Made by a program: the position numbers and the translations under genes
Assembly: GCF_963678975.1 (NCBI RefSeq)
Contig: NC_089275.1
Span: 19,666,220-19,730,219, forward strand
Direction: 5' to 3'
Origin: Dysidea avara
Taxonomy: Eukaryota; Porifera; Demospongiae; Dictyoceratida; Dysideidae
Length of the DNA stretch: 64,000 nt
Shown: positions 1-64,000 of the stretch, piece after piece
Layout: the number at the start of each line of letters is the position of its first letter
Numbering within the stretch: position 1 is the stretch's first letter
Notes under the pieces: generated by a model
Databases searched by the model: none
What the model saw: only the letters and a program-made list of their open reading frames with translations
Told to the model about the DNA's origin: nothing

Positions 1-2310
1 CTAATACACTACACATACACACCACAGACATGCCACTGAGTTGCTTTTGCTAGTGCATGGAGTTCTATAGATGTGTGCCAATCACTGGGAATGTTCTGGT
101 ACCTTTGGACTGCAACTGGCCAGCTGGAACACACAGCTAAAGGCATGAACACCCTTGGACAGTTGCTCAGATGATTTCTACTTGTATTTCTTTCACTTTG
201 AGTGGTACCAGTGGTCTTTAGAGCCTGTTATTTAGGCAGGAGACTCTGCGTCAGCCATTTTTCTGTTGATATATCAATTGCCCACCCACCACCCATATGG
301 TGGTGCATGTGCTTGTCTTACAAGTACCGTGGAGAAAAAAGTTGCTCAAAATCATTTTATCAATAATTATGTTACGTATCTTGTTGTGGATTAAAGACTA
401 TGGTTGGCAGCATTCACGGTAAAAATTTCCAACTTCTTGATTTTGACATTCCCAAGCTATACTCACTTAAAATTGAATATTCCACAATCTATTGATGTGT
501 GCAGATCAACAGTTTTCCAAATTAGGTCACATATAATGTTTAAAGTGCACTTATGTTGTCGCAGTGACAATAATTATGTTCAGCTTCATAGCTAATAGCT
601 TCTTTCTTTTTTAGTTCCACACATGTAATGCCTGCAATCACTTTTATGTTGATGCCTTCTTTAGTGTTGTTCCTGTGGTCATTATTAGTGGTTGAGTAAT
701 GTACGACAAGAAATTTTGACAAAAGGAAATTAAAGTTGACAAACCCTCACTCATCAGCTTTGATGAATTTGTTGGCGAAATCAGGAAATCAGATCTACAC
801 ACTTACTTTTAAAGGTGCTTAAAGAATTGAAAGTTGAAAATTTTAGCTTATCTGCTAAATTCATCAGTTTTTCCTTTGTCAAAATTCCTGTCATATGGTG
901 GTCATTTTGGTATAATCTAAGCAAGCTGGGTGTAGTTTTCAAATACCCAGTGACTACCAAGGAATGGCTAGCTACTTCAATTCCTTTTGTACTTTATATG
1001 TGGCTCCAAAGCCAGCCGTAAGCCAGCTTTGGGATTACATTTCTCCTTAATAACTGCACTGTACCATGCAATAGACTGAAATTGGACTGCAATTACATTT
1101 AATTACAGATTTGCTAGCTCTTTCAATACTCCAATAGAATTCACATCTCGAATTCCATTAGTGTAATGTAATTTATGAAATTACTATTAAACGTGAACTT
1201 TTATTTATAAAGTGAACTGAACAGCCATGACAGTAGTGCTTCAGTGGTTAAGGGTATAAGTGTTAGGAACAGAGGTCTCTACTTGGAGCCATAATTAAGC
1301 AATGTCTTTTCTGCACTTATTTTACCCTCAGCATCTCTTCCACTACATAATTATAAAGTATACATTTTCCCCACAATCCTAAATGTGTTCAGGTTTTGTT
1401 TCATACTACCAAATTCTCGATCTAATGCCTATCTACACACCAAATTTCAAGTTATTCTCATAACCTATAGCTTGACTGAAAAATTGTCTATTTCATGCAA
1501 ATAATCACTATGAATATTAATTTTATCGGATTAGCATTACACTGGGTGGGTGCATTCACCTTCATACACTCTCTGTGTGCACCAAATTTTAAATGAAGGG
1601 TTTTCATGTCTTTATAATGATTTTTGAAAAGGAGAATTTTTAGTTTAAACTCACATGAAATTTAAACTTTGACTTGGAAATGGCTCAAGCAAATTTGGAG
1701 TGTGGCCTGCCCTACCAGACAGATGGAAGTGGTGTGCTTTTGGAAAAGGGGACCATGCATGGAGCTACGCATGTGCTAGCAACATGTTTTCTTTCTTCCT
1801 GTCAATATACCCACAGCGTGGCGCTCTACTTTGTGTTCTGGTGATTATTGGACAGCATAGCACCAGCCAGAAGTTCTCAATAGAGCAAATAATTGAGTTT
1901 TTGACTACTACTTCACGATCATTTTTGCTTTAATTTGTTGCTGCATCATATATAATTAAACGTCTAGAGGTGAAACTAATTTTGAATATTATATAGTAGC
2001 TTGCATGGTCAATTCAATAACGTCAGTAAGAATTTGAATACAAACCAACTAAAGCTTTTAGCAGTAAGTGCAGTATATTTTGGTGTTTGTGACTGAATTT
2101 TACAAAGTTGTACTTATAGTTAAGTGTATATATTTCGGTTATTCTTCTAGCAAAAGTATATGGAGTATTACCTTGGAATTTGAGTACAGAATTACAAACA
2201 GCAAAATAACATAGAATTTTTCTAATTAAACTATTCAAATCGTAAATTTAACATTTGTTTCAGAAGACACTGTTGCAGATTAGTTGCACATATTTGTGTG
2301 AATAAGCTGA
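1..2310. other. Intergenic, no gene recognised
   Basis: Short open frames here have no recognisable protein features and look like chance. Around 1228-1290 a stretch with the shape of a tRNA A box (AGTGCTTCAGTGGTTAAGGG) is followed by a weak B-box-like segment, which could be a tRNA-derived SINE relic. The match is too poor to call. The rest is AT-rich sequence in which I see nothing definite. Confidence 0.5.
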
Positions 2311-4174
2311 ATGTTACATTTGCTTAGCATGATGATACCTAGTATTAGCCGCAGAACTAGAGCTTTGACTAAGCTGCAAGCTACTGCCAGAGAACACTCT
2401 AATGCTATCATTGATAATAATTACATAGTGAGATCTCCACATGCAGCAATGCCAATTCCTGAGACTAACTTTTTCAGTCATGTATTCCAGCACTTTCCCA
2501 AGTATGGCAAGAAGACTACTCTAATAGATGGTGTTACAGGAAGGGAATACTCATACAATGAAGTACAGGAGTCAGTGGTTAATATGGCATCTGGTCAAGT
2601 GAGGAGTGGTATGCAGAAGAAAGATGTGTTAGCACTAGTTTCCCCCAACAGCATGGAATTCTGTACAACATTCTTCTCTACACTTTCCATGGGAGGGATT
2701 GTGAGTACTTGTAATCCAAACTACACCTCAGAAGAGTTAGCCTACCAGTTTAAGAATTCAAACTCAAGTACGTAGCCACCATACCATCCTTGTTACCAAC
2801 AATACAAGAAGCAGCCAGTAAGGCAGTTTGTGTAGAGAAGATGATAGTACTGGGTGATGATGGAGGTGTGGGAGAAGGGAAGAATATGATATCCTACCAG
2901 AGTTTAGTGAATGACAGCGGATCAAGATTTGCAAGTGACACAAAACTGGACCCAAAGAAAGACACTGCAATAATCCCATACTCCAGTGGTACTACTGGAT
3001 ATCCTAAAGGAGTAGTGATGAGTCATTACAATGTTACGGCCTGTCTTGTTCAACTAGAACACAGCAGTTTGCTTACAGAATATTACCTTAAAGGAAAGAT
3101 TCTGTCTCTCACTCTCCTATTCCATATAGCTGGTATGCTGGCAAATATGATATGTGGCTTAAAACTTGGTTCAACAATAGTCACCTTACCAAGATTTGAG
3201 CCAGAAAGTTTTTTACAGACAGTATCACACTACAAAACTACCTACAGTAATTTGGTCCCTCCACTGATTGTACTTTCAGCTAGCCACCTGATAGATTGAT
3301 AAATATGATATATCTAGTTTGAAGCACATATCCTATGGCTCAGCTCCTGCTGGTTTCAAAATAGCGGCTGCAGTCAAAGACAGGCTAAATTTGGAACATT
3401 TACAACACGGTTATGGGATGACTGAAATGGGATACACACACTTAACTGCACAAGATGTGTTCAAACCAGAATCTGTAGCGATGACTTTTGCACACAATAT
3501 GTGCAAGATAGTGGACAATGAAACAGGGACAGCTCTTAGTCCCGGCAATCCAGGAGAGTTGGTTGTACAGGGTCCACAGGTGCTTATAGTTTAGAAGCAT
3601 GCTATTATTATTTAGTAAAGGTCTGCACAGTATGTAATAAATGTGTATAATTAGATAATGAGGGGATATCTTAATAATCCTGAAGCAACTAAAGCCACTA
3701 TTAAAGATGGATGGCTCCACACTGGTGACTTTGGTTAGTTCTGCACACATAATTATTTAGCTATTATAAAGGACACAGGTTATTATGATGAGAATGGTTA
3801 CTTCTACATAACTGATCATGACAGACTGAAGGAGTTGATCAAGGTGAAAGGTTTCCAAGTAGCTCCAGCAGAACTGGAGGCTCTTCTCCTCCAGCATCCA
3901 CATATCTCTGATGTGGCAGTTATGGGTAAGAAGATCACATGATCCAGACGATGTCAGTAGTGTTACTATACAAGGTGTTGATGATCAGAGATCTGGTGAG
4001 CTTCCCCGAGCATTTGTGGTGAGGAGCAGTGATGAGCTGAATGAAGAAGAAGTGGAGGATTTTGTGAAGGGAGAAGCAGTAGAACACATACAGTTAAAAG
4101 GAGGAGTAAAGTTTATCAAAGAAATACCAAAATCACTAAGTGGAAAGATATTACGAAGAATGCTGAAGAACTAG
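2311..4174 (+). pseudogene. 4CL-like acyl-CoA ligase, copy 1, two frameshifts
   Basis: This is an ATP-dependent acyl-CoA synthetase of the 4-coumarate-CoA ligase/luciferase-like ANL group, which adenylates a carboxylic acid and transfers it to CoA. The AMP-binding motif YSSGTTGYPKGV, the GYGMTE motif, GWLHTGDFG and the C-terminal [11 protein letters not shown] lysine motif are all visible. By comparison with the two minus-strand copies the exons are about 2311-3579, 3655-3733, 3779-3925 and 3975-4174, with introns of 75, 45 and 49 bases. The N-terminus is rich in Arg and Ser and could be a mitochondrial presequence; there is no C-terminal SKL. Relative to its paralogs the first exon has a one-base loss near 2767 and a one-base gain near 3298, so as it stands it is broken, unless these are sequencing errors. 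The second half of exon 1 is far more diverged from the paralogs than the rest. Confidence 0.8.
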
Positions 4175-4190
4175 AATATTATAATTATGT

Positions 4191-4435
4191 GACCGAATTT
4201 GGAAAATCACCCATATGGGCACATTTGACACCTAAAATATTTAATGATCAAATCAGAAACTTTATAGTGCAAATCTACTTGTTGATGGTTTTAAGCCATT
4301 CTCAATACCTTAAAGTACAAGAAAAGTCTTGAAATATTTTCAAAACCGTGCCCTGCTCTAATTAGCAACCCACTTAACATGAAAATTCTAATTATTTCAT
4401 GCACGCCCATATGGGTGATTTTCCAAAATTCAGTC
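4191..4435. mobile_element. Short inverted-repeat element (MITE)
   Basis: The ends are inverted copies of each other: GACCGAATTTGGAAAATCACC at the left and its near complement at the right, with CCCATATGGGC continuing the arms for about 30 bases. The internal 180 bases have no coding features. It starts 17 bases after the stop codon of ligase copy 1, so it lies in the likely 3' UTR. No clear target duplication was found, so the family is unknown. Confidence 0.6.
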
Positions 4436-5689
4436 CATCATAAATAATTTCCCTGCCACTAACCAATTTTATTCTTTTGTTTGTGATTCAATATTTATCA
4501 TTATGTAACCGTAGCGATTTAGAAATTGTAAGAAAACAATCATGCAACCAGAAAGTGGCAAAAAGATCAGCAGTGGGACATAAGGGGTATATATGTGCTC
4601 TCACTTCTTTAGGTAGTTCAACAAAGGTCAAATTTATGTACCCTATTATAGCTATTGTTGATTGTAACTTTGTTTCTATGCTATAAAATCTGTAACTACA
4701 TACTGAACCTATTACAGCTTATTATGTGCTACTCTACAGCTGTCTGTCAAACTTAAGGCTATTCTAATAAACCAATTTTTCCACTACTACAAGTGCATTA
4801 AGCCAATGTACATGCAGTTAATAGGTCTATGAGCTATTAATGTATCTATACAGCATACACACAATTATATGTTAAGTAGAAGACTTTTGTAATAGGGCAT
4901 GGAGAAAAAGCTTGAAATACCAAACATCAATAAAGAATGTAGCTGCATGCTCTTGCTATAAAGATATATATACCTCAGTATTGTAGAAGATCTTTTGAAA
5001 CACAATAATGATTTGCTTGTCCTTGATAATAAGGACATCATTGCAAGCAGATCATCATGCAGCAGTAGGTTTAATCCAAATTGAAATACTGGCCAAACAC
5101 ATTTCATACACATTATACACCTATATGATTGCAGTGACTAGCTATTTGAATCTATTTGAACTGGTAATAATGTTCTGGTCTCGCATTCATTTTCTGAAAA
5201 TGTGAAATAATAAGAAGGAAATAAAAAGGCTCTCACTGATTTATGAAATTGCCAAATTTTATAAATAAACAAAAGAAGAATGCACTGTTGAAAGAGTGAA
5301 GCCAGTAGATACATAATACCATCCATTGATGGTGGTAAGCATCCAAGTACCTTATTAACGAGGTTTTTGATGGTGTACATGTGTATACAATTGCAGATGG
5401 TGAAAAGTGTAACTTTACCAAATATGTCTACAGTATGCGGTCTGTAACAATCGGAACTGGCATGTTACCTGTCAGCTCAGTTAACATGGGCTTAAAATAA
5501 AGTGTAGGCTCTCCCAGCTTTCCATACAATTATTACATGTATTACATGTACAGTTTTAGCTTTGTTAGACATGGTATAAAGCATGAATCAGTGAATCACT
5601 GAGAATGCATGTAGCCATGCACTTCCAGGACTCACAAAGCATAATTATACTAATGATATAGTCTACTATATAACACATAGAACAAGGCA
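4436..5689. other. Intergenic, no gene recognised
   Basis: AT-rich sequence with scattered short open frames and no recognisable domain. I see no repeat structure beyond simple AT tracts. Confidence 0.5.
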
Positions 5690-5872
5690 TACCAGGGGCA
5701 GTGACCTTAAATTTATACAGCCATGCATGCAGACACAGCTATTGACGCATACAAGTACAGCTTCTTTCCTACATCAATTCGATTATGGAACAATCTATCT
5801 ATAGAAACTATAAATTGTAACAATTTAGATACTTTTAAGGAACATTTAAATAGCACTAGATTGTAACTTAGC
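5690..5872 (+). mobile_element. LINE 3' end fragment
   Basis: The translation of 5749-5868 reads YKYSFFPTSIRLWNNL, then a short tail and a stop. This is the conserved end of the reverse transcriptase ORF of CR1/L2-like non-LTR retrotransposons, which also occurs at 8640-8720 and 10500-10560. Upstream similarity (a FIQP-like segment) lies in another frame, so the piece is frameshifted as well as truncated at its 5' end. It is a dead fragment. Confidence 0.65.
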
Positions 5873-6094
5873 CTAAATTATTACACCTATTGTAACATAC
5901 TCACTTATGTGAGTTCTACAATTATTACCTATAATAATAATTGTTCCACCAAGCTACAGGAGGATGTTATACACATTTGTCAAAGGTTTGTCACACTGTG
6001 CCAGCTGAGGACCTGTTAATGTACAGACAATGCCAGACATTTTAGGAGAAATGCAATGAAAGCATATGTAAGAAATCATAACTTGGCAGTGGGC

Positions 6095-6573
6095 CAGTGG
6101 CGGATCTAGATAGGTTTCTGGGGTTTCGACAGAAACCCCCTTTTTAAATTTAGCTCATGCAGTGGAAGTCTAATACATAAACATTGTTGACAATTTGTCA
6201 TATCAAACAACTATATACCAGTGTATTTCAGTAGCATGCATGCAGCTGCACTTAACTAACACAATATATAGCTATTAAACCCTCAGCAACGCTTCACTTT
6301 TCATCTCCCACTGCATTAAAAACGATCGAGATGCTCTAATAGAGCAGTCAAATAACTACTCTAATAGAGCAATCACCATCTTTGCCCTATAGTTAGCTAC
6401 AGTATTTACAGTTTAAAGCATTGGATTTATTGTAATTGCTAACTAAAAGTAGTCCAAAATCCCATCTCAGAGCTTCTAAAATCTCAAAATTTTCTGAAAA
6501 ATGTCACCAGATGCCTTATTCAGCTAAACCAACTTTCAGAAACCCCCTCTTAAAAATCCTAGATCCACCACTG
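6095..6573. mobile_element. hAT-like MITE, CAGTGGCGGATCTAG ends
   Basis: The left end CAGTGGCGGATCTAG is matched by the right end CTAGATCCACCACTG. Ends of the form CAGNGGCGGATC are typical of non-autonomous hAT elements in many animals. The element contains two copies of the CTCTAATAGAG module at 6323-6376. I could not find a clean 8-bp target duplication, so the exact ends or age are uncertain. Confidence 0.6.
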
Positions 6574-8193
6574 CTTGGATGTGTTACAACTGAGATAGTT
6601 TACAGATAAGAACAACTTATTAGGGAGACCATGTATGGGAACAATCACTATTAGCAGATCTTGAATGGCCTAAAATAAAAGCTGACCATACAATTGCAAG
6701 TCATGCTATACTTTGAACTGTTTTTATGCAAATGGAAGAACTGAAGAAGGGTTTGTGTAGAGAACTCCAGGCCCAATTGCAAGATGGCTACACTTAAATT
6801 AAGCATAGCGCTGATGTGTATAGCTAGGAGAGACAAATGTTGACAATAATATTATACATATGCAATGTAATTGTGTGTCACAGCATTTCAGCTAGCCTGA
6901 TACGCGGCGCGTATATACGTATCAAGCCTCGTCTTTTTTAACGAGACGAGATAGATACGCGAACGTCTATATCCTTCGTCTAACGGCGTATCTGTCGTAA
7001 TGGTACCACTCCTTTAGACGAAGGCTCGTATCGTGCTCCGTCTGTATAGTCGTGTAGTGCTAATAGATTATTCATCGATCGCCAAATAAGGTTACAACGA
7101 TTATTACTCATAGAGGTCAACTGATGGTACAATGCTATACACTATTAAAACATTCTTTAAATGTTAAATAAGTTCAATCTTTCCTTCATCGCGGACTCGC
7201 GAAGGTGGCTGCATGCTGTTGTCCACAGCAAGAGTAGCTATACGTGCATCAAAATAATTATTATGGCTTGTTCAGCTAGGCATCCCTTACTCATTGCCTG
7301 CAATGGTTGAGGAGCAGTTAAATACAACAGCAATTTAATGATCTTTTATTACCTAAGCCTAGAGTTGAGCTCAATCCTTAGTTGCTAATTTTTACTGTTG
7401 CAGATAGCATAGTGTAATAGTTTCACCTGCAAAATTATGTATGTCAAATCATACAAAATATGTGCATTATCTTCATGCATACCGTCTTGTCCATTATTCA
7501 TGTATTGTGCTATACGTATATTAGGCAATGGACTAGTGTGCAGTTGCTGACAGAGAGCATAGAAGAAATGGAGCACAATACGTAACATGTTATAGAAGGA
7601 TGACCCTGTGAAAATGAACTTCATCACAACTGAGACATGATCTGGATCAAACTTTACCTGATGGATTTCTTTAGATGGACTGCATGCCCTTACCACCACC
7701 CCAGTACTGGCTAGAATTACCAGTTACTGAACTAAATCACTTGAGGGTGCCACATTTAAGGCGACTCTTGGAGTAGGCCAGTTCAACATTAGATATTATC
7801 AGATGACAAATTGATGACTGATAACACCATAAGCTCATCACAGGTAGTTATTTACACCTGCTTTATCATATGAAAAACAACATATAACACTCCAAATTTG
7901 TGCATACCTAATCAAGATTTTCAGCAAACACAAATTTCCTTGAAGATGATCATAGTTCTATCAATGCTGCATAGGCACCATTTTAAGTGTAGTAGTATAC
8001 AGTGGTCCACTGGTGAAACCAACATAGAACATACAGTGTAACATTCCAGATTTACCTGTAGGAAGCCATTCAAGATTGCGGTCAACTGTTTACTTCTTCC
8101 GCTTTGTCATTACTGGATGCCATTGTAAAGCCTCCTTCACTGGGAAAGAAATATTTCAACTTATAAATGTACGTATGTCTATATATTTAATAT
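6574..8193. other. Intergenic with a GC-rich palindromic patch
   Basis: No gene is recognised. At about 6897-7045 there is a CpG-rich patch unlike its surroundings, with short hairpins (for example CTCGTC facing GACGAG at 6929-6950) and repeats of GATACGCG/CGCGTATC. It may be the remains of another inverted-repeat element. Near 7735-7790 a segment resembles 30057-30110 (shared GAGGGTGCCA...AAGGCGA), a dispersed repeat of unknown kind. Confidence 0.4.
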
Positions 8194-8722
8194 ATGATAA
8201 TTGATCCACGCTGTCACATGCCAATACACGGCAGTTGTAACTTGTTCTCTCATCCGGCATCACATTCAGTAAGAAGTCTTTTACAACGGAATCTAGCAAA
8301 GTGTCCTGCAACAGTTAAATGCTACTGCTATAATACATTTGTTCGCCCCATTCTAGAATATGCCAGTACAGTGTGGTCCCCATACCATGAACATAACATC
8401 TATAAATTAGAAATGGTACAGAGAAGAGCAGCAAGGTTTGTGATGAATAACTATAATAGAACAGCTAGTGTGACAGAAATGTTGAACAGTTTACAATGGC
8501 AGACACTGGAGAAGCGAAGAAATAATTTGAGAGCCTCACTAATGTATAAAATAATTAATGACATGGTAGATATTAATGTGCACCAACAGTTTAGACCAAG
8601 CAACACCACAACTAGAGGTCACCATCAAAGATTTCTGCAGTTGCCAACAAGGGTAGATGCTTATATGAACTCCTTCTTTCCTTTTACAATAAAATTATGG
8701 AACCAACTAGATGATCATATTA
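8194..8722 (+). mobile_element. LINE reverse-transcriptase C-terminal fragment
   Basis: The reading frame has the hallmarks of the region after the RT palm in CR1/L2-like LINEs: RPILEYASTVWSP at about residues 50-62, QRRAARFV at about 75-82, a helical segment (LQWQTLEKRRNN), then SFFPFTIKLWNQL. No endonuclease or catalytic RT palm is present, so it is 5'-truncated. At 8722 the LINE is interrupted by the TTA-flanked element 8723-9830. Directly beyond that element, from 9831, the same frame continues with LDLFNN-like sequence typical of the LINE tail, so the two parts were once contiguous. Confidence 0.75.
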
Positions 8723-9830
8723 GGCCACACCAAGTCAAACCTTAGTTTCTGGTCACCCGCCCGCATGGAAAACTGGAACCCCAGTTTATGAGGACTATTA
8801 TTAATATTACAGGCGCTTAAGTGTACGTGACCAAGGACAGTGATTTTTAAACACTGCAAAAGATCGAGATACTCTAATAGAGCAGTCACACTACCCTTAA
8901 CTTTAATACTAGAATAGACAGATACTACTATAACGTTTTTGACTTGTCCTTGATTAGCTATATAGCTATTAGTAATGCTTCTGTTGCCAGTAAGTAACTT
9001 CAGTACAGTATGTATGTAGCATTGATCACTAGCCTAATGATCAGATATACCATAGCTTAAACTTTCCTAACAATTCAGATGTGGTCCTCTAATGATTAAT
9101 CTAGTAACTCTTCTAGTGGATCTAAACTTGGACTTCCTTATCACTGATCACTGATATACTGACTAGAAATCCGGTAACATTTGGTGAGCTCAAACTTCAA
9201 CTTTTCCATGATTAAATAATTGCAAGTATGGTCCTAAAGTAACAAGTGCATGGCATCCCTTAGTTAAAACATTAACTTAGCTTTCCCACATGATCACTGA
9301 AAAACACTAGCCTGGAGCACTCAACAACTCAACTCAAAACTTTGACAGCTACTTTACTGAAGGTTTACTGTATAGAAGGCTGGAAACACATGCATATATA
9401 GTTGACTAAGACTTCACATTTGAAAGAGTTTCTGATGTGTTAATATAGTTTTGGATTATTATTAGCTAGCTAATAAATAATAATTTCCTGACATAGCTAA
9501 TGAAACATTTCATTTGTAAAGCAAAAGTAGCTACATGAGCAGACCTTTCCTTAGTGTTAGCTACACATTGTTGTGCTCAGCAGTGTAGCTAGCCATCAAC
9601 AATTTTCCTGGTGCATTTTGCAGAAGCATAATTAACTACTTATGCTATAAGAATGTTGGTTAAGCTTGGTTGTAAACTCAAGGGTAAATTGAGCAAAATT
9701 AATAACATTACAGTATTACTGGTGTATATGTAAGAGTCTATGATAGTCCTGAAGTCCTGATCATCCGCCCGCCCGCATCCTTTTGTTGGCTAGGGAGTGA
9801 CCAGAAACTAAGGTATGACTTGGAGTGGCC
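8723..9830. mobile_element. PIF/Harbinger-like non-autonomous element inserted in a LINE
   Basis: The left end GGCCACACCAAGTCAAACCT and the right end AGGTATGACTTGGAGTGGCC are inverted repeats, and the similarity runs on through TTAGTTTCTGGTCAC. Both ends are flanked by TTA (8720-8722 and 9831-9833). GGCC-type ends with a 3-bp TTA duplication fit PIF/Harbinger MITEs. CCGCCCGC motifs lie just inside both ends, as in the elements at 24763 and 52289. No transposase is recognisable. It carries one copy of the CTCTAATAGAG module at 8860-8889. Confidence 0.7.
8860..8889 (+). repeat. CTCTAATAGAG module
   Basis: A single copy of the module AGATCGAGATACTCTAATAG followed by AGCAGTCA. Here it lies inside a Harbinger-like element, whereas most other copies are inside hAT-like MITEs or free. 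Confidence 0.75.
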
Positions 9831-10139
9831 TTATCCAAGCTCCATCTCTTGATTTATTTAACAATTATATATTCACCAGAGACTGCCGTGTAGTATCTTG
9901 TACATATATATCGTTCCCCGAAGCTACACAACTACTGTTGCGATATCTCATGACACACACCGTTTGTACTGGATACCTAGAACTCACATTCATTGCTAGA
10001 CTTTCAAAATCTTCCGCTGTTATCTAGTGATCACGTGCGTTTAATATAAAATCCGGGCGTATCCGCTGGTGGCCAAATCTTCAACAGCCGGGAGAACAGG
10101 CTACGTGGCGGGAATGAAACTGTAAATGGAGGAAGGTAC

Positions 10140-10299
10140 TCGCGAGACTAGAAGGTAACTTGACTTTGCTGTTATGTTGTTGATTACTGTACTACACATA
10201 CTAACGCAGGTTTGTTAGCATCCTTACCGGAGTGTCGTGTGAGGAGATATTCCAGCTCCACACAAAAACAAGTAGTGGTCTGGCTATGCGAGACTAGCC
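10140..10299. repeat. Solitary TAGTCTCGC-type element ends
   Basis: Two right-end-like sequences, CGCGAGACTAG at about 10140 and TCTGGCTATGCGAGACTAG at about 10278, match the terminus of the foldback element at 26554-27491. Both are in the same orientation and no matching left end was seen, so these are probably relics of a broken member of that family. Confidence 0.35.
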
Positions 10300-10656
10300 G
10301 TGATAGGGATGCGGTCCTCTAGTTTCAGTAGGAGAGAAGCATCACTATTAAATGAAAACAGAAGAACAATTGCTAGACTCACCTTCCTATTCAAGATTGT
10401 CAGGGACTTACTAGCAATACCTGATCATTGCTTACCGTCACCAACTCCAGTGTCCTCCACCCGTGCTCAACATCCTCTCAAGCTAACTCAATTGCAAACA
10501 AGAGTTGATGTGTACAAATACTCCTTCCTCCCTCGAACAATTATTCAATGGAACTCCCTTCAAATTCCTAACATCAACACAATAGATTTTGAAACATTTA
10601 AGAATGCTGTAAGTAATATAATATGTAGGGCATTGTCTTTAATTAAGAACACGTGA
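10300..10656 (+). mobile_element. LINE 3' end fragment
   Basis: A 118-residue frame resembles the C-terminus of CR1/L2-like LINE ORF2: a LLNENRRTIARLTFLFKIV helix, then RVDVYKYSFLPRTIIQWNSL, then an acidic tail and a stop. It is truncated at the 5' side and is a different lineage from the fragment at 8194. Confidence 0.65.
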
Positions 10657-11928
10657 TTCGCATACGTGATTTTCAAAAGTATTTCAGTTGAAGAAAAATG
10701 CAGTCGGTCGGGCCCGCGCAACATAAGGTATGGCCTAATAAAATTGTATTATGCATGAGTCTCGTGTGACCACAGTCAGATCATATACAAAGATAATCTA
10801 TGTGGGCACAGAAAGATGTATGTATATGTATACAAGTATAAACGAGCCAAAATTACAAAAAAGAGCACAGTTTGTTAGGCTTTCTGTTGACCATTTACTA
10901 CAGTTCTGAGCCATGAAAATCTTTTGCCATCATACATGTACAAGCTGCATTGTTGAGGGTCTGCCTGATTGGATGATATGTGCTGGGTTGTACAAAGTCA
11001 AAACATTTGATATTCTGTGGGAAGGTATAGTAATTTCAATTTCATAATTGTTGAAAATCCACAGACGGTCAATTCTGCAAATAATCGAAGATATTCAGTC
11101 TTGTCTTGTTTTCTAGATCTAGCAGATGATGGATAGTGGCCTGAAGTACCTCACTATAGCTCATAAACTATATGGAGGTCAGCATACCAAGGATAGATCA
11201 AACAATTTTGAAATCAGAAATTAATTATGGTAAGTATATCTCTGTTACCACATTTATTTTCACATGTGCTCTAAGGACAGAATGAGACCCTTTAATGCTA
11301 GTATAATCAAATTGAATTCCATCATTGCAAGGTACATTATATAACTTCAGGCTAGTGTTGTTTCAATTATCTATAAGGACCTTGTTACTGTAATGCTCTG
11401 TGATATACCAGGGTGGTGCTATCCATAACCACAGCTGAATCACTAGCAAACATATCATGTACATAGGAATGTCAACCATAGTTAAAGAGTACTTTTATTG
11501 AGATTTTCTGGTACGAGCAAGATTCATGCACAGGTCTGCAACTTCTATGATATTGAAAGTGTTTCCTTTGTCATAGCACTCTGACCTGTTTATTAACCTA
11601 AACTATATTCACCTCTCATCTGTTGATAAAATGATAATCTTTTATTGCCATATATAGAACTGCCATAGCATATGAAAACCTTCATGTATTTTGTTTATTG
11701 ATCTTGTTTATTAGCAAGTAGCAATATAATAATTATGCTGACTCATATTCTTTTAATCACCATAACCACATTTTGCTTATCATTTTCATAAGTAATTGCT
11801 GTACAGTTTAAACAAGTGACTCGACGTCTGGCATCAATCTTATGCTCAGCGTGATCTTCTGTAAATTATAAAGACATTTTAATGTTTGTGAAACTATGTG
11901 TGTCTTATATACATTTTTGTCCCCACAG
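10657..11928. other. Intergenic leading into the mini-exon array
   Basis: No protein gene is recognised. A good donor-like site, ATG followed by GTAAGTAT, lies at about 11230. It could end a first exon of a transcript that runs into the array beginning at 11929, but nothing in the sequence proves transcription. Confidence 0.35.
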
Positions 11929-13760
11929 ATCATAGTTTATTGAAGAATTAGGTAGTGATTGATGTACTTTGAGGTATGTACATTCTACACTGTGTTTTTA
12001 TTGGTTTAAAGTTTGTATACCTTCTTCAATTGATATCTGACATACTCTGAAATTGCTTACTAAGGGTAGTTGCTAGAACGGGTTTGGACCATTGCTGTCT
12101 TTGAACCTATGAATGGCTATATGCTTAGTAAGAAATACAGCTACCATAATGATGGTAACTTATCACCACATTTGTAGTAAAATACAGGTGGTATACAAAG
12201 ACTTTAGATAAAATTATGCAAGTAGTATCAATCTGGTATATAACTACATACACAGTATTACTACACTCTCTCTTTCTCCACAGATCATCCTTAGTAGGTT
12301 TTAGATGTTTCATGGGTACACTTTTAATAAGGTATGTTCTACCATGTTTTTTTATCAGTCTAAAGTTTTTGTATAGCTTATACTTTCTTATACCATAGCT
12401 ACTTCCAAATTGCTTACTAAGCGTAGTTGCTAGAACGGGTTTGGACCATTTGTCTTTGAACCTGTGAATGGCTATATGCTTAGTAAGTAATATTCTCAAC
12501 TACAGCTACCACAATGATGGTAACTTATCACCACATTTTGTAGTAAAATACAGGTGGTATACAAAGACTTTAGATAAAATTATGCAAGTAGTATCAATCT
12601 GGTATATAACTACTTACACAGTATTACTACACTCTCTCTTTCTCCACAGATCATCCTTAGTAGGTTTTAGATGTTTCTATGGGTGCACTTTTAATAAGGT
12701 ATGTTCTACCATGTTTTATCAGTCTAAAGTTTTTGTATAGCTTATACTTTCTTATACCGTAGCTACTTCCAAATTGCTTACTAAGCGTAGTTGCTAGAAC
12801 GGGTTTGGACCATTTGTCTTTGAACCTGTGAATGGCTATATGCTTAGTAAGTAATATTCTCAACTACAGCTACCACAATGATGGTAACTTATCACCACAT
12901 TTGTAGTAAAATACAGGTGGTATACAAAGACTTTAGATAAAATTATACAAGTAGTATCAATATGGTATATAACTACTTACACAGTATTACTACACTCTCT
13001 CTTTCTCCACAGATCATCCTTAGTAGGTTTTAGATGTTTCTATGGGGTGCACTTTTAGTAAGGTATGTTCTACCCCATGTTTTATCAGTCTAAAGTTTTT
13101 GTATAGCTTATACTTTCTTATACCGTAGCTACTTCCAAATTGCTTACTAAGCGTAGTTGCTAGAACGGGTTTGGACCATTGCTGTCTTTGAACCTGTGAA
13201 TGGCTATATGCTTAGTAAGTAATATTCTAAAACTACAGCTATCATAATGATGGCAACTTATCACCACATTTTGTAGTAAAATACAGGTGGTATACAAAGA
13301 CTTTAGATATAATTATGCAACTAGTATCAAGCTGGTATATAACTACATACACAGTATTGCTACACTCTCTCTTTCTCCACAGATCATCCTTAGTAGGTTT
13401 TAGATGTTTCTATGGGGTGCACTTTTAATAAGGTATGTTCTACCAAGTTTAATATTTTATACCACTTAGCTACATTATTTTTAATACCATGCACACGCGT
13501 ACAAAGAGCATAGTTGTTAGAACAGATTTTCTTTGACCTGTCAGTACACTTGGTAACACGACAAGATTTCAACTGCATATTCCTTTATATATAAGGCCAT
13601 GAATGGCTGATAAAAATCTTTGCTGCTCTCGATGTTATTACGCACATGGCATTAATTTTGTACATAAAAAATATATAGCATGCACTGATTTGTTATTGCT
13701 AAACACGTGCATTATGTTACTACATTTTTCTTCCTTTGCAGATCAAGTTGTTTGGAGATG
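11929..13760 (+). repeat. Tandem array of ~360-bp units carrying mini-exon-like cassettes
   Basis: Six units start their cassette at about 11929, 12284, 12650, 13013, 13383 and 13742, spaced 355-370 bases apart. The middle four are nearly identical; the outer two are strongly diverged, as expected for an array homogenised in its centre. Each inner unit has a pyrimidine tract (CTCTCTCTTTCTCCACAG), a 48 to 50-base segment beginning ATCATCCTTAGTAGG and ending AATAAG, then GTATGTTC as a donor. Unit 1 keeps the same layout (CCCCACAG, 45 bases, then GTATGTAC) despite low identity, and unit 6 keeps the acceptor. Mini-exon lengths are not all multiples of three, and the minus-strand open frames merely repeat with the unit, so I infer a non-coding or decayed spliced transcript, not a protein. 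Confidence 0.7.
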
Positions 13761-14252
13761 TTTGGACGGATAAACCATATCTGTGATGTTTCTTCTTGTG
13801 TTAGCTATTTCGCCTTTTTTTTGCAGCTTTTAGGCTTTCTTAAGTACAGTGCTTGATTGTCCATTTAAAATCCTCAGTAACCTATTCGGTGGGGCTGAAC
13901 GAGGCTTATTGTGCCAATGCCATATACTTGTCATATTTCATCGATCGGGAAATATTTCAGCACTCAAGGACGCTGTTTTTACCATTGGGCTCACGTGCAC
14001 GTTACCAACCTCCTCTGTCGTTGCAGGGATGTCAGTGGAGTTTTTAAGATACGATGAAGCTTACCATCAACATCATAATTAACAATTATTGTCCTTCACA
14101 GTGTATGGTATGGTATGTAGAAGCTTAGGCTTGGCGTCAAGCATAATACTGAGGTAGAGTGTTATGCCAGCATATAATCGGTGGATAGCTACGTCAAACT
14201 ATGGAGTCTTGAAAATAAGTCGACACTCCTTAATAGAGCGTAGGGTACGTAT
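13761..14252. other. Unannotated stretch after the array
   Basis: Two overlapping short open frames at 13849-14082 have no recognisable motif. If the array is transcribed to the right this could be its last exon. I see nothing else. Confidence 0.35.
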
Positions 14253-14818
14253 CAGCGTTGAAACCGGGTCACATTTTGTCCGGGTCTGACCCCCTTTACA
14301 AATTATCCGGGTTAGATCTCACGTGCGAAGAAAATTAATTAGTTGGGACGATGCGGAAGTGTATAAATTCGTCATAGTCAAGCCCAGCTTCTTTCGTGAG
14401 CCACGCCCACTTATTGGATGACTGCAGCCATACATACGTTAAGCCACGCCTATTTATCGGTGGTATTGAGTCTGTAGGTGTGCACAAATCTGTATGCTGA
14501 GCCACGCCGACTAATCGTCATAAAAGACATGGTCTGGCCTTGCATCAGGCCAGCTTTTCATGACAGACATTGGGAATGCGTTGTAATCATGGTCTGTTAG
14601 GTATGCTGAAGTCACACCCACTTGCAGGAAACGTGTCTTGAGGACACGGGTGTGGCTTATTTTCTGTAAACTTACGTAGAACCACGCCAGATAATACCTG
14701 CTTAGTAGTATAATTATAGCTACTCTCGTATACATATGTAACGGACTAGTCGAGTACTCGAAGTGTAGCCCTCAATCCAGGTCTGCGGGTCAACAGTAGT
14801 AACCCGGTTTAAACGCTG
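14253..14818. mobile_element. hAT-like MITE, CAGCGTTGAAACCGGGTC ends
   Basis: The left end CAGCGTTGAAACCGGGTC is matched by AACCCGGTTTAAACGCTG at the right. The interior has repeated phrases of the form GCCACGCCCACTTATTGG, which also occur in the related element at 45976-46552. No clear 8-bp duplication remains, suggesting age. A minus-strand open frame inside it looks like chance. Confidence 0.6.
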
Positions 14819-16297
14819 GTAAACTGTTGTTCAGTCTTGAATTAGCTATTGCTGAAAACGTGCAGTTTGTGCTAGCTATGAACGTGAAAAGTGATGCTGC
14901 CGCAGGCCTGTTTATGCATTGTAGACTGGCATGATCAGCTTTGCCAAAAGGTATCATCAGCTTTGCCAAAAGGTATCCGTACATATAACGGATTGTTATA
15001 CATTAATTAGCTATAGTTTGTATAGAAGCCTTATTCGAGTAGCATGTGGTCATAGCAGACAATTTATGTGCAAGAGTGGACAGCCTCGCAGGGTTTCATT
15101 GCTCTAGACGCTTCAGTCTTCAGGGAATATAATGCGCTTGCAAGGATTGTCACTTAATACGTGATCGTCTCGAGCAATTATCTCGTCTAGCTTGTCTTCA
15201 AGCCGTCTATAGCCATTAGAGATGCTCCTCGTCTATTTAGTCTCAAGGCACCTAAAATGCTGTGTGTGAAGTGCTGGGTGCATCATCTTTGATGAATTTC
15301 ATTTAGCATTATTGTTTGCTGTGACTCTGTAGCTTGCTGTACTTTTAATTTTGATGGTAGCTATATCCCCACCCACATCAAGTTTCACCCTACTATATCA
15401 AATTTCATTAATGCCGCTGTTATTAAGTATACATAATATATTATGATGCATGAGAAGGCTGACCATCATTATACAGCATATATAGGAAGCATCAGTTGCA
15501 CCTCAGTAAAATTAGAAGGCTTAACGTTTATAATGACAAATAGGTTATTAAAGCTGTGATTTGGAATAGTTTATTTAATGAAAAACTCCCACACTCACAT
15601 GTGAATTAATCCAATTTGTGGATGATAAACAAGTGGTCAAGTTTGCCTGGGTAGAGCAATGTATGAGTGGAACTTTTAATTGCCCATTATCCAGATATAT
15701 ATTGTTTGCCTGACTGTGTGCATGGCTACATGCAGATAAGGTGTTTATGTTACTGGGAGCTCTATATTGCTTGTGGTTTAAGTAATTAGTCAAGCCACTA
15801 GTATCACTCTCCTTCGGCATTTATAAGCTGAGTAAGCTCCTGATATCACTGAATGTATGGTACAATGGTATGCTTTGATAACCTCAAATCTGCTCCACTA
15901 TTGTATGCATATCTTTACCCTGATCAAAGCATCCTCTAGAATTATCTGTGCTACTGTTATGTACCTTTCAAGCTTTCATGAAAGCACATGATGCATGCAT
16001 ATGAGTGCACAACAAATCAAACAATAAAACAGGTTCAGCAGGTTTATCAGGTTCAGCAGGTTTATCACAGAATAATTGGCTTGTGAATATTTTGTGGTAT
16101 GTATTGATGGGGGTGTGCCAAATTTATTACTTTTATCACAAACTGCACAAATGTTATAGCCATGTATTTATTGGCTATGCTATCTCGCTATAAATATACA
16201 GCTACATAACTATGTCATTTCCTCAATCTAAAATTAATAGAAATAAACTGTACATGCTACCATAATTAAACAATACTGAGTCCATCCTGATTGTCAA
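14819..16297. other. Intergenic; small tandem repeat
   Basis: No gene is recognised. At 16029-16066 an 18 to 19-base phrase, CAGGTTCAGCAGGTTTAT, is repeated twice in tandem. From about 15960 the sequence is weakly alike to 31730-32198, so it belongs to the segmental duplication that includes the next gene. Confidence 0.45.
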
Positions 16298-19200
16298 TCA
16301 CTTTAGTAGCCTTCGCAATATTTTCCCACTTAGTGATTTTGGTATTTCTTTAATAAAATTTACTCCTCCTTTTAACTGTTTGTGTTCTGCTACTTTTCCC
16401 TTCACAAAATCCTCCACTTCTTGTTCACTCAGCTCATTACTGCTCCTTACCACAAATGCTCGGGGAAGCTCACCAGATCTCTCATCATCAACACCTTGTA
16501 CAATAACACTACTGACATCATCTGGATCATGTGATCCCCTTACCTATAACTGCCACATCAGAGATGTGTGGATGTTGGAGGAGAAGAGCCTCCAGTTCTG
16601 CTGGAGCTACTTGAAAACCTTTCACTTTGATCAACTCCTTCAGTCTGTCAGTTACGTAGAAAAATCCATCCTCATTGTAGTAACCTTAAACAAATAATAT
16701 CCACACACAGCATTAGTGGTATCACTGGAGTATATACACTTGTAGCCATACTAGTGTACATATAATTCCCATTTCAGTCATATATATACACAGTTTGTGA
16801 TATGACCAAAGTAATTATATATGTCCACTAGTATATAGCTGCAAGTGTAGATGACCTCTCTTGTTTCCTTGCATTTTATCTCTATGATCCCTACTATGAT
16901 CCCTACTCAAATGTATTTAATTTTGTTTGCTATAACTTTTTATGTAATAACATACTTCATTACTGGTGAAAGGAAAGAATACCACATCTAAGGTAAGGAT
17001 TTTACCAGACCCATTAGAAAAATTAATTGAGCAATTGAATGTGTACCCTGATGATATTACTGAATGTGAAGGGCTATTCTGCTTCATTATCAACTATGTT
17101 CCACCCATTATACATGGCATTATAACAAAGAAAAGTATGGGAAGTGTCTCTGCAATCATTCCAGTCACTACTGAAATTGAAACTAAACACACTAGGGCTC
17201 AAACGAATATCCAAATATTTGACTATTCGGAACCGAATCGAGTACTCGAAGCTATAATAATGTCTTTGAGTAATCGAAAGTACGTGGGATCCGAATTCTG
17301 TAATTAATAAGTTATCACGTGCTAAGCCATTTGTTTCCTTTGTTCTGCGCTGCGTGACTACACGTGGCAATGGATAGTTCTAGCGACGACTCAGGTGAAG
17401 AAAGAATAGATGACGATGATGAAGAAGAGACTCATGAGACTGGCACCGTTGCCAGTAATTGTTCTCGAGGTAATTCTTCAAGACAACGTCGACCTCGTTC
17501 AGTGGTGTGGAAGTTTTTCAGTGCCTTGCAAGGCAGAAAATCAGTTCAGTGTCAGTTGTGTCCAGTTGGAAATAATGATGGTTTACTTGCATATCACGGA
17601 GGGACATCATTGATGCGTGAACATTTAAAGAGACGCCACTATACTGCGTTTTGTGAAGCGACCACGAATGATTCGAGTGATACTCCATCTACAAGTAAGC
17701 AAACCAGACTAGATAGTTTTACCCGTAGTATTGTATGTTCTCGGACCCATTCAAAGGCTATTACAGACCGTATAACTGGTGTTATCATCAAAGATTTAAG
17801 GCCAATAAATTTCGTAGATGGGGAAGGTTTTCAAAACCTCATGAGCTTTATTGAACCAGGCTATCATTTACCGTCTGCAACTTACTTTACGAAACTGATT
17901 GAGCTCAAGTATGAAGAAGCTGTAGCCAAAGTTCAACAAACTCTTCAAGCAGCTAATTACATATCAATCACTTCTAACATGTGGACCAGCCTTGCCAATG
18001 ATGCTTACATTAGCCTAACTACCCACTTTATTTCTGGTGAGTGGAATATGGAATCAGATTGTTTGGGTACCATGCCAGTATCTGAACGGCACACAGGTGA
18101 TAATATTTCATCATGGATTGAGGAGATACTGGGAAATTTTGGCATAAGTACACAAAAGGTTGTTAGCTTTGTTCATGACAATGGGTCAAATTTTGTTCGT
18201 GCTGGAAAAATATTATCAGAGAAGTTTGGGTGGTCAAGTGAAAGTTGTGCTGGTCATGATTTGCAATTATGTATTAAGGCTGGCCTGGAAGTAAATGAAA
18301 TTCAGCAAGTGGTTAGTGCGGCTCGAAGATTAGTTGAGCATTTCAAGAAGAGTGAACTTGCTAATACTGCTTTGCAGAAGCGTCAGCAACAAATGTCACC
18401 AGACCAAGATGTACTACAGATAGTTCAGGATGTAAAGACAAGATGGAATAGTGTCTATTACATGATTGATCGTCTGTTGAAGTTACGATTGCCAATTAGT
18501 GCAGTTCTAGCTGATAGCACTGTAACCAGATGAGATCACCGTCACCTTGATTTACAACCTTCATCGTGGGATCTTCTAGAACAGCTAAGAGATGTATTGT
18601 ACCCATTTCAGGTAGCCACTACCCACTTAAGCAGTGAATACAATGTTTCAGTTTCAACTATGCTACCAGTTATACACGGGATTATCAATAATATGCAGCC
18701 TGAAAGTGGTAACTCAGCACCAGTTAGAAATTTTAAGAATATTGTTATAAGAGAACTTACTCAACAATGGAACTTGAATGAAATTGATCCAAGTGAACCT
18801 AGCCTTCCATTACTAGCTACCTTTTTGGATCCACGGTTTAAAGATACCAACCTGAAGTTTCTTAACTGCTCACAGAAATCTTTGCTTGAAACATCAGTAA
18901 TTTACCTTATCAACAGCTTTGAGTATGACAGGGACACTACTGCTACTGCAAGTGGCCAAACTAGTTCTCAAACACATGCTTCTGAGCCACATCATTTGTC
19001 TGCCCTAGATATTTTACTTGGGGAAGATGATTCTGCTGAAAATAGTCGAAGTGGTGATCATGTCTCTGAAACAGTTAGGGCTTATTTATCAGCTAACGTT
19101 CGTTCCCGTGAATCTTCTCCTCTACAATGGTGGAAAGTTATTACTTCACATTACAGTTTACTCGTGCCTTTAGTTCAAAAGTATTTCTGTGTTCCAGCTA

Positions 19201-21643
19201 CTTCAACTCCATCAGAGCGCATCTTTTCCTGTGCTGGAATTATAGCTAACCGATTGCGATCAAGTTTAAACCCAGAACACTTGAACATGCTAGTATTCTT
19301 AAACAAAAATTACAAATTATTATAACTGCTCAATGCATAAGTACATGTAATTCTAACTACTGTCACTTATGTTACCTATGTAATGTATCTAAACTGTGTG
19401 TGTTTTAGTCACATTTGACTTACATGCATGTGTGATCAAGATGATTTCAAACAAAACAACTCAAATATTCTTACGTAAGTGGTTGATTCCAGTGAGTCAC
19501 CAACAAAGTTAATTGGTATGCATAAAAATAGAATATTCGGTAGTTTTGATTAAAGGATATTCGAATAGTAAAAATCACTATTCGTTTGAGCCCTAAAACA
19601 CACGCCTCAACTATGGTTTACTGAAAAGCAATGTGGCCATTCCACTTTTCAAGTATGTTCTACCCTTTTATACAGCATTACATATAAACAAAAGTACGAG
19701 AAATACCTCTGCTAGTCATTATACAAAATTATGTACAAGCCAGCTGTACTGAAGTCATCATGTACTATATGCATTACTGTGAATCAACACCTACACGAGA
19801 AAGAAATGGGACACAAAAGAGGACAAAGGTATATCCGTGGTGCATGCACTGTATAGCTGCTGCAGTTGGCAAAAGGCAGCCAAAGTGATGTTGAACAGTG
19901 AAGAAATCAAGCCTGTACATTGTGGAGTTATGCTTGGCTGGAGGGAAGCATCAGTCAGGTAGGCATCAGATAGTTAATTAACAGAAAATTCAGTTAAATA
20001 AGAAATTTATAAACTTGTTGGAAGACTTTAGAATTGCGTTGAAGACATTTTGGCCTTGACAACTGTCATGAAGAAAGAATGAGGCTGGTTTTAAGTGATA
20101 TTTTAGCTCGAAAAGCCCAAATCTACATGATCTCTACCATACAGCACTACCATATTGTATGATATACACAGAACTAGTGTATTATATCAGTGAGTCTTAC
20201 CAATATCTCCTGAGCGTAGCCACCCATCAGCAGTGATGGTGTCAGCAGTAGCCTTGTCATTGTTCAGGTAACCCTTCATTACCTGTGGATACATATCACG
20301 ATAATAAAATGATGAACTATACGGTGCATTGTACTAACCTGTGGACCTTTGAACATCACTTCTCCATCACAATTAGGGCCCAAGGATTCCCCAGTTTCAG
20401 GATTGATAACCTTAACAAAAGTGTTAAGCACTGGAACACCAGACGAACTTGGGTTGTTTACATCATGAGGGCAACACAGTACTATAGGACTGAGCTCGGT
20501 CATACCATAACCTTGTCGCACAACCTTTATACCAAGTCGTTGTTTCACAGCTGTAGCTGTTTCACATCTTAGTGGAGCAGCACCACTAAATATGCTCTGT
20601 ACAGAAGACACATCATAATCATCAACCATTGGGTGTTTAGCCAAAAACACAACGAGTGGGGGTACTAAAAATGTTTCATTTATTTTATAGCTCTGAAGAG
20701 CTTCTAGGAATGATTGCGGCTCAAATTTGGGCAAAATTACATTGGTACTGCCCTGGCACAGCCCAGATGCAAGTAATACTGAAATTCCATAGATATGGAA
20801 AAATGGTACTATGCCAAGAAATCGACAATCTGGATCACTAAGATCGATAAATTGTGGATGACTAAATTGGTTGAGATTAGCCATGACATTGTAATGGGTT
20901 AACATCACTCCCTTGGGTAAGCCGGTGGTGCCACTGGAGTATGGAAGTACTGCTATATCATTTTTGTAGTCCAGTTTTATGTCACTTGGAAATCTTGATC
21001 CACTGTCATTCACTAAACTCTGGTAGGATATCATATTCTTCTCTTCTCCCACACCTCCATCATCACCCAGTACTATCATCTTCTCTACACAACCTGCCTT
21101 ACTGGCTGCTTCTTGTATTGTTGGTAACAAGGATGGTATGGTGGCTACGTACTTTGAGTTTGAGTTCTTAAACTGATAAGCTAACTCTTCTGAGGTATAG
21201 CTTGGATTACAAGTACTCACAATCCCTCCCACAGCAAGTGTAGAGAAGAATGTTGTACAGAATTCCACACTGTTGAGGGAAACTAGTGCTAACACATCTC
21301 CCTTCTGCATACCACTCCTCACTAGACCAGATGCCATATTAACCACTGACTCCTGTACTTCATTGTAAGAGTACTCCCTTCCTGTAACACCATCTATTAG
21401 AGCAGTCTTCTTGCCATACTTGGGAAAGTGCTGGAATACATAACTGTAGAGGTTGATCTCAGGAATCGAAATGTCGTCTTCATACGGACACTTCACAATG
21501 AAATCTTTACTGATGGTTGATGTGTTATACATATAAGCACATGATGGCTGATGACTGAAAATTGTAGGGAAGAAACGTCTACCAGTATTTCGCCAAGCAT
21601 GATGACATAGTGATGCAAAAAGTCTAGTCACCTCTTGCTGCAT
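16298..21643 (-). CDS. 4CL-like acyl-CoA ligase, copy 2 (intact, with hAT in intron 2)
   Basis: An ANL-superfamily acyl-CoA ligase of about 574 residues. I place exons at 21643-20339, 20282-20201, 16684-16544 and 16494-16298. All borders are GT-AG and all phases agree with copy 3. Visible motifs are [12 protein letters not shown] (ATP/AMP binding), [32 protein letters not shown] and [14 protein letters not shown], which holds the catalytic lysine region. The length fits the family (about 540-580). The N-terminus ([12 protein letters not shown], then RNTGRRFF) is basic and amphipathic, which suggests mitochondrial import; there is no peroxisomal SKL. Intron 2 is 3.5 kb against about 135 bases in copy 3, because it carries a hAT transposon (17193-19595) plus about 1.1 kb of other sequence. 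The substrate cannot be told from sequence; medium-chain or aromatic acids are possible. Confidence 0.85.
17193..19595 (+). mobile_element. hAT transposon, near-complete, 8-bp target duplication
   Basis: The ends TAGGGCTCAAACGAATA and TATTCGTTTGAGCCCTA are perfect inverted repeats. The flanking octamer AAACACAC occurs exactly on both sides (17185-17192 and 19596-19603). The 2403-bp element holds one transposase gene in its centre. Exact ends and duplication, with only one defect in the gene, point to a recent insertion. It sits inside intron 2 of ligase copy 2, opposite in strand to that gene. Confidence 0.9.
17364..19325 (+). pseudogene. hAT transposase (ZBED type), one in-frame stop
   Basis: The frame encodes a hAT-family DDE transposase of about 653 codons. 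An N-terminal BED zinc finger spans about residues 45-95 (VVWKFFSAL, then CQLC and a HLKRRH pair). The RNase-H-like core includes [12 protein letters not shown] and [10 protein letters not shown]. The C-terminal hAT dimerisation domain reads [12 protein letters not shown], then [15 protein letters not shown] and [22 protein letters not shown] single TGA at 18531-18533 interrupts an otherwise open frame, since the same frame continues through 18534-19325. The function would be cut-and-paste transposition; as sequenced it makes only the first 389 residues. Confidence 0.85.
19596..20200. other. Remaining intron 2 sequence of ligase copy 2
   Basis: This is the intron sequence between the hAT element and exon 2, together with about 0.5 kb on the other side (16685-17184). 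None of it is matched in the short intron of copy 3. I see no domain or inverted repeat in it. Confidence 0.45.
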
Positions 21644-22869
21644 GATGGTACCCTATAAGCATTACAAACATTTATGATCAATGTAATAGGACTGCTACTG
21701 TACATATACATACATACATAAGTGTCGCAAGGTGCCTTTTATTTTGATAATAATAATAACAGATATGATGTGCCAAGTCCTAGTCTGTTTATGCACATGC
21801 AGACACATACGCCAAGTCACGCATGCCTTCAAAGCATTTCAACCCAAAATACTTCCAACAAAATTTTGAAACTTTTTAAAACATATGTAACATGCAAAAT
21901 GACTTACTTCAGCTAAGTATAGCTCAACGATGGCCAACTCTATGGGCTTGGATTTTGCAATGTTTTATTTTCATGCAGGCCTACTGTTCAGACCAATATT
22001 GCATGATCAGGTTTGATAAAAGTAAAGGCATGCATTAAAACCTGCATTCCAGGCACTATTTAGTTCTGTGTCATAACAAAGAGTTTTTTTTTGCAAGATG
22101 AAAAGGTAGGTGTGTAGATGAAAGCTATTATAAGTACAACAAGAAACTAGGTACCCTCATACACAAAAAATCAGACCTGATTTCAACACTTCCTCAAAGA
22201 ATTTTCTGTTTTGAAGTGTGTGCTATCAAACAATCAAAATACTCTAATAGAGCAGTCATGTAATAGTTTAGTACTTTTATTATGCTATTTCATCTTCTTC
22301 AGAATAATATACTCACAACAATCTATTTTGAGAAACATCTTGAAGATATAATCTGCTTTTTCACTACCATCCAAGACACCATAACCAACACACGTAAGGT
22401 GAGACCAGATATTTTATAACAGACCCAATTGACCTGAACAAAATGTGATATGGTTTTCTTGGTAGGAATGGTTACAATGGAGGAGAGTATTATAATAGTT
22501 ACATATGAAGATGAATGCGAACGTTTGCTATTCAGTAAAAATGTCAGGTGCAACAGGCATAAAAATGAAATTAATTATTGTGTACCACCTACTACTGTAT
22601 GTACCTCACATCTGCTAGGTAATTTTCTAAGTGTGATACATGTAGAGTAATTCTCTGAGCATGATGCTCCTATTCATGGAAATGTTGTCAAAATGGCCAA
22701 AACCAACCAGGTGTAGTAAACTCTACCCATACATTTTGTATTGTGTATATCAAGGGCCATGCACTACAGTAAAATTAATGGTGCAATAACCCATGACACT
22801 TGGTAGATGCCTAAAATTCAAAAAAATTTGTGATAGCTACTACGGGAATTGAACTCAGTAATCCTAGTA
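21644..22869. other. Upstream region of ligase copy 2 (duplicated)
   Basis: About 0.8 kb upstream of the gene can be matched piecewise to 34149-35850: TGATCAATGTAAT near the start codon, then CAATCAAAATACTCTAATAG at 22231, then GACCAGATATTTT at 22410. This shows that the duplication includes putative promoter DNA. A TATA-like or other element shared by both copies is not obvious by eye. Confidence 0.5.
22231..22260 (+). repeat. CTCTAATAGAG module
   Basis: One copy of the module in the upstream flank of ligase copy 2. The paralogous position in copy 3 (about 35022-35050) has a decayed version, ATATTCTAAAAGATCAGTCA, so the module predates the duplication. Confidence 0.7.
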
Positions 22870-23556
22870 GTATAGCGGCACAACCAAAAATTCGTGCACT
22901 TTTTCATAAAGCCATGAAACTTTCCACATAAATAGTACTCCTAAATACATGTATTTTTAGATATAGTGCCATCGCTGATTTGACCTTTGGTGACCTTTAT
23001 GGCCATTTTTGTACAGAAAATTGATCATTTTTGTCTTTAACTCCCTGAGGCAGTAATTAACTTGTTAAAACATGGTACCAAACAAAAGATCTTGTTGATA
23101 GAAACAACTTGGTTTTTATTTGAAATCTATAGGTGATTTCATTATGAAGTTATGAGCATTTTTATTAGCTACAAAATTTGATACACTTACCTGTCCTCAA
23201 GGTGTGAATTACCTGTGGGCAGATAATTATGCATAAATTTATCAGCTAATAAAAATGATCATAACTTTGTAATGAAATCACCTATTGACTTCAAATGAAA
23301 ACCAAGTTGTTTCTATCAGCAAGATCTTTTGTTTGGTACCATGTTTTAACAAGTTAATTACTGCCTCAGGGAGTTAAAGACAAAATGATCAATTTTCTGT
23401 ACAAAAATGGCTGTAAAGGTCACCAAAGGTCAAATCAGTGATGGCACTATATCTAAAAATACATGTATTGAGGAGTACTATTTATGTGGAAAGTTTCATG
23501 GTTTTATGAAAAAGTACACAATATTGCCAATTTTGGGGGCTACGCCGCTATATATA
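22870..23556. mobile_element. Large foldback element with ~300-bp arms
   Basis: The segment 22870-23176 is repeated in inverted orientation at about 23236-23556, with about 60 bases between. The outer ends are TATAGCGGC and GCCGCTATA. Arm identity is high: for example GGTACCAAACAAAAGATCTT in the left arm has its complement in the right. Such a long near-perfect hairpin is typical of foldback elements; the superfamily is not clear. The open frame that starts in the right arm at 23407 has no recognisable protein motif. Confidence 0.75.
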
Positions 23557-24762
23557 GTGTGGATCTCAAAATGGAAACATTATGCTAGGTATGCCACTGT
23601 TATAGTCCCTAATAGTTTCTGCCTTTTTAAATGTGTACATAGCCTGCCCCCTTTTCTCATTGATTGGATTGCAACCCAATTGAAAGAAAAACAAGATGGC
23701 TACATGAGACAAAGGCTTGATGTGTACACAGAATATATACAGTGTAAGCAAATAATACAAGTGCAATTCGAGAAAGCTATGGGGTTACTTACTGTGACCC
23801 TGCAAAATGGTCACTACTACATCATAGATAGTATAAACATGGATTGGAAATGCACATTAAATGATATCCTGGTGTATATGTGCACGTTTCCAATCCATCT
23901 TCCACACAAAATAGAAAGGTGCTTCTTTTTGTTGCTTCTAGTGATTTTCACACAGACCAACCTTTAATATAAAAGAAACAAGTAATGCTTTATTATTGAA
24001 CTGCTTTAGTGTTCAATATCAGCATAGCTTTAACACCTGATATCCAATTAGTGGCGTGTGACCAAAAATCCCACAATAGATATATTGGATGTGCTCATGC
24101 ATGCTGTGATGTACAACATGTAGAAAATGATATTAAGGTAAAAAATATAACAATTATTGTACCCTAAACTGATATACATGACTTGAACATAGCTAGTTAT
24201 TATGCCGGAAAGTTAACACTTTTTGGATGTTAAAACTACGTGTTAATGTCAAAAACTAATAATAAAATAATAGCAATTGTGTGTTCTTTTTTAAAGGCCA
24301 TCCTATGAGAAAATCAGCACTAAAGCCAAAAAAACAGACACCATCATATTTTGAGTGGAAACCCTGGCATGCTATACGCCACTCCAAGTATTCATTATTT
24401 CCCATTCATTGACCTCAGTATTTCATGCAGGTAGGTAGTTCATTTTCTTCGTTATGACTGCTGCTACTGACCCACACAACAGTTATATAAGAGGCAAGAA
24501 TACAGAAGAAATTAAACTTAGAACAGCTAGAAAAAGCTAAGTGGGTTTTGATTCTGAACAAGGCAATCACATGATAAATGCTGTCCCATGGGACAGCCTG
24601 TAAATGTGAATACAGGGAGTCAGAAACGTGTAACTAAAATGTTCTGTTAGCTAACAGAATATTCCAGTGAATAAAACCAAGTGGATGAGTAGCTATTGGC
24701 CCAGTTCGGGCGGGAATAATGGGCCGGGAATAATGAATCTTCTTGGAGTAGGCATATAATTA
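23557..24762. other. Intergenic, no gene recognised
   Basis: The frame running to 23967 is probably chance. A short inverted repeat (ATGGATTGGAAATGCAC facing GTGCACGTTTCCAATCCAT) lies at about 23839-23900. Nothing else is recognisable. Confidence 0.4.
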
Positions 24763-25676
24763 GGCCACCAATTGTAGATTCCTTGTTTCCTGCCACCCAC
24801 CTGCATAGAGCCACATGTAAATTTATTATTGCATTTGATAGTCACATGCATGATCTAATTATTTTTGTTTACAATTGCTAGTGTAAGCACATGGCGTATT
24901 ATTGGAAAGGTAGAGAGTTTCTGATGTTGTTTAGCACCAAAAAGCATGGATAACTACATAGTCTGATTCCATTTTAACCTCAGGCCGGATTATCACTTTA
25001 AGTAGCTATTGGTGAACGAGATACATTAATGAACAGGAGTCCCACTCATCTGACAATCTGTTACTAATCTGTGTGGAACATATAGAAAACTTGTACTGTT
25101 GCAGTTGATGGCTAAATATTAGTGTTATAACCACAAGCATGATACACCCAGCCAGCAAACTCTATAAAAGCATCCAAAATTTGGTGGCTACATGTTTAGA
25201 AAAAATGAGGGAACACTTTGAATCTAACATTCTATGAGATTTGAATCTTGATGAATTCCAGTGAAATCACAACAAATCTTACATCTCTGCTAAATCTGAG
25301 AGTAAAAGCAATTAGGAGTTAGTTAATGGGCTCCCTTTAAGGCCAAGCAAAGTTGATTGTTAGATTCCCGTTTCCGCCCGCATGGTTTAATAGAAATGCC
25401 ACAAAATTTTCATTATATGGCTATTTCCACAGCATGGATTTTCAAATATTCACAATAATTGTTGTAATAGTGGGTTTATTTTAGTGTTTTCTTCTAGGTT
25501 TTAGCGATAATGAATAATCCCCCCCGCGTGATATTTTGAAAATCTTGAAACGGGAATCTAACAATCAACTTTGCCGGTTAAATAATAGATTTTAACAATA
25601 TAAATAATAACCGCCTGCCCGCATGGTATTTTTTGTCTGACTTGGACAGGAAACAAGCAATTTACAATTGTTGACC
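24763..25676. mobile_element. PIF/Harbinger-like MITE (outer)
   Basis: The left end GGCCACCAATTGTAGATTCC and the right end complement GGTCAACAATTGTAAATTGC are inverted repeats, each followed by CTTGTTTCCTG. TTA flanks both sides (24760-24762 and 25677-25679). CCGCCTGCCCGCAT near the right end matches other TTA elements in the window. It is interrupted by a second element at 25341-25577. Confidence 0.7.
25341..25577. mobile_element. PIF/Harbinger-like MITE nested in the element at 24763
   Basis: The arms GGCCAAGCAAAGTTGATTGT and its right-hand complement, continuing into TAGATTCCCGTTTC, enclose about 170 bases. TTAA (or TTA) stands on both sides (25337-25340 and 25578-25581). It lies entirely within the outer element, so it is the younger insertion. 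Confidence 0.7.
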
Positions 25677-26553
25677 TTAGCTACGTACAGCTACTAGCTA
25701 AGTTATAGTTATATCCCGGTACGAGTATATGGGATATAACTATTTTATATCACAGTGAGCGGGAGTGCGCAGAAGTTTACGGATAGTAAATTAAGTTCCG
25801 GTTTGAGTTCCTGTCACTGTGCTCGAGATTTCGTCCGAATTGTGTGGAGATTCTACTTTGTAGCTACAAGAGAGACCTTACATACTGCCTAGTGAAGGGC
25901 GGTGTTATGAAGCAGCGGTTCCAGGTACGATTCACCTTCGTCAGAAGTTGGTATGGTGGTGTCGCGTGGTGTGCAAGAGAAAAATAAAGACCAACAAGTG
26001 ACTAACCATATATAGTCCGAGACAGAACGATGAACCTAGAGGAAGTTAGTTCTTCACCATAGTGACCGTTGGGAGTGATTGCTGGAGCGAAAATCATCAC
26101 GGACTATTCTTGACATTTGTTAAACTATCGTATTGGTAACTTGTAGTGTTATTGTGTAAAGGATTAACAGTTTTCTTGTAAGATTTAGCTAGTTTTAAGT
26201 GCTGTATTGGTGTGTTTTGTATCAATATTTCCTTATTTGGCTCTTTGTTCCGGCCATCGGTAAACAATGCCATTCGCGGTTATTATGATGTCACGCCTGA
26301 GTGGCTCCGCAACAGGGTGATAACTAATATATCGTACAGTAGCAGCGCCGCTCTGTCTAGCTGTATAGTAGTTATAACCCAGCGCGGCGCTTTGATACTG
26401 CCACGCACTGGGGTGTAAAGTATTTTATACATGCCCACATTAACCAAAAAGACATCGACCTTGACATTACTATGATGAACATACCTGACTTTTTATGAAC
26501 GAGTTACGACTGATTTCTTGTCACACCGGGAGTCCGAACACACCATAGAGTTA
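25677..26553. other. Intergenic with a 13-bp-arm hairpin
   Basis: At about 25704-25740 GTTATATCCC and GGGATATAAC face each other over a short loop. Around 26340-26390 a GCGCCGC/GCGGCGC inverted pair occurs. No gene is recognised; the small open frame at 26212-26418 lacks features. Confidence 0.4.
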
Positions 26554-27491
26554 TAGTCTCGCGTAGCCAAACCGCTTTTTTCCGTGTATTGGGTGGGGAA
26601 AAAAGTTTTTTTCCCACATATCAAAACTTGTGTAAGATATTCCGGATTTCCGAATGGGTTACGCCCGTTTCGTATAAAATAACACCGTCCTCTAAACAAG
26701 GCTCCATAACTTCCGCGTACTTTGGTTGACAGACACGAAGTTTGGTTTATCAGATTCCTTGATGAAAGGCGATTCGATTCATGTGTACGTTCTTTGTGTA
26801 GTAACGAAGGGGAAGCTAAAAAGGAGCCTTGTACCGCGAAATTTACGTGTTCAGAATGCCCGTAAAAACACGTGTTTTTAAGCATATTTCTATAAACTAA
26901 CCTGTTTAACAATTTGTACGGTCGGAATCTTATTAAGCATTCTTCGCTGCGTAGAATGATACCAAATTTAGCGAATTTGGTTGAGGATAACAACTTGTAA
27001 ATTGGGATTTTCCCCGGCGAGATAATTAAATTTTCCAATAGGTTAATGTATGGAGCGCATATTATGTCATCATCAGCAGTAAATAACTGTCGCTATGGCG
27101 ACATTTTCCCATTTGTACGGTCGGAATTGGATAGAAAAATTCAAGGGCTTTCTTTTATTGTATGGTGTGCTGTAGAAGTTTTGTGAGTTAAAGGTTGTAA
27201 ATTAGTGTTTTTGTCTGTGGTGTAAAATACATGTATTTTGTATTGGACAACAAATGACAAGGAATGATGAGATTTTATGATCAGCCTGTTTTACCAAGTT
27301 GAGGTTTCAAAAAACATATTAAACAGATATTAGATTTATTTAATGCATAATTCTTAATTTTTAAAGGTTTAACCCAGTGTTTGAAAACTTTTAATGTTGA
27401 CCACCTGAAAATGCTTGATTTGACAAATCCCATACATATGTTTTGATATGAGCCAATATATGGAAAAAAGCGGTCTGGCCACGCGAGACTA
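26554..27491. mobile_element. Mutator-like or hAT-like inverted-repeat element, TAGTCTCGCG ends
   Basis: The left end TAGTCTCGCGTAGCCAAACC and the right end complement TAGTCTCGCGTGGCCAGACC match through CGCTTTTTT. The flanks TAGAGTTA (26546-26553) and TAGAGTAA (27492-27499) agree at seven of eight bases. TTTGTACGGTCGGAAT occurs twice inside. A minus-strand open frame (27038 to 26493) crosses the left end and has no recognised domain, so I treat it as chance. Confidence 0.65.
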
Positions 27492-27546
27492 TAGAGTAAC
27501 TGGAGTTATGCTCAGGAGCTCATGATCAGTATCTCAGTTTGGCGTC

Positions 27547-27680
27547 TATATAAGCTCTTGCGCGAACGGAGGTACTAAATTCCTGGCCAAAGTTTTAGTA
27601 ACCAGCTCCCGAACCCGCAGCTCCATCTTGATTACAGGAACATTTTAAGTAAGCATCACCATTTACGTTATGGAGAAACT
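27547..27680 (+). promoter_or_regulatory. Possible promoter and short first exon
   Basis: TATATAA at 27547 is followed by a sequence that could be a 5' UTR. Then comes ATGGAGAAACT at 27670, immediately followed by a strong donor-like GTAAGTAT at 27681. This layout is that of a gene start with a very short first coding exon. No downstream exon can be named, so it may be an orphan. Confidence 0.3.
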
Positions 27681-28239
27681 GTAAGTATGCGCCGCCATAC
27701 CCGCTTGTACGGAAATACCATAGATTATACCATATATTATTTATCTATGCCGGGAAATACTAAGTAGCAAGCTTGCAAAACTATATCACGTGATCCACTG
27801 AATGAAAATAAAGGTATGCACTGTCGGAACTCACACGTACATTAGTCTAGGACCTGACTAAGTTATGTATGCACTTCATTTAGGAGTCAACTGTTATGGG
27901 GTAAATTGACATTTTAAGGAACAACATGGGATATGTACCGAAATCTATATCCACTGCGAAATATGTGAAACTGACCACGCCCCTTTTATTACATTTTAAT
28001 TTTTTAAAATATACATAGTTGAAGCTACAGATTCTCTGACATATTGCCAGTGTTCAAAATGGCCATGTTTAGGATAAAAAGTTAGAATACTCGCATGTAA
28101 GTATTAATAGGAAAATATGCGTAGCTAATGTATTATCAAGAGTTCATAAGTTAGTTATCATAAATGAATAATCCTGACGTAAAAAATTGACAGGATTTAT
28201 TTATTCATTGATACTGTTCATTCACTGATGCTGTTCGTT

Positions 28240-29300
28240 CATTGATAGGGTTCTTGCAGCTTAACATTTGCAGTATTTGTAGCACATGCCCTGCAGTGAC
28301 ATCCTATTCGAGCACACTTGCCACATGTGCAGGGATCTGACAAACCTTCAGGCTTTGTCGTTGTCCCTTCAGAACTTCAGGTACCAGGATACTGCCTCTT
28401 CTTTCAAAATCAAAGGTTTCAGCTTTTAAAAGAAGTGGCATCTCTAAATGAAGATTGGACCATAGCTGCTGTTAATAATAAGTTTGGTGGATGTGACTTC
28501 TTGCATTTGCTGAAGCACAAGTAGTTTTCTCAAAATCCATTTTCAGAGCATTGCTACTGAATGCTGCAAGGCACATGTCATCAAAATAATGTCTCCTGGT
28601 TTTAAACACCTGACCAAGCCATTTGTACTGAGTGGTGGACAGTCAACTGCATGGAGTGCATGGAGTGTAGGAAGGCACCTTGTGAGTTTATCTCCCAGCT
28701 CTCTGCAAATATCGTGAAGTGGTAGTATCGATCTATTTGCTCCTGAATTACAAATCAGCCAGAGTTCTTGGAGACCAAGACTTCTCCAATTAACTGTGAT
28801 GTGATAATAGCAGACACACAAGGACATCTGTATCACTTGATAACAACTTTATGGCCTTAGTGAGAAAGATTCCCTTAAAGACGCTGGATCCACCTGTTAA
28901 GACAATTCATCACTTTGCTGATGCACATGACATCAATGGGTACCAAAGTTGGGCACAACTTGGATGAAATTTAAACTATGCTTACAGAGAGGATAGTATC
29001 AAGAATGCAGAAAGAGCCAGAAAAAGAAAGACTGCAGAAAAAATAGTTCTTGATCAGATATTGCCAAATCAAAAAATCCAGTAGTATTTGGTCATCTTCT
29101 GTCAGCAAAACTGCCTTCCAGGAATTCTATGTTGAATGGCTGATATCGCCAAGGCAGTAAACCTTTATACCTCGGTATATCACCACAGGCATGGATGTTG
29201 TCAATTGAGTGTGCTTCTCTATTTCCTTGGTTGAACTGCACACACATGTGATGGAACATGAAAGTAGGCCCAGACCAGTGACTTAAAATGTCCTACACAT
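28240..29300. pseudogene. Decayed coding remnant, family not identified
   Basis: The minus-strand translation at 28836-28543 includes a segment (LPLHDICRELGDKL, then LPTLHAL) that recalls uncharacterised, transposon-associated proteins common in invertebrate genomes. Plus-strand frames around it also look like worn coding sequence. The remnant is broken and cannot be assigned; I give no function. Confidence 0.25.
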
Positions 29301-31058
29301 GGAACATCATCCTGTCATCAGCTTCCTTCCAAAATGTTGTCTTTAATACGGAGTCCTTTTCTATTGTTCCTTTAATTCGGGGAGTTTGTTAAGAGAGGTT
29401 CCACTGTATCCTTGATTTTATTCACACCTTAAAGGATATTATATATTTTGAGTAAATGGTTTGCCGCCACCATAGATTATATACTCCCTTACCTGGAATT
29501 ATACTTTAAACATTTTCCGGTCAAACTTTCTTAGACACTTTGATGAACAAAACTCATGCAGCTTTCATGTTGTATGTCCTTGCTCTAGATGTAATTTAAC
29601 CTACAAACCTCCCTTATATAGCTGAAATTAATTTGGGTGTTGCTAGGCCGTACCAGCTGCAGTATAACGATCATTTGTAATTGTATACGCATGTATATAC
29701 AGTAACTCTATTCATTGGTGTGGATAATGCAATAATGGAGCAGCTACTGCTGTATGAGGCTCCTGGAGGCCCCTTATATGAAATATTTAGACCTCCATAT
29801 AGTCCAATACTTGTCATACCCCTCCTGTGCACAGCTATAGAGGTGTGGAAGCCGTGATTATGTAAACACTGATGTATGTATGTATATACTAGATACTAGC
29901 TATATACATAAGTTGGAATCATTAATATTCAAAGTGACTCAGTACCAGTACTTTATTTATACCAATATGTCAGTTTATTAGTCACTTTGTACATAATGCA
30001 ATTTCATTGGATTTGATTTATAATTACAGTTGTATTTATAGACATGCTACCAGCTACTGAGCCAATTCACTCAAGGGTGCCAGACTCAAGGCGATCCTTA
30101 TTGGATGGTATCGGACCACTGTTCCAGTTAATAACACTAACCACAAATTAATGGAGTAACCAATGGTGCTTCGTGATTTCACAGGTTGGGAGTGATGTGG
30201 TTGTATCATTAAACTAGCTTTCACTGACACTATGACACCATTAGAAACCTCAATGTAACTGATGTTTCCATCTCAGTGCTTGCAGTAACATTGAAAGTGA
30301 CTGTATTCTTCTCCCAAAACATGATGAGCTTGTAGGAAGGTTATGTGATCTTAACGAGTACTCAGTGCAAGCACTAAAATCCGCCTTTCCTTGGCTGAAA
30401 GAATCAGTAATTATAATTTGATCAAAAAAAAAATCTAATAACTTGTCAGAAGTATTTATATTTTGGGGTACTCAAAAAGCATAGTCAGGTTTGATCTTGC
30501 CTAACCAAGACTGCCAATTAAAATGACGCTGAGTTCCCACTTCCCAGTGATGTTTTATGACAGGGAAGTGCCAATCTTTATAATATGCTACTAGCATACT
30601 GTACAAATAGAAACAGTGAAAGTGTCCTATGTCATTTTGTACTTAATTGTATTGTACTGACATATCCTCTCCAAGTGAAATTGTTGCCTGATTCTTGCCT
30701 GAGTTTGGTCTTTAGTTTAGTTATCAACCTTATTTTTGACCACTATCACCACTTTAACAGAAGCCATGGAATGCTAATTGGTTTATTACATCACTACTTT
30801 AGGCGTACTACACCTTCTTGCTATTATTTGGTTTATACTTTGCCACAAGTCTATGAAAATAGTACTTTTCAGTAAAGTGCAGTTATGGTATATAACTGCA
30901 TGACAAGCTCAATCAGAGCCTTCAATGCCCATAACTTGTATGGCACACAATGATAATGATTTGTAGCGTGCATGGTATTAAACACTGGCTACACTGCTTT
31001 ACTGCCATGTTAACACATTCTGGGACACTAGCTGCTTTACACCAGTAAGGTAAACAAT
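29301..31058. other. Intergenic, no gene recognised
   Basis: The stretch near 30050-30110 resembles 7728-7790. Otherwise it is AT-rich sequence with short chance frames. Confidence 0.4.
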
Positions 31059-31494
31059 TAGGCACCGGCCTATTATGCCCGAAATTTTACCTATTATGCT
31101 TTTGAGCATTCCTCAAAAATTAAGCCTATTATGCTCAAAATTATGCTTTCAAAATCAAAATTATGCTCTAGAAGTGACTGTTTTATTAGAGTATATCAGC
31201 CTTTCTTGACTGCTCTATTAGAGTAAGTGACTGCTCTATTAGAGTATCTCGATCTTATTTCTGCAAAGTGTGAATAACCAACAAAGAAACGGTTTAATAA
31301 GTTGTATTACGTGTTTTTGATTATAAAATGCACTAATAATACTATTGGCAGTGAATATTTGCTTTCTTTCAGGCGCGCGTATTGCGCATTTAATTAAATT
31401 TTCAAACATCGTCCCTATTATGCTGACATTATGCTTGATGCTTTTGGCCACCTATTATGCTTTAAATTATGCCGGCATAATCGGCCGGTGCCTA
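31059..31494. mobile_element. hAT MITE, TAGGCACCGGCC ends, exact 8-bp duplication
   Basis: The ends TAGGCACCGGCC and GGCCGGTGCCTA are inverted repeats. TAAACAAT flanks both sides exactly (31051-31058 and 31495-31502). The interior repeats TATTATGC phrases and carries three copies of the CTCTAATAGAG module at 31173-31256. The insertion is probably fairly young. Confidence 0.8.
31173..31256 (-). repeat. Three CTCTAATAGAG modules in tandem
   Basis: Three copies in the minus orientation: one imperfect (GACTGTTTTATTAGAG) and two good ones ending in ATCTCGATCTT. They lie within the hAT MITE 31059-31494. Confidence 0.75.
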
Positions 31495-32198
31495 TAAACA
31501 ATGCAACACTGTTGTGATAATGCTTGCTGTGGTCCGACTTTGATCTGAAAACTAACCATCTTACACAATGACTTTTGATAATTCAACCTTTATTACTATA
31601 TGCATATGGGGCACAGAACAAATGCCCCAGTTGCCCCCCTGTAAGTAGAGTGTGCATTGTAATTTTGGGCCTATATTATAAACATTCTTGAAGACGTGCA
31701 TCATCCATTATCTGCATGTTAATGCCTTTAAAACTTTCACAAAAGCACATGATGTATTTATAATTGATTTAAAATAACACAATGGATGTACACTAAAATT
31801 TATTTGCTCATAATTTTTACTGTTCCAGTAGTACAGCATATTTCATCATTTTTCACTGTCTGGATATCTGTGGGTGTGGGAAAGGGCAGAACCTATTGAT
31901 AAGGGACATAGTCTGCAAAACAAAACAAAAAAATAGTAGTGAATGTCACTGCAAATTCTTAGTGATGGTCACTAAAATCTACAGTGATGTTTACTGTTTT
32001 CACAGTATTCACTACTTAGTGTATTCAGGTTTTGAATGTAATTCCTACCCGAGTACCAAGTTTGGTGCTTTTATCACAAAATGCACAATTGTTTCTCACA
32101 ATAATATATATATATATACAAATTAGTATTCAAACTATAAAATGTACATAAATAAAAGGTGCACGCTGCCACAAAACACACAATAATAGTCAATCCGA

Positions 32199-34148
32199 TC
32201 ACTTTAGTAGCCTACGCAATATCTTCCCACTTGGTGATTTTGGTATTTCTTTGATAAACTTTACTCCTCCTTTTAACTGTTTGTGTTCTGCTACTTGTCC
32301 CTTCACAAAATCCTCCACTTCTTGTTCACTCAGCTCACCACTGCTCCTCACCACAAATGCTCGGGGAAGCTCACCAGATCTCTCATCATCAACACCTTGT
32401 ACAGTAACACTATTGACATCATCTGGATCATGTGATCCCCTTACCTATAACTGCCACATCAGAGATGTGTGGATGTTGGAGGAGAATAGCCTCCAGTTCT
32501 GCTGGAGCTACTTGGAAACCTTTCACTTTGATCAACTCCTTCAGTCTGTCAGTTATGTATACAAAGCCATCCTCATCATAGTAACCTTAAACAAAACTTC
32601 AATAATATCCACCAACAGGTACATGCATCGTGCAGCATACAGCATAATTATGTAGCCACACATCTATTGCAAAACAGTAACTGACACTTATAGAATTAGG
32701 GTGTAAAATGTGAGTCTTACCAATATCTCCTGAGTGTAACCATCCATCAGCAGTGACGGTGTCAGCAGTAGCCTTGTCATTGTTCAGGTAACCCTTCATT
32801 ACCTGCAAAGTAAATGATTACACAATCTAATGTTAAATGTACAGTGTTTCGTACAAACCTGTGGACCTTTGAACAACAATTCTCCATCACAGTTTGGACC
32901 CAAGGCTTCACCAGTTTCAGGATTTATAGCTTTTACAAAAGTGTTGAGGAGTGGAACACCAGATGAACTTGGATTCACTATGTCACGAGGACAACACAGT
33001 GCTACAGGACTGAGCTCAGTCATACCAAATCCTTGCCGCACAACCTTTATACCAAATCGCTGCTTCACTGCTGTAACTGTTTCACCTCCCAGTGGAGCAG
33101 CACCACTAAATATGCTCTGAACAGAAGACACATCATAATTATCAACCATAGGGTGTTTAGCTAGAAATACAGCAAGTGGTGGAACTAGGAATGCTTCATT
33201 TATTTTATAGTTTTGAAGAGTTTCTAGAAACAATTGCGGCTCAAATTTGGGCAAAATCACATTGGTACTTCCCTGATACAGCCCAGTTGCAAGTAACACT
33301 ACCATTCCATAGATATGGAAAAATGGTAGAATGCCAAGAAATCGACAATCTGGATCAGAGAAATCAACAAATTGTGGATGACTAAGTTGGTTGACGTTAG
33401 CCGTGACATTGTAATGGGTCAACATCACTCCCTTGGGTAAGCCGGTAGTACCACTGGAGTATGGAAGTATTGCTGTATCATTTTTGTAGTCCAGTTGGAC
33501 ATTAAGTGGAAATCTTGATCCACTGTCGTTCACTAAACTCTGGTAGGATATCATATTCTTCCCTTCTCCCACACCTCCATCATCACCCAGTACTATCACC
33601 TTCTCTACACAACCTGCCTTACTGGCTGCTTCTTGTACTGTTGGTAACAAGGATGGTATGGTGGCTACGTACTTTGAGTTTGAGTTCTTAAACTGGTAGG
33701 CTAACTCTTCTGAGGTGTAGTTTGGATTACAAGTACTCATGATCCCTCCCATGGCAAGTGTAGAGAAGAACGTTGTACAGAATTCCACACTGTTGGGGGA
33801 AACTAGTGCTAACACATCTCCCTTCTGCATACCACTCCTCACTAGACCAGATGCCATATTAACCACTGACTCCTGTACTTCATTGTATGAGTACTCCCTT
33901 CCTGTAACACCATCTATTAGAGCAGATTTCTTGCCATACTTGGGAAAGTGCTGGAATACATGACTGTAAAAATTGGTCTCAGGAATCACCGTGTCTCCAT
34001 ATGGACACTTTACAATGAAATCTTTACTAATGGTTGATGCAGAAGCACATAATAACTGACGATTAACAATTGAAGGAAAGAATCGTCTACCAGCAGTACG
34101 CCAAGCCTGTCGTAGAGATACAGAAAGCCTTGTCACCTCGCACTGCAT
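32199..34148 (-). CDS. 4CL-like acyl-CoA ligase, copy 3 (intact)
   Basis: An ANL-superfamily acyl-CoA ligase of 569 residues. Exons are 34148-32859, 32802-32721, 32585-32445 and 32395-32199, joined by introns of 56, 135 and 49 bases, with phases 0, 1 and 1. The motifs are [51 protein letters not shown] and [14 protein letters not shown]. The basic N-terminus, with [10 protein letters not shown], looks like a mitochondrial presequence. The first half of the protein is almost identical to copies 1 and 2; the whole protein is close to copy 2. It is the cleanest copy and serves as the reference for judging the others. The substrate is not deducible. Confidence 0.88.
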
Positions 34149-35172
34149 GATGTTACCCTGTAAGAATTACAAACATAGTACAATGATTTATATGATCAAT
34201 GTAATCAGGACTGCTACACATACATCTATATGTGCCACAAGCTATTCAGTAATGCAAATAACAGTATAATATAACACATGTCTGATGCACCAAGTCCTAT
34301 GGTCTGCTTGTTATGCATATGCACACACACACACACACATGTATGTATAGCCTCTACTATCAATTCTTGCCTTTATAAAATGAATAATAATAATAATAAT
34401 AATGATGATGCGGTTCAGTTGGCAAGCCAAGACATGCCTTCAAAGCAATTTCCAAAAAATTCCTGCAAAATTTTCTAAATTCATATTGAATATGCAGAAT
34501 GACTGAACTGATACCCTCAACCAAGCATAACACAACACTAATACTATGCATAGGCTTTGGTTATCTCATCAATCGATTTTGCTTGGATATAAGATGTGTT
34601 TTTCCACTTTTCGTGCACTGCAAGATATACAATGCATCAGGGTTGAAATGGGGTTAGCATCATGATGCTGACCTGTATAGAAATCTGTGTCAGGTTCAGT
34701 TTAATTGAAGTGGAGAGGCATGTACTAAACTTATGTACTAGGTTTTGTATTATAATGAGCCGGGTTATTTGCAAGAGTAAAAGGATGATGTGCAGATTAA
34801 GGCTATATGTATAATAACCAAACAATAACACAGGAATGTAGTATTCGTAGGTAATACTCAAAATCTTGACATAGCTCCAACTGTACTTGTAGCAGTTTTC
34901 ATGCTGTACTATTGCTTCCCCAATGAATGATCACAGAAAGTAGTAATGATGGTGCATTAATAGCAGAAAAAATGATTATCTGCTCTATAAGAGGTGTGTG
35001 CTATCCAAGTACTGAACAATCAAAATATTCTAAAAGATCAGTCATGTAACAATTCAAAATTGTTCTCATATACCAGCTACTGTATATCATCTTCTTCATA
35101 ACACATTCACTGGCAATTAATGGTTCTTAAATATCTTGAAGACATAGCTTACAATGTTATCAAGCAAGACAT
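34149..35172. other. Upstream region of ligase copy 3 (duplicated)
   Basis: This matches 21650-22400 in pieces, which marks the segmental duplication. It contains a (CA)n tract at about 34323-34340 and an (AAT)n tract at about 34380-34402 that are absent from the other copy. Confidence 0.5.
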
Positions 35173-35790
35173 CAAGGGCAGATTTTAGGGGGGTGCATGG
35201 GGGGCTGAAGCACCCCCTTCAAAATTTTACGATGTGTTAGCTAGAAAGACAGTACTGAGAAGCTACAGTATAGGCGCAGTTGCATCTAAAACATATTATA
35301 TTGGCTGGAAAGAGTGAGAAGAGAAAAGAACTGATCTCTTCTGGGAATCAACAAGAGGGGATTAAATATAAAACTGCACTAAACAGCGAAATACTCTAAT
35401 AGAGCAGTCAAATACTCTAATAGAACATTCACCATCAAAATTCTTTAAACTGTAAAGACCAACTCTTAGACCCCTTGAACTTTGAACTCAAGAATTTATA
35501 CTGTGCCCTATGAAAGCTAGTTACCATACAATGTTAGATGAAGTGGTTTACAATCCTTACACAATAAGGAGTCAATATTATTGTCAAATTCGATTTCAGA
35601 AAGCTTAATTTGCAAAGTGTTCTTGTGAGGGCATGCCCCAAGACCTCCTAGATAAAGTATGCTCCTCATGCTGAGTGTGCTTCTCACACTGCACTACTAG
35701 TTGTATCAACCAGTTGCCACATTTTTAGTCCCCACTATAGATGTCCCTAGCTTAGCACCCCCCCATTGGGAAATCCTAGAACTGCCCCTG
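35173..35790. mobile_element. hAT-like MITE in the upstream flank of ligase copy 3
   Basis: The left end CAAGGGCAGATTTTAGG pairs with CCTAGAACTGCCCCTG at the right. The same duplicated flank near copy 2 (about 22370-22400) reads straight across without it, so it was inserted after the duplication. It holds two CTCTAATAGAG modules (35388-35435). A clean target duplication is not seen. Confidence 0.6.
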
Positions 35791-36960
35791 GCCATATCCA
35801 ACACACGTAATTCTGACCAGATATTTTTATAAAGCAGGTTAGACCTGGACAAAATGTAACCCAGATGACCCAACCAGGTTTCAACCCAGCAATTCATGTA
35901 TTCGTGTACACCTATAGCTGTGTTTGTCCTTCTTTGCATACCATTTCCCTCCTCTTGTAGTATAGCATGACAACGGCTAGATACCATAGCAACCATATAA
36001 GAATGAAATTGTTAAAAGAATATTTTGTGCCATGTCTTGTGCACATTTATTTCATACATAACTGATTTCCGTTTGTAAACTATGTAACCGACAAAACGCA
36101 AAGTGCACTGCTTGCCAAAAATTATATGTGATAATGCATTAGTTGTGCAATTTTATTGTACTTACTCAAAATACTCAAAGTAGTCATTGTTGGTAAAATG
36201 ATCAGTGCAACAAGCCGTAGTCTAGTCCTCTGGGTCCCTTTCACCAAGATACTCTTACATTCCATTTGTGAAGAAGGAAAAGCATATTAATTATAGTAAA
36301 ACATTTGCCCAACCATAGGGATGCCATGAAATAGAATTTTTTATGCCATATGTCACAGACGTTTCTGTCACAAAATCAACATAACTTGCTCTGGAAAAAA
36401 CCTAGCAAAATTGATGTGTTTCCCTTTGGTGAATTTCATCAATCCTTTTAAGGGTATAACACACATAGTTTTTGGTCCCAATATTCAATTTTGTACATAT
36501 AAGGATAGCCAAATTTGTGTGCTATTCTATGATGAGCCACGGCATTCTACATCATGGGATTTTATGTCACGATCTATCATACGTCATGGCTATCGCAGCA
36601 TCATATTACTTGTTACTTCTATGCAGTGTAACAACACATTACAGTTGCATATTACTCTCAGAAAAAAGGAACAAGTTACATCCTGTATTACATGTTACTC
36701 TGATTACATGTCATTATACGTCTAGATGATGAGTCATGAGCATGAGCCTATTCTGAGTCATGTTTCAATAAAGTCTAAAAATTTGGACAGCACCCAGAGC
36801 CAAACAGCTTGTCTATGAAGATACACCAGACCTCTTTTTCTGCAAAGTGGATGTTTAACCATTCACCAGTCACGGTACTCATATTTATTTAGCCGGTAAT
36901 TTGTTGCATGAACATTAGGAATTCGTCCCTATGGTTAAGAAACGTGCTTGTAGGATTGAT
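35791..36960. other. Intergenic, no gene recognised
   Basis: No domain, TIR or repeat unit could be identified. Two overlapping open frames near 36411-36729 are in different phases and lack features. Confidence 0.4.
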
Positions 36961-37050
36961 CCTAGGATTAGGAACAACACTCCTAGGATTAGGAACAATG
37001 GTCCTAAGATTAGGAAAAGTGCCCCTAGCACTAGGAACAATGCCCCTAGG
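36961..37050. repeat. 21-bp tandem repeat
   Basis: CCTAGGATTAGGAACAA-like units begin at 36961, 36982, 37003, 37024 and 37045, exactly 21 bases apart, with moderate divergence. It is a minisatellite. Confidence 0.8.
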
Positions 37051-37136
37051 ACGTGCAACTAGATTAATGCATCGTTTATAACTGTTAGGTTAGAATATAG
37101 GTTTGACATAATTATAGCGTAAAAATAATTTTAAAA

Positions 37137-37206
37137 GTTAAATCATGGGAACAGAGATCACTAAAAAAAGTAAAGAAATAATAGTCAAACAAGCCAGCAT
37201 GTTAAA
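37137..37206 (+). repeat. Direct repeat, copy 1 of 2
   Basis: About 70 bases (ATGGGAACAGAGATCACT through GCCAGCATGTTAAA) recur with few differences at 38034-38104. The second copy shows the uninterrupted version of the insertion site of the element at 37207. Confidence 0.75.
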
Positions 37207-37710
37207 CCAGGAGCTCATCGAATCCTATGGACAAGGGAGCATGTAACTCTGTAAACAGCGAAATTCAAACATGGCTGCCGTATACTATAATACGTAAGTA
37301 ACTTTAAATTTCCTAATTAGGATATTATGCGGAGGAGCATGCTCGAGTATGTCACATTTCTGCTGCGACGAAGCAAAGCTATGGAAACGAAGTTCAATGG
37401 CACGACGGATAAATAGTAGCACAGGCTTAGCAGGGAGTCTTTCTACAGTCACTAATTACGTGAAATCACACGAAATTACTCCACTTGACTATTCCAAGTT
37501 CTACCTTTGACTCGATGATCTTCCTATCGAAGCAACTTTACATAAGACGATGGAGTAGCAGCCCTTTCAGTGTATCCCTGTTGCGCGTAAGAATGATGTA
37601 ACCAATTATATACATAGTAACATTGGACGCCATGTTTGAATTTCACTCGTAGTATTGGTAGTGTACGGAGTTACATGTTCCCTTGTCCATAGGATTCGAT
37701 GAGCTCCTGG
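37207..37710. mobile_element. TTAA-type MITE
   Basis: The ends CCAGGAGCTCATCGAATCCT and its complement are near-perfect for about 45 bases. TTAAA occurs on both sides (37202-37206 and 37711-37715), so the duplication is TTAA or TTAAA. Subterminal GAAATTCAAACATGGC is also inverted at the other end. TTAA duplication suggests a piggyBac- or Kolobok-type source; no transposase is present. Confidence 0.7.
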
Positions 37711-37715
37711 TTAAA

Positions 37716-39099
37716 CACACAGATCACATAGTGTGTATGTGTATAAAATAATTATGATAAATCAGAAGCCATACTATCGCTGACCACAGCATGTTGTGGT
37801 TGGATATGTCAAAGCTGTATAGTACAAAGTACATTCAATAGTAAGGAAACAATACACTGGTGTTTACTAACTCCGATAATATTAGCTGATCACTTAACAG
37901 CTACTGTACATGATGACTACCTTGATATACATGTTTAGTACTGTGTAATAACAAGCACCAGTAACAACTCTTATTATCATGTGAGCTATCCATAAATGGA
38001 TTTATAAAAAGTAAACAAACTAGTGTAAAACAATTAAAACATGGGAATAGAGATCACTGAAAAAAGTAAAGAAACAAGAGTAAAACAAGCCAGCATGTTA
38101 AACACAAAGAGATCTCTATTTGGACTCATATAAACATCTATACAGAAGCATTTCTCAGTACTTATTTGCCCCTGATTTATGGAGAAACTACTTAGTTTCT
38201 ACCAACAACATTGTTGCTCTGGTATGAACTTAATATACTGTGGTTAAATACAGGTAGGGTTTCCAAATGAATGTGTTAACATTAGGGATGAGCCTATTTG
38301 CTTCTTTTCTTTCACCTATTTTTCTTTCCAGCAATTCTTTTTTTCTTACCTATTTTGCTCAATATTTTGCTCAAAATTTCTGTTTTGCTGAGCATCAATA
38401 AAAATTAATTGCAGTATCACTATCTCAAGTTTACAAGCATGTGTGATTGTTTTCGTTCATAGTGACTGCTCTATTAGAGTATCTCGATCTTTAGTCGCCA
38501 TTCCTATTAGTATATGTTGCTCAAATACTATGTGTGACTGTTCTATTAGAGTATTTCGACCTTTTCCATACAAACTGTGCTAATTTAAGTTTCCATTCCT
38601 TGATGACTATTTTTCCAATTTCCCACCTATTTTCCAGCATTTTGCTCTTTGCTTTTACCAACATATTTTTCCAAAAATATTGCCGTAATTATAGTATTTT
38701 AGATTTTCCATTTAAATAGCGTTTTGTTGTTGCTGTTTTTATCTGCTTTACCAGTTAGGCACTGCAAAAGCAAGAGGAATTAGTAGCAAGCAGCGATGGT
38801 ACAGGTAGGGCATGATATTCCAAATCAAGAGGTTTAGGTTGTTGGCTCGGTTGTCATTTTTTTTTCATTCCCATGTATAATTTAGGCCGGGAAAACTTGA
38901 TTACTTGTTTCTCATCCCTGCTCGCATCACTTTTTTCCCTACCGCCTCAAATTACATCAAGTTGTTGCTGTTGATGATCATGTGCGCACGTATTTTGATG
39001 CTGAGAAGGCTGGCCATCATTTCACAGTACAGAAAACATATCTTGCAGTTCAGCAAAGGCTGTAAAATGTAAGTATTAGGCTTTAGCTAACCTTTACAG
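37716..39099. other. Intergenic with module copies
   Basis: It holds the second copy of the 70-base direct repeat (38034-38104) and two CTCTAATAGAG modules (38461-38563). A possible AGGGATGAG inverted pair (38285 and about 38913) could bound another element, but the arms are only nine bases. No gene is recognised. Confidence 0.4.
38461..38563 (-). repeat. Two CTCTAATAGAG modules
   Basis: Two minus-orientation copies 75 bases apart, the first complete (GTGACTGCTCTATTAGAG, then TATCTCGATCTT) and the second with two changes. Confidence 0.7.
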
Positions 39100-39309
39100 C
39101 AAGAGTCCATAATAAGAGGAGAGTGTCTAACTTCAGTATACTCCATCAAAGATGAGCCCGGTAAGTACAGCGAGTCTACATGGCTTCAACTAAAGACGCG
39201 ATTATTAGTGCTAAACGTACTGCACAGGGTTTCATATTCTGTTAGCGCACGCATCAAATCAGCGCGTAACGTTAATTGTTTTATGTGTCACGTGGTGTGG
39301 CAGTTGGAA

Positions 39310-40696
39310 ATGGCGTCAAGCTCGTGTGAAGCAAATCAACCCACGACACCGACTTCAATCGATCGTCCACGAAGAACTAAGCGAAGAATTGTGGAACCAA
39401 AGACTCGTCGTGCTGTAACGGCACCCAAAGTCGCTCAGAAGAAAAATCCCTCAAAGAAACACGCGGTCAAGACGAAACAGGATTCAAAACAGGCCGACCA
39501 GCTGGCCGTGACTGAAGCATCTAGTTCAACTGAACCTGCAGCAAAAAGACGAAAGACTAAATTAAACAAGAAAGAAAGAGATGATTTGCTTTCTTTATTG
39601 GATTCTGTTGACGTGTCGATGCTGAGAAAGGAAGTATGCATGAAATTGAATGAGCAGTTTATTCCAGAGTATTTGAAAGAAATATCTAATGCACTCTGTG
39701 CTAATGAACAGCCTCTTGCAGAAATAATTGCTACACATCGTCATTACTTCTCCAGTCTATATGAGAAATGTCAAAAAGGCCCAGAACCATTCTTATATTT
39801 TCAGTTGAAATGGCATGAACACTGTAGTGCTTTCATTTTAAGCAGCAAATATTCTTTGTGTGACATCAATTTGGAGGAAAGCAGCTGTCACTAACTTAGT
39901 GAGACAAGGCTTACATGGTTGAAGTTCTGTGAAGATGGTGGTATTCCAGTTCCTGAGACTAATCCAATTATGATCACAGTTTCTTCTGCTATATACCACT
40001 TTTTACTTGACTTTATCACAAATTCTCAAAATAGCACCACTACCAACAACTGTGAAGAGGATGGCGATGACGTGTACTATCGCTTTGGTGGCAGTGCAAT
40101 ATCAGATATGTTGCACCTCCAGTACAAGCACATTAGAACATGCAAAGATGAACAGAGAGACCTTGTGTCCCAGGAAATTTCAATAATACAGGCTATGAAT
40201 TTGAAGGACAAAACCGTGATTCCTGATTACCTTAAATACCGCGATCGTGGTTATATGTATTTTCCTGATCCAGCTTTTCTGCCTTTTCTACGTGACATTG
40301 ATGCATCATTAAAGGATGTTGTCAGTATTGATGGATTTCAACAAGAGGGGGATAACTTAGTAAAGGTTAGAGTATTCTCTGTGTATGTATTTCTAAACTA
40401 TTGCTCCCCTACAGGTTGCACACGAGAGGATACTACATGATAAAACACGATTATGTGAGATGTTCCGAGAGATATTAGCCCTTAAGTTACCATCTGACAT
40501 CACAACCTACTGTAAAGATGCTATTGACAATGTATTTAATACATTTGTTAGAAAAGTGTGCAACACACGAATACAGGAATTTTTGTCTGCAATGAAACAA
40601 CAATTTGCAACTAAAAAAGGGCTAGCATCAACAGTGGATGTCAATTTGAGAACTACACTTTTAGCACATCACGCTAAATTAGAAACAAAGCTGTGA
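39310..40696 (+). CDS. Unidentified accessory gene of the 39.1-kb transposon, one in-frame stop
   Basis: I do not recognise this family. The chosen ATG (39310, MASSSCEANQ) follows other possible in-frame starts. Residues about 20-90 are very basic (TKRRIVEPKTRR, then KRRKTKLNKKERDD), like a nuclear or DNA-binding tail. After this comes a helix-rich region (LLSLLDSVDVSMLRKEV, HRHYFSSLYEKC). A TAA at 39892-39894 lies inside the frame, which then stays open from LSETRLTWLKFCEDGG through to a 49-base GT-AG intron (40366-40414) and the last exon (40415-40696). The full frame would be about 446 codons. Either the gene is broken by one nonsense codon or it is read through. Its place beside the transposase suggests a role in transposition or its control, which is inference. 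Confidence 0.6.
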
Positions 40697-40821
40697 ACAA
40701 ATAAATAAAATGCCACTCTGAACTTCTTTAATGATAGTCTGACTAAACACAGAATTTCAATGCATTTTTAAATTGAATTAGAATCATGGTATGTGTACAT
40801 AATTTTATTGAACTTTGTGGC

Positions 40822-43800
40822 CTAACGTTTATGATGTTGGTAGCTTTTCCTCTGCAAGGGAGTCTCAATAAAATTCAACTTCTCGTCCTTGTAGCCTGTA
40901 CCACTGTGATGGGAAGCAGCACACTGCTTGACGAGGTGTGCAGCTCGAGCAGTTGTATAGTTTACAGCATCAAGTTTTCCCCCTGCTGTGAATTTATATT
41001 GACTAAACAGGCTTTCCACTGCTGACCCGGACAATCGCAGAGGTGACACAAAATATGTCGGGTAAGTCTTCAGGAACCACTGACAGAAAGCTTTAAAGCC
41101 ATACACATCAATACGTAGGAGATCCCATGCTGAAAAGGTAAAGATTAAACAATATAAAATATGTCAATTATACTCACTTTGCCATGACAGAAATGATTTC
41201 TGTGTTGATGCAGTATGTGGGTACTTCGGGTCTGCAAAATGAGTAACAACAATTCTAGTGTGTGTGTGTGTGCCCATACCTTTATCCAATATTGAGTTTA
41301 ACCACCCTGAAAAGTACTCAAAACCCTTATTGATGTTCTTCATTGTATCACAGTCCATACTTCTGATACAATCATGTGACAAAAATCCTTGTTCAAACAG
41401 CAAATTGCAAGCTTTCAAGTAAGCCAAAGTCTCAGATACTTCAGGGGCATCATTTGGTGGAGGGGTCTGATTCACATACCAGTAGAGTTCACCGAGCACT
41501 TGCTCTTGCTATGTATTAAATAAGCACACAAAATATTTGTATTGAACATGATTGTTTGCATTTATACAAACATGCCTAACTGAACAAAATGAATTATAAC
41601 TGTCATGTTCTAACAGGTGTCACATAAAACAGAACAACCACAGCTATACATCTATGTCAAATCAACAGATGAACAAAGTCACTAAGAGAGGGAACATGAA
41701 GAGATCAATATGTTATTGTGCAAACAGATAGCTGTTTTACGTATTTGAGATTATTATAGATTAATTTCAGTACCTGCATGATCTTAGCTGGTAATACATT
41801 CAATTTTGTCCATGAGTCACGTAAACAGTATGCTTCCCTTAATCGTGGCACCATTCTTGCTTGATTCTTGCTTACCCGAATCAGTTCACGCTTATACTGG
41901 TCAGTAATGGTTTTCCAACCAAATTCAACTCCATTTACTTGTTTAAATTGCTTTGTGCCACCAACTTTTGAGGAAAACAGTGCATTTATCATATTTTTCA
42001 GCTATGGAAAGAGAACTGACCATAAACAATATAACACTTCAAATTACATACCTGGTGAGAAGGGCAGATCAACCAAAATATTTTATTGGGCGGATTGAAT
42101 GGATTTATTATCCAAGGTTCAACCTTAAACTTGTCTTCTTGAGTACTGGTATCCTTTACCGAGTAGGCACCATGGCAGCCATGACTGGCTTTAATGACAG
42201 TAGCATTCGCAGATCCCCCATCACACACCAACAGGCTTGTTTTCAAATTGTGGTACTGAAAGAGTTTGATTGTTTCAAAAATACAAGCCAACACAAATTT
42301 GCCTTCCATTGAAGCTGAGCATGTAAAATAGGGACCTACGATATCATAATTGCTTGTCAGGTCCCTCCACAGAAATTGCAGTATGTAAGACGTTTGATGG
42401 ACTGTTGGATCTTGAAGGATTTTATAAATGTCATTCAGTGAGGACAGGTCCTTTTGCGTCATGGCCAATCCCATTAGTTGATGGTTCCGGGAATTCCACA
42501 TCAACTGACATGCCACCTTCACCTCGTCAAATATGATGACTCCATCTGCTTGTGGCTCTTGTTTCCCATTTGTACGACACTCTTCTTTGAATGCAATGTA
42601 TCGAGCAACCTGATCAATGATACAAACATTATTGGCACCTGGTGAATGCAAAAAAGCTCCCGTGTATGCTTGCATTGTGGATTTCGATGGTAGCTTCAGA
42701 ATTCCAAAACTTTGTAATGCCTTGTATGCAGCAGGACTACGTGTGTACACAGCCAATGCTAAAAAAAAAAGGTTGTGAACAACAAAAGATTAAATTTTCA
42801 ACCCACCCATACGTATCGTGATCATACTCCACCGGTTGCCGCGACCATTGCTCAATTCTGTATCACTAAAATAATATTATGTAAGATGCACAAAATCTGT
42901 TACCATTCTTAGCTTGATCCTGAGAGAAGTCCTTCTTCTGCCGTTCTTTGTCAGTAAACCAAATGGTTTTCATCAGACTACCAACACCATGTTGGTCTCC
43001 TTCTTGAAAAAGTTTTTCCAATTCTTCATCCTGTACTGCATCCATAACAACACTCATCTCTTCATTCTGCTCATCGTTTAAAACTACCTCACTCTCTTCA
43101 AACCTGTTTAGCTTCCGTATACTGCTTGACCTTTCGTATTGTGCCAACTGCTTGCGTTTCTGTTGGCTTGCTGGCGACATGTACTGTAATCGTGCTCGGG
43201 ATGATGGCTGTTGTCGCTTGATTTTCCTGCCAGGACTTTCTGCAAGGGTTCTTCTCTTTTGCAAGTTTAAATAATGAATCAAACCTTTACAGGCTGAACA
43301 TTTCACTTCACTTGCTTCCTTCTCCACAACAGTTACATTTGCTGCTGGAACAAACAAGAGTTTACAATTCACAGAATCAACCCGTGAAAAAGGGTAGCTG
43401 CTCTGACGTACACTTTTGATATGAAACCGAATTGCCTGATAGTATTCTCTCTCATAGTAATCAAAATCAATTCCAGGACAAAACTTATGCTTCGACTTGT
43501 TGCCTAAAATACTACACAATTCAAATACATCATCAATAGATTCCAGCTGCCCTTCTTTCCATAACCTCATCAAAACATAGATGCTGTAGCTCTTGTATTG
43601 CACTGTAATCTGGACACGGGAAGTCATTCCATGTGGAGGATGGCTAAAAAGACTCTTTTGGAAGATTTTCAAAATCGGAACACTCTTGTCCCGTCCATCA
43701 AATGCTAAAATGAAAGCAAGTTCAGGAAAATGGCCAGAGACATTGTCAACAATGTTCTGTAGATACTGCTGTTTTTCTAGCGGCGTAGTTGAACTTGCTG

Positions 43801-44212
43801 GCTGGTTCAATAGCTCACATGAAGTATAACTGTCTCCCAAGGCTTGTTCCTCAGAGCCTTCAACATGCGTGTTTGGTCGAAGCGTTATCTCACATGCAGC
43901 ATCACTGTCGTGTGTCCTACTGGATGACGCTGTATCACACTCGATGTCTTCGAGGAGAGATTCACTGACGGTAGCATCGATGTGCATCTCCAACTGCTCT
44001 TCAGCTGCAATCACTGACTGGCAGCGTGACAGGGGTTCCGTTTGCTCAGTAGACTTCTTCGAGACCATCCCGTGGCAATCGCTGCTCTCGTCAAAACATT
44101 CGCCAAACAGCCAACACGGCGGTAAAGGTCTTCTATGAACGTTATCCTCCATCAGTACCGACTCAAGGACGTCATTGTCAGTTAATTGAATCCACAATCG
44201 AACAATATTCAT
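40822..44212 (-). CDS. P/THAP9-like transposase, seven exons, open
   Basis: I place exons at 44212-42904, 42857-42807, 42758-42052, 42001-41774, 41508-41280, 41231-41178 and 41129-40822. All have GT-AG borders and matching phases, giving 961 residues. The core reads ELSNGRGNRWSMITIRMALA, then a SPAAYKAL and LPSKSTMQAYTG segment, then GVIIFDEVKV (likely first catalytic Asp), LVCDGGSANATVIKA (second), and ICPSHQLKNMINALFSSK. The last exon has SPLRLSGSAVESLFSQYKFT and GGKLDAVNYTTARAA, like the late RNase-H region of P/THAP9 proteins. The first exon encodes an acidic, Ser-rich N-terminus with only a CSAC pair and no evident THAP zinc finger. The reaction would be cut-and-paste transposition of the surrounding element. 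Confidence 0.75.
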
Positions 44213-44954
44213 TCACGTGACTCCCAGTCCATGCGGCTGGTAGGCGGTACCAGCTGTCTCGCATTCACGCGTGTTGATATGAAATGTTTAACACTATTAA
44301 AAATTACGCAAATATACATAGATATGCGGAGGCACTACCCGGGCTCATTTTTGATGGAGTAACTGAAGTTAGACACTCTCCTCTTATTATGGACTCTTGT
44401 TTACAGTGACAGATAACCTACTGTACCAGTCGTTTGAAGTATTTCCTTTAAGGTAGGCGGGGGTAACTTCGTGAAGGGGGTAACTTCGTGAATCTTAACT
44501 TTGATCGGCTGTTACTCCTCAATGGCTTAACCGAATGATTTGAAATTTGCTGTGAAGATACGCTAGTATATAGCGATTAATTTGCATCCAAGCACCAGTG
44601 TCTAGCTTTTCTGAGTTTTGCAAAATCATTAGTTTTTCAAAAACATGTAACACGATTTTTACTTAAAAACGTAATAGGCATACCAAAACCTACTACTAAT
44701 CACTTCTATAAGGTAGTGTTGTTTTAGTTCTAAGGAACTAGAACTAAATCTAGTTTTAGTACAGCAATTTAATTCTAGTTCTAGTACACTAGAACTAAAC
44801 TAAAATTGTGATCTATTTTAGTTCTAAAACTAAAATAAAATTCTTTCAATTTTTGATTCAAAAACTAGAACTAAACCAAAACCATTAAAACTTTTAGCTC
44901 AAGAACTAGAACTAACTGAAAGGTTTCTCAAGCAATCCTACATAAAAAGGTATT

Positions 44955-45310
44955 GTGCACTATATAAACCACTTAACACTTTTCTTTAAAGATGGTGATG
45001 CCTGCAAATGCTACTATAAAACATTGTTATTCAGCATTAATTCTGCTGATTTAGGTTATTTAAGCATTCTATATAGAGCTTTTGTTCATTTGTGCACAAG
45101 GGCAAGTGGAAGTTGTGCTGAACCAGGTGGAAGGCCTAAGTCAAGTGGAGTGTGGAACCACTTCAGGCATGATAAGATCAAGGACAAAAGTGTGTGTACT
45201 GTGAAAAGTACTGATGGTTTGATTTGTGGTATATAAAGAATTTAAAGGACAATATTCTATAAACTTGAAGAAGCATTTGAAGACATGCCATACTGATGCT
45301 TATAAACATT
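44955..45310 (+). pseudogene. Relic of a hAT BED zinc-finger exon
   Basis: The translation shows SSGVWNHFRHDKIKDKSVC, then, in a shifted frame, INLKKHLKTCHTDAYKHF. Together these carry the aromatic, Cys-pair and His-pair positions of a BED finger. A stop and a frame change lie between the two halves near 45234. No dimerisation domain follows. Confidence 0.6.
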
Positions 45311-45361
45311 TTGAAGCAGCTGAAATTGAAAAGACAAAGGGAGAGGTTCTTCTAGCCATTT

Positions 45362-45597
45362 GAAACAGTCCTCCTTGCCAATACGTAGTTTAGGGTCTAA
45401 ATTGTACAACCCTAATAACTGAAACAGTCCTCCTTGCCAATACGTAGTTTAGGATCTAAATTGTACAACCCTAATAACTGAAACAGCCCTCCTTGCTAAT
45501 ATGTAGTTTAGGATCTAAATTGTACAACCCTAATAACTGAAACAGTCCTCCTTGCCAATACGTAGTTTAGGATCTAAATTGTACAACCCTAATAACA
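45362..45597. repeat. 59-bp tandem repeat, four copies
   Basis: Units beginning GAAACAGTCCTCCTTGCCAA start at 45362, 45421, 45480 and 45539. The third has three substitutions; the others differ at one base or none. They lie within the hAT element. Confidence 0.9.
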
Positions 45598-45975
45598 ATA
45601 AACATAAGGCTATTATACATTTCATCTTGAAATCTGTATAGGTGCTAACAATGTACCACTGAATTTAGTAGATAACAGCAAATTCCGTGTATTAATTGAA
45701 GAATTGGATTCTCGGTACAGTTTGCCTCATTGATATAAAATGGGAAATAAAATTGAAAAATCTATCAAAACACCAAATCTAAAGTTTCTGGAAGTCTAGG
45801 GGGTGCTACCAATGTTAGTATTTGTGAAGATATCTAACACTAAAACTAACACTAACTAAAATGAAACTAAATACTAACTAAAATTACAGAAATACGGGGT
45901 ACTAGAACTAAAACTAACTAAAACTGTGGTGGAATTTGGGTACTAGAACTAAAACTAACTAAAACTGCAGTGGAC

Positions 45976-46552
45976 CAACGTTGAAACCGGGTCACTACTG
46001 CTGACCCGGATGACCCACTGACCCGGATAGCAATCCGGGTCAGACCCGGATGTGATCCGGATTGACCCGGATGTGATCCGGATTGACCCGGATTAATTAA
46101 AGCCGAGACGTGTTTCAGCTAGTCTCGGGCGAGCGAACGAGTCTACATTTTGAGCGTTTGATTCGTGTTGAGTAAATATTGCAACTTCAACCTTGCTGTA
46201 GGTTAAAGACCAAAAAAAAAAAAAAAAAAGGTCTTCACCTACTGACAATAGCTACCCCTCACCATAGATACCCTCAGTTTCGTGCTACATACTGCACTTA
46301 CTAACAAATAGGCGTGGCTGAGCATATGTTGGTAATGCAATAAGTGGGCGTGGCTCACGAAAGAGCTACGCGATAGCGTTTATAAGTTCCACGTCATCAA
46401 ACGAACAATTTCGTTTCTCACGTGATCCAATCTGGGTCAGACCCGGATAAATTGTAAACCGGGTCAGACCCGGATAAATTGTAAACCGGGTCAGACCCGG
46501 ATAAATTGTAAACCGGGTCAGACCCGGATGACCCGACCCGGTTTCAACGCTG
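45976..46552. mobile_element. hAT-like MITE, innermost of the nest
   Basis: The ends CAACGTTGAAACCGGGTC and GACCCGGTTTCAACGCTG are inverted. The flanks CAGTGGAC (45968-45975) and TAGTGGAC (46553-46560) agree at seven of eight bases. CCGGGTCAGACCCGGAT is repeated many times inside. It belongs to the same family as the element at 14253, sharing the GGCGTGGC phrases. Confidence 0.75.
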
Positions 46553-47046
46553 TAGTGGACTATGGGTACAAGAACTAGAACTGAACTAAAATGAATTTGC
46601 TGTACTAAAACAACACTACTATAAGGAAAATTCCTTCCCAAATCAACCGTCTGTTAAGTACTGCCTATTCTAATCAACCAAGATTTGATTATCCGATCCA
46701 TACAAATTGTTCTCTAACTTGTCTTCAATTCCATCGGCGTAGAAAAGCACGGGGAACAAGCTAAGCATTGTGTGCAACTTCTTTCTGACAACAATCGCGG
46801 ACTCTATAGGGAGAAACACGAGAATACGTAAATTCACGAAGTTACCCCCAAACGCGTTTTTTGACACCACCGGATGTTTAGTGCTATATCTCTTCAGCAA
46901 TAAGCTCAAATCTCTTGTAAGTTGGCATGCTGAGAGTACATATGTACGCGCTAAACATAACGAACTTTGGTTAAAATCGATTCAGTAGATCGAAAATTAT
47001 AAACGAGAAAGCAAAGTATTCACGAAGTTACCCCCGCCTACCTTAA

Positions 47047-47675
47047 TGAAAAATGACCTCCCGCTCGCACAAGAATCCCAAATTTTGTGGATGAGTAACA
47101 ACAGCCATTTTTCTGCCTTCCATCACTTAAAGAGGGAATACTCCCTTGTAGCAAGTCACGGGGAAAAAAAGCCTTCGCTACGCGAAAGCTTTGGAGGGGA
47201 GCAGTCTGGCCTTTCAACAATATAGTCTATATCGTACAGTATGACAGTACGCTACATAAACACTCACTACGACGCCGAATCCTTGGATGAAAAGTCTTGC
47301 CAACCAAAGGTGAGGTCAAGGTGTCTGGGAGTGGCCGGATCGATTTTTAGCGCAGGCGTTAAATTTATAGTCATTAGCGCGGGCCCAATTGGCGCACGAG
47401 ACAAGCCCTTTTGGTTATAATACACGTAAACACGTTACATTGTAGCTATTGTTTGATTTTTACCTTTTCAGTATGAATTGATGACCGAACACAACAAGCT
47501 GATTTGTACTGTAAATACCTGATAATCCGCGTTTTTAAATACAGTAGCTAGCCTCAGTACTGCCGGTGAAAAGTCATTGGAGTTGTTAGTTGTTGCACTT
47601 CAATTATTTTTGCGAGTTTTTGTGGCGGAAACAACCTCATTTTGGCGAAGCCGGCAAGACCTGTTCAGTTCTATA
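47047..47675. promoter_or_regulatory. Presumed upstream region of the pseudokinase gene
   Basis: This 0.6 kb separates the nested elements from the kinase-like gene. No TATA box is obvious by eye. An open frame continues upstream of the chosen ATG without conserved features, so the start is not certain. Confidence 0.3.
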
Positions 47676-48689
47676 ATGGAACTCAAGTCTGCTGATTTGT
47701 CGCTGATCAACGAACCCCAGACAATGGTAGCTGCTACGCCTCTTAATAAAAACTTACGTCTACAAGAAACTTTTGGAAGAGTTTACGCTGTTAAGCACTC
47801 AGAAACTATCTGTGCCGCTAAAGAATTCTGTACAACAAGAACCTTAACCAGACAAGTAGTGGAACAAATTTTAAGGAGCTACAGCAAATTACGTCATCCT
47901 AACGTCATACAGTTTCTAGGTGTATTTTACAATCAATCCAGCAAGGGTTTGAGGCTGCCAGTAATAGTTATGGAGATGATGGCAGACAGCCTCACTTCAC
48001 TAATAGACAAACATCAGACAATTCCAGTAAAGTTCTCTATTATACATGATGTCTCCCTTGGTTTATGCTACTTCCACAGTCATGACCCTCCCATAATCCA
48101 TGGTGAACTGTTTCCCCATAAAGTCTTGTTGATAGCACAGCATGTGGCCAAGATTAGTTTTGGAGTGACCGGCAAGTTGAGAGATAGCCAAAACAGAATT
48201 TCTGTCGTAACACCAGCAAACTTGGAGTTTATGCCACCAGAAGTATTGGCTAATAATTTTGTTTACAGGCCTTCCACAGACATTTTCTCATTTGCTGGAA
48301 TAGTTCTGTACACCGTCAACCAGCAGTAGCCCACTCCATCTGCTCTAAAAATAAAGTTTGATTCTGGTACCAATAAAACAATATTGTTGTCAGAGCGTGA
48401 ACAACGTCAAGCACATTTGGACAAAATGAGAGAAGAATTTAAAGCCTTGAGGTTACTTGCTGAAGAGTGTTTAGATAATGATCCTACTGTGAGACCAAAC
48501 ATAGCGACTATTTGTAGAAGAATTGCAAAAAGTAAGGATGACTTTATGAAAGAGTCGCATTATGCAAAAGACGTTACAATTATTGAATTTTATGAACAAT
48601 TTGAGGATATGAGAATTACAGCCAAGCAATTAAAAGTTGAAAATGAATTTTTAATCCATGAAATTGAACAGCTGCAGATACGACAGTTG

Positions 48690-50054
48690 GTGAGGATTAT
48701 TTAGCATCATTTATCACATGCACACTCCAATAAAATACATACATGATAAAAATTTGTGACGTGATATTCAGTATATGTCGTTGGAAATCTCAAGACTTGC
48801 TGCTAAAATAGTGCATGTATCATTCCAAAATTTGATAGTCAAAGGAAAAAGAAAAGTATGGTAATTTTAAGAGGGGGATGCACCAGAGTAGTAGGTATAT
48901 GGAGCAAGGGGTCTGGGGGGCACAACCTCCCAGAAGTGATAGCTATTTTATATGTTTCAAGACTAAACTTTTTGATGTAGAGTGGTTTATGCACTTATAT
49001 GCATACTGCTTTCTTTCTAAGTGGCCTACATTGATCAGGAGTTGTATATAAGTAACAGTCATGAGCAATTCAACTAGCTATAGCTGTAATTATATATGGA
49101 CCATGTGCATTTCATTTGCAAAATATCTTCAGTGTGCCCATGCATACATGCATGGGATAGTGCCACATGCAAATGCAAGTTTTTAAATATTCATGCAGCA
49201 ACTATGGAGGTTTCACAAATAGTGTTATACGTGGTGACTGTTCTATTAGAGTATTTGATTGACCGCTCTATTAGAGTATCTCGATCTTGTGTGTGTGTGT
49301 GTGTGTTTTAAATGATAAGTGCAATGGATTTGTATAGGATATAGAGGTGTAGAGTATTCGTAGAGTTATTACTTGAGTATGCCGGTGTGGCCCAATGAGA
49401 TTATATATGAGTGACACTATAGATATGTATACATTAAATTATTATTTCTGGCATGTTCAAAAAACAGTGTAATTCTTCTATATTCACCTATTATTAGCAG
49501 ACAGTAGAGCACATGTACACCCCCTCCTCCATACATATGGTGATTTCTTGCACTTCGTGAGAAAAGCATCAAACTTGGCACATGCTAATCAACAACATTC
49601 GCTGAAATACAAAAAATGAGATCAAGAAGGACAACACTCCTGTGATCTGCCAATGTACAATCTGTATCAGACCCAAGTAATATCTAACTATGAAAAAAAT
49701 CAAGCATGTAAGTGTCAGCCGGCCAGTAGAAGTTAATTTTATATTTCTCATAATGGGATAATTCTGAATTTGGGTTGTTTTCAAAGTATGTCTGGGCCTG
49801 ACTAATACTGCATACCAAGTGCCATGAAGGGGATGTATGCAATGATCACTGGTCTATGGTCAACATTAAAGTTTTTGGCAGAAAAAACATAAAACGTTAT
49901 GATCCCTACTACAGCGTATTAGATTGTACGCAGAATGATAAATTCACACACAATTATGTAGCTATAGGTCAGATCATTAAATAATAGACTTGTGCACGCG
50001 TCAGATTGAATGTTAATTATGTTCAATGTATAGTATGACTCAACAAACACTAAG
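48690..50054. other. Intron 1 of the pseudokinase-kelch gene
   Basis: The donor GTGAGG lies at 48690 and the acceptor AAG at 50052-50054. It holds a worn hAT-MITE-like stretch (48870-48950, with GGTCTGGGGGGCAC), two CTCTAATAGAG modules (49233-49289) and a (GT)n tract at 49289-49306. Confidence 0.5.
49233..49289 (-). repeat. Two CTCTAATAGAG modules
   Basis: Two minus-orientation copies in direct succession, GTGACTGTTCTATTAGAG and GACCGCTCTATTAGAG, the latter ending in TATCTCGATCTT. Confidence 0.7.
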
Positions 50055-51194
50055 CCAATGCTACCAGTAGTCAGTGAACTTAATGAACTAATGATTAGGA
50101 AGTCACCTACAGCTGTAAGTGAGTCATTTTTCTATTAGGAGCGCATTTTAGATATACCACTGCCTCTTTCACAGGAGGCACCACCACTAATACCAGCACT
50201 ACTTAGTGGAAAGTACCAACTCAAATGGACACAACTAGCTGATCTACCTGCTCCAATGTTTGCTACATATGTTGCTGTACAAGACAAGAAGATCTATGTG
50301 TGTGGTGGACACAGTCCAGTGGAAGAAGCTGAACATCATGTGTATGTGTATGACATGACTACTAACCAGTGGGGTCAGTTACCTCCTCCAGGACATTACT
50401 ATGGTGTCCCTCATATTATTGGTGGAAAATTGGTGATCATTGGTGGTAACTTATCTGTGACTAGGGAAATGACCAATAAAGTGTCTACATTAGATGGTCT
50501 AACTTGGACATCTCACTATCCCAACTTGTTGTCAGTTAGGAGTAGACCTGGAGTGGTTACTCATAATGAACATGTCATTGTTGCTGGAGGACGTAAACGG
50601 AATATCAATGAAACAATAGTAGCACAAAATGATATTGAAATTCTTGAATGGACAGAGAATACTCACTGGAGGAGGGTGTCAATTATCCTTCCCGTACCAA
50701 TGTGGGACTTTACACCAACTATTTGTGAAGGTTATTTATTCATTATGGGTTACTCTAATCAGATTGGTTATCGTTACAATGCTGTATACAAAATACCAGT
50801 GAATGATATTACAGCATTATTCAATCAAGAAACAAAATCCACAGAGGTAAATTCGAAATGGAGAAAGTTAGCTGCCACCAAAAACTTTGCAACAGCTACT
50901 GTCCCTGGTTCATCTCCGCCAGCAGTAGTTGGTGGAGACAAAGATCCTAATATACCAGTTGCTGATATTGAAATATATGACATCTCAACTGATTCATGGA
51001 AGACTATTGGCTCTTTGCCATCTGGTAGATCATACCCAGTTGTAGCAGCAGTTACAAATAATACTATCATTGTTATTGGTGGATGTGTTGTATCTGACAC
51101 TATGGTTAATTGCAAGTTTACAAGCATGACTAAAATGGAAATGGGACAAGCTGAACTCCCAAAAATTAAGAAATGTACAATTATAGACTTTTAA

Positions 51195-51846
51195 AGTTGT
51201 TATGAATACACATTCTTGATAGATAAACAACTATCAGGTCACAACATAATATGCATGATTTCAGTAAAGTTCCCAGCTAAGGCTATTGTGTACTTTTTGA
51301 TAAAAGCATGAAACTTGGTACATGGTTTGTGTATACCATAAATGTAATTTTCAGCTAGATAGGGAGCCACCTTAGATTTGATCTTTGGTGATAATTAAAT
51401 GCTCAAAAGCTGTCAGTTTTGTCTCTATTTCATGTTTGTATGAACCAAAATCCACAAATTTGGTGTCAAATAGAAACTCTTGCTCTAAAGAATTAGCTGA
51501 AACTCCATAGCTTAGTCTGTTCTAAAGATATAGAGATTTCATGGTAAAACATACCGCTATTTTCTCCTGCCAAGATACAAAAAAGATTAGGTTTACTTTC
51601 TAATACTGAATATTAGAAAGTAAACCTACTCTTTGTAACTGGGTGGGAGAATATAGTTACATAGACATGATAGATCAATGAACTACTATGGGGTACATAC
51701 CTAAATAGTTATTCTGCATAACTGATTTTTGTGTGCATGAGGTCCAATTTAAGTGAATTTTGGCAAAATTCCCAGTACTATTTTTGTATGAATGCATTTC
51801 TAGATCTACTTTGGCTACTGGATTAACATTAACTAAAACATGTTAC
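51195..51846. other. Downstream region of the kelch gene
   Basis: No further exon is recognised. A short inverted repeat, AGGTTTACTTTCTAATA with its complement, lies at about 51588-51625. Confidence 0.4.
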
Positions 51847-51875
51847 CAAGAGTCCTCTCTTATTATTAACTCTTG
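51847..51875. mobile_element. 29-bp vestige of the 39.1-kb transposon family
   Basis: CAAGAGTC is joined directly to CTCTCTTATTATTAACTCTTG, that is, a left tip fused to a right tip of the family at 39100. ATGTTAC flanks it exactly on both sides (51840-51846 and 51876-51882). It is thus an extreme internal deletion, or a repaired excision, that still has a 7-bp duplication. Confidence 0.7.
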
Positions 51876-52067
51876 ATGTTACCCTATATCCTCACACAAT
51901 TTTCTACCTCATTGAGTGTTGGATTGTATAATAATAGATGTTTCACTGTAGCTGTTCAGCATCAGTAACTCACCTACGATTTTTATGGCATCGCAGTATT
52001 GATTTCTTTAGTCACTGCCATTTTAAAGTGAACTACATGTTTACAAATATGGAAGTGCCTATATACT

Positions 52068-52749
52068 CAGGGGCGGATCCAGAGTTTGGAAAGAGGGGGG
52101 GCACCTTGCTGAAAAACAGTTGAAGACCAAAAAAAAAAAAAAGGTCACAACAATAATAACTAGTTATCCTTTATCAAATATATCACGTCTGTTATGTAAA
52201 ATAAAATCCTATTTATAGCTTCATAGGTAAGCTACACTGCCTCATGAACATTGTGACTGCTTTATTAGAGTAATTGACTACTCTATTAGGCCACTCCAAA
52301 TAAATTCTCTGTTTCCCGTCCACCGCCCGCATCTAGTTACTGTCAGCTCTAAATATTCTATTATAACGTATTCTTTCATTATTTTCCGGTTATTGTTGCA
52401 TACTGACAGGCTCACTTGAAACCATGTCAGCTCACGTGTCAGTAGTGCTATCAGGTCGGCACAAACTTCACGTCTGTGCTATTTTTGCTGCGTAAAAAGG
52501 AAGGAATAAGCTTAAGCATGCTTTTATGCAGCTTTTTATGGTTGTGCTAGACAAATAATAGCTTTAAAAGCTGCCAGGCTAATCTTATAATGAATAATGG
52601 AAATGGACCGCCCGCCCGCATGCAAATATGCTTGAGTCCAGGACGGGAAACAGAGAATTTATTTGGAGTGGCCTTAGAGTATCTCGATCTTGTATGCAAT
52701 TTCTTGGAAGGGCATTTGCCCCAAATGCCCCATCCTGGATCCGCCATTG
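52068..52749. mobile_element. hAT-like MITE, CAGGGGCGGATCCAG ends
   Basis: The left end CAGGGGCGGATCCAG pairs with CTGGATCCGCCATTG. The interior contains two CTCTAATAGAG modules, the second split by a Harbinger-like element at 52289. The flanking ATACT/ATACC is only a weak duplication. Confidence 0.65.
52289..52673. mobile_element. PIF/Harbinger-like MITE inserted in a CTCTAATAGAG module
   Basis: The ends GGCCACTCCAAATAAATTCT and its complement are perfect for over 30 bases, continuing through CTGTTTCCCGTC. TTA stands on both sides (52286-52288 and 52674-52676). Without it the flanks join as CTCTATTAGAG and TATCTCGATCTT, exactly the module found intact elsewhere, so the insertion and its duplication are demonstrated within the window. 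Confidence 0.85.
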
Positions 52750-52928
52750 ATACCCTAGAAGAGAAAGCCACAAACACAGGCAAGATTGATATATTGCCCC
52801 ACCTTATAGTAGGCATTCCAGTATCCGAGATTTTTTAATAAAAAAATTCTCCGTATATTCCCAATAGAACCGTGGCACAAAATAACAACTCGTGTTTAAC
52901 TTGGGATTGCTCCGTCGTCCAAGCTCCA

Positions 52929-53007
52929 ATGAGGATGAAAATCGCTGTGGGGCTTGTCCACACGCTGATCATGAAAATCTTAGTTTTATCGTGCGCATTA
53001 CATATAA
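52929..53007 (+). CDS. Possible signal-peptide first exon
   Basis: ATG at 52929 opens MRMKIAVGLVHTLIMKILVL, then SCALHI, a basic start followed by a hydrophobic run typical of a signal peptide. It ends in phase 1 at a strong donor-like GTAAGTTTTG at 53008. No downstream exon could be tied to it. It may begin a gene for a secreted or membrane protein, or be chance. Confidence 0.25.
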
Positions 53008-53487
53008 GTAAGTTTTGTGTTGTTTTGTAATCTTTTTAAGCCTTGTAATGTATGTAGAATACTTTAAAACTTTAAAAAACGTATTGTCGGGTGGAAGGTA
53101 GTCATTGGTGCTTACTTTAAAGTGCGTAGTTACTTCACTCAGGTTAGCGATTTTCAGCTCCAGCGCAATATTTTGATGGCTGTGTCATCAGCTCAAAGGT
53201 ATAAACCACTTCAATGTCAGCATAACAATGCCATATTTGAAACCACAACTCCACCTTAGGTATTGTTGCATCATTGTGGCACCTCCACTTTAGTTGTTAC
53301 CTTTATAAGTTGTTAACTTGATGTTTTTACTAACTTGAGATAGCCACTTGCCTATGGATATACACCATTGTATTGAGAAGTGTGCAGTAGGTGAACATAT
53401 TTGCTTACCACAAAGCATACAAAGATCGCTGAGATCCAATAAGACCTGAAGTTACTCTCATTACATGTACAAACTTGCAGCTAGAAG
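53008..53487. other. Unassigned stretch
   Basis: If the preceding exon is real this is intron. I recognise no coding exon here. Confidence 0.3.
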
Positions 53488-54947
53488 CAGAGGCGTAGCT
53501 AAGGGGGGGGGGGGGGGGGGGGCAAGGGGGGGCATTTGCCCCCCCATCACTAAATGATGTTTTTAAAACCTTCGTCACAAGTTTACCAGTATTAAACTGA
53601 CACGCAAATGACTGTAAATTATGTACACTACTACGCGGTATCACCACTGCAGGGGTTGCTAGTGCATGCGCACGCACAACATTCAACTCGCTCGTGAATT
53701 CATCAAACGAAAATATTAGAGACATACTTCTATATTTAGCCTAGTCTCGTGCCCAGCCGGGCTCGCGCTAATGCGCAAACACCGTCTGGTGACAATGCTC
53801 GAGTTTCTTGGGCCCGGAAGTGCGATCCAGCCAAAATATTGGCTGGCCAATCAGAATCGAGGAGTTGCATAATCGTTTTAAAACAGTGAAAAACCATTCG
53901 AAAATGGGTAGGAATAAAGTAAAACTCAGAATATGAAATTTACTAGATGCGATCTCTTCATTCATTGTATTAGTAGAGGACGCGTTTCATTTCTGGTTAA
54001 ACGTCGAGTCACGATTCATAAGGTGAGATCGGAAAAACAACTTGACAACAAACATCTTGGACAACCTAGGTGAGTAACTTCTGATAAAATGGCTTTAAAT
54101 AGTCTGCTTTTTCGTCTACTTCCAATACATTCATGCGATTATGCAACTCGTCGATTCTGATTGGCCAGCCAATATTTTGGCTGGATCGCACTTCCGGGCC
54201 CAAGAAACTCGAGCATTGTCACCAGACGGTGTTTGCGCATTAGCGCGAGCCCGGCTGGGCACGAGACTATATTTAGCCTAGATTACTCGCGTGATAGAAC
54301 ATTTTTGAATCTAAAAAGAGTGACCCGCTTCTCCGCAGCAGGAGTCACAACTCACAAGTGACAAAGGAGACCAGATGACGCTATGAACCTGCTGCCTACG
54401 AGGTGATAAAGTGTTAGCTAAATAAATGTACCAAGTTTATTTTATCGAATCGATCACACTGGACCTTTGTACGTACGGCAGTGCAGTCTGTTTTTACTTT
54501 GTCAGTCAGTCAGTCAGGTGGATCAGTCAAGCTTACAAGTTCTGCTAGCAAGACAGGTGGGATTTGGTGCAATACATGGCATTTGAATTTCGCCGAGTGA
54601 AGTGAGTGAATACGTCATCCTGTCAGCAGTGTGCTAGGACTGCAGCACAGGCTGTGGCTAACGTAAAGTAACTTGTATTTGCACTAAAGTATTAGCTCTA
54701 CCGGACTGGATGAATTTGTTGGAGTACAGTTGTGGCACGTGCGATGATGCTCGACGAATATAGCTACCTCGATTGGAAGCATTCAGTACTGAAATAGTTA
54801 CGTAGCTAGTTATTTAAGCTGTAATAATACAACACCGTATGTTGGCTAGCCCCCCCATTGGGTCATTAGCCTTTTTTTTGCAATCATGAATGATTTTGAG
54901 TGTTTCGTGGGGTCATGCCTGCCTCTCCATCACCTTCTGGCTAGAAG
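53488..54947. mobile_element. hAT MITE copy A (CAGAGGCGTAGCTA), right tip lost
   Basis: It is nearly identical to copy B at 55482-56387 but is interrupted by a foldback element at 53742. The left octamer GCTAGAAG (53480-53487) recurs at 54940-54947, directly after CACCTTCTG. The last 16 bases present in copy B are missing, probably deleted between the two GCTAG repeats (one in the tip, one in the duplication). A long G tract lies just inside the left end. Confidence 0.75.
53742..54269. mobile_element. Mutator-like foldback MITE with 9-bp duplication
   Basis: Arms of at least 125 bases, starting TAGTCTCGTGCCCAGCCGGG, are inverted with very few differences. TATTTAGCC is duplicated exactly (53733-53741 and 54270-54278). 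Copy B of the host element reads TATTTAGCCTAGATTACTCG without interruption. A 9-bp duplication with long arms fits Mutator-like elements. No gene is inside. Confidence 0.85.
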
Positions 54948-55481
54948 CAACTGCAGTTTCAAGATAGTCCAGATTGCCAGATGACTTCCTAATTCAATTG
55001 TGCCATTTTCCCTTTAAAATGTATGGGGATCCCTGGAGAAAAAATGTACCTTTTTTCAGGTTTTAAGCACTGTGCATGCCAAAGTAGCTAATTCCAACCC
55101 AACAAACTATATGTTTCTGAGTTCGGCAATCAATACTCTATCTATTGAGCATATAAAAAGCCCATTTTTCCAAAATTTAAAAATCAGACTGGAATGTCTA
55201 CAGTTATAGCTACCGGTCATGGTATAGGGTCAAAATAAAACCTTTTGACGATATTTTGTACATTATTTTTTGGAAACTTAATACAAGTTTCCTTAATTCT
55301 AATTTGGTATATGATTACTGTGCAAGGTTGCAATAATATGCATAGTTAAGGAACTTGTAGTTAAGATATAAATGCCCAACATTATTCTTACCCCAACACA
55401 AAAGTAGGTTAGCTATGTAATTTATCTGCATGACTCTGCAGCGTAAATAACAGAAAGCTGCAGGTGGGTCACACTCAAGCT
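54948..55481. other. Spacer between the two hAT MITE copies
   Basis: No gene or repeat is recognised. Confidence 0.4.
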
Positions 55482-56387
55482 CAGAGGCGTAGCTAAGGGG
55501 GGGCATTTGCCCCCCCATCACTAAATGATTTTTTTTTTAAACCTTCGTCACAAGTTTACCAGTATTAAACTGACACGCAAATGACTGTAAATTATGTACA
55601 CTACTACGCGGTATCACCAGGGGTTGCTAGTGAATGCGTACACACAACATTCAACTCGCTCGTGAATCCATCGAACGAAAATATTAGAGACATACTTCTA
55701 TATTTAGCCTAGATTACTCGCGTGATAGAACATTTTTGAATCTAAAGAGTGACCCGCTTCTCCGCAGCAGGAGTCACAACTCACAAGTGACAAAAGAGAC
55801 CAAATGACGCTACGAACCTACTGCCTACGAGATGATAAAGTGTTAGCTAAATAAATGTACCAAGTTTATTTTATCGAGTCGATCACACTGGACCTTTGTA
55901 CGTACGGCAGTGCAGTCTGTTTTTACTTTGTCAGTCAGTCAGTCAGGTGGATCAGTCAAGCTTACAAGTTCTGCTAGCAAGACAGGTGGGATTTGGTGCA
56001 ATACATGGCATTTGAATTTTGCCGAGTGAGGTGAGTGAATACGTAATCCTGTCAGCAGTGTGCTAGGACTGCAGCACAGGCTGTGGCTAACGTAAAGTAA
56101 CCTGTATTTGCACTAAAGTATTAGCTCTACGGGACTGTGGATGAATTTGTTGGAGTACAGTTGTGGCACGTGCGATGATGCTCGACGAATATAGCTACCT
56201 CGATTGGAAGCATGCAGTCAGTACTGAAATAGTTACGTAGCTAGTTATTTCAGCTGTAATAATACAACACCGTATGTTGGCTAGCCCACCATTGGGTCAT
56301 TAGCCTTTTTTGCAATCATGAATGATTTTGAGTGTTTCGTGAGGGCATGCCTGCCCCTCCATCACCTTCTGGCTAGCTACGCCCCTG
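55482..56387. mobile_element. hAT MITE copy B, complete, exact 8-bp duplication
   Basis: The ends CAGAGGCGTAGCTA and TAGCTACGCCCCTG are inverted. CTCAAGCT flanks both sides exactly (55474-55481 and 56388-56395). The interior (GTCAGTCAGTCAGTCAGG and a long unique part) matches copy A closely. It is the reference for the foldback insertion in copy A. Confidence 0.85.
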
Positions 56388-56395
56388 CTCAAGCT

Positions 56396-58622
56396 GCCTC
56401 TTATCATACAGCAAGCTTTGTCTAGTGTGCAAGGTCCAAACTTTCGAAAAATTAAGCAAAATATATAGACTTCGTGGAAATGTCAGAGACTTCTTGGTAC
56501 ATGCAGCAAACAGTGTCAGATAGCAGAGGCATTTTGGAGTACAATTAGGTTAGAGAGATTCACTGTAGTAGCTTTAATAATATATGAATTTGCTCCAAAT
56601 GTAGCTATACTGATTTACTGTTCTATTGTGTGCATGGTTTGAAATATTTTCCAGTGGTTGATATTAAACATTAATTTTTAGTATGGCAGCTGGTTACTTG
56701 CATGTCACAAACTATGTTATAGGTACTGTTCATGTGCATCTATATGGTGCTACAACTGAAGGAAGAGTCTTGACAAATCCTGGCTACATATGTTTATGCT
56801 GGCAATAATCACACTGTCGCAGTAATTTGGATATAATATGATTACTACTATAAGAAACGTTAATTTGAAATTTTATAACTTGCGTCATGGTTAATTTTCT
56901 ATAATAAATATTAACATGGAGTCACGGCTTTGATGTGCTATGATACTATGTGTGTAGTATATGAGCATTGGGACAATCTGCTTAAAAGGGATGACATTTA
57001 CAATCACAGATAGCTCTAGTTACTAATTCCATATGCTATTTATCTAAACTTGCTAGCTACCCTACCATATAACGAACAAAACAAAACATGGCCATGTAAA
57101 CTAAACATGTAATATTAATGTCCATATGCATGGCATGGCGGAAACCTAGCCACATGGAAACAATAAGTAATAGAAATGCTACAGTAACCAACATTATGTT
57201 TCTGTTGCATCACTTTAAGCTTTCTCTTGCTATCATCATCATTTAGAGAGGCGGTGGAACAGGTTACAAAGTGAGGGGGTCAACTTTGACAGTAAAATTT
57301 GCACAGAGCATACAACAGATATGGTTGTTATTTTTAGGGGGTGGGGGGGGCTTGCCGCAGGAATATTTTAATATATTTAGACTATGTTAAACTAAACTTT
57401 GAGTTTTTAAGGAAATGTAAATGTGACTGTTCTATTAGAGTAGTTGAGTGTGTTATTAGAGTATCTGACTGCCTTATTATGCAGAGTACTACTTCTTGCA
57501 AGCTTTAGCTAATAAACGTGGGGATGTGTTCACTGCTTATGATAGAGGCTCATGCAAACTGTAAATTTGATTTGGCTGAAAACATGTGTATTATATATAT
57601 TATGTGTAAAACATACTTCTCCAATGTGTGTTGGTAATTCCAACAGTGCAGTGATAAATTAATTTGTTGGCTATGAACAACATTAAAATGTAATTAATGG
57701 TTAAGGTTACTTAATTTGATGGAGACTAGCAGGTCATCGTACTCACTTAGCATGTCACTATAATTGAAGGTATACAATGGAATTGTTCTTAACAAACTCC
57801 CTGACACAATAGAAAAAACCTCCATAATAGGGACAAAATTTTGGTCCCAACAGGTCTGGTTAATACATTTTTTAATCTATATTACAGCAAAAAGTGGCCA
57901 AAAATTCTGGGTCCCAAAATGTCTGTAATAGAGAGGTTCCATGCACTGTATGCATGTGTATGTCAACTTGCATGTCCTAAACTAATGTGGTGTGGTGTTA
58001 TAAGGAGGAGTATTGCATGGCAATGACAGGTCATGGCCACATTTCACACTAGATCACATTCAGTAAAAGTGTTTACGATAGCATTCAGCACATTGTTGTA
58101 GAATTTGGACATACTTTACTGTTGATCACTTCTATAAAATATTTTATAGCTTGTACATATATGGTTACATTAAATCGTTCACGCTGACAGTAACACATAT
58201 GTGTAGTATTTAGATGTGCTATCATGCTAATGTGTTTGCAATCTGATTTTAAGAAATTAGTAACCTTGTAAAGCTAAACATCTGTATGGCAGTGCATGTA
58301 TGTATGAAAAATGGTATGCAGTGTGGTTATACAATATTATAGCTTCTGGTTTTTGTTAGCTACATAGTTGCATATTTATGTATGCAGTGTATTATTTAGC
58401 CTGTAAGCATACTTTAGTAACTCTGTATACCTATACTGTCTACATCTTGGTTGTGTCATCTACAAAATAAATTTAATGTATGCTCCTATGTTTATGTGAT
58501 GTTTCAGCTCCTTAGGACAAGACAGTGAATGTTTTCATTATACGTAACAATTTCATAATTTATATTAGCTCTCCATCTTGGTGCTTTCAATACTCTACAT
58601 GGTGACTGCATCTATATAATTA
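56396..58622. other. Intergenic with module copies
   Basis: No protein gene is recognised. A worn MITE-like stretch lies at about 57250-57400 (GGGGGTGGGGGGGGC), followed by two or three CTCTAATAGAG modules at 57422-57480, one with a T-rich change. Confidence 0.4.
57422..57480 (-). repeat. CTCTAATAGAG modules (diverged)
   Basis: GTGACTGTTCTATTAGAG, then TGTGTTATTAGAGTATCTGAC, then a further decayed ACTGCCTTATTATG, all in minus orientation. Confidence 0.6.
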
Positions 58623-59028
58623 TGGGACCGGATTTGACAAAACCCAGCAGGCTTCCACACACATCCAATTCTTCGACTTTAACCACTTGTAACCTGCCCA
58701 GTCAGCATGCTATTGACCTACAATTTTCACACAATTCTCTCATTGCATTGTGCAATAACAGCTCAAATTGTGAAGTTGATAGCTTATTCCTACATTGCGT
58801 TATGATTCTTTGAAGTCACAAATCTGGATGTGTGTGGAAGCCTAGTTTTGTCAAATCCGGTCACATACGCATTATTGTGACCTACAATTTTCACACAATT
58901 CTCTCATTGCATTGTGCAATAACAGATCAAATTGTGAGTTGATAGCTTATTCCTACATTGAATTATGATTCTTTGAAGTCACAAATCTGGATGTGTGTGG
59001 AAGCCTGATTTTGTCAAATCCGGTCACA
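58623..59028. mobile_element. TA-flanked MITE with an internal 164-bp tandem duplication
   Basis: The ends TGGGACCGGATTTGACAAAA and the right-hand complement TGTGACCGGATTTGACAAAA are inverted and bordered by TA, as for Tc1/mariner-type elements. A 164-base part (GACCTACAATTTTCACACAA onward) is repeated in tandem at 58715 and 58879, and the right tip is included in the repeat. A lone tip-like copy (GTGTGGAAGCCTGGTTTTG) lies at about 61808. Confidence 0.65.
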
Positions 59029-59180
59029 TATGCATCATTCAATCATATTGTAGCTACTTGTTCAATTTTAAACTTACATACCACAAACCACAATCAACCA
59101 CATTATACATCATAAGCTGTCATACACATCATACGTACCACTGTTACTATAAAACAACCAAATTATGATCATAAGGTATA

Positions 59181-59981
59181 ATGACTTACCCATCAGTACT
59201 AGAGGTTACCACGTTTACTGTTGCTGCTGCTTCTACTGCTACAATGCTGAAGCTACTACTGGTTACAGGTTTACTATCATTCACTCTAGTTGATGGCAAA
59301 CAGTCAGAGAATGCCACCATGAGCAGTCGCTTCATTGACAGCTGTTGTGATCTTGGGTATGGCAGTTTTGCTTTTTCCAGGAAGACTAAACCATCAGGAA
59401 TTTATATCATTCCCAATTATTGTAAGGATGATCATTTGAAGGCTGAGGCTTATTGTGACACTGGCAATGGAGGAGGATGGTTAGTAGTACAGAGAAGAAA
59501 AGATGGTTCCATTGACTTTAACAACACCTGGTTTGAATATGAAGATGGATTTGGCAAACTGACTGGAGAATTTTGGTATGGATTAAGAGCTCTTCATTGT
59601 ATCACTAGACAAGGCAGTTGGGAAATGAGAATAGACATCAAGTACAACGATGGCACCAGCAACTTCTTACAGTATGAACAGTTTAAAGTGGCATCAGCTA
59701 AAGACAACTACAAGTTAAGTGTTGGAGGATTTCATGGATCTACTAGTGATTACATGGCATATTACAATGGAATGGCATTCACCACTAAAGATGTTGACAA
59801 TGATCAGTTTAATGGTTATAATTGTGCTATAACTAATTTTGGTGTTGATAGACCTACTGGAGGATGGTGGTATAAAAGTTGCCACTCAAACATAATGCCC
59901 AACATGCTTTACACTAGACAGACTGGAATTTTGAGGAATAGTCATTTTATTGAGATAAAGATTAAACCAACCAGCTGTTAA
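59181..59981 (+). CDS. Secreted fibrinogen-like domain protein
   Basis: A single-exon gene. The second ATG (59244) opens MLKLLLVTGLLSFTLVDGKQ, a clear signal peptide, so I prefer that start; the first ATG would add 21 residues. The mature protein is one fibrinogen C-terminal domain (FReD) of about 210 residues. It contains GGGWLVVQRRKDGSIDFNNT, then FGKLTGEFWYGL, the calcium-site region VDNDQFNGYNCA and GGWWYKSCHSN, ending in IKIKPTSC. Such domains (ficolin, tachylectin, fibrinogen-related proteins) often bind acetylated sugars and act in innate recognition; that role here is inference. There is no collagen or coiled-coil region, so it is a short, domain-only form. Confidence 0.9.
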   Translation: MTYPSVLEVTTFTVAAASTATMLKLLLVTGLLSFTLVDGKQSENATMSSRFIDSCCDLGYGSFAFSRKTKPSGIYIIPNYCKDDHLKAEAYCDTGNGGGWLVVQRRKDGSIDFNNTWFEYEDGFGKLTGEFWYGLRALHCITRQGSWEMRIDIKYNDGTSNFLQYEQFKVASAKDNYKLSVGGFHGSTSDYMAYYNGMAFTTKDVDNDQFNGYNCAITNFGVDRPTGGWWYKSCHSNIMPNMLYTRQTGILRNSHFIEIKIKPTSC

Positions 59982-60780
59982 GCACAATTTACTCACACTA
60001 TACTGTGTGAACATTTGTACACCCCGTATAATTATGTATGTATATATGTAGCTATGTGTGTATATACAGACAATTTATTTTGGTAATCGTTTTTGTGCAC
60101 ATTAATATATATATATACTTTATTGCGTGTATATCAAAACATTAGCAAGTTTAGACGAATATACTTAAATCGATAGCTACACTTGTCCAGTTGCAACTTT
60201 CTATGAATGCAGCATAATATCAGCATAGATCATAGCATACCAAAAAATTAATAATTATCATCAACTGCATCATACACTGCATATGAAGTGATGACTATAT
60301 GTAACTAATTATTGTTGGTTGGACATTGTCAGTTAGTTGATAGTTATTATCAATTATTAGCATCTTATGTTATAGCACAGAGTTTAAAAAGCTGTGGTGG
60401 ATGGGAGTGCCATTATAGGGCTGGTTCTTCTTACATTTTCAGTTACACTATATACAACAAGCTGGTATGATAATAATAACTATTAGCTGTAGCCAAGCCA
60501 GTACACAACCCATACCAAGAATTATTCACATGTTTGCATCTATAAAAGACTGCAGCACAAGTTGCTGTCAGTCTGAGACCTTCAGTGCTGGATAATGTAA
60601 AGCTTTAATAACATCACAATGATCATTATGTAAGTGTGTACTAGAGGTTCCTGCAAACTATAAATTCCTTTTTGGCTGAAAGTATATAAGCATAGTGTTT
60701 ACCAAGTTGTTTTCACTACTGCTCAGCTTACCATTAATTTAATACTACTAGCTATATATAAAATATTTTAAAACACCTGT
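59982..60780. other. Downstream of the fibrinogen-like gene
   Basis: AT-rich with a TATATATATA tract at about 60106. No gene is recognised. Confidence 0.4.
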
Positions 60781-61350
60781 CAGGGGCGGATCTAGGATTT
60801 CAGAAGGGGGGGTGCTAACATGGACACTTACTTATATATGTGGCAAGAAAGTTGATACAACTAGTGTGCTTCGCACACTCAGCATGTAGAGCATGCTCTA
60901 TCTAGGGGGATCTGGGGGCATGCCCCCACAGAAAATTTTTGCAAATTTGGCCTACTGAGATTGAATTTGGTAGTAATTTTGAGTGAAAAATGATGTCACT
61001 CTTTAATGTGATACCATTATTCCCCTACAGTTTGTCAATATAACTAAAGAGCACAGCCAGTAGCTAATTCAATCTTATAGAACTAGTAGTGGAAACATAT
61101 GGGTATCAGCTACGCATGATCAATTTAAGTGTTCTGAAGTATAGCATAATTTACAGTCTCATGGCTCAAACTACACTAGCTGTCCAAACAGTAGAGAGGG
61201 TAAGTGTGAGTGGAGAGGGTAAGTAGACTCACCAGTGTGTGGAGTGCATGTGCACTCAGCATGTATAGAATTCTCCAGCTAGGGGACTCTGGTGGCATAC
61301 TTCCCTGGAAATTTTTGAAAAATGGCTATCACAAGATTGAATTTAGAAGC
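60781..61350. mobile_element. Left part of a hAT-like MITE
   Basis: CAGGGGCGGATCTAGGATTT begins the element and is followed by the GGGGGCATGCCCCC-type interior seen in the elements at 35173 and 61947. No right end belonging to it was found, so the right boundary is arbitrary. Confidence 0.5.
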
Positions 61351-61946
61351 TATTTTTAACCATAGATAGTATATTCAATGTAATGTAGAATATATACTAT
61401 GTTTTAACCAAATGTGGGTACAAGATGAATGAGTTCAGTTGGAAGTAAAAACAGAACTATACAATGTTTCTTGTTATTGGATTTTAAGAAAATGTGTAAT
61501 AGTGGCTTGTCAAAGAGAACAAAGAGTGTATAGTTAATTGAAGAGAATATATGAACACAGGATTGGATCTTCTTAATATATATATAACCATGCACTGTTT
61601 TTTGGTGCAGGTTGCTATTTCAATCTAGCTTTTAAAATGATGAATCCATCCATCACCATGCATAATTGTTTTACAACTAGTCTACAAATACAACTAGTTT
61701 TTGGTCACAACTAACCCCTTTTTAGCACACAGAATTGTCTGAAAATTGTATGGCAATAGCATGCTGACTGAGCAAGTTACAAGCAGTTAAAATCTAGGAA
61801 TTGGATATGTGTGGAAGCCTGGTTTTGCCAATACATGTGCATAAAATGCAACTGCATCTGTACTCAGAGCCGGTATGAACTTTAATTTGGTCTAGTGTCC
61901 CCTGTCCACATCAATGCAGCACTGCAGTATATATATATATGCGTGT

Positions 61947-62776
61947 CAGGGGCGGATCCGGGGGGGGGGGGGGGGGGGGGGGCTTTACTTGATCAATATG
62001 CTGAGTATTATAATGAAATTTTGTCTTAGCATAATTATATGATCACTAATAATACAAATACTCATAAAACCACCTTATAAAGATCTTTCCAAGGTATTAT
62101 CAGTGGATTTATGCTAAAGTTTATGCAACAAGGACCCGGATCAGCATTGGAGGTGTACAAGATCGAGATACTCTAATAGAGCAGTCAGCTAACTACTCTA
62201 ATAGAACATTCACTGGAAACATGTAGTTGGTTCTGTTATACCAAATCTGCCTGCACCTATACGTACAGTGAAGTGCATTGGTCTGTTTAAAGGGCTTCAT
62301 TCATCTACTTGTGTAGTTAATATGTATGGCAATACTTAATTCAGGTAAACAATTTCCATTGAAAATGCTCTCAGATTCAATCTTGTATTGTTCAAATTTC
62401 AAAATTTTCCACTTTCAACATTCTTATTCTAACATGCACCTATTCAGTGTTGTGCAATTGTGAGAGGGGTGCATCATGTACTTGGTTGTCTGTACCTACC
62501 CAAACTTTTCCATTAGCAAAATGCTTCAGAGAGCCATACCTATAATCTAAAGGCAGTATATAAAATATCTACAGGCAGAAAATATTATGAATTTTATGTG
62601 GAAATGTCTCCAAATTGCAGTATTTTAGCATCTATTTTTCAAAATTTTCCTGGGGGGGGGGGGCATGCCCCCAGACCCCCCTAGTTCCAGCATGCTTTGC
62701 ACACCTCTACCCAAGAGATTAGTACCTTGAGTTAGCCCCCCCCCCCCCCCTTTTATAAATCCTAGATCCGCCCCTG
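61947..62776. mobile_element. hAT-like MITE, CAGGGGCGGATCC ends
   Basis: The left end CAGGGGCGGATCC, followed by a long G tract, pairs with CTAGATCCGCCCCTG at the right. CGTGT flanks both sides (five bases). It contains two CTCTAATAGAG modules at 62163-62215, in plus orientation. Confidence 0.7.
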
Positions 62777-63029
62777 CGTGTATACTTGTATACTCTGGAT
62801 ACATGGAAGTATTTAAGGGCACTTGGTCCTATATCATGCCACTACTGGGTCAGCCTGACTCAGCTTCATGATCATTGAAAGTAGTTACCATAGACAACCA
62901 GCTGAAAAGAGTTCCAAATCAACAATTTTAGTAGTTTTGTGACCTCTTTACAAAGGCGGACAGCCATCTGGTTTACGGAGTGTTATCCGGACAAAAAAAT
63001 ACGTTTAGGCTGAAGCTCGAGTCTAAGTC
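62777..63029. promoter_or_regulatory. Presumed upstream region of the second pseudokinase gene
   Basis: About 250 bases between the MITE and the ATG. No promoter motif is evident. Confidence 0.3.
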
Positions 63030-64000
63030 ATGTCTACTTGTTTACCAATTAATGCTGATATTGCAAGCTTCTATTATGATCGTCAGCCACGAGGTCGACC
63101 ACTACTGCGACGTTCCGCAGAGCCGCGGTCAGATAACGGTGACTCGGATTTGCACGTTTTGAAAGTAACACCTCTTATAAATAATAAACTACGACAAGGA
63201 ACATTCGGAAGAATTTACGCTGTTGAGTATTCAGAAACTATCTGTGCTGCTAAAGAATTTCGTACAACAGGAGGTGCCTTATCCAGACAAACAGCGGAAC
63301 AAATTTTAAGGAATTGCATCAAATTACGTCATCCTAATGTCATACAATTCCTAGGTGTATTTTACGATGAGAACGATCAATCTAGTACGAGGTTACCAGT
63401 AATGGTTATGGAGATGATGGCAGACAGTCTCACTTCACTAATAGACAAACACCAGAAAATTCCATCTAATATAAAGTTCTCTATCATACATGATGTCTCT
63501 CTTGGTTTATGCTATTTCCACAGTCATGACCCTCCCATAATCCATGGTGAACTGTTTCCCCATAAAGTCTTGTTGACAGCACAGCATGTGGCCAAGATTA
63601 GTTTTGGAGTGATTGGCAAATTGAGAGATAGCCAAAACAGAATTGTCATTGTAACGCCAGCAAACTTAGACTTTATGCCACCAGAAGTTACATTAGCAAA
63701 TAATTTGGTTTACATGCCTTCCACAGATATTTTCTCATTTGCTGGAATAGTTCTGTACACCATCAATCAGCAGTGGCCCACTCCATGTGCTGTTAAAACA
63801 AGGTTTGATCCTAGTACTAACAAGACAGTATTCTTGTCTGAATGTGAGCAACGTCAAGAGTATTTGATCAAAATGGGGGAAGAGTTTAAAACCTTGAGGG
63901 TACTGGTTGAAGAATGTTTAGACAATGATCCTACTGTGAGACCAAACATAGCAACTATTTGTAGAAGAATTGCAGATAGCAAGGATGACTTTATGAAAGA
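63030..64000 (+). CDS. Pseudokinase gene, second copy (runs off the window)
   Basis: The frame opens MSTCLPINADIASFYYDRQP and stays open to the last base, 323 codons without an intron. It is a paralog of the gene at 47676, with long blocks of near identity from KLRQGTFGRIYAV to the end. The glycine loop is intact here (RQGTFGRIYAV) and the beta-3 lysine is kept (ICAAKEF). The catalytic loop is HGELFPHKVLL (no HRD Asp) and the metal loop is SFG, so it too is probably inactive as a kinase. Tryptophan (TGG, 63773-63775) stands where the first copy has a stop. By analogy a coiled coil and kelch repeats should follow beyond the window; that is inference. Confidence 0.8.
   Translation, partial: MSTCLPINADIASFYYDRQPRGRPLLRRSAEPRSDNGDSDLHVLKVTPLINNKLRQGTFGRIYAVEYSETICAAKEFRTTGGALSRQTAEQILRNCIKLRHPNVIQFLGVFYDENDQSSTRLPVMVMEMMADSLTSLIDKHQKIPSNIKFSIIHDVSLGLCYFHSHDPPIIHGELFPHKVLLTAQHVAKISFGVIGKLRDSQNRIVIVTPANLDFMPPEVTLANNLVYMPSTDIFSFAGIVLYTINQQWPTPCAVKTRFDPSTNKTVFLSECEQRQEYLIKMGEEFKTLRVLVEECLDNDPTVRPNIATICRRIADSKDDFMK

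Follow-up and report, generated by a model that had tools for sequence, protein, structure and literature searches.

A probable P-superfamily DNA transposon with a convergent second gene and no detectable THAP finger

Within the window (the whole 64,000-nucleotide stretch of DNA that was analysed) lies a 5.3-kb element at 39100–44399, bounded on both sides by TTTACAG. This 7-bp direct repeat is exact (39093–39099 and 44400–44406) and constitutes the target site duplication. The element carries two convergent genes, a transposase on the minus strand and a companion on the plus strand, with an AATAAA signal shortly 3′ of each stop codon. Its ends read CA...TG and belong to terminal inverted repeats (TIRs) of 62 nt on the left (39100–39161, plus) and 61 nt on the right (44339–44399, minus); the first 38 nt are identical, a one-base gap follows, and 60 of 62 aligned columns agree overall. 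When a 26-mer of the TIR was searched for with up to three mismatches, the only matches within the window were the two element ends, and 100 shuffles gave none. The well-preserved paired ends and the duplication mark 39100–44399 as a DNA transposon. A preliminary description had recorded the duplication as exact, which it is, and had put the inverted ends at about 70 bp; the inverted repeat is real and, at about 62 bp, slightly shorter than that. Possible subterminal inverted repeats at 39203–39216 (plus, 104 nt from the left end) and 44286–44299 (minus, 101 nt from the right end) match at 12 of 14 positions, a weak score that 12 of 300 shuffles also reached with an offset limit and 9 of 60 without one.

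The window was also checked for a second copy of the element, complete or fragmentary, and that possibility was rejected: beyond the self-match and the TIRs, comparison yielded one 29-nt match at 90% identity, which falls partly inside a transposase intron, and matches of 15–21 nt. With tblastn (E up to 1), no match was obtained outside the element, and an Rfam search of the window gave none. Just to the right of the transposon, at 45302–45655, is a tandem repeat with a 59-nt period.

The transposase gene was reconstructed by in-silico splicing, its exons being inferred from the sequence alone. Seven exons join in consistent phases to encode 959 residues without a stop: exon 1 (44212–42904), holding the N-terminal region that lacks a THAP finger, a C305-x2-C308 pair, and a basic stretch; exon 2 (42857–42813); exon 3 (42758–42052), holding the TNP-like_RNaseH_N domain with D529, D631, and the C(2)H motif at residues 683–686; exon 4 (42001–41774); exon 5 (41508–41280); exon 6 (41231–41178); and exon 7 (41129–40822), holding the candidate catalytic E896. 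The AATAAA of this gene is at 40804–40809 (minus). The seven-exon open frame with consistent phases agrees with what had been described before, and the length is corrected from 961 to 959 residues. On this strand the longest open frame spans 448 codons, whereas 500 Markov simulations reached 206 at most. Five of the six introns measure 46–54 nt. Compared with other animals, Amphimedon has markedly smaller introns (PMC4432959, excerpt), and introns of about 50 nt in the element would suit a sponge such as Amphimedon.

The companion frame starts at an ATG at 39310, stays open for 194 codons up to a TAA at 39892–39894, and, past this stop, continues open in phase beyond 40365. The longest open frame on the plus strand has 230 codons, whereas the maximum in 1000 Markov simulations was 168. 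Exon 1 (39310–39857) encodes a basic N-terminus, and its frame continues in phase to the TAA; the 42 nt that follow (39858–39899) can be viewed as a weak intron or as coding sequence with an in-frame TAA. Exon 2 (39900–40365), a 49-nt intron (40366–40414, GTTAGA...CTACAG), and the last exon (40415–40696) complete the gene, which ends at a TGA (40694–40696); two overlapping AATAAA signals (40700–40709) begin four bases later. In each of the three blocks, the proposed frame has the best codon score of the three possible frames (0.08, 0.12, and −0.01, the third being near zero), as measured against a background of stretches assumed to be noncoding and with small training sets made up of the transposase and seven other open reading frames of the window, two of which are unspliced frames of a hAT transposon. 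We take the companion to be real coding sequence.

The 42-nt stretch decides whether this copy encodes two full-length proteins. If it is a true intron, its removal keeps the frame, eliminates the TAA, and gives a companion of 431 amino acids, so that the two-gene element would be intact; we regard this as a serious possibility but not the favored one. The stretch has GT...AG boundaries and a CTAAC before the acceptor, and it is similar in length to the short transposase introns. Its donor matches the consensus at 4 of 6 bases, which is within the element’s range because the other seven donors match at 3 to 6. On the other side, a 4/6 donor accompanies a weak pyrimidine tract (0.56), and the in-frame codon score of 0.03 is coding-like rather than intron-like: it lies nearer to 15-codon windows of the transposase (0.10, SD 0.14) than to 21 intron frames (−0.18, SD 0.09, all at or below −0.06), in a comparison that uses small sets and is partly self-trained, since the training sets included the transposase windows as well as 3 of these intron frames. 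Altogether, 22 frame-keeping GT-AG candidate introns of 36–200 nt would remove the TAA, and 4 of 6 is the highest number of consensus bases that any of their donors matches. With codon usage leaning the same way, we think the TAA somewhat more probably a nonsense codon in this copy. The element had been called intact, and the term holds for the ends, the duplication, and the transposase; for the companion it is doubtful because of the in-frame stop and the weak splice sites. Likewise, the second gene proposed earlier, of about 446 codons, is convergent and coding as claimed, but the TAA at 39892–39894 breaks its frame, and that length would fit only a read-through of the TAA (431 plus 14 plus the stop). 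The intact-copy reading concerns the state of this copy and is compatible with the explanation of the element that we prefer below.

The companion’s N-terminus is as basic as had been noted from inspection (residues 1–90: pI 11.1, net charge +17, including KRRK), and the body is acidic (pI 5.7); the N-terminus appears NLS-like, and the body may be helical. Structure prediction, which the preliminary description had proposed for both proteins, was uninformative: the two single-sequence AlphaFold models had mean pLDDT values of 39.4 and 32.7, too poor for use. Consistent with the earlier impression that the companion belongs to no recognized family, profile searches in Pfam, PHROGs, and NCBIfam returned no significant match, FXR_C1 and POM121 scoring far below their Pfam cut-offs, and the best phmmer match among PDB sequences (chain a-iTHR-201, E 0.036) was taken as chance. 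The companion was also considered as a paralogue of the transposase, and the best blastp alignment (E 0.012, 46 residues, 26% identity) was again taken as chance. Against phages and plasmids, tblastn gave no match; in the viral collection IMG/VR, a scan with the companion open reading frame at 39919–40440 found three stretches that matched the pattern, none of them a relative; and a companion motif pattern had zero occurrences in IMG/VR and zero in GTDB genomes. Because these genome collections cover prokaryotes, phages, plasmids, and viruses, the absence of matches says little about animals.

For the transposase, the sole significant match among 24,736 Pfam models is PF21787 (TNP-like_RNaseH_N), at residues 515–642 (E 2.5e-8, 34.8 bits against a cut-off of 24.6). 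By eye, we picked a candidate catalytic set comprising D529 (in IIFDEV), D631 (in LVCDGG), C683-P-S-H686, and E896 (in SAVESLF). The order D, D, C(2)H, E is that of the P signature as described in an excerpt of PMC8230255, the comparison being with the description rather than with an alignment. In the same excerpt, insertion domains comprise 190–196 residues in DmTNP, THAP9, and Pdre2, and the D-D spacing is 73 in DmTNP and 70 in THAP9; in the transposase, the C(2)H-to-E distance is 213 and the spacing from D529 to D631 is 102. Some 200 residues occupy the expected place of the insertion domain, and they have no Pfam match to the GTP-binding domain.

Pfam scans of the first 446 and last 328 residues, with E up to 10, gave no match to the THAP, GTP-binding, or RNase H C-terminal domains. 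Neither element protein has a THAP profile match or a C-x2-4-C-x35-53-C-x2-H pattern, and the idea that the companion conceals a THAP finger was therefore rejected. The earlier suggestion of a P/THAP9-type transposase devoid of a THAP finger is therefore borne out by the PF21787 match and by the profile and pattern searches. Approximately 440 residues (exons 1 and 2) precede the catalytic part, and in them the C305-x2-C308 pair is followed by a basic stretch (residues 314–366) with 14 K/R and 2 D/E; to judge from these sequence features, the pair and the stretch could bind DNA. Since they could, the companion would not be needed to explain the missing THAP finger. The role of DNA-binding or regulatory partner that had been suggested for the companion gained no support: no DNA-binding family was recognized in it, and the Cys pair and basic stretch of the transposase are themselves candidates for DNA binding. 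Among rejected matches to the transposase, Zn_ribbon_12 scored far below its Pfam cut-off. A phmmer search of PDB chains retrieved no P transposase, its best hit (E 0.86) being taken as chance. Scans of IMG/VR, a viral and not an animal collection, gave no pattern match for the exon-3 open reading frame (41998–42756) and 15 matching stretches for exon 1, none of them a relative; a transposase motif pattern was absent from IMG/VR and from GTDB genomes, collections that likewise are not animal.

The P element is the classic example of a transposon with one gene, in which the THAP finger is fused to the transposase, and its ends are CA...TG. The element described here resembles the Drosophila P element, THAP9, and Pdre2 in its P-type RNase H domain and, as far as the residues picked by eye indicate, in the D-D-[C/D](2)H-E order and a long presumed insertion before E, and it shares with the P element a short exact target duplication and CA...TG ends. 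It differs from them in that no THAP finger was found, the N-terminus of about 440 residues is of another type, and a second, convergent gene is present. An excerpt of PMC7776569 describes the THAP finger for P and THAP9 and gives TIRs of 31 bp in Drosophila P and 13 bp in zebrafish, compared with 62 bp here, and a target duplication of 8 bp in P, compared with 7 bp here. A 7-bp duplication would suit relatives of P: in Galileo, a member of the superfamily, duplications are 7 or 8 bp and 7 in most copies (PMC4168063, excerpt), although the TIRs there are unusually long and the transposase bears a THAP finger (PMC3688188, excerpt).

Other superfamilies offer precedents for a second gene. In PIF/Harbinger, ISL2EU, and Pangu elements, two open reading frames lie between one pair of ends, as they do here; in an excerpt of PMC4482050, the second protein is Myb/SANT in Harbinger and YqaJ in ISL2EU, that of Pangu is assigned no known motif in one place and Myb/SANT in another, and the function of such additional frames is described as still unknown. 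The companion has no Myb/SANT or YqaJ match, and the transposase has a different match. Kolobok elements (KolX, KolobokP, and others) similarly combine a transposase with a separate accessory protein, such as KolX or HNH, and KolobokP carries its second gene downstream, on the opposite strand (PMC9587614, excerpt). Here the companion matches no HNH, helicase, or exonuclease profile. The target duplication of Kolobok is TTAA and not, as in our element, TTTACAG.

The locus, in an animal genome, is probably a P-superfamily DNA transposon that moves by cut and paste and carries a convergent second gene. The best reading is a two-gene, THAP-less P-superfamily variant that parallels the two-gene Harbinger and Kolobok elements. 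In addition to the domain match and the order of the candidate motifs, the C(2)H-to-E distance argues for the P assignment, being near the length of the insertion domains described in the PMC8230255 excerpt. Against this reading stand the wide D-D spacing, the unmatched GTP-binding, C-terminal RNase H, and THAP profiles of P, the lack of a P transposase among the phmmer matches to PDB chains, the single copy seen in the window, and, for the companion, the in-frame stop and the failure to find a relative in the collections searched. For this one copy, the evidence supports the original proposal of two genes within a single pair of ends. In the open-access literature, we found no report of a P element with two proteins, whether by a second reading frame or a second gene, and Repbase-style P family names retrieved only unrelated results there; Repbase itself was outside the scope.

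A bolder proposal, which we judge unlikely, is a deep THAP-less P lineage in which the convergent gene, of a new family, is always present and supplies the essential function (end recognition or regulation) that the THAP finger performs elsewhere. We likewise consider it improbable that, in an element of the P superfamily, the companion plays no role in transposition and was captured from the host or is carried as a passenger. The companion matches no known family in the libraries searched, and its stop codon, next to a transposase that stays open, is what would be expected of an unselected passenger; however, it leaves little unused sequence in its half of the element, it is convergent, and its intron is as short as most of those in the transposase. 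More improbable still is a transposase of another superfamily (Kolobok, Dada, Novosib, or an unnamed one) whose likeness to P comes down to the common RNase H fold, as the atypical D-D spacing, the missing THAP and GTP-binding-domain matches, and a placement by profile and motifs rather than by a transposase tree might suggest, whereas the single significant Pfam match, which exceeds its cut-off, is to the P-type RNase H profile, a candidate C(2)H motif is present, and the 7-bp duplication fits relatives of P.

For a two-gene, THAP-less P variant, a mechanism can be proposed by analogy. The P transposase brings the ends together and uses an RNase H site for both cleavage and joining, while its insertion domain positions GTP (PMC7776569, excerpt). 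The transposase described here would cut at the 62-bp ends and join them to target strands 7 bp apart, with D529, D631, and E896 as putative catalytic residues and, as in P, a presumed insertion domain between C(2)H and E. The companion might be a nuclear accessory protein that works with the transposase or on its control, a more tentative step. In this copy, the companion may end after 194 codons at the TAA, and the copy may thus depend on companion protein from other copies. If the preferred reading is true, a two-gene, THAP-less relative of P would suggest that DNA recognition is replaceable in the superfamily, in agreement with the varied accessory proteins of the Harbinger and Kolobok lineages, and the companion would represent a new accessory protein family. 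Should the companion instead be a passenger, or be missing from sibling copies, we would be dealing with an ordinary P relative.

The Pfam scan of the window’s open reading frames covered 9 of 13. Among the neighbors is a hAT transposase in two open frames at 17364–19325 (plus), the first with zf-BED and a subthreshold DUF659 and the second with Dimer_Tnp_hAT. Two AMP-binding (acyl-CoA-synthetase-like) genes are located at 20279–21643 and 32799–34148 (both minus), and a third, related segment at 2409–4168 showed up through inverted repeats with 87–93% complementarity. To the right of the transposon, a protein-kinase gene (47577–48544, plus) has a diverged second copy at about 63168–63991, with blocks that are 80–93% alike. 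At 53560–56376, segments are repeated 1.4–2.0 kb apart with 95–99% identity, reflecting either a recent duplication or another mobile element, and an inverted pair of 134 nt with 99% identity is found at 53742–54269.
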